Assembly: GCF_004402235.1 (NCBI RefSeq)
Contig: NZ_SOFS01000015.1
Location: forward strand, 124,001 to 188,000
Length of the DNA: 64,000 bases
Direction: 5' to 3'
Origin: Cryobacterium glucosi
GTDB lineage: Bacteria > Actinomycetota > Actinomycetes > Actinomycetales > Microbacteriaceae
A program made the translations under genes and the position numbers. The notes beneath the pieces were generated by a model. That model worked only from the letters and a program-made list of their open reading frames with translations. It ran no database searches and was not told where the DNA came from. This document shows positions 1-64,000 of this stretch, one piece after another (the first letter of the stretch is position 1; the number at the start of each line of letters is the position of its first letter).

Positions 1-1380
1 GGCCCGGTCCCGCAGTGCGTCGGTCACTCCCCCGGTGGCGCCCTCTGCTGCCAGCAGGCCACCCAGCGTCACCCGCAGCGGTCGCCGGGTCTCGTGGGAT
101 TCCTCGGCGGCACGCTGTACGAGTGCGAAGGCCCTGGTCTTCCCGAGGGCCTCTGCGAGCAGGGTGGTCACGCGTTCGCTGAAGACGAGCCCGTCGGTGA
201 ACTCGAGGTTGACCCGCATCCGCCCGGGGTGGACGTCGAGGCGCCCGGCGAGGTCGGCCGCTCCGCTGACCGCGGAAACCGCGAGCCGCTCGAGCTCGCG
301 CAGGGTCTGCCACTCGGCGTGCCAGGCTCCGCTCGGGCGCTGGTCCTCGGCGAGCAGGCTGCCGTAGAGCGACGCCAGCAGAGCAGGGGTCTGGCGCGCT
401 GCGGCCGTGACGAGCACGGCCGTCACCGGGTTGCGCTTGTGCGGCATCGCGCTGGAGCCGCCCTGTCCCGCACCGAGCCGCTCGTTCACCTCGGCGATCT
501 CGGTGCGGGACAGCACGGACACGTCGAGGGCGAACGCCCCGGCGACCCCGGTCACCGCGGCGAGCGCGGATCCGATTTCCACGACCGGCAGGCGGTCGGT
601 GTGCCAGCTGAGCAGCGGGCGGCGCAGCCCGAGCCGGGCGGCGAACCGGTCCGTGACGACCTCGACGGCCGGGGTGCCCGACGTGGATGCCGCCGGCCCG
701 GCGACCCCGGAGCGGGCGTTGGCGATGGCGGTGAGCACGGCGAGGTTCCCGACGGCGCCGCCGAGCTGCGCTGGCAGCCCCGCGCGCACCCGGGCGAGTG
801 CGGTCGCGGCCGTGAGCACGGCGTCGAGCCAGCCGGCCGCCACGAAGCCGAAGCTCGTGGGCGAGGCCTGCTGGCCCAGGGTGCGGCCGGCCATGATCGT
901 GTCCCGGTGCTGCCCCGCGAGCGCGGCGAGCGCGGCGGCGAATTCCCCGAGCCGGTCGGCGAGCTCGCCGCAGACCCGGTCGGCGACGAGCATCGCCGCC
1001 GTGTCGAGGACGTCCTGGCTCGTGGCGCCGACATGGATGTGGTCGGAAGCCCCTGCACGCACGCGTTCCGCGGCGAGGCCGAGGTGCTTCACGAGCGGGA
1101 TCACGGGGTTGCCGCCGCCGCGCCCCTCCCGCGCGATCGCACCGAGGTCGAGCGCACCGGCGTCGGCGAGAGTGTCGCAGACGCCGAGCATCCACTCGGG
1201 GGCGAGTGCTGCGTCGACGAGCGCCCTGGTCAGGGCGAGCTCGGTGTCGACCATCGCCTGGAGCCAGGCCGCGTCGCTCGTGAGCGCCCGCGCCCGGCTG
1301 CCGTGGTCGAGCGGAGCCAGCAGCCCGACGTCGAGAATGGGCTCAGGCATCGAAGACTCAGGCAACACTGACTCAGGCAT
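1..1380 (-). CDS. pcaB: 3-carboxy-cis,cis-muconate cycloisomerase, 3' end cut by window edge
   Basis: Fumarase/argininosuccinate-lyase superfamily enzyme that lactonises 3-carboxy-cis,cis-muconate, the ring-cleavage product made by the neighbouring PcaGH, to gamma-carboxymuconolactone in the cytoplasmic beta-ketoadipate pathway. Reading the minus strand gives an uninterrupted frame of about 460 codons to the window edge. It contains the family signature GSSAMPHKRNP near residue 307 (about 431-463). Family members are about 450 residues, so little is missing. Two in-frame ATGs occur: 1380, whose ATG overlaps the pcaG stop by 8 bases, and 1350 (MPEPILDVG...). Both sit in a repeated ATGCCTGAG context and neither has a strong ribosome site; 1380 is chosen for translational coupling. 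Last visible gene of the pobA-pcaHGB operon. Confidence 0.88.
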   Translation of the reverse strand, partial: MPESVLPESSMPEPILDVGLLAPLDHGSRARALTSDAAWLQAMVDTELALTRALVDAALAPEWMLGVCDTLADAGALDLGAIAREGRGGGNPVIPLVKHLGLAAERVRAGASDHIHVGATSQDVLDTAAMLVADRVCGELADRLGEFAAALAALAGQHRDTIMAGRTLGQQASPTSFGFVAAGWLDAVLTAATALARVRAGLPAQLGGAVGNLAVLTAIANARSGVAGPAASTSGTPAVEVVTDRFAARLGLRRPLLSWHTDRLPVVEIGSALAAVTGVAGAFALDVSVLSRTEIAEVNERLGAGQGGSSAMPHKRNPVTAVLVTAAARQTPALLASLYGSLLAEDQRPSGAWHAEWQTLRELERLAVSAVSGAADLAGRLDVHPGRMRVNLEFTDGLVFSERVTTLLAEALGKTRAFALVQRAAEESHETRRPLRVTLGGLLAAEGATGGVTDALRDRA

Positions 1381-1957
1381 CGAAATCCAGGAACACGGTC
1401 TCGTTCTCGCCCTGCAGGCGGATGTCGAACCGGTACGAGGCAGCGCCCGTCGGCCCGGTCCCTTCCTGCACACAGACGAGGGTGTGCCGCCGGTCCGCCG
1501 GGACCGCGGCGAGCACGGCATCCGTGGCATTCAGCTCCGCATTCCCGGGGAAGTAGGCCCGGGTGAAGAGGTGGTGGATGAGCCCCCTGGCGAACACGGT
1601 GACGAGCACGTACGGCGCACCGCCCGCGACCGGGCCGGGCTCGACCGTCGTGAAGGTGTAGTGACCGCCGAAGTCGACGGCCGCCCTGCCGAAACCCGTG
1701 AAGCCGAAGCCGTCGCGGGCGAGGGAGCCCCGTTCGTTGCGCAGGGCGCCGGTCTCGTCGGCCTGCCAGATTTCGAGGATGGCGTCGGGCACCGGTTCCC
1801 CTGCGCCGTCGAAGACGGTTCCGTGCAGCCGGATCGCGTGCGGGTGGTGGCCGGGCACGAGCTCAGCTCCCCCGTCGTACGGCAACGCGAACCCGTAGAA
1901 CGGGCCCACGGTCTGCGCGGGGGTCTGCACGTACCGGGCAGCAGGCGACTCAGTCAT
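1373..1957 (-). CDS. pcaG: Protocatechuate 3,4-dioxygenase alpha subunit
   Basis: Small subunit (194 aa from ATG 1957) of the intradiol dioxygenase that cleaves protocatechuate to 3-carboxy-cis,cis-muconate. The sequence has the intradiol beta-sandwich core (TVFDGAGEPVPDAILEIWQA, about residues 47-66) and a C-terminal RFDIRLQGENETVFLDF. As in other alpha subunits it lacks the two-Tyr/two-His iron set carried by PcaH. The ATG overlaps the pcaH stop by 8 bases (ATGACTGA), implying coupled translation and 1:1 expression. An upstream GTG at 1969 would add four residues (MKKP) and is a weaker choice. It is the third gene of the operon pobA-pcaH-pcaG-pcaB. Confidence 0.93.
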   Translation of the reverse strand: MTESPAARYVQTPAQTVGPFYGFALPYDGGAELVPGHHPHAIRLHGTVFDGAGEPVPDAILEIWQADETGALRNERGSLARDGFGFTGFGRAAVDFGGHYTFTTVEPGPVAGGAPYVLVTVFARGLIHHLFTRAYFPGNAELNATDAVLAAVPADRRHTLVCVQEGTGPTGAASYRFDIRLQGENETVFLDFDA

Positions 1958-2726
1958 GGGCTTCTTCACTTTCCATCCAGGTGGATTTCGGACCGGTGAG
2001 CACGATGTCCCACCGGTAGCCGAGCGAGAACTCCGGCACGCTCAGGTCGTGGTCGTACACGCCGATCAGCCGGGCGCGCGCTGCGGGGTCTGTGATCGAC
2101 TGGTAGATCGGGTCGAGCGCGAAGAGCGGGTCGCCCGGAAAGTACATCTGGGTGATCAGACGCTGGGTGAACGCGGTACCGAAGAGGGAGAAGTGGATGT
2201 GTGCCGGCCGCCACGCGTTCAGGTGGTTCCGCCACGGGTAAGGTCCCGGCTTGATCGTGGTGAAGGAGTATTCGCCGTTGTCCCCCGTGATGACCCGGCC
2301 GACGCCGGTGAAGTTGGGGTCGAGTGGGGCGGGATGCTGGTCGCGCTTGTGCACGTAGCGTCCGCCGGCGTTGGCCTGCCAGACCTCGACGAGCTGGTGC
2401 CGCACCGGGCGGCCCTCGCCGTCGAGCACCCGCCCGGACACCGTCATCCGCTCGCCGAGAGGTTCGGCGTTGTGCTGGATGGTCAGGTCGCTCTCGAGGG
2501 GGCTGACGTCGCTGTGCCCGAAGGCGGGCGAGTGCCGTTCGATCTCCTCGGGGTCCGCCCGCACGAGCTCGTGGGTCGGGTGCCGCAGGATCGAACTGCG
2601 ATAGGGAGGGTAGTCGCGACGGGGGTGCAGTTCCGGGGCGTTGCCCTCCGCGACGCGGGCCCTGGCTTCCGCCTCGATGGCCTGCATCTCTGCGGAGATC
2701 TCGTGTTGTGACGTGGTATCGGTCAT
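1950..2726 (-). CDS. pcaH: Protocatechuate 3,4-dioxygenase beta subunit
   Basis: Iron-bearing subunit (258 aa) of protocatechuate 3,4-dioxygenase. The intradiol signature LVEVWQANAGGRYVHKRDQH is present, with the expected non-haem Fe(III) ligands at Tyr124, Tyr163 (GPYPW), His176 and His178 (AHIHFSLFG). Length matches the family, and the N-terminal arm (HPRRDYPPYRSSILRHP) that packs on PcaG is intact, so the enzyme should be active. An AGAGGAA ribosome site lies about nine bases before ATG 2726. It lies 42 bp downstream of pobA and overlaps pcaG, so all four genes are probably one transcript that channels 4-hydroxybenzoate into the beta-ketoadipate pathway. Confidence 0.95.
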   Translation of the reverse strand: MTDTTSQHEISAEMQAIEAEARARVAEGNAPELHPRRDYPPYRSSILRHPTHELVRADPEEIERHSPAFGHSDVSPLESDLTIQHNAEPLGERMTVSGRVLDGEGRPVRHQLVEVWQANAGGRYVHKRDQHPAPLDPNFTGVGRVITGDNGEYSFTTIKPGPYPWRNHLNAWRPAHIHFSLFGTAFTQRLITQMYFPGDPLFALDPIYQSITDPAARARLIGVYDHDLSVPEFSLGYRWDIVLTGPKSTWMESEEAHD

Positions 2727-2768
2727 GTCGCTGATTCCTCTCGGGAGTATGGGGTCGGGAGTGCGGGG

Positions 2769-3950
2769 CTAGAACGGGAGTCCGGAATACTGTTCGGCGA
2801 GCTCGCGCTGGGCGTGCACCGAGCCCGTGACGTAGTCGAGACGGCCGAGCTGGCTCTGGTAGTCGAACTCCATCGTCTGCAGGTCGGTGCGGTTGCGGTG
2901 CAGCAGGTCGGTCATCCACTGCGAGAACTGCTGCACGCGCCACTGGCGGCGGAGCGCCGCCTCGCCGTAACCGGAGAGGAGGGCGTCGTCGTCCGCGTAG
3001 TGGGCGGCGAGGGCGGCGGCGAGCATGGTGACGTCGGCGATGGCGGAGTTGAGGCCCTTCGCCCCGGTCGGCGGCACGATGTGTCCGGCGTCCCCCGCGA
3101 GGAAGAGACTGCCGTACGCGAGGCGGGACGCCACGAAGCTGCGCATGGGCGTGATCGACTTGTCGGTGATCTCGCCCTCCTGGAGGGTCCAGCCCGGCAC
3201 GCCGAGCCGGGCGTGCAGGTTCTCCCAGATCCGTTCGTCCGGCCACTGGTCGAGCGAGTCCGCGGTGTCGACCTGCAGGTAGAGCCGGGAGACGTGCGGC
3301 GAACGCATCGAGTGCATTGCGAAGCCGTCTTCGTGCAGCGCATAGATGAGCTCGTCGGTCGACGGAGCCACGTTCGCGAGGATCCCGAGCCAGGCGTACG
3401 GGTAACTCCGGTCGTAGAGCGTGATGGCTTCGCGGGGGATGCTCGCGCGGCAGACGCCGTGGAAGCCGTCGGCGCCGACGACGAAGTCCGCCGTGATCTC
3501 GTGGGCCTCGCCCGCGTGGGTGAACGTCACCCGCGGCGCGCTCGACTCGAGGTCGTGCACGGCGACATCCGCCGCCTCATAGTAGATCGTCGAGCCGGCG
3601 GCGTTGTGCGCCGCGATGAGGTCCTTGACGACTTCCTGCTGGCCGTACACCGTGACGCTGCGGCCGATGAGCTCCTGGAAGTCGACGTGGTGGCGTTCGC
3701 CCCGGAACTGCAGGTAGATGCCGTCGTGCTCGAGGCCCTCGGTCCTGATCCGCTCGCCGAGCCCCAGGCGGGTGAGGGTCTCGACGGCGCTCTGCTCGAG
3801 TACGCCGGCCCGGATCCGGGCGAGCACGTAGTCCTGCGAACGGTTCTCGACCACGATCGAGTCGATTCCGGCGTCCCGCAGCGCCCAGCTGAGGAGAAGA
3901 CCGGCGGGGCCTGCGCCGATGATGGCGACACGGGTGTTTTCTGGGGACAC
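2769..3950 (-). CDS. pobA: 4-hydroxybenzoate 3-monooxygenase
   Basis: Class A flavoprotein hydroxylase (393 aa) converting 4-hydroxybenzoate to protocatechuate with NAD(P)H and O2. Visible landmarks are the N-terminal Rossmann motif GAGPAG (12-17), the substrate-loop arginines in ARIRAGVLEQ (44-53), the DG motif in VVGADGFHG and the second FAD motif LFLAGDAGHIVPPTGAKG. Length is that of characterised PHBH enzymes. The start is GTG 3950 with AGGAGAA six bases upstream. It is first in the operon and directly supplies PcaGH. The upstream 249 bp must hold the promoter; a near-palindrome TTTCCACTGAGTGAAA at 4021-4036 is a possible activator site, but no dedicated PobR-type regulator is adjacent. 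Confidence 0.95.
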   Translation of the reverse strand: MSPENTRVAIIGAGPAGLLLSWALRDAGIDSIVVENRSQDYVLARIRAGVLEQSAVETLTRLGLGERIRTEGLEHDGIYLQFRGERHHVDFQELIGRSVTVYGQQEVVKDLIAAHNAAGSTIYYEAADVAVHDLESSAPRVTFTHAGEAHEITADFVVGADGFHGVCRASIPREAITLYDRSYPYAWLGILANVAPSTDELIYALHEDGFAMHSMRSPHVSRLYLQVDTADSLDQWPDERIWENLHARLGVPGWTLQEGEITDKSITPMRSFVASRLAYGSLFLAGDAGHIVPPTGAKGLNSAIADVTMLAAALAAHYADDDALLSGYGEAALRRQWRVQQFSQWMTDLLHRNRTDLQTMEFDYQSQLGRLDYVTGSVHAQRELAEQYSGLPF

Positions 3951-4070
3951 GGGGTTCTCCTAGCGACGATGACAGGTGATCGCACCATCTTGCGGAGTCA
4001 GCAGCCCTCCAGCGCAGCCGTTTCCACTGAGTGAAAGATCGCGGGCTGGACTCACGGCAAGCAGGTCTTT

Positions 4071-4095
4071 CTAAGAAAGCTCTCACACGCGTCTC
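4071..4095 (+). promoter_or_regulatory. Upstream box 1, shared with the second secreted-protein gene
   Basis: A 25-bp element beginning CTAAGAAAGCTCTCAC recurs at 4608-4632 as CTAAGAGAGCTCTCAC with 22 of 25 bases identical, including the trailing CGTCTC. Both copies lie about 100 bases before a small exported-protein gene and next to the two-component system at 5308-7460. This is seen directly; that the boxes bind the OmpR-type response regulator is inference. Confidence 0.5.
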
Positions 4096-4199
4096 GCGTC
4101 TGCCTCATCGAGGACAGGCACACTGTCGGATGATGACCCCGACGCCCGGTGACGGCACACTGGCTGTGGAGCCTTCCCCCGCTGAATAGGAGCAGATCA

Positions 4200-4595
4200 A
4201 TGCGCGAGCCCATCCCAGCACCTGACAGTCGTCGGCGGCGGACACGTGCCGGCCTCGCCGGGGCTGCACTCATCGTCGTCGTCGCCACCGCCGGCCTTGC
4301 CGCGGCCATGGTGAGCTCCCTCGCGCTCGCGGACCAGGCGGGGACGCCGCTCACCGTTCCCGGGGTCACGGTCGGAACCCAGCCGCCCGCCACGGGCGAC
4401 GCCCCGGTCGTCGCGCCGAGCGCGGTCTCCACCGGCGCGCCGTCGGTGGGCACGGTCCCGGCCACGATACCGACCACCGCACCCGTGCCCGAGCTGGTGC
4501 CTGCCCCGACGCCGGTTGTCGTGGACGACCACGGCGGTAACCGATCGGGAGGAAGCGGTGGCAGCGGCAGCAGTGGGAGCAGCGGTAAGGACTGA
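4200..4595 (+). CDS. Small membrane-anchored Pro/Thr/Ser-rich protein
   Basis: A 131-residue protein of no recognised family. An Arg-rich cytoplasmic start (DSRRRRTRAG) is followed by one hydrophobic segment (about 18-45) and then an extracytoplasmic tail of Val/Pro/Thr repeats ending in a Gly-Ser stretch (SGGSGGSGSSGSSGKD). It may be a type II anchored or weakly cleaved exported protein. ATG 4200 is chosen over the longer frame at 4149 because AGGAG lies eight bases upstream. It is followed after 125 bp by a second secreted low-complexity protein, and each gene carries the same upstream box, so they are probably co-regulated, plausibly by the convergent two-component system. Function unknown. 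Confidence 0.72.
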   Translation: MREPIPAPDSRRRRTRAGLAGAALIVVVATAGLAAAMVSSLALADQAGTPLTVPGVTVGTQPPATGDAPVVAPSAVSTGAPSVGTVPATIPTTAPVPELVPAPTPVVVDDHGGNRSGGSGGSGSSGSSGKD

Positions 4596-4607
4596 ACCGC
4601 CCGAACG

Positions 4608-4632
4608 CTAAGAGAGCTCTCACCGGCGTCTC
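4608..4632 (+). promoter_or_regulatory. Upstream box 2, copy of the 4071 element
   Basis: Second copy of the 25-bp element (CTAAGAGAGCTCTCAC...CGTCTC), 88 bases before the ATG at 4721. Its conservation within otherwise unrelated intergenic DNA suggests a shared operator and promoter rather than chance. Confidence 0.5.
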
Positions 4633-4720
4633 CTTCCGGGCTTAGAACCACACCGCAGAGTGGAAGCACTCAGTGACATCCGCTGAAGCGCCGGTCCCGG
4701 CGCCGTCGAAAGGACATCTC

Positions 4721-5236
4721 ATGGCCCACCTGACAAAGAAGAGTTCCCTCGCACTCGCCACCCTCGGCCTCGCCGGGCTCCTGTCTGCGGGTATCGCCAC
4801 CGCACAGGCAGACACCGGCAGGCACGGCGACGTCATCCCGACGCCGACCAGCAGTTCCAGCACGACCACACCCGGCACCATCGTCGGCACCGACGACCCG
4901 GCGACCCACGACCTCGGCGACGATCACTCGACCGACCCCGCCACGCCGACACCGACGACCCCCGCCGTCACGACCGACGACAACGGAGCCGACGATCCCG
5001 CCACCCACGACGTCGGCGACGACCACTCCGCCGCCCCGGCCGTGCCCGCCACGCCTGCGACTCCCGTCCGCACCGATGACCACGGCGTCGACGACCCCGC
5101 AACCCACGACGTCGGCGACGACCACGGAACGGACACCTCCGGCTCCACCGACTCCGGCTCAGGCAACTCCGGCCACGACAGCTCCGGCCACGACAGCACC
5201 GGGCACGACAACTCCGGGCACGGCAGCAACGGCTAG
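4721..5236 (+). CDS. Secreted Asp/His-rich repeat protein
   Basis: A 171-residue exported protein of unknown function. A classical signal peptide (MAHLTKKSSLALATLG... with a likely AQA-D cleavage near residue 30) precedes a tail with three copies of DDPATHD(L/V)GDDH separated by Pro/Thr/Ala spacers, then a Ser-Gly-His-Asp tail (repeated SGHDS). The regular acidic and histidine spacing suggests divalent-metal binding at the cell surface, but this is inference. A ribosome site AAAGGA lies about seven bases before ATG 4721. Codon use is normal for the window. It is convergent with, and separated by a hairpin from, the response regulator gene, which may control it through the upstream box. Confidence 0.75.
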   Translation: MAHLTKKSSLALATLGLAGLLSAGIATAQADTGRHGDVIPTPTSSSSTTTPGTIVGTDDPATHDLGDDHSTDPATPTPTTPAVTTDDNGADDPATHDVGDDHSAAPAVPATPATPVRTDDHGVDDPATHDVGDDHGTDTSGSTDSGSGNSGHDSSGHDSTGHDNSGHGSNG

Positions 5237-5284
5237 AACTCCCCGAACACCGACATCCGCCCGGGCTCGTCGCCGGGGACGGGA

Positions 5285-5329
5285 AATGGGCTGCCGGCTC
5301 AGCGCGATCAGCGCAGCCGGTAGCCCATT
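5285..5329. terminator. Bidirectional hairpin formed by an inverted copy of the regulator 3' end
   Basis: Arms AATGGGCTGCCGGCT (5285-5299) and AGCCGGTAGCCCATT (5315-5329) pair with one G-T wobble across a 15-base loop. The right arm is the coding sequence for the last residues of the response regulator (MGYRLR), so the stop codon is in the loop. It sits between convergent genes; there is no clear T-run. Confidence 0.55.
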
Positions 5330-5964
5330 CCCCTGACCGTTTCGATACGCGAGGCGCCGAACTTGGCCCGGAGATAGCCGACGTAGACGTCGACAACGTT
5401 CGAACCGGGATCGAAGTCGTAGCCCCAGACCCGGCTGAGCAGCTGCTCCCGACTGAGCACCTGGTCGGGGTTGCGCAGGAATTCCTCGGCCAGAGCGAAT
5501 TCCCTGGCCGACAGGTCCACCTGGTGATCACCGACGATCGCCCGGCGGCTGCGCAGGTCGAGCTGGAGCCCAGGGACGCCCAGGACGGGTTCGAGGACTC
5601 TGGCGGCATCTGCCAGACGCAGGCGCACGCGGGCGAGCAGCTCATCGAACCGGAACGGCTTGGCCATGTAGTCGTTGGCACCGCCCTGAAGGCTGGCCAG
5701 GGTGTCTTCTGCAGAGTCCCGCGCCGTCAGCACGATCACCGGTAGCGCAGAGTCCTCCGCGCGCAGTCTGCGGAGTACTTCGTAACCGTCGATGCCCGGA
5801 AGGCCGATGTCGAGCACCATCAGGTCGAATCCGCCGGTGAGGGCGAAGTCGAGTGCGTCAGGTCCGGTGCGCACGACCGACGTCGCGTACCCGGCCGCCG
5901 AGAGGCCCTTGTCGACGAAGGTCGCGATCCGCGCTTCGTCCTCTGCGATCAGGATGCGGCTCAT
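5308..5964 (-). CDS. OmpR/PhoB-family response regulator
   Basis: 218 aa. The receiver domain (1-115) has the acidic pocket (AEDE, residues 7-10), phospho-acceptor Asp52 (VLDIGLPGIDG), the switch Thr in VLTARD and the conserved Lys in MAKPF. The C-terminal winged helix (about 125-218) ends in the typical VRGMGYRLR. It probably binds tandem sites upstream of target genes; the twin boxes at 4071 and 4608 are candidates. Its ATG overlaps the stop of the histidine kinase by four bases (ATGA), so the kinase is upstream, the reverse of the commonest order. No specific orthologue is recognised. Confidence 0.93.
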   Translation of the reverse strand: MSRILIAEDEARIATFVDKGLSAAGYATSVVRTGPDALDFALTGGFDLMVLDIGLPGIDGYEVLRRLRAEDSALPVIVLTARDSAEDTLASLQGGANDYMAKPFRFDELLARVRLRLADAARVLEPVLGVPGLQLDLRSRRAIVGDHQVDLSAREFALAEEFLRNPDQVLSREQLLSRVWGYDFDPGSNVVDVYVGYLRAKFGASRIETVRGMGYRLR

Positions 5965-7460
5965 GGGGTGACCTCCGTGGTCTCTGGCGCTTCGACGCTT
6001 CGGGGCGGGAGCGGGATATCGAGCGTGAAGGTCGCGCCCTGTCCCTGCTGCGACGTCACCAGGACCGAACCGCCGTGGGCGTCGGCGATCGCCGCGACGA
6101 TCGCGAGGCCGAGTCCGGAACCGGTCTCTCCCCGTCCGACCGCTCCACGCGTGAATCGTTCAAAAATGTGTTCCTGCGCCTCGATGCTGATCCCTGGACC
6201 GTCGTCCCTGACCCAGAGCCGCAGCCGGGACGAGCCGTCCGCCGCCCGGTCGACCGCGCTGCCGATGTCGACCGTTCCTCCGGGCGAACCGTGACTGACA
6301 GCGTTTGCCGCGAGCTGGAGCAGGGCCTGGGTGAGCTTGTCGGCGTCGACGGTAGCCGTGACAGCGGCACTCCGGCTCGACACCCAGTGGTGGTCGGAGA
6401 GCGCGGCTGCCTTGGCGCGCACGAGTTCGGTGAGGGCCGCGATGTCGGCAGGCGCCAGGTTCAGGCTCACCGGCCTGTGCACTTCTGCGAGCGCGGAGAT
6501 GTCCCTGACCAGGCCGTTCATCCGGTCGAGCTCGTCGATCGCCAGTGCCCTCGTCGCCGCAACGTCGGCGGGGTCGGATTCGTTCATGAGTTCCAGGTGC
6601 CCGCGCACGATGGTGATCGGCGTCTTGAGCTCGTGGCCGATGTCGTCGAGCAGGCGACGCTGGCTGGTGATCGAGTGATTGAGCCTGTCGAGCATGCCAT
6701 TGACGGTTTCGGTCAGGAGTGAGACATCGTCCCGGCCATAGGCCGGAATGCGCTCACTCATGTCGGACGCGGTGATCCGCGCGGCCGCCTCACGCAGGGC
6801 ACGGATGGGACGCAGCAGACGTCCGGATACCAGCCAGCCGACGAGGCCGAGCAGGACCAGGGTCAGCGCGGCCACTCCCAGGTAGGTGCGGAAGGCATCC
6901 GTGACGGGCCGCAGCTCGGCGTCGAGATCGAAGGCGGCGCTGAACACCCCGGCGGCGGGGTCCGTGCCGACGGTGACGGGTGCCGCGACGTAACGCACAG
7001 CCCGTCCGTTCCCGACCGCGGTGCCGAGCACGACCGCTCCGCCCGACGTCTCGGCCGTGATCCGCGTGACGAACCCGGCGTCGTCTTCGAGGCGGAAGGC
7101 GACGTCCCCAGCGGGGGCGAAGGCCGCAGCACCGTCGATGACGGCGAGTGTGGACTCATTCGTTCCCGGCCGCACTCGCTGCACGACGGCACCGAGCACG
7201 CCGGCCACCGTGGTCAGCCCGGAGTCCCCTGCGATGAAACGGGCGTCCTCGACCGTCACCTTCAGTGAGGCGTCAAGAGCATCCAGGGTTCGTTCGCGCT
7301 GCACCAGATACGCGGTCGTCCCCGCGGTGGCCATGCCGAACGCTGTGACGACCAGGATGGCGGCCAGGATGCGCACCCGGACCGACAGCAGGGGTCGCCA
7401 TCGACCACGGGGAACGAGCTCCTCAACGGGCATTCCCCCATTATCGACTGCCGCAACCAT
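5961..7460 (-). CDS. Membrane sensor histidine kinase
   Basis: 499-residue class I kinase. It has TM1 (29-51), an extracytoplasmic sensor of about 140 residues (52-192) without recognised fold, TM2 (193-213), HAMP (about 214-265), a DHp domain with phospho-acceptor His276 (DDIGHELKTPI), and a catalytic ATPase domain with N box (LLQLAANAVSHG), G1 (VRDDGPGIS) and G2 (GETGSGLGLAIV). All catalytic motifs are intact. ATG 7460 is used; an internal ATG at 7433 would remove nine residues without touching a domain. It is translationally coupled to the downstream response regulator. The signal is unknown; the adjacent secreted acidic/His-rich proteins hint at an envelope or metal-related signal. Confidence 0.92.
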   Translation of the reverse strand: MVAAVDNGGMPVEELVPRGRWRPLLSVRVRILAAILVVTAFGMATAGTTAYLVQRERTLDALDASLKVTVEDARFIAGDSGLTTVAGVLGAVVQRVRPGTNESTLAVIDGAAAFAPAGDVAFRLEDDAGFVTRITAETSGGAVVLGTAVGNGRAVRYVAAPVTVGTDPAAGVFSAAFDLDAELRPVTDAFRTYLGVAALTLVLLGLVGWLVSGRLLRPIRALREAAARITASDMSERIPAYGRDDVSLLTETVNGMLDRLNHSITSQRRLLDDIGHELKTPITIVRGHLELMNESDPADVAATRALAIDELDRMNGLVRDISALAEVHRPVSLNLAPADIAALTELVRAKAAALSDHHWVSSRSAAVTATVDADKLTQALLQLAANAVSHGSPGGTVDIGSAVDRAADGSSRLRLWVRDDGPGISIEAQEHIFERFTRGAVGRGETGSGLGLAIVAAIADAHGGSVLVTSQQGQGATFTLDIPLPPRSVEAPETTEVTP

Positions 7461-7514
7461 CGAGCGGGCATCCCCGCGCGATCAGTCCGCAATCAGTCCG
7501 CAGCTGATCCGCAC

Positions 7515-8324
7515 TCAGCCGGCGGCGCGGCGGTACCCGAGCGCCCTGCCGACCCCGTGGGCCGCGACGCGCACGGCCTGTTCCTGCTCGGGGCTCGACC
7601 GGGGCGTTGTACGGGTGACGATAGACACGGCCGCAACCACCTGGCCGGTGCGGTCCCGGATCGGCGCCGCGATCGAACTCGAACCGGCCGTCATCTCCTC
7701 GGACATGCGGGCGATGCCCTGGGCGCGGATGCCGGCCAGGCGCCGCCGCAATTCCTCGGGGTCGGTCACCGTCTGTGGCAGGAACCGCGGCAACGGCCCG
7801 GCCAGGTAGGCCTGGATCACCTCGTTCGGAGCGAAGGCCAGCAGCACGAGTCCGACCCCGGTCGCGTGCAGCGGCAGGCGGCCGCCCACCCGGGAGATCA
7901 CCCGCACGGCCTGGTGCCCGGACAGCTTCTCGAGGTAGAGGGCGTCGCTCCCATCGAGGACGGCGAGGTGCACGTGCTCATGGGTCGACTCGTACAGGTC
8001 TTCCAGATAGGGCAGGGCGATCGTGCGCAGGTTCCGCGCCGTCGGGGTCTGCACCCCGACCTCCCAGAGCCGCATCCCGAGCGCGTAGCGTCCGTCTTCC
8101 TGGCGGGCAAGGCCTCCCCAGCTCGTCCATTCGCCGACGAGGCGATGCACCGTCGTCAGCGGGATCCCGGTGCGCTGCGCGATCGCGGTGAGGGTGAGCG
8201 AACTCGCCGGCGGCGCGGTGAACGCGTCGAGAATGGCGAAGAGCCGGGCGGCCACGCCGCGGTCATCGACCGGGAACGCCGCAGCGTCCTCGGTTCCCCT
8301 CGACTGTGCGGGCTTCCCTGACAT
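7515..8324 (-). CDS. IclR-family transcriptional regulator
   Basis: 269 aa from ATG 8324 (a longer frame exists to 8495 but its extra residues are low-complexity Arg/Ser). The N-terminal winged helix (LTLTAIAQRTGIPLTTVHRL) is followed by an IclR effector domain (YLEDLYESTHEHVHLAVLDG ... GVGLVLLAFAPNEVIQAYL). IclR proteins commonly control aromatic or dicarboxylic acid catabolism. The gene is divergent from a second IclR gene with only 50 bp between starts, so both probably share a promoter region and may cross-regulate. Likely targets are pobA-pca or the flavoprotein-SDR-transporter operon; the assignment is inference. Confidence 0.88.
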   Translation of the reverse strand: MSGKPAQSRGTEDAAAFPVDDRGVAARLFAILDAFTAPPASSLTLTAIAQRTGIPLTTVHRLVGEWTSWGGLARQEDGRYALGMRLWEVGVQTPTARNLRTIALPYLEDLYESTHEHVHLAVLDGSDALYLEKLSGHQAVRVISRVGGRLPLHATGVGLVLLAFAPNEVIQAYLAGPLPRFLPQTVTDPEELRRRLAGIRAQGIARMSEEMTAGSSSIAAPIRDRTGQVVAAVSIVTRTTPRSSPEQEQAVRVAAHGVGRALGYRRAAG

Positions 8325-8374
8325 CAGCACCACGCTACTCGCCCGCGCACCGGCGGGCAGCATATTGTGGGGCC

Positions 8375-9166
8375 ATGGCGAATTCCCGCTCCGGCGACTC
8401 CCTGCTGTCCCGGCTCGTGACGATTCTCGACGCCTTCGATTCCCATCGCTCGTCCATGACGATCTCCGCGTTATCGCGCCGGGTGGGCATCCCACTCGCC
8501 ACGACCCACCGGCTCGTCGTGCAGCTCCTCGACGAACGGCTCCTCGAGCGCGACGCGGACGGAGGAGTTCGCCTCGGCATCCGGTTGTGGGAGCTGGCCT
8601 CGCGGGGCTCGCGCACCACCGACCTGCGCGAGATCGCGCTTCCCTTCATGGAGGACGTGCACGCCGTCGTGCAGCAGCACACGACCCTGAGCCTGCTCGA
8701 CAGCGAGAACGTGCTCTACATCGAGCGGCTCACGACCCGCGGTTCGGCGGTGAACATCACCCAGATCGCCGGCCGGCTGCCGATCCACGCGTGCTCGTCC
8801 GGGCTCGTGCTCCTGGCATACTCCCCGCCGGAGTTCCAGGACGACGTGCTCGGCAGGGAACTCGTGCGCTACACGGAACACACCGTCACCGAACCCGCAG
8901 CCCTGCGCCGGCTACTGGCCGGGATCAGGCAGCTCGGCCACGCTTCCGTGCCCGGGATCATCGTGCCGAACACGACCGGGATCGCCGTTCCGGTGTTCGA
9001 ACGCGGCGATCGGGTGATCGCCGCGCTGAACGTGATCGTCCCCTTCGGCGAGGAGGACCTCCGGGCGACCGTGCCCGCCCTGAAGACCGCGGCGCACGGC
9101 ATCTCCCGCGCCCTCGGCTCCGACCGGCCGCGCGGCGGCACAAGCCGGATGCCGCGGGCCGTCTGA
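8375..9166 (+). CDS. IclR-family transcriptional regulator, divergent partner
   Basis: 263 aa from ATG 8375 (MANSRSGDS); the upstream in-frame extension to 8306 would overlap the other IclR gene and is rejected. The HTH (MTISALSRRVGIPLATTHRL) and effector domain (FMEDVHAVVQQHTTLSLLDS, AGRLPIHACSSGLVLLAYSP) are complete. The two IclR proteins are clearly paralogous but not close copies. It is followed, after a 19-bp perfect palindrome at 9197-9215, by the KstD-like flavoprotein operon in the same direction. It is the likely direct regulator of that operon, with the palindrome as operator. The effector would be a ring carboxylic acid or its breakdown product. Confidence 0.88.
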   Translation: MANSRSGDSLLSRLVTILDAFDSHRSSMTISALSRRVGIPLATTHRLVVQLLDERLLERDADGGVRLGIRLWELASRGSRTTDLREIALPFMEDVHAVVQQHTTLSLLDSENVLYIERLTTRGSAVNITQIAGRLPIHACSSGLVLLAYSPPEFQDDVLGRELVRYTEHTVTEPAALRRLLAGIRQLGHASVPGIIVPNTTGIAVPVFERGDRVIAALNVIVPFGEEDLRATVPALKTAAHGISRALGSDRPRGGTSRMPRAV

Positions 9167-9196
9167 CCGGGACGCCCCGATTCCCCGGCGAATATT

Positions 9197-9215
9197 CCTC
9201 CCATTGAATGGGAGG
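9197..9215. promoter_or_regulatory. Perfect 19-bp palindrome, candidate IclR operator
   Basis: Arms CCTCCCATT and AATGGGAGG are exact reverse complements around a single G. The site lies 31 bp after the IclR stop and 79 bp before the flavoprotein ATG. The absence of a T-run argues against a terminator; location and symmetry suit a dimeric regulator site. Confidence 0.5.
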
Positions 9216-9294
9216 GGCACGATGAGCGACCCCGACCGTTGGCAGTCTTCAGAAACGCAAATTCTTGTGTCAACGACGACGGGAGTGGGATTCG

Positions 9295-10965
9295 ATGCGA
9301 ATTCTCCAGGGCAAGCCGCAGGACCGATTCGATGTCGTGGTGGTGGGGTCCGGCGCCGCGGCGCTCACGGCCGCCGCGACGGCGGCCAACGAAGGCAAGA
9401 GCGTGCTGGTGGTCGAGAAGTCGGCCCTGCTCGGCGGGACCTCGGCGGTATCGGGCGGGATGCTCTGGGTCGCCGCCAACCATCTCGCCCGCGGCGCGGG
9501 CATCGCGGATTCGCCGGAAGACGCCGCACGGTACGTGCGAGCGGTCTCCAGGGGCCGGGGCAGGGACGAGCTCTTCGATGCCGCGATCGACAGCGGCGAT
9601 GACATGCTGCGCTACGTCGAACGCGAGCTCGGCGTGGCCTTCCTGCTGCTTGATAACTTCCCGGACTACCGGATGGATCTCGACGGCGCCCTCGACGGCG
9701 GACGCACCGTCGAACCCGAACTCTTCGACGCCGCTGCCGCGCTCGGCCCCGTGCGGGCACACGTGCGCACCGACGGCCGGGCGCCCTTCACGATGCAGGA
9801 ATACGAAGCCTGGGGAGCCTTCACCCACTTCCCCTGGCCAGAACTCGCGGCACGGGAAGCGGCGGGCCTCGTCGCCAAGGGGCAGGCGCTCGTCAGCATG
9901 CTGCTCGCCTCCTGCCTCGGGAACGACGTGACCCTCTCCGTCGACGCCCGCGCCGAACGCCTCGTCGTCGAGAACGGGCGCGTCACGGGCGTCGTCGTGG
10001 ACGGACGCACGTTCCACGCGAATGACGGCGTCGTGCTCGCCTGCGGCGGCTTCGAGTGGGACAAGGAACTCGCCGACGGGCTGCTCCAGACCCGTCTGCA
10101 CGTCGTCTGCTCTCCCCCGTCGAACACCGGAGACGGCCTCCGGATGGCCCAGCGCATCGGTGCACGGACCGGTGGGACCAGGGAAGCCTGGTGGGCGCCG
10201 ATGTCGGTCATCCCCGGCGATCTCCGCGACGGGGAACAGGTCGGCACCCTGCTCCGCTTCGAACGCCAGGGTCCCGGTTCGATCATGGTCAACCAACACG
10301 GGCGCCGTTTCGCGAACGAATCCCAGGATTACAACGACCTCGCGCGTGCCCTGCACTCGTGGGACCCCGCGGCCAATGCCCCGCTGAACACGCCGGCCCA
10401 CGTCGTCTTCGACCACGCCTTCCTCGAGCGCTACGGCGTCCTGAGCCACCGCGCCGGCCGGCCGACGCCGGCGTGGCTGCTCGAAGGCGCCACCCTGGCC
10501 GACCTCGCCGCGCGCATCGGCGTCGACCCGGCCGCCCTCACGGAGACGGTCGGCCGCTTCAACCACTACGCCGAGCTCGGTGAGGACCCAGACTTCGGCA
10601 GGGGCCGGAGCCGCTACGACACCTACTGGGGCGATGCGGGGAACGTCTTCCCCAACCCGAGCCTCGGCCCGCTCACCACCGGGCCGTTCTACGCGCTCCC
10701 GGTCGTCAACGGCGCCTTCGGCACGAGCGGAGGCGTGTCGACGGATGGCGTCGGTCGCGTCGTCGACGTCGACGGCGCCGTCATCGGTGGACTGTTCGCC
10801 GCCGGGAACACCACCGAGAGCGCGTACGGGGCCGGTTACCCCGGCGCAGGCGCGACCCTCGGGCCGCTGATGACGATGGGCTACCTGATCGGCCGCACCC
10901 TCGCAGGCAGCCCGATCGGCTACCCCGACCTGGCCGACGCTGCGGCGACGGCGGTCGTCCGATGA
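9295..10965 (+). CDS. KstD/fumarate-reductase-like FAD-dependent dehydrogenase
   Basis: 556-residue flavoprotein of the 3-ketosteroid dehydrogenase / fumarate reductase flavoprotein superfamily. The FAD Rossmann motif VVGSGAAALTAA lies near residues 16-27, followed by LLGGTSAVSGGMLWV. The C-terminal FAD-binding block GLFAAGNTTESAYGAGYPGA is typical of KstD-type desaturases, which remove two hydrogens next to a ring ketone. Start ATG 9295 has GGGAG nine bases upstream; the GTG at 9265 is less likely. The stop overlaps the next gene (ATGA). Neighbours are an SDR fusion and an MHS transporter. With pobA nearby, it may desaturate a 4-oxo-cyclohexane carboxylate-like ring or another alicyclic ketone; the substrate is unproven. 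Confidence 0.85.
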   Translation: MRILQGKPQDRFDVVVVGSGAAALTAAATAANEGKSVLVVEKSALLGGTSAVSGGMLWVAANHLARGAGIADSPEDAARYVRAVSRGRGRDELFDAAIDSGDDMLRYVERELGVAFLLLDNFPDYRMDLDGALDGGRTVEPELFDAAAALGPVRAHVRTDGRAPFTMQEYEAWGAFTHFPWPELAAREAAGLVAKGQALVSMLLASCLGNDVTLSVDARAERLVVENGRVTGVVVDGRTFHANDGVVLACGGFEWDKELADGLLQTRLHVVCSPPSNTGDGLRMAQRIGARTGGTREAWWAPMSVIPGDLRDGEQVGTLLRFERQGPGSIMVNQHGRRFANESQDYNDLARALHSWDPAANAPLNTPAHVVFDHAFLERYGVLSHRAGRPTPAWLLEGATLADLAARIGVDPAALTETVGRFNHYAELGEDPDFGRGRSRYDTYWGDAGNVFPNPSLGPLTTGPFYALPVVNGAFGTSGGVSTDGVGRVVDVDGAVIGGLFAAGNTTESAYGAGYPGAGATLGPLMTMGYLIGRTLAGSPIGYPDLADAAATAVVR

Positions 10966-12032
10966 TCCGCCACGTGGTGCTGTTCCGGTTCGAAGACAGC
11001 TTCACCCCCGCGATCGAACACGACTGGCGTGCCGGGCTCGACGGTCTCGTCGGTCACGTACCGGGGCTCCGGTCGCTGAGCGTCGGCCGCGACCTCTCCG
11101 GACAGGCCAGGTCCTGGGACTGCACGATCGTCGCGGACTTCGACACGGCCGCCGACGTGGCCGGGTACGCAGGGCATCCACTGCACACCCCGCTGATCGC
11201 CCTCTCCAGCCCGCACACCCGGCAGATCGCATCCGTCGATTTCGACGTTCCGGAACCGGCCACGACGCACGCGGAGCAGAGGAAGGGGCGGGTGCACGGC
11301 AAGATCGCCATCGTCACGGGAGGGAGCGGCGACCTCGGCAGCGCCTGCGTGCGGCTCCTCGCCCGCGAGGGCGCCGTGGTCGTCAGCCTCGACGTCACCC
11401 CGCCGGCCGAACCGTGGCACGAGCCGGGAATCACCTCCCTCGAACTCGACATCACCGACCCGGAACAGGTGGAACGCGCCGTGGCCCGGGTACTCGAGAC
11501 GGTCGGCGTTCCCGACATCCTCGTGAACGCCGCCGGTATCATCGGGCGCGCGGCGCCCTCGCACGAGTCGACCCTCGCCGAGTTCGACCGGATCTTCAAC
11601 GTGAACGTCAAGGGCACCTGGCTCATGACGAAGTACGTGGTCCCGGCCATGATCGCCGCGTCGCGCGGCAGCATCGTCAACTTCTCGTCGATCCACGGCA
11701 TCACCGGCGGCAGGAGCGTGCCGCTGTACCACGCCACGAAAGGCGCGGTCCGGCTGCTCACCAAGTCCGACGCCGCGACCTACGGTGAGCACGGCATCCG
11801 GGTGAATTCGATCCACCCCGGCTCGATGAACACGAGGATGAGCCGCACGGCCGCCGACATGAGCGCTGTCGGGCCAGAGGCGTACTACCGCCAGCTGGTC
11901 GAGGGCAATCCGCTCCGCCGGCAGGGGGAACCCGACGAGATCGCCTACGGCGTGCTCTACCTCGCGAGCGACGAATCCCGCTTCAGCACCGGTTCCGAAC
12001 TGGTCATCGACGGCGGATACACCGCCGTCTGA
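10962..12032 (+). CDS. Dabb-domain / short-chain dehydrogenase fusion
   Basis: 356-residue two-domain protein. Residues 1-95 (IRHVVLFRFED...HPLHTPLIALSSPHTRQIAS) match a stress-response A/B-barrel (Dabb) domain. Residues 112-356 are a classical SDR with TGGSGDLG (119-126), NAAG (189-192), catalytic Ser243, Tyr256 and Lys260 (YHATK) and a C-terminal SGSELVIDGGY-type end. Both halves look intact and there is no internal stop or frame change, so this is a true fusion. The ATG overlaps the preceding flavoprotein stop by four bases. The SDR probably oxidises a ring hydroxyl to the ketone that the flavoprotein then desaturates; the Dabb half may bind the substrate. Separate Dabb and SDR genes are the usual arrangement. 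Confidence 0.85.
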   Translation: MIRHVVLFRFEDSFTPAIEHDWRAGLDGLVGHVPGLRSLSVGRDLSGQARSWDCTIVADFDTAADVAGYAGHPLHTPLIALSSPHTRQIASVDFDVPEPATTHAEQRKGRVHGKIAIVTGGSGDLGSACVRLLAREGAVVVSLDVTPPAEPWHEPGITSLELDITDPEQVERAVARVLETVGVPDILVNAAGIIGRAAPSHESTLAEFDRIFNVNVKGTWLMTKYVVPAMIAASRGSIVNFSSIHGITGGRSVPLYHATKGAVRLLTKSDAATYGEHGIRVNSIHPGSMNTRMSRTAADMSAVGPEAYYRQLVEGNPLRRQGEPDEIAYGVLYLASDESRFSTGSELVIDGGYTAV

Positions 12033-12105
12033 CCCAGGGCAGACCACCCGCACCACCCGAACCACCCGCCCCAACCCCACCAGGCACCTTGTCAAAGGAG
12101 ACAGC

Positions 12106-13470
12106 ATGTCCAGCACGGTTCCAGCGTCGACCATCCCCCAGCGGATGCCTCGAAAGGCCGCGGCAGCGGCATTCGTCGGCAGCGCCCTCGAGTACTACGA
12201 CTTCTTCATCTACGGCGCCGCGGCCGCCCTCGTCTTCAACCACATCTTCTTCTCCGCCGCCGACCCGGCGATCGCGACCATCGCCTCCCTGGCGACATTC
12301 GGCGTCGGCTATGTCGCCCGGCCGTTCGGCGGGCTGATCCTCGGCCACTTCGGCGACCGGATCGGCCGCAAGCGGGTGCTGATCCTCACCCTCGTGATCA
12401 TGGGGGTCGCGAGCCTCGCGATCGGCTTCCTGCCCACCTACGACCAGATCGGGGCCTTCGCCCCGGCCCTCCTCGTGCTGTGCCGCCTCGCGCAGGGGTT
12501 CTCGGCCGGCGGGGAAGCGGCAGGGGCGAGCACCCTCGCCATCGAGCACGCCCCCGAACATCGCAGGGCGTTCTTCTCCGGTTTCACGATGACCGGGTAT
12601 GCGGCCGGTATGGTGCTCGCCACCATCGTCTTCATTCCCGTCGCGGCCCTACCGGAGGACCAGCTGTATGCCTGGGGCTGGCGGGTGCCGTTCCTGTTGA
12701 GCGCGGTCGTGCTCGTCGTCGCATACATCGTGCGGTCCCGTCTCGACGAGACGCCGGTGTTCGCCGAGACGAAGTCCGTCGCCGCCGTCGAGAGGTTCCC
12801 GGCCGCGCAGGTGTTCCGGCACCAGTGGCGCGACGTCGTGCGCGTGCTCGTCTGCTCTCTGTTCGCTGTGACGCAGACCGTGTTCACCGTCTTCGGCCTC
12901 GCCTATGCGACGAGCCCCGCCGTGGGCATCGATCGCGGCACGATGCTGTGGGTCGCGACCGTGTCCATCGCGGGTTCCCTCGTCACCATCCCGCTGTTCT
13001 CGGCTCTGTCGGACCGCATCGGGCGCCGGCCGGTCTGGATCATCGGCACCCTCGGTTCCGCGGCGACCATCTTCCTCTACTTCTGGGCGATCTCGACCGG
13101 TTCGATCCCGCTCATCTTCCTCGGCGGCTTCCTGAACATGACGCTGTTCTATTCGATGGTCAACGGGCTCTGGCCGTCGTTCTTCACGGAGATGTTCGCC
13201 GCGCCGGTGCGCTACTCCGGCTTTGCGATCGGCACCCAGCTCGGATTCCTGCTCGCCGGCTTCGCTCCGAGCATCTGTTATGCCCTGCTCGGGAGCGGGA
13301 TCGACGGCTGGGTTCCCGTCGCCGTCTTCACCGCAGCCACCATGGTGCTCTCGGCGATCGCCGCCGTCACCGCGCGGGAGACCTTCCGGGTGCCGACCGC
13401 CCTGCTCGGGGCCGACGCGCTGCGCGTCGAGGCACCGGAGCGACGTCGATCGACGGTCGGCGCTGGCTAG
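12106..13470 (+). CDS. MHS-family MFS transporter
   Basis: 454-residue metabolite:H+ symporter (ProP/ShiA/KgtP-like) with about twelve predicted helices. The loop 2-3 signature GHFGDRIGRKRVLIL and its half-repeat SALSDRIGRRPVWII are intact. The N-terminus (AAAAAFVGSALEYYDFFIYG) is diagnostic of MHS carriers, which import organic acids such as shikimate, dicarboxylates or aromatic acids. A strong AAAGGAGA ribosome site lies before ATG 12106. It follows the Dabb-SDR gene by 73 bp of Cys/Ala-coding-like CCACC-rich spacer and probably belongs to the same operon, importing the substrate that the flavoprotein and SDR oxidise. Confidence 0.9.
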   Translation: MSSTVPASTIPQRMPRKAAAAAFVGSALEYYDFFIYGAAAALVFNHIFFSAADPAIATIASLATFGVGYVARPFGGLILGHFGDRIGRKRVLILTLVIMGVASLAIGFLPTYDQIGAFAPALLVLCRLAQGFSAGGEAAGASTLAIEHAPEHRRAFFSGFTMTGYAAGMVLATIVFIPVAALPEDQLYAWGWRVPFLLSAVVLVVAYIVRSRLDETPVFAETKSVAAVERFPAAQVFRHQWRDVVRVLVCSLFAVTQTVFTVFGLAYATSPAVGIDRGTMLWVATVSIAGSLVTIPLFSALSDRIGRRPVWIIGTLGSAATIFLYFWAISTGSIPLIFLGGFLNMTLFYSMVNGLWPSFFTEMFAAPVRYSGFAIGTQLGFLLAGFAPSICYALLGSGIDGWVPVAVFTAATMVLSAIAAVTARETFRVPTALLGADALRVEAPERRRSTVGAG

Positions 13471-13499
13471 TGTCGGCGGGGTGACGTACACTCCCAATA

Positions 13500-13515
13500 T
13501 CGAACGTTTGTTCGA
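13500..13515. promoter_or_regulatory. LexA SOS box
   Basis: TCGAACGTTTGTTCGA fits the actinobacterial/Gram-positive LexA consensus (inverted TCGAAC / GTTCGA around four bases) exactly. It lies 21 bases before the DUF6504-like gene and so should place that gene and dnaE2 under DNA-damage control. Confidence 0.9.
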
Positions 13516-13536
13516 TCATTACGGAGGAGCCACCGA

Positions 13537-13809
13537 ATGCCCCAGATCATCGACATCCGCGTCGACGTCGAGCTTTCGGCCGACGGCGACCCCCGCGCCT
13601 TCACCTGGGACCGCTTCGAGCACACCATCATCGGGCAACCGCAGGCGGTGTTCACGCGCACCCGCTGGTGGGAGAACGACGGGGTGCCCACCCGCATCGA
13701 CACCGAGCTGTGGCGGGTCGACGCGGCCCGCGGGGGCGAGGAACAACACCGGTACGACCTGCGACGCGACGTCGACGGGTCGTGGGTGCTCGCCCTCGAC
13801 TGGGGATGA
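13537..13809 (+). CDS. DUF6504-like small protein linked to dnaE2
   Basis: 90 aa, rich in Trp, Arg and acidic residues (FTRTRWWENDGVPTRIDTEL, RRDVDGSWVLALDWG). It resembles the small DUF6504 proteins encoded between imuB and dnaE2 in many actinobacteria; the role in the translesion complex is not established. GGAGGAG lies nine bases before ATG 13537. It is the first gene after the LexA box and its stop overlaps the dnaE2 start (ATGA), so the two are translationally coupled and SOS-induced. In most relatives imuA/imuB precede it; here an MHS transporter does. Confidence 0.75.
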   Translation: MPQIIDIRVDVELSADGDPRAFTWDRFEHTIIGQPQAVFTRTRWWENDGVPTRIDTELWRVDAARGGEEQHRYDLRRDVDGSWVLALDWG

Positions 13810-16800
13810 ACGAGCCGGGCACGGGCCGGTCGGGCACTGCCGGGCCGGGCACCGGCTTCCCGCACCTGCACGTCGCGAGCGCATACTCGACCCACTACGG
13901 GGTGACGCTTCCCGAAGCGCTTGCCGGCCAGGCGAGGGCCCAGGGCGCCTCCTTCCTTGCACTCACCGACCGTGACGGGCTCTATGGGGCCGTCAAGCAC
14001 CTTCGGGCGTGTGGGGCGGAGGGCATCCGCGCCGGCCTCGGGGCCGACCTCGCGGTGCACGACGACGACCGGCTGCCGCTCGGCCGCGTCGTCGTTCTCG
14101 CGCACGGAGGCACCAGCGGCCGTGGGTATGCTGCCCTGTGCCGCGCCGTGTCCGCCGCCCACCAGGCCATGTCGACCGGAACAGGGCGCGAGCCGAGCAT
14201 CGGCCGGTCAGAGCTTGCCGAACTGGCCGGGCTCCGGGCGCTGACCGTTCTGCTCGGGCCGGTCTCAGACGTCGGTGAGGCGATCGGCCGCCGCGCGACG
14301 AAGGAAGCCGGCGCCCGGCTCACGGCCTGGCAGGGATCGATGCCCACCGGGTCGGTGTGCCTCGAAGTCGTCTGCCATCTCGCCGAGCCCGGCAGCCGCG
14401 GCAGCGTCACTCCCGCGACCCGCATGCTCGCCCTCGCCGAGCAGAACGGCCTGCCCGCCGTGCTCACGAATGCGGTGCGCTACGGCGAGCCGGAGGACGC
14501 GGTGACCGCAGACCTTGCCGACGCCGCCCGCACCCTGACCCCGCTCGCCGAGCTCGAGCAGCCGCAGACGAACGGACAGGCCTGGCTCAAACCGGCAGGC
14601 GCGATGCGGCAGGTGGCCCGCATGGTCGTCGATGCCGGCCTGCACGACGACGGCGCGCTCACCCGGCTGCTGCGCGATACGGACATGCTCGCCGACCGCT
14701 GCACCCTCGACCCGCAGGCCGACATCGGCCTCGGTACCCCGCGGATGCCGGAGGCACGCGTGATCGGGGTCACCGGCGACCCGCTCGCCGAACTCTGGAA
14801 ACGCGGACGATCCGGCGTCGACGAACGCTACGCGGCATCCGGTCGGACGGCGGTCGAAACGGCGCACGCCCGCCTCGAGTACGAGATGGCGACGGTCGAG
14901 CATCTCGGCTTCGCGAGCTATTTCCTCACGGTCGCCCGCGTCGCCGACCTCGTCAGGGGCATGGGCGTTCGTATCCAGGCCCGTGGCTCCGGCGTCGGCT
15001 CGGTGCTCAACTACGCCCTGCACACCTCATCGGTCGAGCCGATCGCGAACGGCCTGCTCTGGGAACGGTTCCTCTCCCCCGAACGCCAGACCCTGCCCGA
15101 CATCGACCTGGACGTGGAGTCAGCGCGCCGCCACGATATCTACCGCGCCATTTTCCAGACCTTCGGTGCCGACCGGGTCTCGCTGATGTCGATGACCAAC
15201 GCCTACCGCGGCCGCGGCGCCGTCAGGGACGCCGGGCTGGCCCTCGGCATGGATGCCGGGCAGGTGTCGGCGATCGCGAAGCAGATGTGGCGGTTCAACG
15301 CCCGCGACTTCCGCCGTGCCCTCGAGGAGAAGCCCGAGCTCGAACCGCTCGCCGCCGAAGTGCGCGCCTCGCAGCAGCTCGATCAGCTGGTCGACCTCAC
15401 CGCACGGCTCGACCGGCTGCCGCGGCACATCTCGGTGCACCCGTGCGGCGTGATCCTCTCCGACGCGAGCCTGCTCGACCGCACCCCGGTGCAGGCGTCG
15501 GGAATGGGACTGCCGATGTCGCAGTTCGACAAGCACGACATGGACCCGATGGGCCTGATCAAGCTCGACATCCTGGGCGTTCGGATGCAGTCTGCGATGG
15601 CGCATGCCGTCGAGGAGCACCGACGCCTCACCGGCGAGAGCATCGACCTCGACCGGATCCCGCTCGACGACGAGCCGACCTTCGAGCTCATCCGCTCGAC
15701 GCGCACCCTCGGCATCTTCCAGCTCGAGTCGCCAGGCCAGATGGAGCTCGTCGGCAAGCTGCAGCCCGAGGTCTTCAACGACCTCACCGTGGAGATCTCC
15801 CTGTTCCGACCCGGCCCGATGCAGAACAACATGCCCCTGCTCTACCTGCAGGCGCGGCACGGCGAGGTCGTGCCGGACTACATCCACCCGCGTTTCGAAC
15901 CGATCCTGCGGGAGACCCGCGGCGTCGTCATCTTCCACGAACAGGTGATGCGGCTCTTCGACGAACTCACCGGCTGCGGCCTGGGCAAGGCGGATGTCTT
16001 CCGCAGGCACCTGGGGAAACCCGAGCAGCTGCCCCTCATCGAGGCGTACGTCCGTGAGCAGGCCCTGGGCCGCGGATTCCCCCCGGCGGTGATCGACCGG
16101 ATCTGGACCGTGCTCGCCGGATTCGGCAGCTTCGGCTTCGCCAAGGCGCACGGCGCCGCGTTCGCCCTGCCCACCTACCAGTCCGCGTGGCTGAAGACCC
16201 ATCACCCTGCGGTTTTCCTTGCCGGTCTCCTCACCCACGACCCGGGAATGTGGCCGAAGGACCTGCTCGTGGCCGAAGCCCGGGCGCTCGGGGTGCCCGT
16301 GCTTCCGCTCGACGTGCAGCACAGCGTGCTCGACTACCGGGTCGAGGATCTTCCTCCTGGCCACGCCGGGCCTGTCCAGGTCGAACCGGTGACTGCCGGG
16401 TCTCCCGGGCCTGCCGGGCCGCGCAGAGGCATCCGCCTGGCGCTGCCAGAGCTTTCGGGCAGCACCGCCGCCGAGAGGGCCCGGATCGTGCGGCACCAGC
16501 CGTTCTCCTCGCTCCAGGACTTCCGGGACCGGGTGCGGCCACGGCGGTCGAGCTTCGAGGCGCTCGCACGGGTCGGCGCCCTCGACAGCTTCATCGGCTA
16601 TGACCGTGAGCGCCGGCATGAGCTGCTCGCGCACATCCAGTCGCTCCGCGGCACGGCCGTCGCCGTGCACGACGACCAACTCGCCTTCGACGTCGACCTG
16701 CCGGTCCCCCGGTACACCGGCGACCGGTTCACCGCCGTCACCTCCCTCGAGCTGCGCGGCCGAACCCAGACCGAACTCGAGCTGCGCGACCTGAGCCTCG

Positions 16801-17294
16801 CCGTGTCCGGGCACCAGCTCGCCCGTTTCTATCCGCTCTTCGCCGAACTCGGCGTCACCCCGGCGTCGGCCCTCGCCGACCTGCCCGGCGGCACCGAGGT
16901 GCTCCTCGCCGGCGTGCGGCGGGCGACGAACACCCCGCCGATGCGCGGCGGGCGACGCGTCGTGTTCGTGAGCCTCGACGACGGCACCGGGCCGGTCGCG
17001 AACGTGGTGTTCTTCCACGACGCCCAGGAACGCATCGGCGCCCCGGTCTTCCAGACCAGGCACCTGCTCGTCCGCGGCCGCACCAGGCGCTCGGGTGCGA
17101 AAGGGGTGTCGGTGACGGGCGACTCGCTCTGGGACCTCGCGGATGCCGCCCGGCTGGTCAAACAACGGCACAGCGCCGAGCGCGCGGCCAAGAACGCTGC
17201 GGGCGACGAGGCCCGGGCCGAGGCCCTGGCGGCCGAGCTCGCCGCGGTCGCGCCCACAAACGTGCGCCACCTCTGGTCCGCGCGCTCCGCCTGA
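13806..17294 (+). CDS. dnaE2: Error-prone DNA polymerase III alpha subunit (ImuC/DnaE2)
   Basis: 1162-residue C-family polymerase for SOS mutagenesis and lesion bypass. The N-terminal PHP domain starts FPHLHVASAYSTHYGVTLPE (about 15-34). The polymerase core includes the catalytic acidic motif PDIDLDVES (about 431-439), then VSLMSMTNAYRGRGAVRDAG, and the fingers region FQLESPGQMELVGKLQPE. A helix-hairpin and OB-fold follow (AVSGHQLARFYPLF, then VVFVSLDDGTGPVANVVFF). There is no C-terminal tau-binding tail of DnaE1. ATG 13806 overlaps the upstream DUF6504 stop. In known systems ImuC works with ImuA' and ImuB; neither is in this window, so partners must be elsewhere or lost. Confidence 0.95.
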   Translation: MNEPGTGRSGTAGPGTGFPHLHVASAYSTHYGVTLPEALAGQARAQGASFLALTDRDGLYGAVKHLRACGAEGIRAGLGADLAVHDDDRLPLGRVVVLAHGGTSGRGYAALCRAVSAAHQAMSTGTGREPSIGRSELAELAGLRALTVLLGPVSDVGEAIGRRATKEAGARLTAWQGSMPTGSVCLEVVCHLAEPGSRGSVTPATRMLALAEQNGLPAVLTNAVRYGEPEDAVTADLADAARTLTPLAELEQPQTNGQAWLKPAGAMRQVARMVVDAGLHDDGALTRLLRDTDMLADRCTLDPQADIGLGTPRMPEARVIGVTGDPLAELWKRGRSGVDERYAASGRTAVETAHARLEYEMATVEHLGFASYFLTVARVADLVRGMGVRIQARGSGVGSVLNYALHTSSVEPIANGLLWERFLSPERQTLPDIDLDVESARRHDIYRAIFQTFGADRVSLMSMTNAYRGRGAVRDAGLALGMDAGQVSAIAKQMWRFNARDFRRALEEKPELEPLAAEVRASQQLDQLVDLTARLDRLPRHISVHPCGVILSDASLLDRTPVQASGMGLPMSQFDKHDMDPMGLIKLDILGVRMQSAMAHAVEEHRRLTGESIDLDRIPLDDEPTFELIRSTRTLGIFQLESPGQMELVGKLQPEVFNDLTVEISLFRPGPMQNNMPLLYLQARHGEVVPDYIHPRFEPILRETRGVVIFHEQVMRLFDELTGCGLGKADVFRRHLGKPEQLPLIEAYVREQALGRGFPPAVIDRIWTVLAGFGSFGFAKAHGAAFALPTYQSAWLKTHHPAVFLAGLLTHDPGMWPKDLLVAEARALGVPVLPLDVQHSVLDYRVEDLPPGHAGPVQVEPVTAGSPGPAGPRRGIRLALPELSGSTAAERARIVRHQPFSSLQDFRDRVRPRRSSFEALARVGALDSFIGYDRERRHELLAHIQSLRGTAVAVHDDQLAFDVDLPVPRYTGDRFTAVTSLELRGRTQTELELRDLSLAVSGHQLARFYPLFAELGVTPASALADLPGGTEVLLAGVRRATNTPPMRGGRRVVFVSLDDGTGPVANVVFFHDAQERIGAPVFQTRHLLVRGRTRRSGAKGVSVTGDSLWDLADAARLVKQRHSAERAAKNAAGDEARAEALAAELAAVAPTNVRHLWSARSA

Positions 17295-17361
17295 TCCGAC
17301 ACGCGAACCCGGCCCACGAACCCGGCCCACGGAACGGCCGCGACCCGTCCGGGCAGGCGAA

Positions 17362-17391
17362 TGCCCGGTGCCGCAGGCGCGGCACCGGGCA
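17362..17391. terminator. GC-rich hairpin after dnaE2
   Basis: Perfect 12-bp arms TGCCCGGTGCCG and CGGCACCGGGCA around a six-base loop, 67 bp after the dnaE2 stop. No T-run follows, as is common in high-GC actinobacteria. Confidence 0.55.
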
Positions 17392-17409
17392 TCCGATGGA
17401 TCCTTGTAC

Positions 17410-17439
17410 CGGCCGTCCGGCGGTAGATCCGGACGGCCG
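17410..17439. terminator. Second hairpin between convergent genes
   Basis: Perfect 10-bp arms CGGCCGTCCG and CGGACGGCCG with a ten-base loop, 17 bp from the stop of the convergent secreted-protein gene. It likely terminates that gene on the minus strand. Confidence 0.55.
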
Positions 17440-17455
17440 TTCGACTATCCGGCGG

Positions 17456-18805
17456 CTACTGGGCCACCTGGCTGGTCGTTTCCACGTTCAGCCACGGGCC
17501 GGCGGGAACGGCGGACCGGTCCACGAAACGCCAGTTGACGTGGTCGTTGTCCCCGTCGAGGTCGGTGAAGCCGAGGCATCCGTTGAGGGCGGGCGACACG
17601 TCGGTGCCTGCGCCCTGGCTCGGGTCGCCGCTGAACTGCTTGTTCACCGGACGGGCGTCGTTGCTTCCGAACACGTAGGCAGCGTCGTGGTACAGCGAGC
17701 CGCTCGAGGGGCCCGCGTCCTCAACCTGTCCGTAGCACGTCTGGCCATTGGGACCGGTGAGCTGGACCCAGTGGTTCTTCATGTACGAGTAGTTCGAGTC
17801 ACCATGGTGAGCGCTGTACGGGGCCACGTTCGCCCACGGTACGACGGTGTCGCGGTTGGCGAACGCCGTCGCGTCGTTGACGTCGTCGTAAGGAAGATCC
17901 AGGTAGAACGGGTTCTCGAGCGGCTTGGGCTGGCTGGTCGGGAAGTAGCCGTTGGCAGCGGTGCGCTTCTCTGTCGTGCACGTGAAGGTCGCAGCGGTCG
18001 CGCCGCTGGACGGGCCATCGCACCCGCCGACGGGCGAGCCGCCGCAGCCGGTGTCCGTTGAGGACCCGAGCTGAACGCCGGTGTGGTGAAGCGCCCACTT
18101 GCTGTCATAGGTGCTGCAGACCTGGCTGCCGTCGCTGAGGTTCGCGTTGAAGATCTCGCCGACCCAGAAGGTCGTCGACACGATATTGGTGTGCAGCGGG
18201 GACGTTCCGATGGCGATGGGGGGCGTCGTCGGAGTAGGCGTCGGCGTCGGCGTAGGAGTAGGAGTAGGCGTCGGCGTCGGCGTAGGCGTGGGCGTAGGAG
18301 TCGGAGTCGGAGTCGGGGTGGGCTTCGGCGTCGGCGTAGGCGTAGGAGTCGGAGTCGGAGTCGGAGTCGGAGTCGGGGTGGGCTTCGGCGTCGGCGCAGG
18401 CGTCGGAGTCGGAGTCGGAGTCGGGGTGGGCTTCGGCGTCGGCGCGGGCGTGGGCTTCGGCGCAGGCGTCGGAGCCGGCGTGGGCTTCGGCGTCGGCGCA
18501 GGCGTCGGCGTCGGCGCAGGCGTCGGAGTCGGAGTCGGAGTCGGAGTTCCGTTGTGGTGGTTCTTACGGTGTGACCACACCCCGGTCACGGCGAGCCAGC
18601 CTGACGGTGCGCTCACGGACGATGAACCGGACGACGAGCGGGACGACGAAGACGAGGAGTCGCCGGAGGCGAACGCACAGGAGGCCGTTGTGCCGACGGC
18701 GATGCACAGGGCCGCCGTTGCGGCCAGGACACCGCCTGCGAGTTTGCGACGCGCGGTTGTACTACGCGGCGAGGACTTCTCGGCGCGACGAAAGAGCTGT
18801 TGCAT
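17456..18805 (-). CDS. Exported protein: Ser-rich/PT linker plus double-psi-barrel-like domain
   Basis: 449 aa. A basic N-terminus and hydrophobic signal or anchor (about 20-47) precede a Ser-rich stretch, the motif SVSAPSGWL (64-71) and a Thr-Pro/Ala-Pro/Lys-Pro linker of about 108 residues (86-194). The Cys-containing C-terminal domain (195-449) has [20 protein letters not shown] and [11 protein letters not shown], resembling the double-psi beta-barrel of expansins, RlpA and EG45-type proteins. This suggests binding or loosening of plant or cell-wall polysaccharide; enzymatic activity is uncertain. The same SVSAPSGWL motif opens the mature GH5 cellulase at 21372-23096, suggesting a shared export or surface module. 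AAAGG lies 12 bases before ATG 18805. Confidence 0.75.
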
Positions 18806-19015
18806 AGAGTTTTTTGCCTTTCAAATGACCGGAACGCGCCGATCACAAATCCATCCACAGAACCTACGACACGCATTTTCGATGGGTTGACTGTAACCCA
18901 TTCGAAGTACACGGCTCCGGAAAATACCCCCAGTTTTACGGCTGCGCTAGGGGCTTGACAAACAAAAAAACTGAGAGATCGCCGTAATCACGGGGAACTC
19001 ACGACACATTCATAG

Positions 19016-19030
19016 CTGAGAAACTCTCAG
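19016..19030. promoter_or_regulatory. CTGAGA/TCTCAG palindrome in a 249-bp AT-rich gap
   Basis: CTGAGA-AAC-TCTCAG is a perfect inverted repeat between the penicillin-binding protein stop (19055) and the exported-protein start (18805). It resembles the CT(A/G)AGA...CTCTCA boxes at 4071 and 4608, and a further CTGAGAG occurs at 18971. It may be an operator for the exported-protein gene or a hairpin terminating the PBP gene. Confidence 0.35.
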
Positions 19031-19054
19031 GAAGGAAAACCCTCAGCGCTGTGT

Positions 19055-21250
19055 TTAACGGGGCGTCGGAGTCTGAGTCTGCGCCGGTGTCGGTCTCGGT
19101 GTCTGAGTCGGCGTCGGATTGGCTTCGATGAAGTCATCTCCACCGTACTTCGCATTCGCGACCGACATCACCGCCGGCCACATCCGGTGCCGGGCGGTCG
19201 CGGCCTGGCCGCTGTCGAAGTATGTGGTCCGCTGGTTCGCATCGCCGGTGAGGCTGACCACCGCGACGACGGTTGCGACCTTCGTACTCGACCCGGTCAT
19301 CCAGGTGTCCTTATTGCCATCCGTCGTACCGGTCTTTCCGATCACGGGCACCTGCGGCGCCATGCCCCGGTTCGACTGCTGCCCTGTCCCGGTCGTCATG
19401 ACCTTGTGCATGGCGTAGGCCATGCCCGCCGCAACCGTGGGGTTGACGGAAGCCGCGCACTCGCTGGTCGGCACGGGAACCTCAGCACCGGTCGGGCCAA
19501 CGATGCGGTCGATCACGACCGGACTGCACGTCACCCCCCTGTTCGCGATTCCCGCGAACGCGACGGCCATGCTCAACGGCGCGATCTCATTCGTGCCGAT
19601 CACCGACGCAGCGCTCTGCAGGAGAGGGGTCGCATCAGCGCGGTGCATCCGGAATGCCTCAGCCGTCTTACGGATTCCGCACAGGTCGAGCTTCTTGGCC
19701 ATCCCGATGTACCCGGTGTTGATCGAACCCACGGTGGCTTCGAGGGCGCTGTAGTGCGCCCCACTCTCGTTGGCGTCGTTCTTCGGGTTCCACTTCTCCT
19801 TGTCGTAGTTCTGCGGGCCGAGGCAGCTGTCCTGGAAGGTGCCCCAATTGGCCTTGCGGCGGGAATCGACGCGTTCGTAGAGAGCGTGACCTTCCGTGAG
19901 CCACTCGGCGAGGGTGAACACCTTGTACCCGGAACCCGGCTGGAAGCCACTCGAACCGCCATCGGCATAGTCGGTGTTGTAGTTGATGCTCGTGTAGTTC
20001 GCTCCCGTGGCCTCGACGACAGGATCCTGGCTGTAGTCCTTGTTCTGCACCATCGCAAGCACCCGACCGGTGCCGACCTGCACGCTCGAGATGACAGCGC
20101 CGACATCCCAGCCGGGGAAGGTCGACGGCACATTCTGCTTCATCGTGGCCTCCGCGGCATTCTGAAGGTCCAGATCAATGGTTGTGTAGACGTTGTAGCC
20201 ACCCCGGCGGAAGTTGAGAAGCCGGGTGTCGGCATCCGCCCCGAACGCCGGGTCGTTCCGAAGCACATGGGTCACGTAGTCGCAGAAATAGGCGCTTCCG
20301 CCCGCGGTCTGGCACCCGGTACTGGGCTCGTGGATGCTGGGTTCGACCAGTGCCGCGACCGCCGCCGCATAATCGTCCGGTCCGATCGTGCCGTACTTCA
20401 GCATCGTCCCGAGGATATAGTCCCGGCGGTCCCGGTTCGCCGCGTAGCCGTTCGCCGTACCGTTGGAGGCGCTGTTCGGGTCGTCGAGCTGGAACTTGAC
20501 CGGGTTGTTGATGATGGCGACGAGGCTCGCGGCCTGCGGCAGGCTCACGGCCGCCGCCGTCGTGTTGAAGTAGTACTCGGCGGCCGCCTCGATTCCGTAG
20601 ACCGTTCCTCCGAAGCCGGTGATATTGAGATACTGGCGAAGGATGTCCTTCTTGGAGTATTTCTTCTCGACGCCGATCGCGAGCCGCATCTCCTTGAGTT
20701 TGCGCTCGGCGCTCGTTCGGGTGGCCGTCGTGTAGCAGGAGTCGCGCGCCACGGGGTCGGAGAGTACCTCGCACTTCTGAACGAGGACATTCTTGACATA
20801 CTGCTGAGTGATGGACGACCCGCCCTGAGTTTCCCCGCCAAGGCTCACCCTGAGTCCGGCCCTGATCGTGCCCTGCATGTCGATGCCGCCGTGTTCATAG
20901 AAGCGCGGGTCCTCACTCGAGACCGCGGCATCCGTCACAAAGGGGCTGATCGAGTCCGAGCCGACCTCGATCCGGTTCTGGTCATAGAAGGAGGCGAGCA
21001 GGTAGGGAGAGCCATCACCCCGCATCGCGTAGATGTTGCTCTTCTGGGAGAGCCTGTCGATCGACAGGAATTCCGGAAGGCTTTGGAAGGTGTTGATCGT
21101 GTCCGTCACGGCGAGTCCCGACAGCGCGACGACGGGCGTCACCGACGCGGCGATCAGGAGTCCGGCAACCCCGCTCATGGCCACAAGCCCGACCAGCCCG
21201 CCGATCACACCCCGAGGCGTGCGCCGCTCCTGGAATTCCGTCGTCCGCAT
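19055..21250 (-). CDS. Class A penicillin-binding protein
   Basis: 731-residue bifunctional peptidoglycan synthase. A single N-terminal TM (about 17-48) is followed by a GT51 transglycosylase with catalytic Glu113 (SSEDPRFYEHGGID) and QGGSSITQQYVKN (142-154). The transpeptidase domain carries Ser440-x-x-Lys443 (QPGSGYKVF), SIN (509-511) and KTG (639-641, VIGKTGTTDG). All catalytic motifs are present. SGYK replaces the more usual STFK. The tail after 705 is a short Pro-Thr-Gln run (PTPTQTPRPTPAQTQ), like the linkers of its neighbours. It acts on the outer face of the membrane in cell-wall assembly. ATG 21250; the gene lies 121 bp downstream of the cellulase gene, same strand. Confidence 0.93.
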   Translation of the reverse strand: MRTTEFQERRTPRGVIGGLVGLVAMSGVAGLLIAASVTPVVALSGLAVTDTINTFQSLPEFLSIDRLSQKSNIYAMRGDGSPYLLASFYDQNRIEVGSDSISPFVTDAAVSSEDPRFYEHGGIDMQGTIRAGLRVSLGGETQGGSSITQQYVKNVLVQKCEVLSDPVARDSCYTTATRTSAERKLKEMRLAIGVEKKYSKKDILRQYLNITGFGGTVYGIEAAAEYYFNTTAAAVSLPQAASLVAIINNPVKFQLDDPNSASNGTANGYAANRDRRDYILGTMLKYGTIGPDDYAAAVAALVEPSIHEPSTGCQTAGGSAYFCDYVTHVLRNDPAFGADADTRLLNFRRGGYNVYTTIDLDLQNAAEATMKQNVPSTFPGWDVGAVISSVQVGTGRVLAMVQNKDYSQDPVVEATGANYTSINYNTDYADGGSSGFQPGSGYKVFTLAEWLTEGHALYERVDSRRKANWGTFQDSCLGPQNYDKEKWNPKNDANESGAHYSALEATVGSINTGYIGMAKKLDLCGIRKTAEAFRMHRADATPLLQSAASVIGTNEIAPLSMAVAFAGIANRGVTCSPVVIDRIVGPTGAEVPVPTSECAASVNPTVAAGMAYAMHKVMTTGTGQQSNRGMAPQVPVIGKTGTTDGNKDTWMTGSSTKVATVVAVVSLTGDANQRTTYFDSGQAATARHRMWPAVMSVANAKYGGDDFIEANPTPTQTPRPTPAQTQTPTPR

Positions 21251-21371
21251 CTGAACCCCCCATCACGGTTCATGGAACCCCGGCGCCGACAGAATTGCTA
21301 GGGGCGTCTCACGATCGTTATCGGAGCGATCAGGTCTGGGCAACGGATGTCGAGCTGGCCCGCCGGGGAGC

Positions 21372-23096
21372 TTACCTGGCGGTGAGGATCAGCGCCGGTG
21401 CTACCGGGGCCTTGGTCGCCTCGACCTGAAGGCCCACCCAGACGCTCTGCCCCGCGGGAATGGTGCTCGCCCAACCCGCTCCGGTGCACGTGATCGAGGT
21501 CCTGACCTTGACCGTGCACGTCATCCCCCACGCGTTGGTCACCGCAGTCACGGTCGGATCGGACCAGGTCACGCTCCAGGCTTTGGCACCGGTCGCACTC
21601 TTCACCTGGAAGTCGGCGACGTAGCCGGCGCCCCACGCGCTCTGCAGGTTCCACGTCGTGGTGATCGAGGCCGTGCCGGGGACGGGAATCGGAGTGGCGG
21701 TCGGAGTCGGCGTCGGAGTAGCGGTCGGCTTCGGAGTCGCCGTCGGAGTCGGCGTCGCAGTCGGAGTAGCGGTCGGCTTCGGAGTCGCCGTCGGAGTCGG
21801 CGTCGCAGTCGGAGTAGCGGTCGGAGTCGGAGTAGCGGTCGGCGTCGGCGTCGCAGTCGGCGGAACGACGATCGGAGTCCCTGCACCGAGCAGCGGCGTG
21901 AGGGCCGTGAGCTTTGCCGCCTCCGGGGTGACCCAGTCGTCCTTGACGATGCCGCCGGTGTCGCCGCTGTTCGGGTTGAACGACCAGTACGCGAAGCTCA
22001 TGCCGTTGCTCGAGAGGTACGGTACGAGCTTGGCAAGCCATTTCTGGTCGGATTCGGTCGCAAGCTTCGTACCGAACTCGCCGAGCAGCACCGGTGCGAT
22101 CCCGGTCTTGCTGATGTAGCCCCAGTTCTGGTCCCAGACGGTGGCGAGGTTGTCCGGGTAGTTGGCCGCGCTGAACCACTTCTGCGCGTAGACCGTCGCC
22201 GGGTAGTCGTGCGGCGAGTACACCACCTGGTTCGCGACGGAGAGGATGACAGGCTTGCCCTTGACACCGCTCAGGCCGCCACCCCACCAGGTGGATCCGC
22301 CGGTGGCCTGGTTCTCGATGCCCTCGACGAGGATCAGCAGCCGGGGGTTCACGGCGAGCACGGCGTTCCCACCGCGGGTCGCGGCCGCCTGCCAGTCGAT
22401 CGCGGGGTTACCGCAGCCCCAGCATGCCTGCCCGTGCGGTTCGTTGTGCAGGTCGAAGCCGATCACGGTCGGATCATTCTTATACCGGGTGGCGAGTGCC
22501 TGCCAGTCGCTGATCCACTTGGCTTCACTGTATTGCGCCGTGTACCAGAGCTCCGATTGGGCTCCGGAATCCGGACGGTGCCGGTCGAGGATGACATTGA
22601 GTCCGGCGACCTTCGCCCGGGCGATGACCGTGTCCATCAGCCGCTGCGGGGTCAGTCCCGCGAGGGTCGGATTCACCGCGTAGTTGATCGAATTGCTGGG
22701 GGCCCCGCCGAGGCACTCGTTCGAGAACGGCAGCCGCAGGGTGTTGAATCCGAGCGACTTGATCTGCGCGAGGCCGGCGTCGAGGCCGATCGTCCAGAGT
22801 CCGTGCGGGGCGCAGTTGCTCGTCTCCATTCCGAACCAGGAGATGGCCTTGACGACATACGTCTGGTTGGCGGAGTTCTGGATCGTGCCACCCGCGGTGT
22901 GCAGCCAGCCGGACGGCGCACTGACGGAGGATGCCGCGAATGCCGCCGGCTGCGGAGCCGCCGTCACGAGGCCGCCCGTCAGGAGCAGGGCGGCAGCCAC
23001 GAATGCGACCAGGCGTCCGGTGGCGCCTCCGCGCCGCGGTCGTACCGACGCCGTTGGGGAAATCTGCCTCGTGGCATAGCTGTCGCGAGCACTCAT
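21372..23096 (-). CDS. Secreted GH5 cellulase with PT linker and CBM2-like domain
   Basis: 574-residue endoglucanase-type enzyme. A signal peptide (about 20-55, ending in AAFAA) is followed by SVSAPSGWL and a GH5 catalytic barrel (about 60-405). The acid/base is Glu219 (GFDLHNEPHG), the nucleophile Glu340 (VLLGEFGTK), with conserved NTLRLPFSNE and SPHDYP loops. An Ala-Thr-Pro linker (about 410-476) leads to a C-terminal family 2-like carbohydrate-binding module with Trp residues (TTWNLQSAWGAGYVADFQV, WVGLQVEATK). It hydrolyses beta-1,4-glucan outside the cell. ATG 23096 is preferred to the ORF start at 23198 because GGGGGA lies six bases before it. It probably shares regulation with the neighbouring exported proteins. 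Confidence 0.92.
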   Translation of the reverse strand: MSARDSYATRQISPTASVRPRRGGATGRLVAFVAAALLLTGGLVTAAPQPAAFAASSVSAPSGWLHTAGGTIQNSANQTYVVKAISWFGMETSNCAPHGLWTIGLDAGLAQIKSLGFNTLRLPFSNECLGGAPSNSINYAVNPTLAGLTPQRLMDTVIARAKVAGLNVILDRHRPDSGAQSELWYTAQYSEAKWISDWQALATRYKNDPTVIGFDLHNEPHGQACWGCGNPAIDWQAAATRGGNAVLAVNPRLLILVEGIENQATGGSTWWGGGLSGVKGKPVILSVANQVVYSPHDYPATVYAQKWFSAANYPDNLATVWDQNWGYISKTGIAPVLLGEFGTKLATESDQKWLAKLVPYLSSNGMSFAYWSFNPNSGDTGGIVKDDWVTPEAAKLTALTPLLGAGTPIVVPPTATPTPTATPTPTATPTATPTPTATPKPTATPTATPTPTATPKPTATPTPTPTATPIPVPGTASITTTWNLQSAWGAGYVADFQVKSATGAKAWSVTWSDPTVTAVTNAWGMTCTVKVRTSITCTGAGWASTIPAGQSVWVGLQVEATKAPVAPALILTAR

Positions 23097-23224
23097 GCTG
23101 GTCCCCCAGTATTCCGCGGACGTGGTTCCCGATGGCCACCCCTCGGGGCGGCAAGATCGTCCGTTAGCCCCATCGTAGGGGTTCCCGTGTTTCGGCACGG
23201 TAACAAGCTGCGCCGGGCACAGAA

Positions 23225-23255
23225 AACGGGCCCCGCGACTACCGCGAGGCCCGTT
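23225..23255 (-). terminator. Intrinsic terminator
   Basis: Read on the minus strand, AACGGGCC and GGCCCGTT arms with an inner CGCG/CGCG pair are followed by TTTTCTGTG. It lies 19 bp after the stop of the membrane protein at 23274. Confidence 0.75.
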
Positions 23256-23273
23256 CGATACTGCCGGATCGGA

Positions 23274-23765
23274 TCAGGCGACGGCCGGAACCGCGGTCTT
23301 CTTCAAAGCGTGCGGCGTGAGGACGAAGATCGCCCAGCCGAACAGGCCGACGAGGATGCCGAGGCCCATGGCGAAGAAGGAGACGCCGAAGGCGACGATC
23401 GAGGTGAAGAGCGAGGCGCGCAGCAGCGACGCGGTCATGACCGTCGGGCGGACCTTGTCGTCCTGGGCGAGCTCGGCGTACGTCTTGCCGCCCGAGGCCT
23501 CCATGGCGTGGTGGTTAATGATGTTCGCCTGCGCGAGGGCGGAGAGGGGGTTGTCGACGGTCGTTCCGGCGAGGAACGATGCGTCGGCCGCGACAGTAAT
23601 CTTCTCGCCGGCCAGCTGGCTGCTGACGGTGCCCCAGACGACGCCGCCGACGAGGAGCATAACGAGGCCGCCGATAATGCCGAGGAGGCCGATAATCCGA
23701 AGAATACGCGCCTGGCCGGAACCGGCGATCAGGGGCTGGGCAGCCGTTGTCGTAGCGGTTGTCAT
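23274..23765 (-). CDS. Two-TM actinobacterial membrane protein, often mislabelled 'LigA'
   Basis: 163 aa from ATG 23765 with GGAAAGG upstream. It has TM1 (about 24-45, IIGLLGIIGGLVMLLVGGVV) and a 75-residue extracytoplasmic part with EKITVAADASFLAGTTVDNP and ASGGKTYAELAQDD. TM2 (about 125-152) is followed by a basic C-terminus. Related small actinobacterial proteins are commonly named 'aromatic ring-opening dioxygenase LigA' in databases, but the sequence has no dioxygenase fold or metal ligands; that name should not be carried over. It is a single-gene unit with its own terminator. Function unknown. Confidence 0.82.
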   Translation of the reverse strand: MTTATTTAAQPLIAGSGQARILRIIGLLGIIGGLVMLLVGGVVWGTVSSQLAGEKITVAADASFLAGTTVDNPLSALAQANIINHHAMEASGGKTYAELAQDDKVRPTVMTASLLRASLFTSIVAFGVSFFAMGLGILVGLFGWAIFVLTPHALKKTAVPAVA

Positions 23766-23957
23766 GAGATACCTTTCCTGGTGTCGCGCCTGTCGTGACA
23801 CTCGTGTTACCCCCCAGTCTGCCAGTAATGAAAGCGCATTCATCACATTTTCTCTGCCGATTGCAACATTGGTGGTAAACGTTTGCACGGTGGCGGAGGA
23901 AAGGCGCGGCATCCGTTGGATGCCGCGCCTTTCCCAGCGTCTGAACGCCGGTTTCGC

Positions 23958-24824
23958 CTAGAAAACGGTCAGGCCCCTCGCGCGGAATTGCTCCCGCACG
24001 CGCTCCTGCAGATCGTTGTCGGGGGGCGTCACCCCGTGCAGCGGGTACGGGATCTCGAGCCGGTCCCACTTGTCCTCGCCCATCTGGTGGAACGGGAGCA
24101 CTTCGACGCGCTCGACGTTCGGCCAGCGGGAAATGATTTCCGCGACGGCGTCGACGTTGTCGACGGCATCGGTCAGTCCGGGGACGAGCACGAAGCGGGC
24201 CCAGACGGGGATTCCCTTTTCCGCGAGGCGATCGCCGAAATCGAGTGTCGGCTGGAGCTCACGCCCGGTGACCTCTTTGTACGTGTCGTGAAGACCGGAC
24301 TTGACGTCCAGAAGCACGAGGTCGAGGTTGTCGAGCAGCGTCTCTGACGCGCTCTTCCCGAGGAACCCCGAGGTGTCCAGGGTGGTGTGGATGCCGAGCT
24401 TGTGGCATTCCTCGAAGATGCGCTCCACGAAGGCCGGCTGCATGAGCGGCTCACCGCCGGAGATGGTGAGGCCTCCCCCGGTTGCGTCGAAGACGCCCTT
24501 GTAGCGCTTGAGGCGCGTGACCAGGTCGTCGAGGGTGGTGATCAACCCGTCGCGCATCTTCCAGGTGTCCGGGTTGTGGCAGTACTGGCAACGCAACAGG
24601 CACCCGGACAGGAACAGGGTCATCCGCGTTCCGGGACCGTCCACGGCCGTGACGAGTTCCCAGGAATGGACGCTCGCCACCGAGCCGTTGTGAATCGCGG
24701 CCATCTCGAGGTGATGGAGTTCGGCAAGTTCAGCTTGTTCGGTGCTGGGAGTCTTGCCGTCCTCCAGCGCGACGAGTGCGATGGCGGGGCCGACGCTGGG
24801 TAGGCCGAGGTTTATTGCGGGCAT
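23958..24824 (-). CDS. pflA: Pyruvate formate-lyase activating enzyme
   Basis: 288-residue radical SAM enzyme that installs the glycyl radical on PflB under anoxia. The iron-sulphur cluster motif is Cys75-x3-Cys79-x2-Cys82 (SGCLLRCQYCHNP). GGGLTISGGEPLMQ is the SAM-binding GGE motif, and VLLDVKS and VPGLTD follow. An extra N-terminal segment of about 40 residues precedes the usual start of the family (HSWELVTAVDGPGTR). ATG 24824 is kept because AGGAC lies eight bases upstream; ATG 24704 is an alternative giving a standard-length protein. It is 96 bp downstream of pflB and very probably co-transcribed. Confidence 0.95.
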   Translation of the reverse strand: MPAINLGLPSVGPAIALVALEDGKTPSTEQAELAELHHLEMAAIHNGSVASVHSWELVTAVDGPGTRMTLFLSGCLLRCQYCHNPDTWKMRDGLITTLDDLVTRLKRYKGVFDATGGGLTISGGEPLMQPAFVERIFEECHKLGIHTTLDTSGFLGKSASETLLDNLDLVLLDVKSGLHDTYKEVTGRELQPTLDFGDRLAEKGIPVWARFVLVPGLTDAVDNVDAVAEIISRWPNVERVEVLPFHQMGEDKWDRLEIPYPLHGVTPPDNDLQERVREQFRARGLTVF

Positions 24825-24870
24825 TGTCTCGTCCTACTCAGCGTCGCCGCCATCTGTTATCGGTGGATAT

Positions 24871-24935
24871 TAGTGCTGGTGAATCTTCGGTGCTGGTGAA
24901 TCCTTAGCGCTGGTGAATCCTTAGCGCTGGTGGAA
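24871..24935 (-). repeat. 17-18-bp tandem repeat at the pflB 3' end
   Basis: On the minus strand TTCACCAGCGCTAAGGA recurs about 3.5 times with small changes, beginning inside the last PflB codons (FHQR-stop) and continuing into the pflB-pflA gap. Each copy recreates the end of the reading frame, which suggests slippage duplication of the gene end. Confidence 0.75.
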
Positions 24936-27185
24936 CGTACGGCTGATGACGTCCATCTGCTGTTCGCGCGTGAGGCGCACGAAGTTGACCGCGTAGCCGG
25001 AGACGCGAATCGTCAGCTGCGGGTAGTTCTCCGGGTGCAGCATGGCGTCTTCAAGGGTTTCCTTGTTGAGCACGTTGACGTTGATGTGGTAGCCGGTGGC
25101 TTCCGTGTACGCGTCAATGAGTCCGACGAGGCTCGTGATCTGCTCGTCCTTGGTGTGACCGAGGCCACTGGGGACGACCGTGTTCGTGAGCGAGATGCCG
25201 TCCTGCGCCTGGCTGAACGGCAGCTTGGCGACGCTGAGCGCCGACGCGAGCATGCCGTGCGTGTCGCGGCCGTTCATCGGGTTTGCACCCGGAGCGAACG
25301 GCTCACCCTTGCGACGGCCATCGGGCGTGTTGCCGGTTGCCTTGCCGTAGACCACGTTGGACGTGATCGTCAGGATCGACTGGGTGTGGATCGCGTTGCG
25401 GTAGGTCGGGTGCTTGCGGATCATGTTCATGAAGCGTTCCATGACGTCGATCGCAATGGAGTCGACCTTGTCGTCGTCGTTACCGAACTTGGGGAATTCG
25501 CCCTCGATCGTGTAGTCGATGACGAGTCCGTTGTCGTCGCGGACCGGACGCACCTTGGCGTACTTGATCGCGGACAGGGAGTCGGCGACAACGCTCAGGC
25601 CGGCGATGCCACAGGCCATCGTGCGAACGATTTCCTTGTCGTGGAGAGCCATTTCGAGACGCTCGTACGCGTACTTGTCGTGCATGTAGTGGATGCAGTT
25701 CAGCGCGGTGACGTAGGTCTCGGCAAGCCACTCGAGCGTGACGAGGTAGTTCGCGAAGACGGTGTCATAGTCGAGGATCGTGTCCAGGTTCGGCGCGGTC
25801 GCCGGGGCGACCTGCTTGCCGGAAACCTCGTCCTTGCCGCCGTTGATCGAGTAGAGCAGCGCCTTGACGGCGTTGACGCGAGCACCGAAGAACTGCATCT
25901 GCTTGCCGACGCGCATCGGGGAGACGCAGCAGGCGATCGCAGCGTCGTCACCGAGCTCGGCGCGGATGAGGTCGTCGGACTCGTACTGGATCGCCGACGT
26001 GTCGATGGAGACCTGGGCGCAGAAGCGCTTGAATCCATCGGGAAGGCCGTCGTTCCAGAGAACGGTGAGGTTCGGCTCCGGTGCTGCGCCGATGTTGTAC
26101 AACGTCTGGAGGAAACGGAACGCCGTCTTGGTGACGAGCGGGCGACCGTCTTCGCCGATGCCGCCGAGGGACTCGGTGACCCAGGTCGGGTCGCCGGCGA
26201 AGATCTCGTCGTATTCCGGGGTACGCAGGAAGCGCACGATGCGGAGCTTGATGACGAGGTCGTCGATGAGCTCCTGGGCGCCCTCTTCGGTGATGGTGCC
26301 GTCGGCGAGGTCGCGCTCGATGTACGCGTCGAGGAAGGCCGAGTTACGGCCGAACGACATTGCAGCGCCGTTCTGTTCCTTGACGGCACCGAGGTACGCG
26401 AAGTACAGCCACTGGACGGCTTCCTGGGCGGTCTGGGCCGGCTTGGAGATGTCGGAGCCGTAGGACGCGGCCATCTGGACGAGTTCCTTGAGGGCCCGGA
26501 TCTGCTCCGAGTTTTCCTCGCGGGCGCGGATGATGTCCTCGGTCGAGGGCTCCATGTCGAGCTCGGCGCGGTCGTTCTTCTTGCCGGCGATCAGTGCGTC
26601 GACGCCGTAGAGGGCGACACGACGGTAGTCGCCGATGATACGGCCACGGCCGTAGGCATCCGGAAGACCGGTGATCAGGTGGCTGTTGCGGGCACGACGC
26701 ACACCGGGAGGGTAGACGTCGAACACGGCGGTGTTGTGGGTCTTGCGGTAGTCGGTGAAGATCTTCTCGAGTTCGGGAGAGACGGGGTAGCCGTAGGTCT
26801 CGAGGGAGTTGACGACCATGCGCCATCCACCGAACGGCATGATCGCGCGCTTGAGCGGCGCATCCGTCTGGAGGCCGACGATGACTTCATTGTCCTTGTC
26901 GATGTAGCCCGGCTTGTGGGCTGTAATGGAGGACGGCGTGAAGGCGTCGATGTCGTAGACGCCCTTACGACGTTCCTCGGGGAACATCGCGGACAACTTG
27001 GCCCAGACTCCCGTGGTGCGGGCAGTCGGCCCGGCCAGGAAGGACGCGTCGCCGATATACGGCGTGTAATTGCGCTGAATGAAATCGCGAAGGTTAATCG
27101 AATCCTGCCACGGCCCGGAAACGAATTCCGCCTTGCCGTGCTGCATCGAAGTGTCGCCGCTGAGGACGCCCTCTGTAATTGTCAT
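24921..27185 (-). CDS. pflB: Formate C-acetyltransferase (pyruvate formate-lyase)
   Basis: 754-residue glycyl-radical enzyme converting pyruvate and CoA to acetyl-CoA and formate in anaerobic growth. The active-site pair Cys419-Cys420 ([14 protein letters not shown]) and the glycyl-radical loop RVSGYAVNF with Gly730 are intact. Length matches the 760-residue E. coli enzyme. ATG 27185 has GAGGAG about ten bases upstream; the longer frame to 27314 is rejected as lacking similarity. It forms an operon with pflA and implies fermentative capacity in an otherwise aerobic catabolic genome. The 268-bp upstream gap holds a CTGAGAATTCTCA palindrome (about 27431-27443) that could be an operator. Confidence 0.97.
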
Positions 27186-27453
27186 GTGGACTACTCTCCT
27201 CGTGGGATTGAGCTTTCCCGCCGCGGAAGATCCCGCGCTCGGGGTAGTGAGCGGGGGGACACGAGGCGCCAGACGTGCACCGATGCACCGTGGTCCGCTC
27301 TCTTTTTCCAACACTACTCCCCGGCAAGGGCCGGTCGGGGGGTTCTTCCGCCGCGTCTCTCGCCCGCGCGTTTAAAAGGACTCGCCTAGCACAGCCAAAC
27401 CCCGGTAATCCACTGCGGGGAGTGACGATCCTGAGAATTCTCAAACCTGGCGG

Positions 27454-28842
27454 CTAGAGCTTCTTTCCGGGGTTCAGCAGGCTGGCGGGGTCGAAAGCGA
27501 GCTTGACGCGGCGCTGCAGCTCCCGCACGGCGAGGCCGAGTTCGTCGTCGAGGTGCGCCTGCTTGAGCAGGCCGATCCCGTGTTCCCCCGACGCGGACCC
27601 ACCCAGCGTGACGGCGAGCTGGATCACCCGTTTGAACGCGCGGTGGGCGGCATCGACCTCCGCGGGCAGGTCGGGGTTGAAGCCGATCACCGGGTGCAGG
27701 TTCCCGTCGCCGAGGTGCCCTCCGGTGCTGATCGGAATCAAGAGTTCGCTGGAAATCTCCTGAAGGCCGGAGAGGAGCGCCTGCAGCTGCGACCGCGGAA
27801 CGGTCACGTCCTCGTTGAGGCTCGCACCGCGCGCGGCCTGCAGGGCCGGCTGGAGGAGGCGTCTCGCGCTCATCAGCTGGTCGAGGTGCGCGGCGTCGTG
27901 CGCGATGACGATCTCGCCCGCTCCCCCGGCCTCGAGGATGCGCGCGTATTCTGCGACGTCGTCGTCGGCCTGCCCCGCGGCATCCGACTGCACGAGGAGA
28001 AGTGCTGCAGCACCCTCCGGGAGCGTGGACGCGGGGTCGAAGGCGTTGATCGCGGTGATGCAGGATCCGTCGAGGAATTCGAGCACGCTCGGACGCCGGT
28101 TGTTCGTGACGATCAGTGCGGCGGCGGCGAGGGCCTCCGCGGTGGTCGAGAACGTCGCGGACACGCCGGAGGCCGGGGCAGGGGCAGGCAGCAGCCCGAC
28201 CGTGATCTCGGTGATGATCCCGAGGGTGCCCTCCGACCCGACGAGGAGCGCCGTCAGGTTGTACCCGGCGACACCCTTGATGGTGCGCTGCCCCGTGTGC
28301 ACGATGGAGCCGTCCGCGAGGACGACCGTGAGGCGGCGCACGAAGTTACCCGTCACGCCGTATTTGACGCACAGCATCCCGCCGGCGTTGGTGGCCACGT
28401 TGCCGCCGATCGTCGAGCCCTTCCACGAGCCGGGGTCCGGCGGGTAGAAGAGGCCGGCGGTCGCGGCGGCCCTGGCCAGGGCGTATGTGCGCACGCCGGC
28501 CTCGACCGTCGCGGTCTGGTCTGCCTTGTCGACGGAGACGATCCGGTTCATCCGGGTGAGGTTCACGACAATGGCTCCGGTGATCGCGTTCGCACCGCCG
28601 GCGAGTCCGGTGCGGGCACCCTGCGGCACGAGCGCAATGCCGTTGGCCGCTGCGAGGGTGACGACCGCCGCAACCTCGGCGGTGCTTTTGGGGAACACGA
28701 CGGCGAGGGGCTCCCCCGCAGCGGTGCCGTCCGACTGGTCCGTGAGATACGCATCGGTCGCCTGTCCGGTCACGAGCTGCACGGGCGGCAGTATCGTGGC
28801 GAGTTCGTCGAGGATCGTCTGCGGGGAAAGCGTTTCAGTCAC
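27454..28842 (-). CDS. FAD-linked oxidase, GlcD / D-lactate dehydrogenase family
   Basis: 462-residue flavoenzyme of the VAO/PCMH superfamily. The FAD-binding domain (about 1-225) has VPQGARTGLAGGANA, GSWKGSTIGGNVATNAGG and GSEGTLGIITE. The C-terminal FAD-oxidase domain has STGGHLGDGNLHPVI and SASGEHGIGLLK, conserved around the active site of GlcD and D-lactate dehydrogenases. It oxidises a D-2-hydroxy acid (glycolate or D-lactate) to the keto acid; which one is not decidable from sequence. Start GTG 28842 with AGAGG six bases before it. It is divergent from a GntR/FadR-family regulator 157 bp away, the likely controller. Confidence 0.88.
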   Translation of the reverse strand: MTETLSPQTILDELATILPPVQLVTGQATDAYLTDQSDGTAAGEPLAVVFPKSTAEVAAVVTLAAANGIALVPQGARTGLAGGANAITGAIVVNLTRMNRIVSVDKADQTATVEAGVRTYALARAAATAGLFYPPDPGSWKGSTIGGNVATNAGGMLCVKYGVTGNFVRRLTVVLADGSIVHTGQRTIKGVAGYNLTALLVGSEGTLGIITEITVGLLPAPAPASGVSATFSTTAEALAAAALIVTNNRRPSVLEFLDGSCITAINAFDPASTLPEGAAALLLVQSDAAGQADDDVAEYARILEAGGAGEIVIAHDAAHLDQLMSARRLLQPALQAARGASLNEDVTVPRSQLQALLSGLQEISSELLIPISTGGHLGDGNLHPVIGFNPDLPAEVDAAHRAFKRVIQLAVTLGGSASGEHGIGLLKQAHLDDELGLAVRELQRRVKLAFDPASLLNPGKKL

Positions 28843-28999
28843 GGGGGCCTCTGGGTCAGAGTGGACGAGCCGGCACCGGGCGAAAGGCCTGCGGCCCGGC
28901 GGTGGGTGTGCCTCAATCGGGGCGTTTGCCCAGTATATGAGGCGGTATATTCCGCAGCCGACTTGTAGTTATTGATGTATCTATGGCTAGGCTGGGGGT

Positions 29000-29668
29000 A
29001 TGCCGACCGAATCAGCCTCCCTCATGCCGGCCGGGGCCTCCGCCGTCGAGAGGGCCTACACGCACGTCGCGGACCTGATCATCTCGGGGTCCCTCCCTGC
29101 GAGCTCCTTCCTGACCGAGGGGGAGATCGCCGGAGCCCTCTCACTCAGCCGCACACCGGTGCGCGAAGCCTTCCTCGCGCTCGAGGCCCGCGGGCTGATC
29201 CGGCTCTTCCCGAAAAAGGGCGCCGTCGTCACCGCGCTCGACGAGGCGGAGACCGCCGAGTTGCTCCAGGTGCGCATCATGCTCGAGACGACCGCCGTCC
29301 GGCTCCTGGGCGAACGCGAGGGCGGGACAGGCGCGGTGGACACCGACCTCGCCGCCCTGATCGAGATCCAGGCGGATGCCGCTGCGAGCGGTGACCTGCT
29401 CACCTTCGCCAGGGCAGACCACCGCTTCCACTCCCGGATCGTGGACGAGAACCGCAACCGGGTGATCGACGGTTTCTACGCCCAGCTCGGCCCGAGGCTC
29501 GAACGCCTCACCCACCGGGTCGCTTCCCGGGACCCCCGCAACCTCGAACGCCTTCTCGCCGAGCACCGCACCCTGGCCGGTCACGTGTCCAGCGGAGACA
29601 CCGCAGCGTACGACCGTGCCCTCCGCGAACATGTCGAGGCCGGGCATTTCTCCACCAGGGTCGCCTGA
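29000..29668 (+). CDS. GntR-family regulator, FadR/FCD subfamily
   Basis: 222 aa. The N-terminal winged helix (about 17-80) contains LPASSFLTEGEIAGALSLSR then TPVREAFLALEARGLI. The C-terminal FCD ligand domain has the metal/ligand residues in RADHRFHSRIVDENRN and the C-terminal REHVEAGHF histidine. FCD regulators typically sense organic acids. It is divergent from the GlcD-like oxidase, pointing to control by lactate or glycolate, and 61 bp upstream of an MFS gene with the same direction. ATG 29000 is taken; no strong ribosome site is separable from the GGGGG run. The divergent gap carries a repeated GTATAT motif around 28934-28956. Confidence 0.88.
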   Translation: MPTESASLMPAGASAVERAYTHVADLIISGSLPASSFLTEGEIAGALSLSRTPVREAFLALEARGLIRLFPKKGAVVTALDEAETAELLQVRIMLETTAVRLLGEREGGTGAVDTDLAALIEIQADAAASGDLLTFARADHRFHSRIVDENRNRVIDGFYAQLGPRLERLTHRVASRDPRNLERLLAEHRTLAGHVSSGDTAAYDRALREHVEAGHFSTRVA

Positions 29669-29729
29669 CCGCCACGGTCCCCTGACCACCACCACCACCG
29701 TCCATCCCCGATCGCGTTCCGAAAGTCCG

Positions 29730-30920
29730 ATGATTCCCCGTACCATTCCCGCCTGGCTCCGCGCAGCACCCGCCATCTTCGTCATGGCCTGGGGCGGCAA
29801 CCACTTCACCCCGCTGCTGCACATGTACGAGGCGCTCGGCCACTACACGACCGTGATGGCGGATGTCTTCCTCGGGGCGTACGTCGTCGGCCTGATTCCC
29901 GGGCTCCTCCTCGCCGGGGCGCTCTCGGACCGGTATGGACGCAAGCCCCTCGCGATCGCGGGCGTGATCACGGGACTCGTGGCCAGCATCCTTCTCGGTT
30001 TCGGTTTCTCGAGCACGGTCATGCTGTGCCTCGGCCGCTTCCTGGCCGGGCTGAGCGTGGGCGTTGCGATGTCGGTCGGAACGGCGTGGCTCAAGGAACT
30101 CTCCGCCGCGCCGTTCGACAAGCGCGCTGACACGGTGGCAGGCGCCCGGCGCCCGGCACTGACCCTCACCCTCGGCTTCGGACTCGGTGCCGGCGTCGCC
30201 GGCGCACTCGCCCAGTGGGGCCCGATGCCGACGCTCGCCCCCTACCTCGTCCACATCGTGCTGAGCCTTGCCGTACTGCCCCTGCTCGTCACGACGCCGG
30301 AGACCGTGCCGCGCTATCGGGCGCACCGCCCGTTCTGGCGTGACCTTGCGGTTCCTCTCGCCGGGCATCGCCGCTTCCTGCGCGTCATCGCGCCCTCAGC
30401 GCCCTGGGTCTTCGGCGCGGCCGGGATCGCGTACGCGATCATGCCGAAGCTCGTCGACACCCAGCTCGGCGAGTTCAACCTCGCATACGCGACCCTGCTC
30501 ACGGTCGTCACCCTCGGTACGGGGGCCCTGGTCCAGCCGCAGGTCGCCCGGATCAACACACGCACCAACGGGCGAGCGCTCGTCGTCGGCATGGGCATGA
30601 TGCTCGTCGGCATCCTGCTCTCCATCTGCGCCGCGGCGACCCTGTCCCCGATCGTCGCCCTCGTCACGGCGATCGTGCTCGGCGCCGCGTACGGCGTGTG
30701 CGTCGTCGCGGGCCTCGTCGAGGTGCAGCGCATCTCCACCCCTGCCGACCTCGCCGGCATCACGGGCGTGTACTACAGCCTCACCTACCTCGGGTTCCTG
30801 CTGCCGGTCCTCTTCGCGGCGCTCAACGCCGTCGCGAGCTACACCCTGCTGATGTCCCTGCTCGGTGTCGTCTGCGCGGCGTCCCTCGCCGTCGTGGCCT
30901 GGGGCATCCGCCGCGTCTAG
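29730..30920 (+). CDS. MFS transporter
   Basis: 396-residue carrier with about twelve hydrophobic helices starting IPRTIPAWLRAAPAIFVMAW. The motif A loop GALSDRYGRKPLAIAG after helix 2 is intact. Substrate unknown. The start is ATG 29730; the upstream in-frame extension to 29616 overlaps the GntR gene and is not protein-like. It is probably co-transcribed with the GntR regulator and so may move the hydroxy acid metabolised by the divergent FAD oxidase, or export a toxic analogue. Its stop overlaps the stop of the convergent TetR gene by four bases. Confidence 0.85.
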   Translation: MIPRTIPAWLRAAPAIFVMAWGGNHFTPLLHMYEALGHYTTVMADVFLGAYVVGLIPGLLLAGALSDRYGRKPLAIAGVITGLVASILLGFGFSSTVMLCLGRFLAGLSVGVAMSVGTAWLKELSAAPFDKRADTVAGARRPALTLTLGFGLGAGVAGALAQWGPMPTLAPYLVHIVLSLAVLPLLVTTPETVPRYRAHRPFWRDLAVPLAGHRRFLRVIAPSAPWVFGAAGIAYAIMPKLVDTQLGEFNLAYATLLTVVTLGTGALVQPQVARINTRTNGRALVVGMGMMLVGILLSICAAATLSPIVALVTAIVLGAAYGVCVVAGLVEVQRISTPADLAGITGVYYSLTYLGFLLPVLFAALNAVASYTLLMSLLGVVCAASLAVVAWGIRRV

Positions 30921-31576
30921 CCCCGCCCGGGTAAAGGGGCGCTGAGGTACGGCGTGAGGACGGCGCGCAGGTAGCGCGTCCCGCCGGTGGAATCTGCAGT
31001 GGAATCCGAAGGCCCTCCGGTGTCCGCCCCGTCGAGCTCCTCGAAGGCGAACCAGGACTCGGCGAGGATCCAGAGCGCCCGCACGAGGTCATCGAGCTCC
31101 CGATCGCCGAGCGGGCGGATCTCGCCGTGTTCACGCCAGCCCCTGGCGATCTCGCTGAACCTGACGAGGCGCCGGGCGCGCACGAGCCGGTAGTGTTCGG
31201 CGAGCACCGGGTCCGCGTGCAGCAGGCCGAAGAGGTCGCGGGCCAGGAACGCGTACTGCCGCGTCAGCGCGACACCGGCACCGAGGCGGTCGAGTACCTG
31301 CTCGGGGTCCAGGCGTTCAGGCCCGTCCCCTCCCCCGGCAGCGGATGCCTCCCAGAGAGATTCATAGGCCGTCACGCGCTGGGCATGCAGCTCGCGCACG
31401 ATCTCGTCCTTGCCGCCGAACCAGTAGTACAGGTTGCCCGGGCTGATTCCGGCGGCCGCCGCGATCGCGTTGGTGGTCACGGCGGCGGTGCCGCGTTCGT
31501 TGAAGAGGCCGAGGGCGACGAAGAGGATCCTGGCCCTGGTCTCCCCCGCCGTCACCGTGGTCGGGACCCGGCTCAC
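30917..31576 (-). CDS. TetR-family repressor of the upstream nitroreductase gene
   Basis: 219 aa. The N-terminal HTH (about 10-57) has TRARILFVALGLFNERGTAA and AAAAGISPGNLYYWFGGKDE. The C-terminal ligand domain is all-helical and ends in a Pro/Gly tail. Start GTG 31576 overlaps the stop of the nitroreductase gene (GTGA), so the regulator is translated from the same mRNA. Together with the 22-bp palindrome just upstream of that operon (32814-32835), this argues for autoregulation of a two-gene unit induced by an electrophile, nitro compound or flavin-type ligand. The ligand is not identifiable. Confidence 0.87.
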   Translation of the reverse strand: MSRVPTTVTAGETRARILFVALGLFNERGTAAVTTNAIAAAAGISPGNLYYWFGGKDEIVRELHAQRVTAYESLWEASAAGGGDGPERLDPEQVLDRLGAGVALTRQYAFLARDLFGLLHADPVLAEHYRLVRARRLVRFSEIARGWREHGEIRPLGDRELDDLVRALWILAESWFAFEELDGADTGGPSDSTADSTGGTRYLRAVLTPYLSAPLPGRG

Positions 31577-32808
31577 GAAAGCACGACTTCCCGCGCGGGG
31601 CGTCGAGGGCTCGGCAGGGCCGAGCCGGTCGGATGTCCGATCCGGAAGGTCATGATCGCGTGGCGGCCGGCGGGCAGGAGCGCGGCCAGCGCGTCGCCGA
31701 AGTCCGGGTTGAGGCCCGTCGAGCGTTCCCTGTCGATCCGTTCCGGAAGCTGGCAGAGCGGTTGGGCGCTCACCCCGTCGACCGTCATGCTCAGGTGCAG
31801 GCGCTGCCAGGCCCTGCCGACGGCGAGACGCTCGCCGGTGTCGAGCGGGTCGCGCACGACGAGCGCTCCGAAGGCCGCGGCCGTGGGGACCTGGCTGTCC
31901 CTGGTGCCGGCGAGCCAGCCCGCGTTGTTCTGGGCCGTCGAAACGGGAATGACCTTCGAAACGGCCCTGATGAATTCCGACTGCCCGGACGGGTCGATCG
32001 TGATGCCGTCTTTCTTCGACTGGATCTCGTGCCAGTCGGTGCGGTACCAGGCGGCGTCGTCCGCCACCTGTTGCGGGTCTGCGATGATCGCCTCGGTCGC
32101 GCGGACGGTCAGGGCACCGAACGCATTCTTCTCCGCGGGGTCCGAGAACCAGACGAGTTCGGCGACGGTCTCGTCGATGAGTCCGCTGAGCCGTGCCAGC
32201 TCCGCGGCGCTCACGGGCCGCGTGAGGTCATAGGAGTTGCGGTCGGTGTGTCGGGATGCGATCGCGGTGAACAGCGGTGAGACGGATGCCTCCGCCGCCT
32301 GAAGGTCGATCCGTGCGACGTGTGTGGGGTCCGCGGGGTCCGGCAGCAGGGTGACGGCGGCCTTCTTCCCGTTCGCGGGTGCCGCGACGACGATGTTCTC
32401 GATCGCGCACCCGAGCGAGACGTCCATCTCCCGGAGCAGCGGGTCCATCGTCCCGAGGTTCCTGGTCGTGTCAGCGAAGACGTCGATCCGGTTGTCGGCG
32501 ACCCTGAACTGCCAGGGTTGGGCGTTGTGCGCGTTCGCGGCGAGCACGGCGGCCCGAACGAGGCCGAGGGCGTCATGCGCCTCCGGGCCGGCCTGCGCCC
32601 ATGCGGCGAATGCCTCGCCTGTCCCGCTCGCGAACACGCCACCGTCGACCGCGCGCCAGGTGAGGCCTGCGGCGCCGGCGATCGCGATCGTCCCCAGGCC
32701 GATGCCGGCGACCTTGAGGAACGAACGCCGGGTCGACGTCCGCCCCTTCTTGTCGTACCGGCCTTTCGGCTCGTTCCGGTCGTTCCTGGGTGTCCTGTCG
32801 GGCGTCAT
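31573..32808 (-). CDS. Tat-exported Acg/nitroreductase-family flavoprotein
   Basis: 411 aa. A twin-arginine signal (STRRSFLKVAGIG, residues 25-37, followed by a hydrophobic segment) precedes a large nitroreductase-like domain of the mycobacterial Acg type. Landmarks are AANAHNAQPWQFRV near the FMN phosphate site, ASRHTDRNSYDLTRP and the C-terminal LPAGRHAIMTFRIGHPTG. Acg proteins bind FMN but form a degenerate dimer-like single chain and may sequester flavin or act on nitroaromatics. The exported location is unusual for nitroreductases. ATG 32808 has GGGAG very close to it. It is followed by its likely regulator (TetR) with overlapping codons. Confidence 0.82.
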   Translation of the reverse strand: MTPDRTPRNDRNEPKGRYDKKGRTSTRRSFLKVAGIGLGTIAIAGAAGLTWRAVDGGVFASGTGEAFAAWAQAGPEAHDALGLVRAAVLAANAHNAQPWQFRVADNRIDVFADTTRNLGTMDPLLREMDVSLGCAIENIVVAAPANGKKAAVTLLPDPADPTHVARIDLQAAEASVSPLFTAIASRHTDRNSYDLTRPVSAAELARLSGLIDETVAELVWFSDPAEKNAFGALTVRATEAIIADPQQVADDAAWYRTDWHEIQSKKDGITIDPSGQSEFIRAVSKVIPVSTAQNNAGWLAGTRDSQVPTAAAFGALVVRDPLDTGERLAVGRAWQRLHLSMTVDGVSAQPLCQLPERIDRERSTGLNPDFGDALAALLPAGRHAIMTFRIGHPTGSALPSPRRPAREVVLS

Positions 32809-32813
32809 ACTCC

Positions 32814-32835
32814 CATTAGAGTCTTTACTCTAATG
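32814..32835. promoter_or_regulatory. Perfect 22-bp inverted repeat, probable TetR operator
   Basis: Nine-base arms CATTAGAGT and ACTCTAATG separated by CTTT, ending only five bases before the nitroreductase ATG. TetR-family autoregulatory operators have this size and position; the regulator is the second gene of the operon. Repressor binding here would block the promoter or the start site. Confidence 0.75.
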
Positions 32836-32872
32836 TTTGTCGAGCCCGGCGGTCATCAGGCGAGCCCGGCAG

Positions 32873-33559
32873 TCAGGCGAGTTCGGTGAGTCGTCCGGCC
32901 TTGATGTGCAGGCGGCGCTGGGCGCGCCTGGCGACGGCACTGTCGTGCGTGACCACGATCAGGGTGAGGCCCTGTGCCCGCCAGAGCCCCTCGAGCAGGT
33001 CCATGATCTCGTCCCTGGTCTCCTCGTCGAGGTTGCCGGTCGGCTCGTCGGCGAGGAGCACGGTCGGGTCCTTGACGAGTGCCCTCGCGATCGCGACCCG
33101 CTGTTGCTGGCCGCCCGAGAGTTCGGCGGGAAGGTGGCCGAGGCGGTCCCCGAGGCCGACGGCCTCGAGGGCGGCCGCCGAGCGCTCCCGGCGCGCGGCG
33201 TTCGTCCCGCCGAGCGGCGCGAGCGCCGTCTCGACATTCTCCTGGGCGGTCAGCGTCGGGATCAGGTTGAAGCCCTGGAACACGAAGCCGATCTCGGTGG
33301 CGCGGATGCGACCGAGCTGGGAGTCCCCGAGGCTCGACAGGTTCGAACTGCCGAGGTGCTCCGTCTCGAGCAACACGGATCCGGAACTCGGGCGGTCAAG
33401 TGCCCCGAGCATCTGCAGGAGGGTCGACTTGCCGCCACCGGTCGGCCCCTGGATCGCGACCATCTGGCCATCGGGGATCGAAACGGTGACGTCCTGCAGC
33501 GCGGTCACCGAGCGCTTGCCCTGGTCATACTTTTTGGTGACATTCGTCAGCTGGTACAT
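32873..33559 (-). CDS. ABC transporter ATP-binding protein (MacB/LolD type)
   Basis: 228 aa. Walker [10 protein letters not shown] (39-47), Q-loop [17 protein letters not shown], signature [15 protein letters not shown], Walker [14 protein letters not shown] and the switch His in VVTHD are all present. The [11 protein letters not shown]-loop context is typical of the MacB/LolCDE/FtsE group that works with FtsX-like permeases. It lies 67 bp downstream of such a permease on the same strand. The pair likely exports or extracts a lipid, peptide or toxic compound, or acts as a mechanotransmitter. AAGGAA precedes ATG 33559. Confidence 0.93.
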
Positions 33560-33626
33560 GGTCTGGTTCCTTCTGGAAGCTGAAAGTGAGAATCGGAGCG
33601 AATCGAATCGGGTGACGCAGGCAGTG

Positions 33627-35162
33627 CTACGCGATGCTGCGCAGGGCTTCCGCCGGCCGGAGCCGGGAGGCTCGCCACCCCCCGATCACTCCGGCGAGCA
33701 GGCCGCCGAGAACGGCGAGTCCGACCGCGATCAGGATCACGGATACCGTGACGGGCGCCGTCAGGACGATGTTCGACTGGGTGGCCGCCTGGGTTGCGGC
33801 ACCGAATCCGCCACCGCCAGGGCCGAAGCCTGCGCCTCCCGCACCTCCCGCGCCGCCGGCGGCCCCGGCCCCGCGGCCCACCGCCTGCACGGCCGTCGAG
33901 GCCCCTGCGGTCAACGTCGGGGCGATGATGTTGATCACGAGGATCCCGGCGAGCCCGACGGCGATCCCGACGACGCCGCCGATCAGGCCCTGCACGAGCG
34001 ATTCGCCGCCGACCTGGCGCACGATCCGGCCGTTGGACCACCCGATCGCCTTGAGCGTTCCGAACTCACGGGTGCGCCGGGTGACCCCGGAGATCGTGAA
34101 GAGGATCGCGATCAGGAACGCCGCTGCGAGGACGATCAGGGAGAGCCACAACCCGAGGTTGGAGACGAGGCTCGATGCGCTCGCGAGCGACCCGGATACG
34201 CTCGACGCGAGGTCCGCCTGGGTCTTGACGGTCGCTGCGGGCAGTGCGGTCCTGATGTCCGCCTGGACCTGGTTGATGTCCGTCGACGACGCCGCCTGCA
34301 CGTAGATGTTGGAGACCTGGCCCGGCAGGGCCGCGAGGGACTGGGCGACGTCGAGCGGAATGTAGACATTGGCCGCGGTCGCGCTGTCCGCGGTCGCCGC
34401 GGAGACCAGCCCGACGATGCTGAAGTCGGTGCCCGCGATAACGACGGTGCCGCCGACGGCGAGGGAGGCGGTCGTCGCGTAGCTCGCGTCGAGGACGGCG
34501 ACGTTCGCACCGGCATCCGTGCTCGCGAGCGAGCGCCCGGCTGTGAGCGTCACGGCGGAGAGCGGGCCGACGGCTGCGTCGGCCGGGTTCAGCCCGAGCA
34601 CGGTGAAGGAGTCGACGCTGAACGAGCTGCCGCCCGCACCGTCGGGGCCGCCCGTCGGCGGCGTCTCAGCGCTCTGGCCTGACGGAGCGCCCTGGCCGGT
34701 CGATGGCCGGGTGGCGCCCTGGCTGCGGGTCGGGAGGGCGCCGCTGAAGGTGGAGTTGCTCAGCAGGAGCGTCGCAGCGGCCGCACTGACGTTCGGAACC
34801 GCGCGCACCGAGTCGAGACCGGTCGAGGCGAAAGTCTCCGTCCCGCGTTCAGCCGTGAGCCTGCTGCGGCTGATCGTCGTGGTTCCGTCCGCTGCGGCAC
34901 CGTCCGCCGAACCGAAGTCGAAGCGTTGGGGCGCGCCGTTTCCGGTGCCCGGCGTCGCGGCGGCAGCAGGGGCCTGGCTCACGGTGATGTCGGTGCCGAC
35001 GCCGTACACGGACTCGAGAACGGATGCCTGGGCGAGCTGGACTCCGCTCGACACCGAGTTGACGATGATGACCAGCGCGATGGCGAGGGCCATGCCGATC
35101 GCGACGATGGCGGTCTGCTTGCGACGGCCCGCAAGTTCCCGACGCAGGTAGGTATAGAACAT
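33627..35162 (-). CDS. MacB/FtsX-family ABC transporter permease
   Basis: 511 aa from ATG 35162 (GGAG five bases upstream). It has TM1 (about 17-38), then a large extracytoplasmic MacB-PCD-type domain (about 45-330) containing low-complexity Ser/Gly/Thr stretches. A C-terminal FtsX domain follows with three helices (about 345-365, 400-425, 475-500) and the coupling helix [20 protein letters not shown]. Between the last two helices is an unusual Gly-Ala-rich insert ([20 protein letters not shown]). The domain architecture matches MacB-like permeases without fused ATPase; its ATPase is the next gene. There is no adaptor (MacA) or two-component gene nearby. Confidence 0.9.
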
Positions 35163-35361
35163 GAGTCTCCGGTTCCGGGGACTCTCCGTGGGGCCCACCG
35201 GGATCGAAGTTATGGATCAGGGCTTTCCGGACGCTATCACTTTCCTGTGAATACGCCGTCAAATGACAGTTCTGCCCCATGAACATCGGCTGGGCACTGG
35301 TGTTTCCAAGCTGATCAGGATGTCTGCGGGCCACACTCTGCCGCTGGCGTACGCTGGCGGC

Positions 35362-36867
35362 ATGACTGGGAATGGCCTCGGATCCGCAGTGCCCGAAGAT
35401 GTGAGCTCCTGGGCCGCCCGCCAGCGCTGGTTCGCGGACACGGGCCGCCCGGTGGCGCTGGCGCGCGTGGGCGGCTGGTCGCTGCCCTCCGGCGAGCCGG
35501 GGGTGCTGATCCGCACCGACTGCGTCGTCGACGCCGGCGACCCTCGCCGGACGGTCTACCAGCTTCCCGTGACCGAGCGGGAGGTGGCTCTCCCTGGCGG
35601 CGAGGCGGCCCTCATCACGACCCTTACCGGAGCGGACGGGCGGCGAAAGTTCGTCTATGACGCTCCGGCGGATCCGGCCTATGCGCGGGCGCTGCTCCTG
35701 TTGATCCTGCGTCGCGGCACGTCAGGCCCTGGTGCAGACGGATGCTCGGTCGCGGAAGGCGAGACCTTTCCCAACGGCCTCGCCGGCGGTGTACCCGGAG
35801 GTGTACCCGGCGACGGAGTCGCGCCGGAGGGTGTCGAGCCGACCGTCGTGTCGAGTCACGTGCTCCGGGGAGAGCAGTCCAACACCTCGATCATCTACGA
35901 ACTCGCGGGTCCTGACGGTCGCGCACTCACTCCCGTGATCTGCAAGGTCTTCCGGGCGCTCCACCACGGCGACAACCCCGACGTCACCGTGCAGTCCGCA
36001 CTCGCCCGCGCCGGCTCGCACTTCGTTCCCCTTCCCGTCGGTTGCATCGTCGGGGACTGGGCGGACCCCCGCGCGCCTGGCGGCACCGCGCGCGGCCACC
36101 TCGCTTTCGCCCAGGAGTTCCTGCCCGGCGTCGAAGACGCCTGGCGGGTGGTACTCAGTGCGGCACGGAGAAACGAGGACTTCACTGCGCGGGCGCGGAG
36201 CCTCGGCGTCGCGACCGCGGCAGTCCACGCCGACCTCGCTGACGCGATGCCGACGGCGGAGCCGACCGCTGAGGTCGTCGGCACGGTCCTCGACGGCCTG
36301 CGCGCCCGCGCCCGGCGCGCGATCGCGGAGGTGCCTGCACTCGACCGGTACGCCCCGGCGATCGAGGCGGTGTTCGCCGCAGCGGCCGAGGTGTCCTGGC
36401 CGAGGCTGCAGCGCATCCACGGGGACCTGCACCTCGGCCAGGTGCTGCTCGTTCCGGGCAGGGGCTGGGTGCTCGTCGATTTCGAGGGCGAACCGCTCAC
36501 TCCTCTCGAGGACCGGACCCGTGTCGACGTGCCCTGGCGGGATGTCGCCGGGATGCTGAGGTCGTTCTCCTACGCGGCCGGAACCGTGGCGCGGGAAGCT
36601 CCGGAGCGGACCGGTGTCGTCACCGGGTGGGCACAGGCCTGCCGTCGGGCGTTCCTTGCCGGGTACAGCGAACGTTCCGGCAGGAGCCTCGGAGAGCAAC
36701 GCCCGCTGCTCGGCGCCTTCGAACTCGACAAGGCTCTCTACGAGGTCGTCTACGAAAAACTCAATCGGCCCGACTGGCTGCCGATCCCCCTCGCAGCGAT
36801 CGACGCCCTGCTCGCCCCCGTCCCCGTTCCCGTTCCCGTCCCCGCCGCCGTTCGCGAAAGCGGGTGA
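35362..36867 (+). CDS. mak: Maltokinase-like phosphotransferase
   Basis: 501 aa from ATG 35362 (MTGNGLGSAVPED); the frame extends to 35263 but the maltokinase-type start WAARQRWFADTGRP is close to this ATG. The C-terminal kinase lobe has the catalytic loop IHGDLHLGQVL, the DFxGEP motif (VLVDFEGEPLTPLEDRT) and ARVDVPWRDVAGMLRSFSYA-like family signature. Mak phosphorylates maltose to maltose-1-phosphate for GlgE alpha-glucan synthesis. Typical partners (treS, glgE, glgB) are not adjacent. A Gly-Val-Pro-rich insert (GLAGGVPGGVPGDGVAPEG) lies between the lobes, and the tail is a PV repeat. Start-site uncertain by about 30 codons. Confidence 0.85.
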   Translation: MTGNGLGSAVPEDVSSWAARQRWFADTGRPVALARVGGWSLPSGEPGVLIRTDCVVDAGDPRRTVYQLPVTEREVALPGGEAALITTLTGADGRRKFVYDAPADPAYARALLLLILRRGTSGPGADGCSVAEGETFPNGLAGGVPGGVPGDGVAPEGVEPTVVSSHVLRGEQSNTSIIYELAGPDGRALTPVICKVFRALHHGDNPDVTVQSALARAGSHFVPLPVGCIVGDWADPRAPGGTARGHLAFAQEFLPGVEDAWRVVLSAARRNEDFTARARSLGVATAAVHADLADAMPTAEPTAEVVGTVLDGLRARARRAIAEVPALDRYAPAIEAVFAAAAEVSWPRLQRIHGDLHLGQVLLVPGRGWVLVDFEGEPLTPLEDRTRVDVPWRDVAGMLRSFSYAAGTVAREAPERTGVVTGWAQACRRAFLAGYSERSGRSLGEQRPLLGAFELDKALYEVVYEKLNRPDWLPIPLAAIDALLAPVPVPVPVPAAVRESG

Positions 36868-36911
36868 GTCGTCGGTATGCCGAGCTCAGAACGACGTTTC
36901 ACCCGCTTTCG
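36855..36911. terminator. Bidirectional terminator with 20-base arms
   Basis: Arms at 36855-36874 (CGAAAGCGGGTGA...CGTCG) and 36892-36911 (CGACG...TCACCCGCTTTCG) pair over about 18 of 20 bases across a 17-base loop. The left arm contains the maltokinase stop codon. It lies between convergent genes and should terminate both. Confidence 0.75.
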
Positions 36912-36923
36912 CGGGGGCGCGGA

Positions 36924-38660
36924 TCAGCTCTTCGACGAACGCTTGAGCTCGGGGAACTGGTCGTCGCGCCATTCCTCCGGAAGCCGGAGCTGCTGCTCTG
37001 CGGCATCGTTCTCGCGCGCCCGCAGCTCGACCCTGCGGATCTTGCCTGAGCTCGTCTTGGGCAGTTCGAAGAACTCGATACGCCGCACCCGCATGTACGG
37101 CGGCAACCCGTTGCGGGCGTGGCGCAGCACGGCGAGAGCGGTCGCGCTGTCGGGTGCCCAGCCGGCCGCGAGGTGGATGTACGCTTTGGCGATGTTGAGT
37201 CGGGTGTCGTCGGGGGCGGGGACGACCGCGGCCTCGGCGACGGCGGGGTGTTCGAGCAGCACGCTTTCGACCTCGAACGGGGAGACCTTGTAATCGGAGG
37301 ACTTGAAGATGTCATCCGTGCGGCCGATGAAGGTGATGTAGCCGTTGTCGTCCCGGGTGGCGACGTCGCCCGTGTGGAAGTAGCCATCCCGGAGCGCGGC
37401 CTGGGTCCTGACCGGGTCGCCGTGGTACCGGGCCATGAGGTTGACGGCGGGCTCGGCGAGGTCGAGGCAGATCTCGCCCTCGTCTGCGACGCCTCCCGTG
37501 ATCGGATCGACGAGGGTGATCGCGACACCGGGCAGGGGCAGGCCCATGGACCCGGCCTTGAGGACGGACCCCGGCACGTTGCCGACGATGGCCGTCGTCT
37601 CGGTCTGGCCGTACCCATCGCGGATCGTGAGCCCCCAGGCACGCTGGATCTGGCTGATCACCTCGGGGTTGAGCGGTTCACCCGCCGAGAGGATCTCGCG
37701 GAGGCCGACCGGCTTCTCCCCCACATCGGACTGGATCAGCATCCGCCATACCGTCGGCGGCGCACAGAACGTCGTGACCTTGGCGCGGTGCAGCTGGGCC
37801 GTGAGCGCCTGCGGGTCGAACCGGCCGTAGTTGTAGACGAAGACGGTGGCCTCGGCGATCCAGGGCGAGAAGAAGCTGCTCCAGGCGTGCTTGCCCCAGC
37901 CCGGTGAGCTGATGGCGAGGTGCACGTCGCCGGGACGAAGCCCGAGCCAGTACATCGTGGAGAGATGGCCCACGGGGTACGAGGTCTGGGTGTGCACGAC
38001 CATCTTGGGCTTGCTCGTGGTCCCCGAGGTGAAGTAGATGAGCGACGGGTCGTCCGAACCGACGGCAACGGGAACGGGCGCCGTGGAAAGCAGGGCGGCG
38101 TCGGCGTAGTGAGCCCAGCCGGGAACCGTGCCGCCGACGCAGATGCGCCGGAAATCGCCGTCGATCTCCGCGAACTTGGCGGCGTCACCCGCATTCGCGA
38201 TGACGCAGTCCACCTCGCCGCGCTGCACGCGGTCGGCGAGGTCGCCGGCTGCGAGCACGGTCGATGTCGGGAGGATCACGGCGCCGATCTTCATGATGCC
38301 GAGCATGAGCTCCCAGAGTTCGACCTGGTTGCCGAGCATGAGCATCACGTGATCGCCCTTGCCGACGCCCTGCTGGGTGAGCCACGCCGCGACCTGGTTG
38401 GAGCGTGCGGACATCTCCGCGAAAGTGACCTTCAGCTCACGGCCGTCCTCCTCGACGATCCACAGGGCGATGTTGTCGTTGCCGGCCGCGATCACGTCGA
38501 ACCAGTCGACGGCCCAGTTGAATGACGCACCGACTTCCGGCCAGCGGAATTCCGCGGCGGCACGGGCGTGGCCGTCCCAGAGGCGCAGCAGCTGATCGCG
38601 GGCGGCACGAAAATTGGAGGTACTCGTCGGAAAAGTCACTTCTCCATCATCCTCACTCAT
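36924..38660 (-). CDS. AMP-forming acyl-CoA synthetase
   Basis: 578 aa from ATG 38660 (AGG seven bases upstream; ATG 38678 or the longer frame to 38813 are alternatives). ANL-superfamily motifs are LIYFTSGTTSKPKMVVH (AMP/phosphate), YGQTET, GYFHTGDVATRDDNGYITFIGRTDD and the catalytic lysine in LPKTSSGKIRRVEL. Overall sequence (SNFRAARDQLLRLWD, ASFNWAVDWFD) is close to medium-chain or acetyl-type synthetases used for carboxylic acids. It activates a fatty or aromatic acid to the CoA thioester. The substrate is not determined, and there are no beta-oxidation genes next to it. Confidence 0.9.
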   Translation of the reverse strand: MSEDDGEVTFPTSTSNFRAARDQLLRLWDGHARAAAEFRWPEVGASFNWAVDWFDVIAAGNDNIALWIVEEDGRELKVTFAEMSARSNQVAAWLTQQGVGKGDHVMLMLGNQVELWELMLGIMKIGAVILPTSTVLAAGDLADRVQRGEVDCVIANAGDAAKFAEIDGDFRRICVGGTVPGWAHYADAALLSTAPVPVAVGSDDPSLIYFTSGTTSKPKMVVHTQTSYPVGHLSTMYWLGLRPGDVHLAISSPGWGKHAWSSFFSPWIAEATVFVYNYGRFDPQALTAQLHRAKVTTFCAPPTVWRMLIQSDVGEKPVGLREILSAGEPLNPEVISQIQRAWGLTIRDGYGQTETTAIVGNVPGSVLKAGSMGLPLPGVAITLVDPITGGVADEGEICLDLAEPAVNLMARYHGDPVRTQAALRDGYFHTGDVATRDDNGYITFIGRTDDIFKSSDYKVSPFEVESVLLEHPAVAEAAVVPAPDDTRLNIAKAYIHLAAGWAPDSATALAVLRHARNGLPPYMRVRRIEFFELPKTSSGKIRRVELRARENDAAEQQLRLPEEWRDDQFPELKRSSKS

Positions 38661-38878
38661 AAATGCCTGTAACTGCATGCATCCGGAAAGCACGTCGCGG
38701 CGCGTTCCGGGGGCAACCCACACCCGGATGTGGTTAACCACATGGGTCGCCCCATCCGGGTGACAGGGCCAGCGGTCCCCTCCGGCCTCGGGTAGCTTCG
38801 TGCACGTCAACACCGACAGTCTCGACGTGGCGTCTCCGGTTCCAGTGTGGGACGTTCGATTTCACCCCGGGGGCACAG

Positions 38879-40384
38879 ATGGTTACGTTCTTCGTCATTT
38901 TCATTCTTGTTGTGGGAATCAACACCTTGCTCTGGACCACGGTCGGTCTCATCCGTGCCGTGGTCGAGAGCAGCCGCCGCCGGTCGCCCGATCGATCGCA
39001 GGACCCGCTGATCTCCGCGGACGAGGTCGCAGTGCTGGTCGCCGCCCACGACGAAGAACAAGTGATCGCCGCGACGATCGGTTCCGCAACCGGCCAGGTG
39101 CCCGTTGGACACGTCTTCGTCGTTTCGGACGCCTCAGCAGACCGGACCGCGGACCTCGCGAGAGCGAGCGGAGCGAACGTGCTCGAACTCGAGTCGAATC
39201 ATGGAAAGGCCGGCGCGCTCGTCGCGGCAATCGACCATTTCGAACTGGCACGCCGGTTCCCGGTCGTGGTGCTCCTCGATGCGGACACGGTGCTGGCCCC
39301 CGACTACCTGCTGACCGGCCTGCCCTGCTTCCAGGATCCGGGGGTCGTCGCGGTTGCAGCGTGTGCGTCGACGATCGCTGATCCTCCCCCCGCGACGATG
39401 ATGGGCCGATTCCTGGTCGCATACCGGGAACGTTTCTACGTCATGGTGCAGTACCTGCTCAAGTACGGTCAGGCCGCCAGGCTCGCGAACGTGATCTCGA
39501 TCGTTCCCGGTTTCGCGAGCATGTATCGCAGCCGGGTCCTCGGAAGCATCGACATCGATCCTCCCGGGCTCGCGATCGAGGACTTCAACATGACGTTCGA
39601 AGTGCACGCGCGCAAGCTCGGCCGGATCGCATTCCACCCCTCGATCGCGAGGGCCTCGACCCAGGATCCGGACAACCTGCACGATTACACCCGGCAGCTC
39701 CGGCGTTGGACCCTGGGGTTCTGGCAGACGCTGCGCCGCCACGGATTCCGGCTCGGCTGGTTCTGGGGTGCGCTGGCGCTCCACGTGTTCGAGCTCGTGA
39801 CGAGCAGTGTGATGATGCTGCTGTTCCTGCCGCTGCTCGTCGTATCGGTCGTCGCGGTCATCTGGGAGGCGACGTCGACGGACCCGTCCGGCATCGCCAC
39901 GCGGCTGACGGACGCGATTCCGCCGACCCTGATCCTGCTCGGCGTGCTCGTGCCCGATTACCTGTTGACCGTGCTCGTCGTCGCCGTCACCCGCCGGCCG
40001 AGTTATCTGCTGCTCGGGTTCGCCTTCCCACTCGTACGTGTGGTCGACGCGGCGATCTGCCTGGCGACCCTTCCCCAGGCATTCCTGACGCCGTCGAGCG
40101 GACGCTGGACGAGTCCAGAACGCCGAGTCACCGTGGCGCCCGTGGCACCCGCGCTGCAGGAGAAGCCGGTGCCGCCGGAGACGTCAGCTCGTGAAGAGAT
40201 GTCCGTGCCCGAAAAGACGTCAGTTCCGCGGAACCGGCCGCTCGTACCCGACAAAGCGAAAGCGGATGCCGGTCCTCGAGACCATCCATTCCGAGGCGTG
40301 GGCACGCGTCCACTCCCCGTCAACAGCGGGGGCCCTCGTGTCGCCGGGCACGGCGAGGTCCAGCTCGGTGACCTCGAGTCGTGA
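38879..40384 (+). CDS. Family 2 membrane glycosyltransferase
   Basis: 501 aa. An N-terminal TM (2-22) is followed by a cytosolic GT-A domain with AVLVAAHDEEQVIAATIGS, substrate acidic motif LLDADTVLAP, EDF (GLAIEDFNMTF) and QLRRWTLGFWQT, the (Q/R)xxRW motif of processive or transfer GT2 enzymes. Three or four C-terminal helices lie at about 295-410. It probably builds an extracellular polysaccharide or glycolipid. The last ~85 residues form a charged, Pro-rich tail (PVPPETSAREEMSVPEKTS). The final 165 bp lie antisense to the end of folA, an unusually long coding overlap that may reflect loss of an earlier stop. Confidence 0.88.
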   Translation: MVTFFVIFILVVGINTLLWTTVGLIRAVVESSRRRSPDRSQDPLISADEVAVLVAAHDEEQVIAATIGSATGQVPVGHVFVVSDASADRTADLARASGANVLELESNHGKAGALVAAIDHFELARRFPVVVLLDADTVLAPDYLLTGLPCFQDPGVVAVAACASTIADPPPATMMGRFLVAYRERFYVMVQYLLKYGQAARLANVISIVPGFASMYRSRVLGSIDIDPPGLAIEDFNMTFEVHARKLGRIAFHPSIARASTQDPDNLHDYTRQLRRWTLGFWQTLRRHGFRLGWFWGALALHVFELVTSSVMMLLFLPLLVVSVVAVIWEATSTDPSGIATRLTDAIPPTLILLGVLVPDYLLTVLVVAVTRRPSYLLLGFAFPLVRVVDAAICLATLPQAFLTPSSGRWTSPERRVTVAPVAPALQEKPVPPETSAREEMSVPEKTSVPRNRPLVPDKAKADAGPRDHPFRGVGTRPLPVNSGGPRVAGHGEVQLGDLES

Positions 40385-40729
40385 GGCGCGAGCCAGGGCC
40401 TCGCGGTAGACCTCGCCTCCGCCGATCACCCAGATCGTCGTGGCCGGATCTGTGGCCGAGTCGTCCGCAGCGAGGGCATCGTCCACGGACCCGGCGCGTT
40501 CGGCTCCGGCAGCGGCCCAGTCGGCGTCCCTGGTGACGACGATGTTCCGTCGCCCGGGGAGCGGCCGGAATCGTTCGGGGAGGGAATCCCACGTGCGACG
40601 ACCCATCACGACCGTCGCGGCATCCGTCACGGCCTTGAAATGCGCGAGGTCTTCGGGAAGGTGCCAGGGTATCGAACCGGCGCTGCCGATGATCCCGTCG
40701 TGCGCCTGCGCCCAGACCAGTGCGACCAC
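40220..40729 (-). CDS. folA: Dihydrofolate reductase
   Basis: 169 aa from GTG 40729. NADPH-dependent reduction of dihydrofolate regenerates the tetrahydrofolate consumed by ThyA encoded just upstream. Motifs: VALVWAQAHDGIIG, the substrate loop IPWHLPEDLAHFKAVT with the catalytic acid, VMGRRTWDSLPERFRPLPGR and the nucleotide-binding WVIGGGEVYREAL. Length is standard. The frame is open far upstream, overlapping thyA; GTG 40729, 19 bp after the thyA stop, gives the canonical N-terminus. A thyA-folA operon is common in bacteria. Its 3' end overlaps the convergent glycosyltransferase gene. Confidence 0.95.
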   Translation of the reverse strand: MVALVWAQAHDGIIGSAGSIPWHLPEDLAHFKAVTDAATVVMGRRTWDSLPERFRPLPGRRNIVVTRDADWAAAGAERAGSVDDALAADDSATDPATTIWVIGGGEVYREALARASRLEVTELDLAVPGDTRAPAVDGEWTRAHASEWMVSRTGIRFRFVGYERPVPRN

Positions 40730-40748
40730 GGGAGTGTGACCGGCGGGA

Positions 40749-41558
40749 TCAGACGGCAACGGGTGCCTTGATCGCGGGGTGGTGCTGGTAGCCGACGACC
40801 TCGAGGTCCTCGTACCCGTAGTCGAAGATGCTCGCGCGTTCGCCCGTGATGCGAAGCGTCGGGAGCGGATACGGTGCACGGGTCAGCTGCTCCGTGACCT
40901 GGTCACGATGGTTGTCGTAGATGTGGCAGTCCCCGCCGGTCCAGATGAAGTCGCCGACCTCGAGGCCGGCCTGGGCGGCGACGAGGTGGGTCAGCAGCGC
41001 ATAACTCGCGATGTTGAAGGGGACGCCGAGGAAGAGGTCGGCGCTGCGCTGGTAGAGCTGGCAGGACAGGCGGCCGTCGGCGACGTAGAACTGGAAGAGC
41101 GCGTGGCACGGTGCGAGGGCCATCGACGGGATGTCCGCGACGTTCCAGGCCGACACGATCATTCGACGCGAATCGGGGTCTGTCTTCAGGGTCTCGATCA
41201 CCTGGGCGATCTGATCGATGTGACCACCGTCGGGGGTGGGCCAGGAGCGCCACTGCACTCCGTAGACGGGACCGAGTTCTCCGGTTTCCGATGCCCACTC
41301 GTCCCAGATGCTGACGCCGTGTTCCCGGAGCCATCCGACGTTGCTCTCGCCGCGCAGGAACCACAGGAGTTCGTAAGCGATCGACTTGAAGTGCACGCGC
41401 TTCGTCGTGATGAGCGGGAAGCCCTCACGAAGGTCGAAGCGGAGCTGGGCGCCGAAGATGCTCGTGGTTCCGGTCCCGGTCCGGTCGGCTTTGGCGGTGC
41501 CCGTCGCCAGGGTGTGGCGAAGCAGGTCTTCATACGGGGTCGCGAGTGAGGTTGGCAT
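40749..41558 (-). CDS. thyA: Thymidylate synthase
   Basis: 269 aa, close to E. coli ThyA length. It methylates dUMP to dTMP using 5,10-methylenetetrahydrofolate. Conserved regions: [19 protein letters not shown] with the phosphate-binding Arg, the catalytic cysteine in [31 protein letters not shown] and the HIYDNHRDQ loop. ATG 41558. It is upstream of folA with a 19-bp gap and 27 bp downstream of a glutamine amidotransferase, all on the minus strand. Confidence 0.98.
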
Positions 41559-41585
41559 TCGTAGCAGTTTATTTGGTGGCGCAGC

Positions 41586-42320
41586 TTATTCGGTGCCGAA
41601 GCGCCGCACGAAGGCACGCATCAGGTTCGCCGGTTGCGTCACGGTTGCCGCCGCGATGCTCGCGATGACTCCGCTCCAGGCATCCGGCTTGACATATCCG
41701 TTGTCGCGGTAGATCCGGAGGCGGGTGAGGATGCTCGCATTGGTGAGCTCCGGGTGGAACTGGGTCGCGTAGACGTTCCGTCCGACCCGGAAGGCCTGGA
41801 CCGGGCAATCCTCTCCGGTGGCGAGGAGTACGGCGCCGGGCGGGAGGACCGTGCACGCCTCCTTGTGTCCGACGAAGGCCTCGAAGTCGGGCTCGAGGAT
41901 ACCGAACAGCGGGTCGGCGGCTCCCTCCTGCGTCAGCCGCACTCTCGTCGGGCCGGCGTCCTCCGGCCACGTTCCGTCGACGACACCCCCGCCGTGTGTC
42001 GTCAGCAGCCCGATACCGTAACAGGCTCCGAGAAAGGGAAAATCACGGGCTACGACGAGGTCGAGGAGCGACTGGAGTTCCCGTTCGACCCGGAGCTGGA
42101 CGGCGGACTTCGTCGCCTCGGGGTCGCTGGCGTTGAAGGGGCTGCCACCGACGATGATGCCGGAGTAGTCGTCCAGCCGGATCGGCGGCAGCGGCGCCGC
42201 CTCGAGCCTGACCCGGTGCAGGTCCTCCGGGGTGAGGCCGCCGGCGCTCAGGAAACCCTCGTACTCGTCGTCGGCGGCTTCGTCCTCCGGACGGCTGGCC
42301 AAGAGCAGGTAGGGCTTCAC
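41586..42320 (-). CDS. Class I glutamine amidotransferase
   Basis: 244 aa. Free-standing GATase of the GMP-synthase-like group: nucleophile Cys in FLGACYGIGLLTTHGGG, GIIVGGSPFN oxyanion strand, and catalytic His-Glu in YATQFHPEL. It hydrolyses glutamine to ammonia for an unknown partner, or may act on gamma-glutamyl compounds. GTG 42320 is the only plausible start before the core. It is followed by thyA-folA, so it may be part of that transcript. The specific substrate cannot be told. Confidence 0.87.
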   Translation of the reverse strand: MKPYLLLASRPEDEAADDEYEGFLSAGGLTPEDLHRVRLEAAPLPPIRLDDYSGIIVGGSPFNASDPEATKSAVQLRVERELQSLLDLVVARDFPFLGACYGIGLLTTHGGGVVDGTWPEDAGPTRVRLTQEGAADPLFGILEPDFEAFVGHKEACTVLPPGAVLLATGEDCPVQAFRVGRNVYATQFHPELTNASILTRLRIYRDNGYVKPDAWSGVIASIAAATVTQPANLMRAFVRRFGTE

Positions 42321-42368
42321 GCCGCCATGATACGCGGTGCGGCGCCCATTCCGGTGCGCGCTTCCCGA

Positions 42369-43226
42369 TCAGTACAGGAATGACCTCGCGAAGGTGTTCA
42401 CATCGATGTTGACGCCGTTGAAGACCCGTTCAAAATGCTGCTGAACACCGACTCGGAGATTCCCGGACGCGTTCCAGCCACCGAACGGAATCGGCGCAGG
42501 CGAGAGGAGATCGACCGGGTCGTCAGGGAGGCCGGCCACGGCGGTCGCGCCCGGCTGGACGGGCACGGCATCCCAGAGGGCGACGTCCGAGAACTCCGTC
42601 GTTCCCGCGCCCATGATGTCGTCCCACATCCGCGCGCCGGTGTAGACGACGGGGCGCACTCCGGTGGATTGGACGCCCGTGATCATGGCGCGGGTGAGCG
42701 GCGGGCCGCCCGTTTCGATGTCGAGGGCGAAGAACTGAAGCCGGATGCGGAAGGAGCCCGTCGCCGCGATCCCCTCCCGCCAGCAGCGCGGATCCCTGGT
42801 GTACGCGGCGATCGCGAGACCGGCGTCGATGGCCATCGCGAGCTGCGCCTGGGTGCGGGCGAGAGGCGTGCACGTGCCGAACTCGGTGGAGCTGAGGATG
42901 TAGAGCCGGAACCCTGCTTCGTATGCCTGCACGAACCAGGCAGGATCGGAAATCGGATTGTCCGAATCCAGCGCCCTGATCGCCGGTGACGGTTGGGCCC
43001 GCGACGATTGGGCCGATACGGTCGGCACCGGAGTGGGGGCCTCGGTCGGGGAAACCGCTGGGATGCCGGACGGGACGGATGTCGCCGGGTCCGGTCGGAT
43101 CGCACCTGCCACCTGGATGGCCGCGAGGGGAAGGCCCACCGCAAGGATCACCAGCAGCGCGGCCCCGAAAATGGGCGGCGCAACCGGCCCCTTTCCGGGG
43201 TGTCTCGTGACGGAAAGCCTGCGCAT
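42369..43226 (-). CDS. Exported DUF1906 / GH25-like fold protein
   Basis: 285 aa from ATG 43226; ATG 43247 would add seven residues. A short basic N-terminus (MRRLSVTRHPGKG) and a TM or signal (about 16-40) precede a Pro/Thr/Ser spacer (AVSPTEAPTPVPTV) and an extracytoplasmic domain. The domain resembles the glycoside-hydrolase-like TIM barrel of DUF1906/GH25 proteins: FVQAYEAGFRLYILSS, DAGLAIAAYTRDPRCW, FFALDIETGGP and RPVVYTGARMWDDI. The Asp/Glu pattern FALDIE matches the catalytic strand of GH25 muramidases, so cell-wall hydrolysis is possible but unproven. It stands alone, 48 bp before the amidotransferase. Confidence 0.72.
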   Translation of the reverse strand: MRRLSVTRHPGKGPVAPPIFGAALLVILAVGLPLAAIQVAGAIRPDPATSVPSGIPAVSPTEAPTPVPTVSAQSSRAQPSPAIRALDSDNPISDPAWFVQAYEAGFRLYILSSTEFGTCTPLARTQAQLAMAIDAGLAIAAYTRDPRCWREGIAATGSFRIRLQFFALDIETGGPPLTRAMITGVQSTGVRPVVYTGARMWDDIMGAGTTEFSDVALWDAVPVQPGATAVAGLPDDPVDLLSPAPIPFGGWNASGNLRVGVQQHFERVFNGVNIDVNTFARSFLY

Positions 43227-43443
43227 TCGCTCAGTGTGCACCGGCATCGCGGTGAAGAAAAGGGACCCACCGGGGACTCGTCCAGACTGTCGCACGTGCC
43301 CTCGGACCCCGATGGATGTCTGGGGGGCGTACAGTGAGGCAGCACCGCTCAGTCTCAGGTTCCAATGTCGCCCTGATGAAACGGCTGCCGCCGGGGATTC
43401 CTTTCCCCAAGCTCTTGATCACATCACTGGGGGAATGGCTTTC

Positions 43444-43785
43444 ATGCGCGACCTTGCACCAACCATTTACCGGCAGCGTCTTGTCATCGAGGCCTACCCC
43501 GCCGAACCGATCAGCGCAGTGCAGATCACGGACTACTTGTCAGGGCTTGCCCCGGTGCTCGACATGAAAGGCCTGATCGAACCGGTCACGCATCGCAGCG
43601 ATCTGTACGGCTGGGCCGGGTGGACTCACTGGGAAACGTCGGGGGCGCATTTCTACGCGTGGGAACAACCGGTGCTCTTCTACAGTGTCGACATCTACAC
43701 CTGCAAGCCGTTCGACCCCCTCGTGGCCGTCGAATACACCACGCGTTTCTTCGGCAGTGCCAGCGCCGAATACAAGGAGTTTTAG
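43444..43785 (+). CDS. SpeD-like protein (AdoMetDC fold) without canonical cleavage Ser
   Basis: 113 aa. The C-terminal half aligns with S-adenosylmethionine decarboxylase proenzymes: WETSGAHFYAWE...YSVDIYTCKPFDPLVAVEY corresponds to the ESHxSxHTWPE...AVDVFTC...P..ALEY core. The residue at the expected self-cleavage serine is Thr (ETS), with a Ser one position later, and two residues are inserted after the E. Pyruvoyl formation is therefore doubtful or altered, and a changed substrate or non-catalytic role is possible. ATG 43444 has GGGGGA ten bases upstream; ATG 43435 lies too close to that site. The stop overlaps the GTG of the GNAT gene by one base (TAGTG). No spermidine synthase is nearby. 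Confidence 0.7.
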   Translation: MRDLAPTIYRQRLVIEAYPAEPISAVQITDYLSGLAPVLDMKGLIEPVTHRSDLYGWAGWTHWETSGAHFYAWEQPVLFYSVDIYTCKPFDPLVAVEYTTRFFGSASAEYKEF

Positions 43786-44612
43786 TGCCGACCCGCGACA
43801 CCGATACCGTGATCGGCGCCGAGGTGTTCAGCCCCCGATACGACCTGAGCGATGCCGAGCTCGAGGACCTCACCGTGCGGCTGCTCGCCGCGCGCACGCG
43901 TGACCTCCCGGAGCACTACCGGCTGGTCGCGATCGAGGTCGACGGCCGGAGCCCGTTTTCGAACGTCGGCCGGCACGTGGAACGTGTTGTCTTCGAGGCG
44001 ACGTTCGGCAACGATGCCGCGCAGATGACGGACGAGTACGGCGCGTACGAGGGCACGAGCACATTCTTCATCTCCATCGACAGGGACACCGGCACGCCGA
44101 GCGGGGTGCTGCGGATCATCGAGGATTCCCCGCATGGACTCAAGAGCCTCAACGATGCCGCCCAGGAACCGTTCAATCTGGAACTCGATGAGGCGTTCCG
44201 CTTTCACGCGATCACCGATCCGACCGAGATCTGGGACATCGGCACCGTCGCCGTCCTCCCCGACTACCGTCGCGGCGAAGCAGCGGTGAGCGTGCAGCTC
44301 TACCGCGCCATGTACCTCTCCGCGCTCGTGCACCGGATCAAGCACATTGTGTCCATCGTCGACGACCGCCCGCTGCGCAAGATGCGGGACTTTCTGGGCA
44401 TCCCGTTCGTACCGCTCGCCGACACTCCCCCTGGTCCGTACCTCGGCTCGAAGAAGAGCCACGCCGTCTACGGGTACGTGCCGCACTTCCTGCCGAAGGC
44501 GCGGGCGCACCGCGACACCATGCGCGGCCTCCTCGTCCGCAACGCCCTGCAGCGCCTTGTCGACGGCACGGAAGACGACTCGATCAGCCTCGACGTCCAG
44601 CCCGGCGCCTGA
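43785..44612 (+). CDS. GNAT-fold protein with LuxI/autoinducer-synthase-like features
   Basis: 275 aa. The N-terminal half carries the arrangement seen in N-acyl-homoserine-lactone and exosortase-linked acyl synthases: RVVFEATFG (cf. R..VF), MTDEYGAYEGTSTFFISIDR, TGTPSGVLRIIE. The second half has IWDIGTVAVLPDYRRGEAAVSVQLYR, a GNAT acyl-CoA/ACP motif A with RRG. No LuxI sequence identity is claimed beyond these patterns; it may be an acyltransferase on an amine. GTG 43785 is the start: AAGGAG lies six bases upstream and the codon overlaps the preceding stop. Coupling to the SpeD-like gene suggests both act on the same SAM- or amine-derived metabolite. Confidence 0.7.
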   Translation: MPTRDTDTVIGAEVFSPRYDLSDAELEDLTVRLLAARTRDLPEHYRLVAIEVDGRSPFSNVGRHVERVVFEATFGNDAAQMTDEYGAYEGTSTFFISIDRDTGTPSGVLRIIEDSPHGLKSLNDAAQEPFNLELDEAFRFHAITDPTEIWDIGTVAVLPDYRRGEAAVSVQLYRAMYLSALVHRIKHIVSIVDDRPLRKMRDFLGIPFVPLADTPPGPYLGSKKSHAVYGYVPHFLPKARAHRDTMRGLLVRNALQRLVDGTEDDSISLDVQPGA

Positions 44613-44615
44613 ACG

Positions 44616-45041
44616 TCACTCGGGCGCTGTGCTGCCCGATCCGGAGATGTTGACCAGCCAGCTCACGCCGAACGGGTCCACGAGCATCCCGAAGCTGTCT
44701 CCCCACGGCGCCTTCGCAAGCGGCTGGAGTACGGTCCCGCCGGCAGACAGTTTTTCGAAGTAGCCGCTCAGTTCCGCCTCGTCGTCGCCGCTCAGCGAGA
44801 CCGACATAGTGGTGCCCGGTGTCAGATCCATGCTGTTCGGTGTGTCCGCCGCCATCAGGACCATCCCGCCGTCCGTCGTCAAAGCGGAGTGCATGATCTT
44901 GTCGCCCTCCGCAGGATCCTCACTGGCGTGGAGCTCCGCGAAGGTACTGCGCGTGACCGTGCCGCCGAAGACCGACTCGTACAGGTCCATGGCCGCCCTG
45001 GCCGAATCACGGAACGAGAGATAGGGGTTGAGCGTTGTCAT
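44616..45041 (-). CDS. VOC-superfamily PhnB-like protein
   Basis: 141 aa from ATG 45041 with GGAGG seven bases upstream. Glyoxalase/PhnB-type vicinal-oxygen-chelate fold: NPYLSFRDSARAAMDLYESV at the N-terminus, IMHSALTTDGGMVLMAADTP in the middle, and WGDSFGMLVDPFGVSWLVNI at the C-terminus. Such proteins are small metal-binding dimers of mostly unknown reaction, often named 3-demethylubiquinone methyltransferase-like. It is convergent with the GNAT gene, four bases away, and divergent from the LysR gene. No specific role can be assigned. Confidence 0.85.
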   Translation of the reverse strand: MTTLNPYLSFRDSARAAMDLYESVFGGTVTRSTFAELHASEDPAEGDKIMHSALTTDGGMVLMAADTPNSMDLTPGTTMSVSLSGDDEAELSGYFEKLSAGGTVLQPLAKAPWGDSFGMLVDPFGVSWLVNISGSGSTAPE

Positions 45042-45182
45042 CTGAGACCTCCAGACCGGGGCGTGCCCGCCGTCGGGCCCGCGCTCCCGAGACATTATCG
45101 ACCCCGGAACGGCAAAAGACGAGGCGGTGGATCCAGTCCTCGCACCTGTGAATGGTCCCGCGTGAGGCACTAGCCTTGCTGA

Positions 45183-46118
45183 ATGGAACTCCGCCAGCTC
45201 GAACATTTCGCGATCGTCGCCGAGGAACGCCACTTCACCCGGGCCGCCGAGATCCTGCAGATCTCACAATCCGGTCTGTCGGCATCCGTTCGGGCGCTCG
45301 AAAGCGAGCTCGGGACGTCACTCTTCATCCGCAGCACCCGCAGCGTCGAACTCTCGGTCGCCGGACAGGCCTTCCTGGTCGAGGCGTTGCGCACGCTCGC
45401 GAGCGCCACCGCGGCCCAGAACGCCGTTGCGGCCGTGCGCGGCCTCATGCTGGGGAGCCTGACCGTCGGCGCCGAGCCGTGCCTGGGCTCGGTGGACCTT
45501 CCGGGAGAGCTCGCCCGCTTCCGCATGACGCATCCAGGGGTCGACGTACGTCTCAGGCACGCCGGATCGCTCGAGCTCATCGAGGGCGTCGCGAACGGCC
45601 GCACGGACGTCGCCCTTGTCGTCTCGGTCGGCGACCAGACTCCCGGCGTCCGACTCAGTCCGCTCAGCACGCAGCGGCTCATCGTGCTCTGCCATCCCGA
45701 TCACGCGTTCGCGGCCAGGGGCTCCGTCGACCTCGCATCCCTGCATGCCGAGTCACTCGTCGGGTTCCCCGCAGGCTGGGGCGCACACGTCCTCGCCCGC
45801 CGCGGTTTCGCCGCTGCCGGGTTCGATTACCGGGCCGCGCTCGAGGTCAACGACGTGCATCCGATGCTCGACCTCGTCGGTTACAACCTCGGTGTCGCGA
45901 TCGTGCCGGAGAGTTTCGCAGCGAAGCGCCCTGACCTCCTGCGAGCCATTCAGATCGAGGATCCGATGCCGCCGTGGACGGCCGCGGTCGCCGTGGCGGA
46001 CGAGCCCAGCCCGGCCGCCACGGCGTTCCTCACCCAGCTCGCGGGGATCAGCCCAGCTCGCGGGGATCAGCCCAGCAGCGCCAGTTCCTCAGGCGTGAGC
46101 GTGATGCCGGCAGCGTGA
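45183..46118 (+). CDS. LysR-family regulator with altered C-terminus
   Basis: 311 aa. N-terminal winged helix (1-60: MELRQLEHFAIVAEERHFTR and QSGLSASVRALESELGTSLF) and a periplasmic-binding-protein-like effector domain (about 90-295: LTVGAEPCLGSVDLP, VNDVHPMLDLVGYNLGVAIV). The normal end would be ...AGISPAAPVPQA, stopping at 46098. A 19-bp tandem duplication (46033-46070) shifts the frame so that the tail becomes ARGDQPSSASSSGVSVMPAA and overlaps the convergent aldo-keto reductase by 52 bp. Only the last residues change, so function is probably kept. It may regulate the neighbouring VOC or reductase genes. Confidence 0.88.
   Translation: MELRQLEHFAIVAEERHFTRAAEILQISQSGLSASVRALESELGTSLFIRSTRSVELSVAGQAFLVEALRTLASATAAQNAVAAVRGLMLGSLTVGAEPCLGSVDLPGELARFRMTHPGVDVRLRHAGSLELIEGVANGRTDVALVVSVGDQTPGVRLSPLSTQRLIVLCHPDHAFAARGSVDLASLHAESLVGFPAGWGAHVLARRGFAAAGFDYRAALEVNDVHPMLDLVGYNLGVAIVPESFAAKRPDLLRAIQIEDPMPPWTAAVAVADEPSPAATAFLTQLAGISPARGDQPSSASSSGVSVMPAA
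46033..46070 (+). repeat. 19-bp exact tandem duplication at the LysR 3' end
   Basis: CCCAGCTCGCGGGGATCAG occurs twice without gap, followed by the first six bases of a third copy. The duplication spans the convergent stop region of lysR and the aldo-keto reductase gene and shifts the lysR frame by one. Confidence 0.92.
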
Positions 46119-46936
46119 ACCGAATCCCGGATGCTCTCCGGCCGCGAGGCGCCGGGGATCGGGATGACCACAGGGGACTTCGCGAGGTGCCAGGCCAGGC
46201 AGACGACCTGCGGGCTGACCCCGCGGTCTGCTGCTACCTGCTGGAACGGCGCGAAGCGTTCGCCGAGCCGGGACGCAGAGGAGATCCCACCGAGCGGGCT
46301 CCAGGGGATGAAGGCGATTCCGAGTTCGGTGCAGAGCTCGAGCTCTGGTTCGCTGCTGCGGAACGCAGGAGAGAACTGGTTCTGCACGCTCGCGAGGCGC
46401 CCGCCGAGCAGTTCGCGGGCGAGCCGGATCTGATCGACGTTCGCATTGGAGATGCCGGCGAGGCGGATCGTGCCGGCGTCGAGGAGCTCGACGAGCGCCC
46501 CGATGGAATCGGCGTACGGCACCGCCGGGTCCGGCCGGTGGAACTGATAGAGGCCGATCGCGTCGCCGCCGAGCCGCGCGAGTGAGGCCTCCGCGGCCTT
46601 CTTGAGGCATTCAGGGCGGCCGTCGACATACCAGGTGCCGTCACCGGGGCGCAGGTGCCCGCCCTTCGTCGCGACGAGCACGTCGCTGGTGTCCCCGCCC
46701 CACGACGCGATCGCTCCTGCGATGAGGGTTTCGTTGTGGCCGACCTCGTCGGCGTGCAGGTGGTACGCGTCCGCGGTGTCGAACAGGGTCACGCCCTCGT
46801 CGAGGGCCGCGTGGATCGTCGCGACGGACCTGGCCGCATCCGGTCGTCCTTCAATCGACATCGGCATTCCGCCGAGTCCGATCGCGCTCACGGTTCGGTC
46901 GGCGATCATTCGGGTTTGCATCATTCGGGTCGGCAT
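46067..46936 (-). CDS. Aldo-keto reductase
   Basis: 289 aa from ATG 46936 with GAAGGAAG five bases before it; the longer frame to 47131 only translates the intergenic repeat (RNRSRN...). TIM-barrel NADPH reductase: GVTLFDTADAYH (catalytic Asp/Tyr), VLVATKGG (catalytic Lys) and LYQFHRPDPAVP (catalytic His). C-terminal VIPIPGASRPESIRDSVHAA is the cofactor-binding segment. The sequence is of the YajO/IolS-like group acting on sugars or aldehydes. A second aldo-keto reductase lies upstream on the same strand beyond a minisatellite; they are different subfamilies rather than a recent duplication. Confidence 0.9.
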   Translation of the reverse strand: MPTRMMQTRMIADRTVSAIGLGGMPMSIEGRPDAARSVATIHAALDEGVTLFDTADAYHLHADEVGHNETLIAGAIASWGGDTSDVLVATKGGHLRPGDGTWYVDGRPECLKKAAEASLARLGGDAIGLYQFHRPDPAVPYADSIGALVELLDAGTIRLAGISNANVDQIRLARELLGGRLASVQNQFSPAFRSSEPELELCTELGIAFIPWSPLGGISSASRLGERFAPFQQVAADRGVSPQVVCLAWHLAKSPVVIPIPGASRPESIRDSVHAAGITLTPEELALLG

Positions 46937-46984
46937 GGCTTCCTTCGTTGAGCGGTTGACGGGGCTGGCGGTTCTGCAGTGTTC

Positions 46985-47056
46985 GTTGCGGGATTCGTTG
47001 CGGGATCTGTTGCGGGATCTGTTGCGGGATCTGTTGCGGGATCTGTTGCGGGGTTG
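46985..47056. repeat. 12-bp minisatellite, six units
   Basis: GTTGCGGGATCT repeated six times head to tail (first unit ends TC, last unit GTTGCGGGGTTG) in the 121-bp gap between two aldo-keto reductase genes. It starts immediately after the stop of the upstream gene. Unit length is a multiple of three but no gene is read through it. Confidence 0.93.
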
Positions 47057-47057
47057 G

Positions 47058-48029
47058 TCACCAGGCATAGTCCTCAGGGGCCGGCTTGTGCCCGGGGAAG
47101 ATCTCATCGAGACGGGCCAGAGCTGCGGCATCGAGGGTGACGTCGAGCGCCCGGAGACCGTCGTCGAGCTGGGCCTGGGTGCGCGGCCCGATGATCGGCG
47201 CCGTCACTCCCGGCTGGTGCAGGAGCCAGGCCAGGGCCACGTCTCCCGGCTCGTGCCCCAGGTCTGCGGCGAAGTCCTCGAAGGCCTGGATGGCCGGTCG
47301 GTGCGCGGCAAGCGTCTCGGCAGAGCGCCCTTCGAGGCGCCGTCTGCCGTCGCGCTCCTTGCCGAGCACTCCCCCGAGGAGGCCGCCCTGCAGCGGGGAC
47401 CAGGCGATCACACCGAGCCCGTTCGCTCGCGCCGCCGGGAGCACTTCGAGCTCGAGGTCCCGGGTGAGGAGGTTGTAGATCGACTGCTCACTCACCAGGC
47501 CGGTGAAGTTGCGACGTCGCGCTTCCGCCTGGGCCGTGGCGATGTGCCAGCCGGCGAAGTTGCTGCTGCCCGCGTAGAGGATCTTTCCCTGGGCGACGGC
47601 CGTCTCCATGGCCTGCCAGATCTCGTCCCAGGGCGTCTCCCTGTCGATGTGGTGGAACTGGTAGATGTCGATGTAATCCGTCTGCAGTCGCCGGAGGCTC
47701 GCGTCGAGGGCCCGGCGGATGTTGAGGGCCGAGAGCGTGCCGTTGTTCGGCCAGTCCGAGGTCGTCCCGTAGAGCTTGGTGGCGAGCACGGTCCGCTCCC
47801 GGCGATCGCCGCCGCGCGCGAACCACCGGCCGACGAGGGACTCGGTGGCCCCGGGCCCGAGGTCGCCGCCATAGACGTTCGCCGTGTCGAAGTAGTTGAT
47901 TCCCGAGGCGAGCGCCGAGTCCATGATGGAGTGCGCCTCCGGTTCCGGCGTGAGCGGCCCGAAGTTCATGGTGCCGAGGCACAGTCGGGAGACGGAAAGA
48001 CCAGAGCGACCGAGGTGTGTGTATTCCAT
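47058..48029 (-). CDS. Aldo-keto reductase, YhdN/general-stress-protein-69-like
   Basis: 323 aa from ATG 48029 with a GGAGGAGG ribosome site. Catalytic set: INYFDTANVYGG (Asp, Tyr), ERTVLATKLYG (Lys), IDIYQFHHIDRETPWDE (His). Cofactor-binding end: VTAPIIGPRTQAQLDDGLRA. This subgroup reduces aldehydes and ketones with NADPH. It is transcribed toward the minisatellite and the second reductase. It is divergent, with a 109-bp gap, from a small conserved-looking hypothetical gene. Confidence 0.92.
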   Translation of the reverse strand: MEYTHLGRSGLSVSRLCLGTMNFGPLTPEPEAHSIMDSALASGINYFDTANVYGGDLGPGATESLVGRWFARGGDRRERTVLATKLYGTTSDWPNNGTLSALNIRRALDASLRRLQTDYIDIYQFHHIDRETPWDEIWQAMETAVAQGKILYAGSSNFAGWHIATAQAEARRRNFTGLVSEQSIYNLLTRDLELEVLPAARANGLGVIAWSPLQGGLLGGVLGKERDGRRRLEGRSAETLAAHRPAIQAFEDFAADLGHEPGDVALAWLLHQPGVTAPIIGPRTQAQLDDGLRALDVTLDAAALARLDEIFPGHKPAPEDYAW

Positions 48030-48138
48030 GACTTCAGCCTCCTCCAGGACCACTGATCTGTCCAACAGCCGTCATCGCTGTGATTGACCAGTTGGGGTTC
48101 TCAATCGCTTACCCGGAAAGCTGGGTACAGTTTCGAGC

Positions 48139-48465
48139 ATGAAACTCACCGATATCGACCCGCCCGGTCGCAGTTTTTCGCGCTGGCTCACCGAGGAGGA
48201 GATCGGACGCGTGCTCGCGAGCGATCGCGGCTGGCGACTCGCCGAGGACGGCAGTGTCGTGGCCGGAAAACTCCGGAAGGCCCGGATCGCCGACTCCCTC
48301 GGGGACCTCGGTCGCGCCGCCATCGCCAACCGGTGGACCGCGCGGGCCGCGGCCCCCGGAAGCGACGGCAGCGGCCCGACGCACATCATGTGGGGTGTGT
48401 TCAATGCCCGCTCCGACACGGAGATCGCCGCGGAGATCGCCGCCGGGATCGCCGCCAGGGGCTGA
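48139..48465 (+). CDS. Small hypothetical protein
   Basis: 108 aa, no recognised domain. It has a charged soluble N-terminus (MKLTDIDPPGRSFSRWLTEE), then GRAAIANRWTARA and a C-terminal DTEIAAEIAAGIAARG helix. Codon third positions are GC-rich as in true genes, and the reading frame is divergent from the aldo-keto reductase. No clear ribosome site (GAGC just before ATG 48139). The C-terminus converges on the Clp ATPase gene 31 bp away. Possibly a small enzyme-associated or DNA-binding protein; function cannot be stated. Confidence 0.6.
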   Translation: MKLTDIDPPGRSFSRWLTEEEIGRVLASDRGWRLAEDGSVVAGKLRKARIADSLGDLGRAAIANRWTARAAAPGSDGSGPTHIMWGVFNARSDTEIAAEIAAGIAARG

Positions 48466-48496
48466 ACCAGCCTGGCGGCGACTCCGCAGCGACTCC

Positions 48497-51079
48497 TTAC
48501 GCGGCCAGGGGCAGCGGCTGCGCCGGCGCGGATGCCGCGGCCGCGACGACGAGTGCGCCGTCAGCAACCGAGACGTCGACTCCGGTACTCGCCAGCAGGT
48601 CAGAGCCGACGAGGAGGTCGGCGATCTTGTCGTCGAGTTCCCGCTGGATCACGCGGCGGAGCGGCCGGGCACCGTACTCGGGTTCGTAGCCCCGCGTGGC
48701 GATCCAGTCGATCGCGTCCTCGCTCACGGTCAGGGCGAAGCCCTGGGCGGCGAGCCGGGTGCGCGTCCCGGCGAGCAGCATCCGCACGATGTCGTGCAGT
48801 TCCGGCGCGTCGAGCTTGCGGAACAGCACGATCTCGTCGAGCCGGTTCAGGAACTCCGGACGCATCGCCTCGCGGAGCTTGCCCATCACCCGGTCGCGGA
48901 GCGCCTTCTCCGAGCCGAAGCCGTTGTCGGCCCCGCCATCGATCTGGGCGGTGAAGCCGAGGGCGCCGCTCCGGCTGGCGAGGAATTCGGAGCCGAGGTT
49001 GGAGGTCATGATGATGACCGTGTTCCGGAAGTCGACGGTGCGACCCTGGCCGTCGGTCAGGCGGCCGTCGTCGAGCACCTGCAACAGCAGGTTGAACACG
49101 TCGGGGTGGGCCTTCTCGATCTCGTCGAGCAGGATCACCGAGTACGGGTTCCTGCGCACGCGCTCGGTCAACTGCCCGGCCTCGTCGTAGCCGACGTAGC
49201 CGGGAGGGGACCCGACGAGCCGGCTCACGGTGTGCCGTTCGCCGAACTCGCTCATGTCGAAGCGCACCATCGCGTGCTCGTCGCCGAACAACGATTCAGC
49301 GAGGGCCTTGGCGAGCTCTGTCTTACCGACGCCCGTCGGCCCGAGGAACAGGAAGCTGCCGACGGGTCGGCCGGCATCGTTCATGCCCGTGCGATTGCGG
49401 CGCACCGCCTTGGCGATGAGCGTGACGGCGTCGTCCTGTCCGACGACGCGTTCGTGCAGCTCGGCCTCGAGCAGGCCGAGGCGGGAACGGTCGTCCGCGG
49501 TGAGCCGGGCGACGGGTATGCCCGTCGCGCGGGCAATGACGCCGGCGATCTCGGCCTCGCCGACGACGGCCTCTGCTGCAACGGCCTGGGCGGGGTCTTC
49601 CTGGAGCTGCAGCTGTGCCTGGACCGTCTCGATCTCGTCCCGGAGCCGGGAGGCCTCCTCGTATTGTTCGGTGAGGACGGCGGCGCTCTTCGCCTCCTCG
49701 AGTGTCACCACGCGCGCACGCAGGGCCTCGAGGGCCTCACGGTCGGGCAGGGAGCCGAGGGTCAGGCGCAGCCGGGCACCGGCCTGGTCGATCAGGTCGA
49801 TGGCCTTGTCGGGCAGGAACCGGTCGGACACGTAGCGTGCGGAAAGCTCGACGGCGGCACGCAGCGCCTCGTCGGTGTAGCGCACGCCGTGGTGCTCTTC
49901 GTAGCGGCCGCGCAGCCCCGCAAGGATGCTCACCGCGTCGTCGATGCTCGGCTCGCCGACCCGCACTGTCTGGAAACGGCGTTCGAGGGCCGGGTCCTTC
50001 TCGACCTTGCGGTACTCCTTGAGCGTCGTCGCGCCGATCACGTGCAACTCACCGCGCGCCAGCCGCGGCTTGAGGATGTTTCCGGCGTCCATGCCGCCGT
50101 CGCCGGATCCGCCGGCGCCGACGACCGTGTGCAGCTCGTCGATGAAGATCACGAGCTCGCCGCTGTGCGCGGTGATCTCGTCCATGGTCTTACCGAGGCG
50201 TTCCTCGAAGTCGCCGCGGTACCGGGTCCCGGCGACCATCGCCGCGAGGTCGAGTGCCACGACGCGCTTGCCGCGCAGTTGCTCCGGCACGGTTCCCGCC
50301 ACGATGGCCTGCGCGAGCCCTTCGACGACGGCGGTCTTGCCGACGCCGGCCTCGCCGATCAGAACCGGGTTGTTCTTGGTGCGCCGGGAGAGGATCTCGA
50401 TCGTCTGTTCGATCTCGTCCGCACGGCCGATCACCGGGTCGAGTTTCCCGTCGCGGGCCCGGGCCGTGAGGTCGGTGCCGTAGGTGTCGAGCATCGGCGT
50501 TTCCGAAGCGGATGCCGGGGCAGGGTCCTGGCCCGTCGCATCCGCCTGCGGCTCGCGTGCACCGGCCTGCAGGGATTCCTGGGTGACGCCGGCCGCGGCG
50601 AGGACCTGGCCGGCCGGGGAGTCCTCGTTCACCACGAAGGCGAAGAAGAGATGTTCGGGGTCGATGTAGGTCGACCCGAAGGCGCGCGCGATCTGGTGCG
50701 CGTCGAGGAGGGCGCGCTGGGCGGAGGGGGTGAGTCCCGGCGTCGCGTCTCCGGTCGGGGCGGAGCGCTCCGGCAGGCGCTGCTCGGCGGCCAGGGCGAG
50801 GGCCGCGGGGTCTGCGCCGGCATTCCGGATCGCCTGGGCGGCCGGTTCGCGCAGGACGAGGACCCGGAGGATGTGCAGGACGTCGACGTGGGAGTGCCCG
50901 TGCTCGACCGCGTACTGGGCGGCCTCGGCGAGCACCTCGTGGGTGCGCCGGCTGAGCAGCCGGGTGATGTCGATCGGGCGCCCTGTGGGTGCAGCACCCT
51001 GCTGGCCCTGCAGGTAGCGGGCGATGAACTCGTCGAACGAACCGTTGCCGGAATCCGCGGGACCGAAGAATGTAGGCAC
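48497..51079 (-). CDS. clpC: Clp/Hsp100 AAA+ ATPase under HspR-type control
   Basis: 860 aa. An extra N-terminal ~35 residues ([20 protein letters not shown]) precedes two Clp-N repeats (about 40-170). The first AAA+ domain has Walker A GEAGVGKT (242-249) and Walker [11 protein letters not shown] short UVR-like middle segment ([14 protein letters not shown]) is nearer ClpC than ClpB. The second AAA+ domain has [20 protein letters not shown] and the sensor-2 GARPLRR. It unfolds or disaggregates proteins and may feed ClpP; a P-loop IGF/L motif is not evident. Start GTG 51079 with AGGAGG six bases upstream. A HAIR-type repeat at 51100-51120 indicates heat-shock control. Whether it is ClpC2 or a ClpB-like disaggregase is uncertain. 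Confidence 0.9.
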
Positions 51080-51099
51080 GAGACCTCCTGATCTTGAAA

Positions 51100-51120
51100 C
51101 TTGAGTGCTATTGACTCAAC
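51100..51120. promoter_or_regulatory. HAIR-like HspR operator
   Basis: CTTGAGT-N7-ACTCAAC differs from the actinobacterial HspR-associated inverted repeat (CTTGAGT-N7-ACTCAAG) at one base. It lies 20 bp upstream of the Clp ATPase GTG, the position expected for repression by HspR. Confidence 0.85.
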
Positions 51121-51211
51121 TCAACGTCAGGCCGTGGGTTTCATTCCCGCCTCATGCTGGGAAACCCCCGGTTACGCGGTCGGCGAACGGGGTGCGAACG
51201 GGCCCAGAGGT

Positions 51212-51550
51212 TCAGGCCCCGAGGATGCCGCGGGCCACGACGACGACGACGGTCACGGCCGCGATGCCCAGCGCGATCAGGACCAGGCCCCGGCCGTGCA
51301 CGCCGGCGGGCATGACCCGGAGCGCGCGCATCGAGTATGCGAGCCCGACGAGGACAGCGATGACTCCCCCGAACGGGAGCACGAGAGCGAGGACGAATCC
51401 GGCGAGGGTGATCCAGAATCCGAGCGAGCGCCCGGGTGTCTTCGTCCAGTCGGCACGCGGCGCGCCGAGGGCGATCAGTCGGTTGTCCTGCATGTTCGCG
51501 CGCGGATCGTCCACTGTCTGCCCCCGTTGTTTCGAGTACCAGTCTGCCAC
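51212..51550 (-). CDS. Small DUF4190-like membrane protein
   Basis: 112 aa with two or three hydrophobic helices (about 44-72 and 86-110) after a polar N-terminus (QRGQTVDDPRANMQDNRLIA). Resembles the small DUF4190-type proteins common in actinobacteria; function unknown. Start GTG 51550 is the longest; ATG 51493 (MQDNRLIALG) is an alternative. No strong ribosome site at either. It lies between the Clp gene promoter and the isomerase-family gene, on the same strand as both. Confidence 0.7.
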   Translation of the reverse strand: MADWYSKQRGQTVDDPRANMQDNRLIALGAPRADWTKTPGRSLGFWITLAGFVLALVLPFGGVIAVLVGLAYSMRALRVMPAGVHGRGLVLIALGIAAVTVVVVVARGILGA

Positions 51551-51599
51551 GCGGCGGGATCGTTCAGCGCGATCGTTCAGCAGGATCGTTCAGCTGGGC

Positions 51600-52343
51600 T
51601 CAGAGCCACCGAGGCGGGTCGGCCGGAGTCCCGGCGCTCGAGCCCACGCCGGAACCGCCACGCCCGGTCGCCCACTGGACGAGGCCAGCGAGGCTGCCGG
51701 ACACGACGACGGGATGCGCGGAATGGAGGTCGCCGAACCTGCGCTCGTCGCGGGAATCAGTGACGGAGAGCACGAGGTCTCCCCCGTCACCCCGGGTCGC
51801 CCAGGCCGAGGTGATCTCGGTGAGCAGGCGATCGAGCACCTCGACCGGCACGTCGGCGAAGGAGGCGCCGGTCGCGAGGTCGATCGTGTGCACCCAGAGT
51901 TCCTGGTTGCGCATCCACACGGTCTCGGACACGGCGATCTCCCGGCCGCTCGGGGTCCGGACCGGGTGGCTCCACGTCTCAGGGGTGAGCCGGCGCCACG
52001 CGGCGTCGAGCTGGATGGTCGCGACGTCGAAGAGGGTCCGCAGGGCGTCGCGGTCGAGCTCGGCCCCGGCGGCGATGTCGCTGTCGCGAGCCGCGTTCGA
52101 GACGTACATCGGCGTTTCGACGTCGGTGCGCGCCCAGGTCACGAGTCGTACGATGCCCCTCGCGTTATATGCGACATGGGCGATCACGTGACGGCGGCTC
52201 CAGCCGGGCAACAGCGAGTCGCCGTCGAGGTCGACGTTCGACAACCCGTTGAGCTCGTGCGCGAAGAACGCGGTCGCGCGACGAGCGAGCAGGAGTTGCG
52301 CGAGCAGCTCGGGATCAGCGGGGAGAGCGGTAGGTGCGGGCAT
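51600..52343 (-). CDS. Maleylpyruvate isomerase / mycothiol-dependent family protein
   Basis: 247 aa. DinB-like four-helix N-terminal domain with the metal ligands of mycothiol-dependent maleylpyruvate isomerase: His52 (LPGWSRRHVIAHVAYN) and Glu148-x3-His152 (NQELWVHTIDL), spaced as in the characterised enzyme. The C-terminal domain has LSVTDSRDERRFGDL and VSGSLAGLVQWATGRG. Such proteins isomerise maleylpyruvate in gentisate catabolism or act in other mycothiol-dependent detoxification. No gentisate dioxygenase or fumarylpyruvate hydrolase is nearby, so the substrate is open. ATG 52343; 24 bp downstream of the FMN reductase gene. Confidence 0.82.
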   Translation of the reverse strand: MPAPTALPADPELLAQLLLARRATAFFAHELNGLSNVDLDGDSLLPGWSRRHVIAHVAYNARGIVRLVTWARTDVETPMYVSNAARDSDIAAGAELDRDALRTLFDVATIQLDAAWRRLTPETWSHPVRTPSGREIAVSETVWMRNQELWVHTIDLATGASFADVPVEVLDRLLTEITSAWATRGDGGDLVLSVTDSRDERRFGDLHSAHPVVVSGSLAGLVQWATGRGGSGVGSSAGTPADPPRWL

Positions 52344-52367
52344 TCCCCCATTCTCGCAGGGAACCGG

Positions 52368-53003
52368 TCAGATCGAGGGCTGGAATCCGCCCGTCGGACT
52401 GAAGGACGCGTCGATCGTGAACGGGTCGCGCACGGAATTCGAGCGATCGGATGCCGCGATGAGAGCCGCGAGTTCCCCGGCCGCCCTGTCGATGCGGTCG
52501 GGCAGCGTCTTGACCGTGTCCGCGCCGCTTCCCCAGTCCTCCGATGCGGCGAACACCGCGGTGGTGGCGACGACCGCGTGCAGGTAGGTGAACATCGGGC
52601 GGATGGCGTAGTCAAGGGCCAGGGAATGGCGTGCGGTGCCCGCCGTCGCCGCGATGACCGTCGGCATGTCGGTCAGCGACCGGTTGTCGATGACGTCGAA
52701 GAACGACTTGAAGAGGCCGCTCGCGCTGGTCGTGAAGATCGGGGTGACGGCGATGAGCCCGTCCGCGCCGGTCACGGCTTCGATCACCGCATCGAGCTTC
52801 GGGCTCGGGAACCCGGTGAGCATGTTGTTCATCACGTCGAGGGCGACGTCGCGCAGTTCGAAGATCCTGACCTCGGCGGGGATGCCTTTCTCGGCCAGGC
52901 GGGAGGAGGTCGCCTCCGCAAGACGGTCGGCGAGCATCCTCGTCGAGGACGGCTGGCTGAGTCCTGCGGTGACGACGGCGATGGTACGGGTGCGTTCCGT
53001 CAT
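52368..53003 (-). CDS. NAD(P)H-dependent FMN reductase, CE1759-like
   Basis: 211 aa flavodoxin-fold reductase (IAVVTAGLSQPSSTRMLADR at the FMN phosphate loop; GLIAVTPIFTTSASGLFKSF). It supplies reduced flavin to the luciferase-like monooxygenase encoded immediately upstream (3-bp gap between that gene's stop and this ATG). The pair forms a two-component flavin monooxygenase unit. C-terminal tail SFSPTGGFQPSI. A paralogous arrangement lies at 60382-62463. Substrate unknown. Confidence 0.9.
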   Translation of the reverse strand: MTERTRTIAVVTAGLSQPSSTRMLADRLAEATSSRLAEKGIPAEVRIFELRDVALDVMNNMLTGFPSPKLDAVIEAVTGADGLIAVTPIFTTSASGLFKSFFDVIDNRSLTDMPTVIAATAGTARHSLALDYAIRPMFTYLHAVVATTAVFAASEDWGSGADTVKTLPDRIDRAAGELAALIAASDRSNSVRDPFTIDASFSPTGGFQPSI

Positions 53004-53005
53004 GG

Positions 53006-54124
53006 CTAGGCCACCTCGACCGGAGCGCCGACGGATGCGCCGACGGGAGCCGCGGCCGCCGCAGCGACGAGCGACGCGTGGGTGGGGGCATCCGGAACCG
53101 TTGCCGGACGGTTCTTCGCGAACTCGCGGCGCAGCACGGGCACAACCTCTTCACCGAGCAGATCGAGCTGTTCGAGAACGGTCTTGAGCGGCAGTCCGGC
53201 GTGGTCCATCAGGAACAGCTGGCGCTGGTAGTCGCCCACGTAGTCCCGGAAGCCGAGAGTGCGGTCGATGACTTCCTGCGGGCTGCCGACGGTGAGCGGC
53301 GTCTGCGAGGTGAATTCCTCGAGGCTCGGGCCGTGGCCGTAGACGGGCGCGTTGTCGAAGTACGGGCGGAACTCCTTCACGGCGTCCTGCGAGTTCTTGC
53401 GCATGAAGACCTGGCCGCCGAGTCCGACGATCGCCTGCTCGGCGGTGCCGTGGCCGTAGTGCTCGAAGCGCTGGCGATAGAACCCGACCATTTTCGCGGT
53501 GTGCGAGGCCGGCCAGAAGATGTGGTTGGCGAAGAAGCCGTCGCCGTAGAATGCGGCCTGCTCGGCGATCTCCGGGGTGCGGATGCTGCCGTGCCAGACG
53601 AACGGCGCGACGCCGTCCAGGGGGCGGGGCGTCGACTGGAAGCCCTGCAGCGGGGTGCGGAACTGGCCCTCCCAGTCCACGAATTCCTCGGTCCAGAGCC
53701 GGCGCAGGAGCGCGTAGTTCTCGAGCGCGAGGGGAATGCCCTGGCGGATGTCCTGGCCGAACCACGGGTAGACCGGGCCGGTGTTGCCGCGGCCGAGGGT
53801 CAGGTCCACCCGGCCGTCGGCGACGTGCTGGAGCATCGCGAAGTCTTCGGCGATCTTGACCGGGTCACTCGTCGTGATCAGGGTCGTCGCCGTGGAGAGG
53901 ATGATGCGCTCGGTCTTGGCCGCGATGTAGCCGAGCATCGTGGTCGGGCTCGAGGGCACGAAGGGCGGATTGTGGTGCTCACCGGTTGCAAACACGTCGA
54001 GTCCGACTTCTTCGACCTTCTGGGCGATCGTCAGGATCGCCTTGATGCGCTCCTGCTCGGTCGGGGTACGGCCGGTGGTCGGGTCGGTTGTCAGGTCCCC
54101 GACCGAAAAGATTCCGAACTGCAT
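53006..54124 (-). CDS. Luciferase-like (LLM) flavin-dependent oxidoreductase, CE1758-like
   Basis: 372 aa TIM-barrel oxidoreductase using FMNH2 or F420. Characteristic segments: MQFGIFSVGDLT, EVGLDVFATGEHHNPPFVPS, RIILSTATTLITTSDPVKIA, VDLTLGRGNTGPVYPWFGQD and HGSIRTPEIAEQAAFYGDGF. The CE1758/CE1759 paired family is specific to actinobacteria. The C-terminal Ala/Pro-rich tail (VAAAAAAPVGASVGAPVEVA) is low complexity. ATG 54124. Expressed with the FMN reductase downstream. It may degrade a xenobiotic or redox-cycle a flavin; the target is not identifiable. Confidence 0.9.
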   Translation of the reverse strand: MQFGIFSVGDLTTDPTTGRTPTEQERIKAILTIAQKVEEVGLDVFATGEHHNPPFVPSSPTTMLGYIAAKTERIILSTATTLITTSDPVKIAEDFAMLQHVADGRVDLTLGRGNTGPVYPWFGQDIRQGIPLALENYALLRRLWTEEFVDWEGQFRTPLQGFQSTPRPLDGVAPFVWHGSIRTPEIAEQAAFYGDGFFANHIFWPASHTAKMVGFYRQRFEHYGHGTAEQAIVGLGGQVFMRKNSQDAVKEFRPYFDNAPVYGHGPSLEEFTSQTPLTVGSPQEVIDRTLGFRDYVGDYQRQLFLMDHAGLPLKTVLEQLDLLGEEVVPVLRREFAKNRPATVPDAPTHASLVAAAAAAPVGASVGAPVEVA

Positions 54125-54622
54125 GGTCAGCCTCTCTGAGTGTTCACTGCATTTTCTCGGGCAGTATTTTCAATGCATTTGCATGGATATCGTACCCAAC
54201 CTCGATCGGGGGTTTCCTATTCCCGCACGACAGAGACCTCGCCTGAGACACGGTGATACTCAGAAATATCTCATGGATCGCCGATATCCGGCCGTTGACA
54301 TCTCGGAGTGAATCACATAACGTTCCTCCAAAGCTCCTCCGCCCGATGAAGTGCTTCAGGATCCCCGTCGGCCGTTCGGTAACCCGCCGTACTGCCGCAC
54401 CCGAGAAACCGCTTCATCACGGAAGGACCACTGATGCGGGAACGACTCCAGGCTTCGCCTCACGTCGGTTCGCGACATCATCCGCTGCGCCGCCCATCGG
54501 CCCACACCACGCGCTGAGAGCGCTCACCAGGAACGCCCGGCACCACTGCCGGTTGTCCCCGGTTCGCTCGCCGCCGCAGCAGCTCCCCCACACTCACCCC
54601 AGAGAAAGAATTGGGTATCCCC
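54125..54622. other. 498-bp intergenic region
   Basis: Divergent promoters for the LLM oxidoreductase (left) and the repeat-containing small protein (right). An inverted repeat ATGCATTTGCAT at 54173-54184 lies 49 bp before the LLM gene, preceded by a related TGCATTTT; it could be a regulator site. GGATATCG/GATATCC motifs near 54186 and 54284 are also symmetric. The rest (54310-54610) is more GC-rich and shows no coding frame that I can support. Confidence 0.4.
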
Positions 54623-54898
54623 ATGAACCACGAATCCTCCGACCTGCCGCAGAAGTCCGAACACGCGGAGAACTACGAGCACACCGAGCACACCGAGCAC
54701 ACCGAGCGCACCGAGCGCACCGAGCGCACCGAGAACGTCGCGTACACCGAGAGCCTGAAGCACGCCGACGAACCCGAGCACGGCCAGACCCTGGCACCGT
54801 CGGAGGTGGGCAGCATGTTCTCCGAGTACCGGCGTCGCCAGCTGAACATCTTCCGCGAACGCGAATCGACCCTCGAGCTCGACGACACCGCGATCTAG
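54623..54898 (+). CDS. Small acidic protein with (E/H)T repeats
   Basis: 91 aa from ATG 54623 (a TTG start at 54611 would add four residues). The N-terminal 45 residues carry a 9-bp-based repeat: EHTEHTEHTERTERTERTEN; the C-terminal 45 residues (EVGSMFSEYRRRQLNIFRER then ESTLELDDTAI) look like a helical, conserved-type domain. No family is recognised. The repeat region also gives spurious frames on the opposite strand (VRSVRSV...). Convergent with aroD, 34 bp away. Could be a regulator-binding or stress peptide; evidence for expression is only the in-frame codon bias of the C-terminal half. Confidence 0.5.
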   Translation: MNHESSDLPQKSEHAENYEHTEHTEHTERTERTERTENVAYTESLKHADEPEHGQTLAPSEVGSMFSEYRRRQLNIFRERESTLELDDTAI

Positions 54899-54932
54899 CA
54901 CACAGCGATCTGGCGGGGCTCAGCAGGCCCGG

Positions 54933-55712
54933 TCACCGGGCTCCGTGCACCAGGTCCAGGACGGCACGCAACTCGCTGGCCTCGATCTGGCCCGGGGCGC
55001 TCGAGGCTCCGACGGAACCGAAGGTGACACAGGAACCGAAGGTCTCCCCGGCCAGCCTCGACACCACGCCGAGTCCCCCCATGGACATCGCGATCACCGG
55101 GCGCCGGGCCTGCTCGGCGACGAACTCGGCGGTCGCGTCCATCAGGGTGAGGACATCGCGCGGGCTCGACGGCATCACCGCGAGCTTGAGCACATCCGCC
55201 CCGAGTGCCTGCTGCTCCGCGAAGCGTGCGAGAATCTCGGCCCGCGGCGGCGTGGACTCGAAGTCGTGCGAGGACATCACGACGAGGACGCCCGTCTCGT
55301 GGGCCGCGCTCACGATGCGGAGCAGGCACGACCGCTCGGTGAAGAGTTCGACGTCGACCGCATCGACCCCGGCGGCGATCGCCAGCCCGAGCAGGTCGGC
55401 GTAGGCCTCCGGGAGGATGTCCCGCTGCCCGCCTTCCCGTTTCGTGCGGAAGGTGAAGATCACCGGGACGCCCTCCGGAAGGGCAGCACGCACGACGGCG
55501 ATCGCTTCCCGGACGGCCGCTGGGATATCCGATTCGGAGAAGAAGTCGATCCGGAGTTCGACGAGGTCATAGTCCCCGGCGATGAGTCCGGAGGCGGCCG
55601 CCGCGAGTTCGGCGATCGTCGCCCCGACCAACGGAACGCAGATCTGCGGCCTGCCCTCGCCGAGCACGATCGAGCGCATCCGCACAGAGGACCGTGCCGT
55701 CGCGCCGGTCAT
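54933..55712 (-). CDS. aroD: Type I 3-dehydroquinate dehydratase
   Basis: 259 aa class I enzyme (Schiff-base): Glu in DLVELRIDFF, catalytic His in VMSSHDFESTP, Schiff-base Lys in DVLKLAVMPSS, C-terminal FGSVGASSAPGQI. It interconverts 3-dehydroquinate and 3-dehydroshikimate. Actinobacteria normally use the type II enzyme for biosynthesis, so a type I enzyme translated with a shikimate dehydrogenase (ATGA overlap at 55709-55712) suggests a catabolic quinate/shikimate role. It stands at the 3' end of the operon. ATG 55712. Confidence 0.93.
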   Translation of the reverse strand: MTGATARSSVRMRSIVLGEGRPQICVPLVGATIAELAAAASGLIAGDYDLVELRIDFFSESDIPAAVREAIAVVRAALPEGVPVIFTFRTKREGGQRDILPEAYADLLGLAIAAGVDAVDVELFTERSCLLRIVSAAHETGVLVVMSSHDFESTPPRAEILARFAEQQALGADVLKLAVMPSSPRDVLTLMDATAEFVAEQARRPVIAMSMGGLGVVSRLAGETFGSCVTFGSVGASSAPGQIEASELRAVLDLVHGAR

Positions 55713-56605
55713 GAGGCCTCTCCCCCTGCCGGGGAGTGCGCGGGCGCAAGGCCGACGGCCGACCGCATGGCAGCGCGGATGCCCGCCTCACCGTGCAGGG
55801 GTTCGTCCTGTTTCCCGCCGGTGAAGATGCGCACCTGGCTGATCGCCTGCTCGACGAGCATGTCGAGCCCGCTGAAGACGACGCCGCCTGCGGAACCCCA
55901 ACCCTCGGCGATCGGGCTCGGCCACGGGTCGTACGCCACGTCGAAGAGGATGGAACCGGCGTCAAGGGGCCGGAGGTCGAGGCCGTCCGCAACCCCGCCC
56001 GGCAGCGTGCTGATGACGAAGGAGAGCGGGCCGGCCGCGTCCAGCTCGTCGAGCCGCCGAACCCGCACGGGGACCCCGAGCCGGTCGCCGAGGGCCGACA
56101 GGCCGGTGGCCCTGGCGGGATCCCGCAGGTAGACCGTGATCTCCCCCGCGCCGAGCGCGTGAGCCGCGTAAAGTGCCGAGGCTGCCGTCGCACCACCGCC
56201 GAGGATCGCGGCAGAGGAGGGTCGAGCAGAGTCCAGCGTCGAAACCGTACGGACGATGCCGTCGACGTCGGTGTTGAAGCCGTGCAACCGGCGCGTGCCA
56301 TTGTCGGCCGTGAACAGCACGGTGTTCGCGACGCCGAGGTCGTCGACGAGCGACGAGGTCGTGTCGAGCAGCGGGACGACCTCGCGTTTGAGCGGCATGG
56401 TGAGGCTGAGCCCGAGCCAGCTGTCGTCGAGGGAGACGAGCCACGAGGCCAGCTCGCCCGAGCGGACCTCGGCCCGGGAATAGTCGAACGGGAGACCGAG
56501 CAGGGTGTACGCCGTCGTGTGCAGCAGGGGCGAGCGCGAATGACCGATGGGAGACCCCAGTACCGCGAGGCGGCGGCGGCCGGCCGGGGAAACGGGTTCA
56601 GACAC
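55709..56605 (-). CDS. aroE: Shikimate / quinate dehydrogenase
   Basis: 298 aa from GTG 56605, with GGAGGGG about six bases before it; the open frame to 56893 lacks family sequence and crosses the promoter region. Shikimate-binding SPIGHSRSP (near 17), catalytic Lys and Asp context SLTMPLKREVVPLLD and GFNTDVDGIVR, NADP-binding GGGATAASALYAAHALG, and FSGLDMLVEQAI. It interconverts 3-dehydroshikimate and shikimate, or acts on quinate in YdiB-like relatives. Coupled to aroD and divergent from a MocA-type dehydrogenase. 3-dehydroshikimate dehydratase, needed to reach protocatechuate, is not in view. Confidence 0.93.
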   Translation of the reverse strand: MSEPVSPAGRRRLAVLGSPIGHSRSPLLHTTAYTLLGLPFDYSRAEVRSGELASWLVSLDDSWLGLSLTMPLKREVVPLLDTTSSLVDDLGVANTVLFTADNGTRRLHGFNTDVDGIVRTVSTLDSARPSSAAILGGGATAASALYAAHALGAGEITVYLRDPARATGLSALGDRLGVPVRVRRLDELDAAGPLSFVISTLPGGVADGLDLRPLDAGSILFDVAYDPWPSPIAEGWGSAGGVVFSGLDMLVEQAISQVRIFTGGKQDEPLHGEAGIRAAMRSAVGLAPAHSPAGGEAS

Positions 56606-56679
56606 GAGCCCCTCCGATTCGATTCTTCGACAGATCCAGCGATAGCGGCACGTGAGATGCGGCAGGCCGCTGCTCAATG

Positions 56680-56703
56680 GTAGTGTCCCGAATATGTCAC
56701 TAC
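56680..56703. promoter_or_regulatory. Inverted repeat in the aroE / MocA divergent promoter
   Basis: GTAGTG-N12-CACTAC, 24 bp, lies between the two starts (75 bp from aroE, 50 bp from the dehydrogenase). Candidate operator for a regulator of both genes; no regulator is adjacent. Confidence 0.4.
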
Positions 56704-56752
56704 ACGCAACAAATAGTCGCCGCAATGTCGCGGCCCGTGGGTCGGTGCGCTG

Positions 56753-57733
56753 ATGCTCAGGATCGGAATCCTCGGTGCCGCCGGCATCGCGCCGTCCGCG
56801 ATCATCCGCCCCGCCCGGCGACGAACCGATGTCGTGATCGCCGCGGTCGCCTCGCGCCGGGCATCCGCTGCCGCCGCCTATGCGCAGGAACACGGCATCG
56901 ACCGCTCATACGGCGACTACCGCGCACTCCTTGCGGACCCGGAGATCGACCTCGTCTATGTCGCGCTGCCGCCCTCGGAGCACGCCGAGTGGTCGATTGC
57001 AGCGCTCGAGGCCGGCAAGGACGTGCTCTGCGAAAAGCCCTTCGCGATGAACGCCGCCCAGGCCGGGCTGATGCGCCAGGCGGCCGCCGAGACGGGGCAG
57101 CGTCTCATCGAGGCGTTCCACGACCGCTACCACCCGCTCAGCCTCGAGCTCGACGCCATTGTCGCGTCCGGCCGGCTCGGCGACGTCGTGTCCCTGCGCG
57201 GCGAATTCTCCGGCAGCAACCCCTTCGACCCGACGTCGATCCGGCACATCCCGGCCCTCGGCGGTGGTTCGTTGATGGACCTCGGGTGTTACCCGCTGCA
57301 CTGGGTGCGGGCCCTCACCGGCGAGGAACCCCTCGTCACGAGCGCCGTATCCACCCTGAACCCGCTGGGGGCCGACATGAGCATGGATGCCGCACTGGTG
57401 TTCCCCTCCGGCGTCACCGCCCGGGTCTCCTCGAGCATGATCGCGGGCACTCCCCTCGACACCTCGTTCGACATCGTCGGGACAGAGGGCACCGTGCACG
57501 TGGACAACATGGTTTTCCCGTCCCGCGGCCACAGCATCCGCGAAGTCAGCCGGGGAATCGAACGCTGGCTCACCGTTCGCGGCAACGAGACCTACGATCA
57601 CCAGCTCGATGCGGTCGTGCGCGGCCTTGCGAGCGGCGAGCCGCTCCTCACCGAGGGGGACGATTCCGTCGGCAACATGGCGGCCATCGATGCCATCTAC
57701 GCCGCGGCGGGGATCGAACGCGCCGTCGGGTAG
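56753..57733 (+). CDS. Gfo/Idh/MocA-family dehydrogenase
   Basis: 326 aa. N-terminal Rossmann fold (LRIGILGAAGIAPSAIIRPA) and the family lysine in DVLCEKPFAMNAAQA (near 95-109), then the C-terminal substrate domain with LIEAFHDRYHPLSLELD, GGGSLMDLGCYPLHWV and the DSVGNMAAIDAIYAAAG end. It oxidises or reduces a cyclic polyol or sugar with NAD(P). Divergent from aroE-aroD over 147 bp; a quinate or shikimate-related polyol is a plausible substrate but so are inositol-like compounds. ATG 56753. Confidence 0.88.
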   Translation: MLRIGILGAAGIAPSAIIRPARRRTDVVIAAVASRRASAAAAYAQEHGIDRSYGDYRALLADPEIDLVYVALPPSEHAEWSIAALEAGKDVLCEKPFAMNAAQAGLMRQAAAETGQRLIEAFHDRYHPLSLELDAIVASGRLGDVVSLRGEFSGSNPFDPTSIRHIPALGGGSLMDLGCYPLHWVRALTGEEPLVTSAVSTLNPLGADMSMDAALVFPSGVTARVSSSMIAGTPLDTSFDIVGTEGTVHVDNMVFPSRGHSIREVSRGIERWLTVRGNETYDHQLDAVVRGLASGEPLLTEGDDSVGNMAAIDAIYAAAGIERAVG

Positions 57734-57777
57734 CGGTGCGGCGGGCTCTCGCGGACACAGGACGCGGGGGAAGCGGG

Positions 57778-58514
57778 TTACCGGAACGCCGCTGCGAGCG
57801 CGTGCAGGTCGACCTTCGGGTCCAGTAACCCGTGATAGATCGGCGGGATGGGCTTCTCGACGTCGAAGAGCGTGTAGACAGCATGCATGGCGCCGTGCAC
57901 GGAGTACTCGACCGTGAAGACGACGTCCTCGGGTAGTGGGGTGAACTGGCCGAGGAAGGCGAAGTTCTCCGCGCCGTCCGGGAGCACCTTCGGCCGGTCC
58001 TCCGGCACGCGCCGGCTGAAGAGGGCTGACGCATACGGCATCATGACCGTTGTCACGTCGGTCGACGCGAGCACCTCGTCGAGGATGTCCTCGAAGCCGA
58101 GCTGGTGCACGAGCTCCGTCAGAATCTCTTCGCCCGTCGCCTCGGACATCTTCTTGTCAGTGATCGAACCGATTGTGATGAAGGTGTTGTCGTCGAGGTC
58201 GAGAGCGGATGTCCCCTCGGCGTTCTCGAGGTGAAGCCGGGTCGCCCGGCGTGGTTCCAGAGCCGCGGCGAAGTCGACGTCGGCACGACCATCGAATCGT
58301 ATTGGTTGTACGTGGTCCGGCTGACGCCGGACAGGAGGTGGATCCGGTCGAATTCCTGGATGAAGCGCTTGAAGTACCGACGCATTTCGGCAGCGGAGTG
58401 CCAGTTCTGGAAGGCGAACGTCGTGCGCCACATCTGCCAGAAGTTGGTCGCGAAGAAGTGCTCGCCGAAAAGCTCATCGATTCTCGGCGGCGTGCGCCAT
58501 GGTGCACTCCTCAC
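57778..58514 (-). pseudogene. Decayed oleate hydratase (MCRA-type) fragment
   Basis: Three pieces of a fatty-acid double-bond hydratase (usually 550-650 aa) remain in two frames. Frame A (from about 58514 to 58280): LFGEHFFATNFWQMWRTTFA, HSAAEMRRYFKRFIQEFDRI, then TYNQYDSMVV. Frame B: LDDNTFITIGSITDKKMSEA, then jumping to VHQLGFEDILDEVLAS and the C-terminus FAFLGQFTPLPEDVVFTVEY...KPIPPIYHGLLDPKVDLH. The N-terminal FAD-binding third is gone, a frame change lies near 58270, and about 200 residues are missing between SITD... and the VHQLGF segment. It cannot encode an active enzyme. No other copy is visible in the window. Confidence 0.85.
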
Positions 58515-58580
58515 AGTCGGGGCGACACCCCCGTAGTGGGGAGTATGCCGTAAAACTGAGCGTACTCCGTTATTCGGCGA

Positions 58581-59102
58581 TCACGGCGTTGCGAACGGAG
58601 TGCGGATCGCGTCGAGGGTTGTCCCGAGTCCGCGCGCGGCGGCAGCACCCGCGATTTCCCGGCGCCGACGGGTGAACGGGTCAAGTCGGGCGAGCCGCCC
58701 CGGATCGGTGAGGTCTCCGACGCAGGCGAGCTTCACGGCGAGGGCGATCGGGTCGGCGAGCAGGAACCGGAACGAGATGTCGTCCGTTTCCTCGAAGCCG
58801 TGCCCAAGCGCAGTGACGGCCATCAGCAGCCGGTTGGGTACGAAGCCGCGCAGTCCGGCCAGGCCGGGGCCGGACGACGCGCAGGTGTCGTGCAGCAGGG
58901 CGACGACTTTCTCATCCTCGCGGGCCAGTGCGGCCATCACACGAAGCGGATGCTCGATGGCCGCCTCCCCTGCCTCGTCGCGTTTCCCCGCGCAGGCCGT
59001 CCTGGCGAAGCGGAGAGCATCAGCAAGGAGCAGCGACGAATGACTGTCGTCTCCCTGCCGCTGCCCGCGCTGTGAAAAGTGGGTGAGGCTGAGTGTGTTC
59101 AT
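58581..59102 (-). CDS. Degenerate HD/RelA-SpoT-hydrolase-like protein
   Basis: 173 aa from ATG 59102 with AAGGA seven bases upstream. Pattern of the ppGpp-hydrolase/HD family: LLADALRFARTACAGKRDEA, AAIEHPLRVMAAL, VVALLHDTCASSGPGL and a later helix-rich LADPIALAVKLACVGDLTDP. The HD pair is present (LLHD) but the following VVED of canonical Rel/Spo HD domains is replaced by TCAS, and the downstream ND metal motif becomes GD. Metal hydrolase activity may be lost or changed. Alone; no ribosomal or stringent-response genes nearby. Confidence 0.7.
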   Translation of the reverse strand: MNTLSLTHFSQRGQRQGDDSHSSLLLADALRFARTACAGKRDEAGEAAIEHPLRVMAALAREDEKVVALLHDTCASSGPGLAGLRGFVPNRLLMAVTALGHGFEETDDISFRFLLADPIALAVKLACVGDLTDPGRLARLDPFTRRRREIAGAAAARGLGTTLDAIRTPFATP

Positions 59103-59250
59103 GGCGCTGTCCTTGCTGAGCTCGCGAACCGAGGGATTCGCGCGCACGTCGCTGTGCGTCCTTTCACGCTACGGGCTGTCAGTTCCGGCAAAAGGGGGTT
59201 GACAGTGCCACCCGGATCTGTATGGGCGGCCGGGTATTCGCGGATGGGGC

Positions 59251-60315
59251 CTAACGGCGCGGCGTCCAGCCGAGGGCGGGGGCGATGCGTTCGGCCACGG
59301 CCGTGAGAATGCGGTGCAACCCCGCCGGCGGATGGTCGAAGGGAAGGGCGATCACGAGCTCGTCGGACCCACGGAAGGCGACGTCGGCGAGGAGGGCCTC
59401 GATGATGTCGTCCGGATCGCCGGAAGGCACCTTGCCGAACTGGAACGGCAGGGCGGCTCCGGGAGTGCCGTGGGCGCGCTGCCGCTCCTCGTCGCGCTCG
59501 ATCAGCCAGGCGAATTCGTCAGCGTCGTCCCTGCCGAGGATCGGCAGCACCTGACGTCCGACGAGTGCGTAGGACGGCCGCTCGGTGACAGCGGCGTGGG
59601 CGGCACGGTACGCGGTGATCGACTCGAGCTGGGCTTCCTCGAAGGAAAGCTCGCTCGGTTCCGTGTTGAGGGTCGAGAGCTGCAGGCGGAGGCCCTGCTG
59701 GCCGGTGCGCACTGCGCTCGGGGTCGCGCCCGCGCCGTAATAGAGGCGGTCTGAGAGGGTCGGGCTCAGCGGCTGGGCAGTGAGTGGCGTGCCGGCAGGG
59801 AAGGCGGGAAAGCTCGCGTCGGCGATGGCGAGGGTGTCGCCGCGGAGTGCCGAACGGAAGGAGGCGAGCCGGGCATCCGCCTCTTCTCTGAGCGAGCCGG
59901 TGATGGCGCCGTAGACGGGGCCGAAGATGCCTTCTGACTGGGCGTAGCCGGAGCTCAAGCCGACCTCGAGGCGTCCACCGGTGAGGAGGTCGGCGGTGGC
60001 CGCCTCCTCGGCGAGTCGCACCGGGTTCTCGAACCGCAACGGGGTCACGGAGGTGCCGAGCCTGATGCCCTCGGTGTGCTGGGCGACGACCGAGAGGAAG
60101 GTGAGCGGCGAGGAGATGTACTTCTCGAGGTGCCGGTGTCGCACCCAGCCGGTGTCGAAACCGAGTTCGTCGGCGTGCCGAAACAGGTCGATTCCGTCCT
60201 GCAGGCCCTGCGACGTGGCGCCGGCGACACCGCCGTGTTCGACGAACGCGAGGAAGCCGAGACGGAACGGGGACGGCGTGGGCGCTGATGCTGGAACTGA
60301 GGCTGGGGAGGTCAT
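59251..60315 (-). CDS. LLM flavin-dependent oxidoreductase
   Basis: 354 aa from ATG 60315. Luciferase-like barrel: RLGFLAFVEHGG, ELGFDTGWVRHRHLEKYISS, EGIRLGTSVTPLRFENPVRL, GGRLEVGLSSGYAQSEGIFG and SALRGDTLAIADAS. Resembles FMNH2-dependent alkanal or organosulphur monooxygenases of the CE1758-unrelated, LLM class group. It lies 66 bp downstream of an FMN reductase gene and belongs to a three-gene set (61006-62463, 60382-60996, this gene), suggesting a two-component flavin monooxygenase system for sulphonates, sulphones or related compounds. The substrate is inference. Confidence 0.87.
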   Translation of the reverse strand: MTSPASVPASAPTPSPFRLGFLAFVEHGGVAGATSQGLQDGIDLFRHADELGFDTGWVRHRHLEKYISSPLTFLSVVAQHTEGIRLGTSVTPLRFENPVRLAEEAATADLLTGGRLEVGLSSGYAQSEGIFGPVYGAITGSLREEADARLASFRSALRGDTLAIADASFPAFPAGTPLTAQPLSPTLSDRLYYGAGATPSAVRTGQQGLRLQLSTLNTEPSELSFEEAQLESITAYRAAHAAVTERPSYALVGRQVLPILGRDDADEFAWLIERDEERQRAHGTPGAALPFQFGKVPSGDPDDIIEALLADVAFRGSDELVIALPFDHPPAGLHRILTAVAERIAPALGWTPRR

Positions 60316-60381
60316 GTCCGGCAATCTAGCGTCCGGCAACACGGTGAGGGAATCGGGCAGGTCATGAAAGGTAAAGCGGCG

Positions 60382-60996
60382 TCACAGAGCCGCTTCGAGG
60401 CTCTCCCGCCTGCTGCGAATCAAGGGCAGGGCGCGTGTGACCGCGAGATCGATGCGCTCCTGCAGGTCGAGGCTCGAGACCCGGTAGTTGGTGAAGTCGG
60501 AATCCTTCGCGTAGACGCCGATCGGGAGGGTGAGCGCCTGGAAGAATCCGAACAGCGGGCGGAGCTGGTGCTCGATGATCAGGGCGTGGCGGTCGCTCCC
60601 CCCGGTGGCCGCGAGCAGCACCGGCTTGTCGACGAGGGCGTACTGGTCGACGAAGTCGAAGAGGTGCTTGAACAGTCCGGTGAACGACGCCCGGTAGACC
60701 GGGCTCGCCACGATGAGCAGGTCGGCGCCCTCGATCCGGTCGAGTTCGGCCTCGATCGTTGCGGGCAGCTGGTCGCGTCGCAACGCGCCGGCGAACTGCT
60801 CGCCGATCTCGTGCACGCCGATGAGATGCGCGTCGATAGGGAGTTCCCGGCCGACGGAGGCGAGGATTTCCTTGAGGAGGACCGTCGTCTTCGAGGGCGC
60901 GTGCAGGCTGCCGGACACGGCGACGACGCGGAGGGGCCTGGCCAGTGTCTCGGTCGGCGTCTCGGTCGGCGTCTCGGTCACGTGTGATTCGGTCAT
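60382..60996 (-). CDS. NADPH-dependent FMN reductase (SsuE/MsuE type)
   Basis: 204 aa flavodoxin-like reductase: RVVAVSGSLHAPSKTTVLLK (FMN phosphate loop), LLIVASPVYRASFTGLFKHL, LAATGGSDRHALIIEHQL. The MsuE/SsuE family supplies FMNH2 to two-component monooxygenases that release sulphur from sulphonates. The N-terminus contains a 12-bp-based TETPTETP repeat. It sits between two luciferase-like genes with gaps of 9 and 66 bp. ATG 60996. Confidence 0.92.
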   Translation of the reverse strand: MTESHVTETPTETPTETLARPLRVVAVSGSLHAPSKTTVLLKEILASVGRELPIDAHLIGVHEIGEQFAGALRRDQLPATIEAELDRIEGADLLIVASPVYRASFTGLFKHLFDFVDQYALVDKPVLLAATGGSDRHALIIEHQLRPLFGFFQALTLPIGVYAKDSDFTNYRVSSLDLQERIDLAVTRALPLIRSRRESLEAAL

Positions 60997-61005
60997 GGTT
61001 GTCCT

Positions 61006-62463
61006 TCAGTCGGTGCGGGTGGTGGGGGCGGTCGCGGCGGCGAGCGCCGGCAATGGCGCGGTCGGCAGTGGAGAACCGAGGTGACCGCGGAGAGTGGTGG
61101 CCTCGTACTCGTCCCTGATGAGCCCGCGACTGCGGAGTTCGGGCACGACGAGACGGGCGAAGGTCTCGAACTGTTCGTGCAGGAAGGCGTTCAGTACGTT
61201 GAAGCCGTCGACCGCACTCGCCCGGAACCAGGTTTCGAGGTGGTCGGCGATATCGGCGGGCGACCCGACCACGATCGGGGACCTGATCAGGTGGGCGACG
61301 AGGAGGTGCCGATAGGTGACCGGCCGCTTGCCGCCGATCGTGCGACCGGAGCGGCGGGTGACCACGTCGACGAGACGGGCGCCCGCCGCGGTGAAACGGC
61401 TCGCGGTGCCGGGGGTGACGGCCTCGTCGAAGCGTCTCTCGACGAGCGGAAGCCCGATGACCTGGCGCAGGTGCCGGATGTTCCGGTTGGCGGGCAGGTC
61501 GAGGTCCGCCGCTTCCGGGGTGCCGTCGTCGACGGGGAACAGGTCCACGAGCCGGTCGTAGACGGCCCAGGCATCCGCTCGCGTCTCGCCGACGATCGGA
61601 AGGACGAGGGCGACGATGGTCAGGGCGGATGCCGCACGGCCGGCCGCCTCGACCCTGGCCTTGGTGTCGTGATAGAACTCGGCGGCGTCGCCCAGGCTCG
61701 TCGGTGCGACCACGTAGATGTCGGCTTGCTCGGCCGCGAACTGCTGGGCGCGACGCGAGGTGCCGGCGTGGACGAGCGGGACATGGCCTTGGACGGGTCG
61801 TTGCACATTGAGGGGACCGGCCACCGCGAAGGCCGGTCCGACGTGCTCAAGGGGCGTGACCCTGGACCGGTCGATGATGGCGGCGCTCGCGACGTTCCTG
61901 GTGAAGGCGTTCTCGCCCCAGGTGTCCCAGAGGCCGCGGAGCACGGTGACGTATTCGTCTGCGACGTCGAAGCGGTCGAGGTGGGTGCGGGCTCCGGGCG
62001 GCCCGAAATTCGCCTCGACCTTGGCATCGGATCCGACGGTGAGGTTCAGCCCGAAGCGCCCTCCGCTGAGCCGGTCGATCGACGCAGCGGCCCTGGCCGT
62101 CGCGTATGGCTCGGAGTGGGCGGTCTCCACTGTTCCGACCAGACCGATCCGTCGCGTGATCGCCGCGAGGTAAGCCGCTGTGCTCATCGAGTCGACGCGG
62201 GAGAGCAGGTGCGGGTCCGAGAACTCGAGCTCCGGATCCGTCGCGAGCCAGTCACCGAGGAACAGGTAGTCGAAGCCGGCCTTCTCCGCGGCGAGCGCGA
62301 GGCGCTTGAGCGCGCGGGGATCGGTCGAAGGGTCGTTGTGCGCACCGGGATACCTCCAACCGGACGGGAAGGACCCCAGGGTGCGCACCATCGCACCGAG
62401 CACGAGGTGGCCGTCGCGCTCCGACCAGTCGGCGTCGAACGCCGGGGAGGTGTGATTCGTCAT
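61006..62463 (-). CDS. NtaA/SnaA/DszA-family FMNH2 monooxygenase
   Basis: 485 aa. The NtaA-DszA group of luciferase-like oxygenases is recognised by length and by LVLGAMVRTLGSFPSGWRYP, AGFDYLFLGDWLATDPE, RIGLVGTVETAHSEPYATAR, SGGRFGLNLTVGSDAKVEAN and the C-terminal HLLVAHLIRSPIVVGSPADI. Family members oxidise dibenzothiophene sulphone, nitrilotriacetate, EDTA or dimethyl sulphone. Co-transcription with an MsuE-type reductase and a second LLM gene favours an organosulphur substrate. ATG 62463; a tandem Ala/Pro-Thr tail ends the protein. Confidence 0.9.
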   Translation of the reverse strand: MTNHTSPAFDADWSERDGHLVLGAMVRTLGSFPSGWRYPGAHNDPSTDPRALKRLALAAEKAGFDYLFLGDWLATDPELEFSDPHLLSRVDSMSTAAYLAAITRRIGLVGTVETAHSEPYATARAAASIDRLSGGRFGLNLTVGSDAKVEANFGPPGARTHLDRFDVADEYVTVLRGLWDTWGENAFTRNVASAAIIDRSRVTPLEHVGPAFAVAGPLNVQRPVQGHVPLVHAGTSRRAQQFAAEQADIYVVAPTSLGDAAEFYHDTKARVEAAGRAASALTIVALVLPIVGETRADAWAVYDRLVDLFPVDDGTPEAADLDLPANRNIRHLRQVIGLPLVERRFDEAVTPGTASRFTAAGARLVDVVTRRSGRTIGGKRPVTYRHLLVAHLIRSPIVVGSPADIADHLETWFRASAVDGFNVLNAFLHEQFETFARLVVPELRSRGLIRDEYEATTLRGHLGSPLPTAPLPALAAATAPTTRTD

Positions 62464-62596
62464 GGGTCGACGCTAGGCCGGGTCGATTCGGGCCGGGGTC
62501 CCGGCCGACACATCCCGTCGCGGACGGAAACATGTCGTAAAGAATGCGTGATCGCTGGCATTATCGCGCGCCAGTGCCTAGCGTCGACGGGTCGTG

Positions 62597-62670
62597 ACGC
62601 GACGGCAGGATTCGAACCTGCGATTACCGGAATATGAAACCGGTCCCTTCGTCCTCTCGGGCACGCCGCG
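62597..62670 (-). tRNA. tRNA-like gene, CAU anticodon, unusual
   Basis: Minus-strand cloverleaf of 74 nt: acceptor CGCGGCG/CGTCGCG (one G-U), D stem CCC/GGG with an 11-base loop containing GG, anticodon stem CCGG/CCGG closed by a T-T mismatch, loop TTCATAT with CAT at 34-36, a five-base variable region TAATC and T arm GCAGG-TTCGAAT-CCTGC. CCA is not encoded. It matches neither the initiator nor elongator tRNA-Met pattern I know, nor tRNA-Ile(CAU). Discriminator T73 is unusual for Met. Could be a degenerate or special-purpose tRNA. It lies seven bases after a small ORF on the same strand. Confidence 0.72.
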
Positions 62671-62677
62671 GTGCAAT

Positions 62678-62821
62678 TCAGGTGGTGAGCTCGTCCTTTC
62701 TGTCGAAGGGGGCGACGCCGTCATCAACGAGACGCAGGACATAGGGCGACGAGGTCGCAAGCAGAGTCTCATCGGCCGGCACCGGGCAACTCGCCAGGAA
62801 CGCCCACAGCGCCCGGATCAT
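62678..62821 (-). CDS. Small ORF coupled to the FAD-binding protein
   Basis: 47 codons. The ATG at 62821 overlaps the stop of the FAD-binding gene (ATGA), so translation would be coupled. Sequence MIRALWAFLASCPVPADET... has no recognised domain and one possible short hydrophobic segment (ALWAFLASC). It ends seven bases before the tRNA-like gene. Either a real small protein or a remnant; the overlap and absence of stop are the only evidence. Confidence 0.35.
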   Translation of the reverse strand: MIRALWAFLASCPVPADETLLATSSPYVLRLVDDGVAPFDRKDELTT

Positions 62822-64000
62822 CGGGTGCTCGCGGCCAGGTCGGCCGGCAGCCGAGTGCGCCCCGGGTCGCCCACGAGGCTGTCGAGGTGGACCAGGAGCG
62901 CCCTGGCGACCTTGTCGTTCTCGCGAAAGGAGATCGCATTCGTGCGCGGGCGGGAGAAGGCGCCGACGAACGGCGAGTTCGTGTACGGCCCGATGGCGAA
63001 TCGTCGCGGGTGGTGGTCTCCGTCCGGCGTCAGGACCCGGGTGTCGGCCTGGCGCACCGCGAGACGTCCCGTGCTCCCGGTGAAGCCGGCATCCGTCGCC
63101 TGCTCCTCGACACCGGCGCCGGAGTCGAGGAGCGACCTGAGCAGCGGGTTGTCGCTCGCGGAGACCACGGTGTCGGGAAGTCGCGCGTCGACGAGTGCGG
63201 TCGCCGTGACGACCCGGTCGAGGTTCGCGCTTCCGGCCCGGAACAGGCCCGTCACCTCGTCGGTCTCGACCCAGAGGTCGCCACCGAGGAATTCGACGAT
63301 GCCGGCTTCGGAGAGCGCGAGGAGTTCCTCGAGCCGGTGGCCAGGTGGACCGCTCGCGATGAAACTGAAGTAGCCGAGCCACCAGCCGTGGATGTCACGC
63401 ACCCGTGACTGCGCGCTCCATTTCGGTGAATCGATGATGTCCGAAAGCGCGAAGAGGCTCCGGAGCAGGGCGATGAACAGGGCGAAGGTCGCGCTGTGCT
63501 CCGGCGCGGTGCGGAGGGTGAGATCGCGGCGGATATAGTCGCGCAGGGCATCCTGGAGCTCGGCGACCGACTCGAACCGAAGGCCGTCGAGGGGACGGTC
63601 GAAGTCGGGCAGGAACAGCCGGTCGATCGGGTCGGTGACGGTTGACTCGACGAGGGCGCGGAAGCGTGCCGCATCCTGCTCGATGAGGAACGTGTCGGCA
63701 CCCCACTCGGTGAGCGGATGACTCGCCGCACGTTCCCCTGACCGTTCCGGCCGTGCGGCGGCGACCGGCAGCGCCCTCGGGTCGATCGCGTCGAAACGGT
63801 CGGAGAAGTCCGCCCAGGACGCGGACACCCGCTCGGGGTGTCCGGTGAACAGCTCCCGGTAGTATCCCCAGACCATTTCCTGCGCTATCAGTGGCCAGAC
63901 ATCGCTCGTGAAGTCGAGGCTCGAGCTGTCCCTGTCGAGGGCCGCGGCAACGTCGGGCGTGAAGAACCGGGGAACCGGTGGCTCCCCGACGATGGTCGAG
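62818..64000 (-). CDS. FAD-NAD(P)-binding protein, C-terminal part (5' end beyond window)
   Basis: The minus-strand frame stays open to the right edge, giving about 394 residues of a longer protein; the ATG at 63876 is internal. Resembles actinobacterial FAD-NAD(P)-binding (NAD_binding_9 type) proteins: FLIEQDAARFRALVESTVTD, DRLFLPDFDRPLDGLRFES, WVETDEVTGLFRAGSANLDR and a C-terminal FAIGPYTNSPFVGAFSRP. These are predicted oxidoreductases of unknown substrate. The N-terminal dinucleotide fold would be outside. Coupled by ATGA to a small ORF and then the tRNA-like gene. Confidence 0.8.
   Translation of the reverse strand, partial: STIVGEPPVPRFFTPDVAAALDRDSSSLDFTSDVWPLIAQEMVWGYYRELFTGHPERVSASWADFSDRFDAIDPRALPVAAARPERSGERAASHPLTEWGADTFLIEQDAARFRALVESTVTDPIDRLFLPDFDRPLDGLRFESVAELQDALRDYIRRDLTLRTAPEHSATFALFIALLRSLFALSDIIDSPKWSAQSRVRDIHGWWLGYFSFIASGPPGHRLEELLALSEAGIVEFLGGDLWVETDEVTGLFRAGSANLDRVVTATALVDARLPDTVVSASDNPLLRSLLDSGAGVEEQATDAGFTGSTGRLAVRQADTRVLTPDGDHHPRRFAIGPYTNSPFVGAFSRPRTNAISFRENDKVARALLVHLDSLVGDPGRTRLPADLAASTR

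Follow-up and report, generated by a model that had tools for sequence, protein, structure and literature searches.

A coupled SpeD-like and LuxI-like gene pair from Cryobacterium glucosi as a candidate route to an acylated amine signal

Several described systems each resemble part of the locus reported here, and each differs from it. In the class 1b S-adenosylmethionine (SAM) decarboxylase (AdoMetDC, or SpeD) of Thermotoga maritima, residues S63, H68 and C83 are essential for processing (PMC10407285, text available in part). The same source describes SpeD relatives that decarboxylate arginine or ornithine (SpeDA and SpeDC), in which H68 is expected to be kept. Among the LuxI-type autoinducer synthases, LasI has a putative SAM pocket formed by an Arg, a Phe and a Trp (R23, F27 and W33; PMC1282579, text available in part). 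A pyruvoyl-type decarboxylase tied to a GNAT-domain protein is known from PanD and PanZ (PMC3496974, text available in part). Eighteen LuxI homologues have been reported beside sensory kinases in CPR genomes (PMC7567580), and the word "decarboxylase" occurs 0 times in the available main text of that paper. A survey of LuxI in Gram-positives (PMC5539150) makes, in its available part, no mention of Blastococcus, Geodermatophil-, Cryobacterium, GGDEF or decarboxylase. A search of the open literature by titles and abstract openings, with subscription papers and preprints outside its scope, found no description of the pair presented below or of SpeD together with autoinducer synthases.

The pair lies in a 64,000-nt stretch of Cryobacterium glucosi DNA (hereafter the window). 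The first gene (43444..43785, forward strand, from the ORF list) starts with ATG, about 10 nt after the end of a G run, and encodes a 113-aa SpeD-like protein, an S-G-x-H-x-Y variant of class 1b AdoMetDC. The second (43785..44612, forward strand) has a GTG start and encodes a 275-aa protein that its ORF, a fold search and a profile comparison mark as a LuxI/FeeM-like GNAT. As the first-pass annotation had noted, the two ORFs share one base, within the stop/start overlap TAGTG (43783..43787, forward strand).

Relatives were collected by scanning 84,980 species genomes with the SpeD-like alignment, which gave 192 pattern matches; 159 were confirmed and the best 80 of these were taken. The scan used two peptide patterns, one of which contains S-G and Y, and 30 extra loci were found through the GNAT or a profile, i.e., without a peptide pattern and thus free of pattern selection. 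The best 80 of 159 come chiefly from Cryobacterium, MAGs of Saccharibacteria and other Patescibacteria, Geodermatophilaceae, Actinotalea, Acidimicrobiia and Micromonosporaceae, with Mycolicibacterium sphagni and a few MAGs of other phyla besides.

The first protein was expected to have the AdoMetDC fold, and structure prediction had been set beforehand as the check that could overturn this; the predicted structure agrees with the expectation. The AlphaFold2 model (pLDDT 97.2) was built from an alignment of 61 sequences: the window protein and 60 of the 80 loci, leaving out near-duplicates and cut or outlying genes. Its top Foldseek match is T. maritima AdoMetDC 1tmi (TM 0.79, rmsd 2.1 Å, 18% identity), 1tlu gives the same TM and rmsd, and the first five rows (1tmi, 1tlu, two chains of 1vr7, and 2iii) place the model in the AdoMetDC fold. 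At the sequence level the protein passes the Pfam cut-off for AdoMet_dc PF02675 (34.1 bits; cut-off 25) and falls below that of the NCBIfam SpeD equivalog TIGR03330 (13.3 bits; cut-off 75.65). The family is a separate sequence group, the 60 other alignment rows being 58–95% identical to the window protein. A PF02675 search of its own genome misses even the window gene and is therefore uninformative on further copies.

The cleavage site was read from an alignment with canonical class 1b SpeD of Actinomycetota (15 rows, 14 distinct, taken from 24 PF02675 loci after exclusion of 9 that do not fit the canonical motif). S66 of the window protein stands at the self-cleaving Ser (T. maritima S63), C87 at the catalytic Cys (C83), Y71 at the processing His (H68) and A58 at S55. 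The first-pass annotation had read a Thr in place of the self-cleaving Ser. The alignment rules this out: it is S66 that aligns with the cleavage Ser, and T65 pairs with the Glu before it, so the claim was an error of register. Codons 66–68 (Ser-Gly-Ala; 43639..43647, forward strand) are thus, from the alignment, the predicted place of chain cleavage. S66, G67, Y71 and C87 are invariant in all of the best 80 of 159 loci and in the 30 further loci, and H69 is kept in 80/80 and 28/30, respectively. Because the scan pattern holds S-G and Y, their constancy in the 80 loci is partly selected.

Compared with the T. maritima enzyme, the family therefore shares the fold, the cleavage Ser and the catalytic Cys, and differs in having Tyr for the His, Ala for S55 and Ser-Gly for Ser-His. 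The loss of the H68 equivalent would also set it apart from SpeDA and SpeDC, if these keep H68 as expected. A changed substrate has precedent, because SpeD relatives act on arginine or ornithine; for a changed processing His, the available part of PMC10407285 offers none. A pseudoenzyme is disfavoured, as the Ser and Cys never vary. Judged from its alignments, the family is no decayed SpeD: its residues at and near the putative cleavage site differ in a consistent way.

The second protein has no Pfam match. Its AlphaFold2 model (pLDDT 78.0, from 9 sequences) is of the GNAT fold, in line with the check proposed for it by the first-pass annotation, and the motifs R..VF, DEYGxYE and TGxPxGxLR that had been picked out there are present. 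A fold search with this model ranks BjaI first, FeeM (2g0b) second and LasI fifteenth, with many ordinary GNATs among the matches; TM scores to the query of 0.45 for BjaI, 0.43 for LasI and 0.43–0.46 over the range that includes FeeM indicate a match to the core. Neither the window protein nor nine close members match Pfam Autoind_synth at E values up to 10. All nine of these members match TIGR03694 (a PEP-CTERM/exosortase-associated acyltransferase) weakly, far below the cut-off, and two of the nine show a weak match to Acetyltransf_5, a general GNAT family (best E 0.1). Unlike FeeM, to which the likeness is one of fold only, the window GNAT has no sequence-family match in Pfam; like it, it would acylate an amine.

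Profile comparison brings out the relation to LuxI. With hhalign, a profile of 52 GNAT sequences (the window and 51 of the 80 loci, excluding near-duplicates and cut or outlying genes) matches eight plasmid LuxI synthases with a probability of 96.9% and an E of 1.7e-10. With LuxI synthases such as BjaI and LasI the family shares the Phe, a pair of acidic residues from the Glu/Asp cluster, the Arg on the following strand and an acidic residue past the Trp: F70 (52/52), E84 and R110 are retained, position 89 is Glu or Asp in 47/52 and position 151 is Asp or Glu in 52/52. Of the three SAM-pocket residues, the Arg is replaced by Glu66 (52/52, by an ungapped extension one residue beyond the printed alignment) and the Trp by Asn76 (51/52); a later LuxI Arg is replaced by Thr154 (48/52, with Ser in the other 4). 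Since two of three pocket residues are replaced, the GNAT is no standard AHL synthase. It is probably, on these sequence comparisons, a LuxI relative whose acceptor is not SAM itself. The first-pass annotation had noted that both families work on SAM or amines; the two replaced pocket residues make use of SAM by the GNAT less likely. Some of the 18 LuxI homologues of CPR genomes may belong to this GNAT family (PMC7567580, text available in part).

The two genes occur together far beyond the window. Conserved linkage in other genomes was the second check on which the first-pass annotation had staked its proposal, and it is borne out: the GNAT gene lies directly 3' of the SpeD-like gene in 74 of the best 80 of 159 relatives. 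Among these 74, the nearest in-frame GNAT start codon gives the window's one-base overlap in 25 and lies between −3 and +18 nt from the SpeD-like stop in 70. The six relatives without a downstream GNAT are two Patescibacteria MAGs, one member of the Planctomycetaceae, one of the Bdellovibrionales, an unplaced MAG and an actinomycete MAG, and other genes occupy its place there.

Searches that started from the GNAT found it in 9/57 genomes of the genus Cryobacterium, in 1/199 sampled genomes of the family (the window's own) and in 2/396 sampled genomes of the phylum. In each of the other eight Cryobacterium genomes, as in the second match from the phylum, the SpeD-like gene immediately precedes it. 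The Cryobacterium loci of the species-genome scan are the genomes of this genus search, so the two are not independent.

Co-occurrence was also counted genome by genome. In the Blastococcus saxobsidens family, 27/112 genomes have the SpeD-like gene and 28/112 the GNAT; all 27 are adjacent to it, and the one extra GNAT has an internal stop (hypergeometric p 4e-25, assuming independent genomes, which these are not). In the Saccharibacteria class the association is looser: 11/244 genomes have the SpeD-like gene and 17/244 a GNAT match. Of the 11, eight have an adjacent GNAT (one a weak match), one has it on a different contig and two have no match. Eight of the 17 GNAT-match genomes are without the SpeD-like gene, and seven of those eight matches are weak. 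Pairwise distances in one protein track those in the other (r 0.85, n 72, 0/999 permutations). Linkage is conserved in distant genomes, and the pairing is beyond chance.

Signalling genes recur beside the pair. Clustering of roughly called genes at the best 80 of 159 loci yields a GGDEF-EAL cluster in 46 loci (a few stray reading frames included), response regulators in 14 and histidine kinases in 11. By motif, 62 of these 80 loci have a signalling gene within 3 kb of the pair: GGDEF/EAL in 47, kinase in 11 and response regulator in 4. GGDEF/EAL motifs number 48 in the 437 kb near the pair versus 2 in the 327 kb farther off, and kinase motifs 12 versus 1. The 18/80 loci without a motif within 3 kb include several cut by contig ends, and the patterns miss known cases: the response-regulator motif misses Saccharibacteria regulators that clustering found, and the Ser/Thr-kinase motif missed two cases recognised by translation. 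The fifteen actinobacterial genomes searched have 11–54 EAL domains each, and the four of Saccharibacteria have none; with such counts chance adjacency would be rare, though many loci are related by descent.

The kind of signalling gene splits by lineage, with GGDEF-EAL proteins bearing a membrane domain in Actinomycetota and histidine kinases plus response regulators in Saccharibacteria. The Saccharibacteria gene order is response regulator / SpeD / GNAT / kinase, and a same-strand kinase follows the pair immediately at several Saccharibacteria loci and likewise in M. sphagni. Of three neighbouring kinases scanned with Pfam, those at loci L021 and L030 carry HisKA_7TM; this domain is not detected at E up to 0.01 in the one at L024, whose N-terminus aligns with those of L021 and L030 at 52% and 42% identity. 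The GGDEF-EAL gene either precedes the pair on the same strand or follows it in convergent orientation. Whichever its orientation, the N-terminal membrane region forms one blastp cluster in 39/40 GGDEF proteins, with 8–10 hydrophobic segments in 37/39. A receptor domain common to the kinases and the GGDEF-EAL proteins is rejected (N-terminal hhalign probability 1%). Two Winogradskya loci have a Ser/Thr kinase after the pair (L050 by Pfam, L059 by translation), and a response regulator gene precedes it in four Cryobacterium loci (Pfam-confirmed for two).

In Cryobacterium, including the window's species, the pair has no kinase or GGDEF-EAL neighbour. No sensor gene was found beside the window's own pair, and one simple pattern detected no LuxR-type helix-turn-helix in the window. 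The Saccharibacteria-type kinase is absent from the nine pair-bearing Cryobacterium genomes and matches in 2/57 genomes of the genus, both without the pair, which rules it out as the receptor there. Where sensors do adjoin the pair, adjacency is an association, and the product is not thereby the sensor's ligand. The SpeD-like partner gene and the kinase or GGDEF-EAL neighbours distinguish these loci from those of LuxI synthases.

We consider it very probable that the two proteins act in the same pathway. In the explanation we prefer, the SpeD-like protein would be a small pyruvoyl-type decarboxylase, cleaved at S66, whose substrate would resemble an amino acid (SAM, or a basic amino acid of the kind used by the related SpeDA and SpeDC) and whose product would be an amine. 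To this amine the LuxI/FeeM-like GNAT would then attach an acyl chain supplied by acyl-CoA or acyl-ACP, and in many lineages the result would be a small signal that diffuses and is detected by a sensor from a neighbouring gene. In Saccharibacteria this sensor would be a membrane histidine kinase paired with a response regulator, in M. sphagni a kinase of similar type, and in many Actinomycetota a multi-TM GGDEF-EAL protein. That the chemistry is an amine plus acyl transfer seems rather probable to us, and we lean to a similar degree towards a signal over some other product. The chain as a whole, from decarboxylase through amine and N-acylation to a signal read by the neighbouring sensor, is the best explanation we have, and we hold it tentatively, with somewhat less than even confidence. 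The first-pass annotation had likewise proposed that two steps lead to an acylated amine or signal: kinases, regulators and GGDEF-EAL genes beside the pair elsewhere strengthen that proposal, and the window's own pair, which stands without a sensor and whose product is putative, does not. Also against it, H68, essential in T. maritima (PMC10407285, text available in part), is Tyr throughout the family.

That substitution leads to the main and most serious rival, which concerns the role of the GNAT. With its cleavage Ser and Cys kept and its processing His and S55 equivalent lost, the SpeD-like protein may need help, and the GNAT could chiefly bind the proenzyme and drive its cleavage; the pair would then make an amine, and the GNAT would sense acyl-CoA status. 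In Escherichia coli, PanZ activates the cleavage of PanD in this manner, its acetyltransferase domain being thought responsible (PMC3496974, text available in part), and strict pairing and coupling would follow. In the present pair, by contrast, the genes overlap and the GNAT is LuxI/FeeM-like. PanD, moreover, has another fold than the AdoMetDC-type protein. Nor would maturation alone explain the adjacent sensors.

Relatives that manage without the GNAT also speak against a maturation role. The S-G-x-x-x-Y core occurs without this GNAT on plasmids of Acaryochloris, Nostoc and Halioglobus and in 26 of the 28 viral contigs with a SpeD-like relative; no homologue of the GNAT was detected in the examined stretch in viral, cyanobacterial and some bacterial relatives of this kind. 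By motif, a saccharopine-dehydrogenase-like gene lies close by in 10 of the 28 viral contigs, and in 8 it is accompanied on the same strand by an aldehyde dehydrogenase gene (Pfam check on one contig). The wider family would fit a small enzyme that makes amines and is put to use with varying partners, though this is only suggestive. Overall we regard the GNAT as mainly a maturation factor as unlikely, if serious, and maturation and acylation could both hold.

Only slightly less probable is that the acylated product is not a signal. It could be a lipid of the membrane or surface (comparable to N-acyl amino acids or ornithine lipids) or a different secreted metabolite, with the nearby c-di-GMP or two-component genes regulating its synthesis and not sensing it. 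The fold search places FeeM, which makes N-acyl amino acids, near the top, the weak sub-threshold TIGR03694 matches of all nine members point the same way, and c-di-GMP proteins often control envelope traits. However, no lipid or export gene was found among the 8 annotated recurring neighbour clusters (3 clusters of 4–5 loci lie outside the annotation), and the HisKA_7TM sensor domain in 2/3 of the neighbouring kinases scanned also counts against this reading.

We think it improbable that the SpeD-like protein is an altered, non-cleaving SAM-binding subunit that delivers or senses SAM while the GNAT makes an AHL-like compound from it. Both parent families use SAM as substrate, and the missing H68 and S55 equivalents would suit a subunit that does not process. 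A dead subunit, however, would not need the cleavage Ser and catalytic Cys that are invariant in the best 80 of 159 loci and the 30 further ones, and Glu66 and Asn76 have displaced the Arg and Trp of the LuxI SAM pocket. Ordinary polyamine metabolism, i.e., SpeD for spermidine with a SpeG-like polyamine acetyltransferase, is very improbable: the AdoMet_dc match and the SpeG structures lower in the fold list favour it, but the SpeD equivalog score is far below its cut-off, BjaI and FeeM lead the fold search, and no polyamine gene was found among the annotated neighbour clusters.

The history of the pair was examined with a joint tree of the SpeD-like protein and the GNAT (63 rows, midpoint root; L044, L048, L051 and six near-duplicates were excluded in addition to L015, L028 and L043, which a GNAT alignment had already omitted). 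Six Cryobacterium rows group together (support 100/99) and nest in a clade that otherwise consists of Saccharibacteria/Patescibacteria (12 rows, 98/92) and adjoins M. sphagni and Micromonosporaceae. Cryobacterium, including the window's species, may on this tree have gained the pair from a Saccharibacteria-like lineage. Because the root is a midpoint root, the GNAT-only tree does not settle the Cryobacterium/Saccharibacteria area and the composition of the Saccharibacteria rows deviates, both the transfer and its direction are unsettled. Carriage by plasmids was rejected (no GNAT match on plasmids), as was carriage by phages (one SpeD-like protein, no match in phage records; 28 viral contigs with a SpeD-like gene and without the GNAT).

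Some ultrasmall Saccharibacteria live on actinobacterial hosts. A bolder version of the preferred pathway, which we regard as speculative and rather unlikely, is that the pair makes a new class of cell–cell signal common to Actinomycetota and Saccharibacteria, built on a pyruvoyl-type decarboxylase with a rewired active site that supplies the amine head group, LuxI-like acylation and membrane histidine kinase or multi-TM GGDEF-EAL receptors, in which case transfer of the pair between Saccharibacteria and Cryobacterium would mean signal exchange, mimicry or jamming.

If the signalling pathway is correct, a LuxI relative would make a small-molecule signal in Actinomycetota, and Saccharibacteria would have a synthase-plus-sensor cassette. 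The AdoMetDC fold would have been recruited to signal synthesis with a changed processing site, and the neighbouring sensors would supply candidate receptors. Even if no signal is made, a strictly coupled pair of a decarboxylase-like protein and an acyltransferase, found in at least two phyla, would point to unknown acyl-amine chemistry.

In Cryobacterium breve, the reading frame of the LuxI/FeeM-like GNAT gene is split in two, with the pieces overlapping (locus L015:6090-7170), which could mean either a broken gene or an error in the sequence. The C. fucosi locus (L017:5052-6068) has a response regulator upstream of the SpeD-like/GNAT pair, and because its receiver domain is matched over only half its length, this regulator looks degraded; the response regulator of locus L019 is unlike this half-receiver match.

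Other proteins can occupy the GNAT's position directly downstream of the SpeD-like gene. At that position, a Planctomycetaceae MAG encodes a protein matching arginine-deiminase (L064:6429-7559), and a Bdellovibrionales MAG encodes a 310-aa protein (L067:6333-7262) which has no Pfam match and gives the impression of being Rossmann-like.

One Saccharibacteria genome (G704) contains a strong GNAT match (L151, G704:C1:355783-356550, E 2.8e-57), and no SpeD-like gene was found in that genome. In three Saccharibacteria-class genomes (L127, G870:C22:12368-12703; L128; L129) the SpeD-like genes have diverged, matching at E 1e-23 to 1e-34, and no adjacent GNAT gene was found for any of the three. Their proteins retain S66, G67, Y71 and C87, while the surrounding residues are variable.

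SpeD-like relatives with approximately 35% identity are carried by cyanobacterial and Halioglobus plasmids (L012:4908-6357, L013:6001-7120, L014:6001-6363). The immediate upstream neighbour on the Acaryochloris plasmid carries the annotation of another GNAT protein, 350 aa long. In Halioglobus, the plasmid-borne SpeD-like relative is followed by a Sir2 gene.

Viral contigs, 28 in total (L164–L191; e.g., L165:1057-5557), likewise encode a SpeD-like relative, with the ESGxHxY core present in 26 of them. Judged by motif, an aldehyde dehydrogenase gene and a saccharopine-dehydrogenase-like gene both lie near the SpeD-like relative in eight of the 28, and the proximity of these dehydrogenase genes suggests an amino-acid pathway carried by phage.
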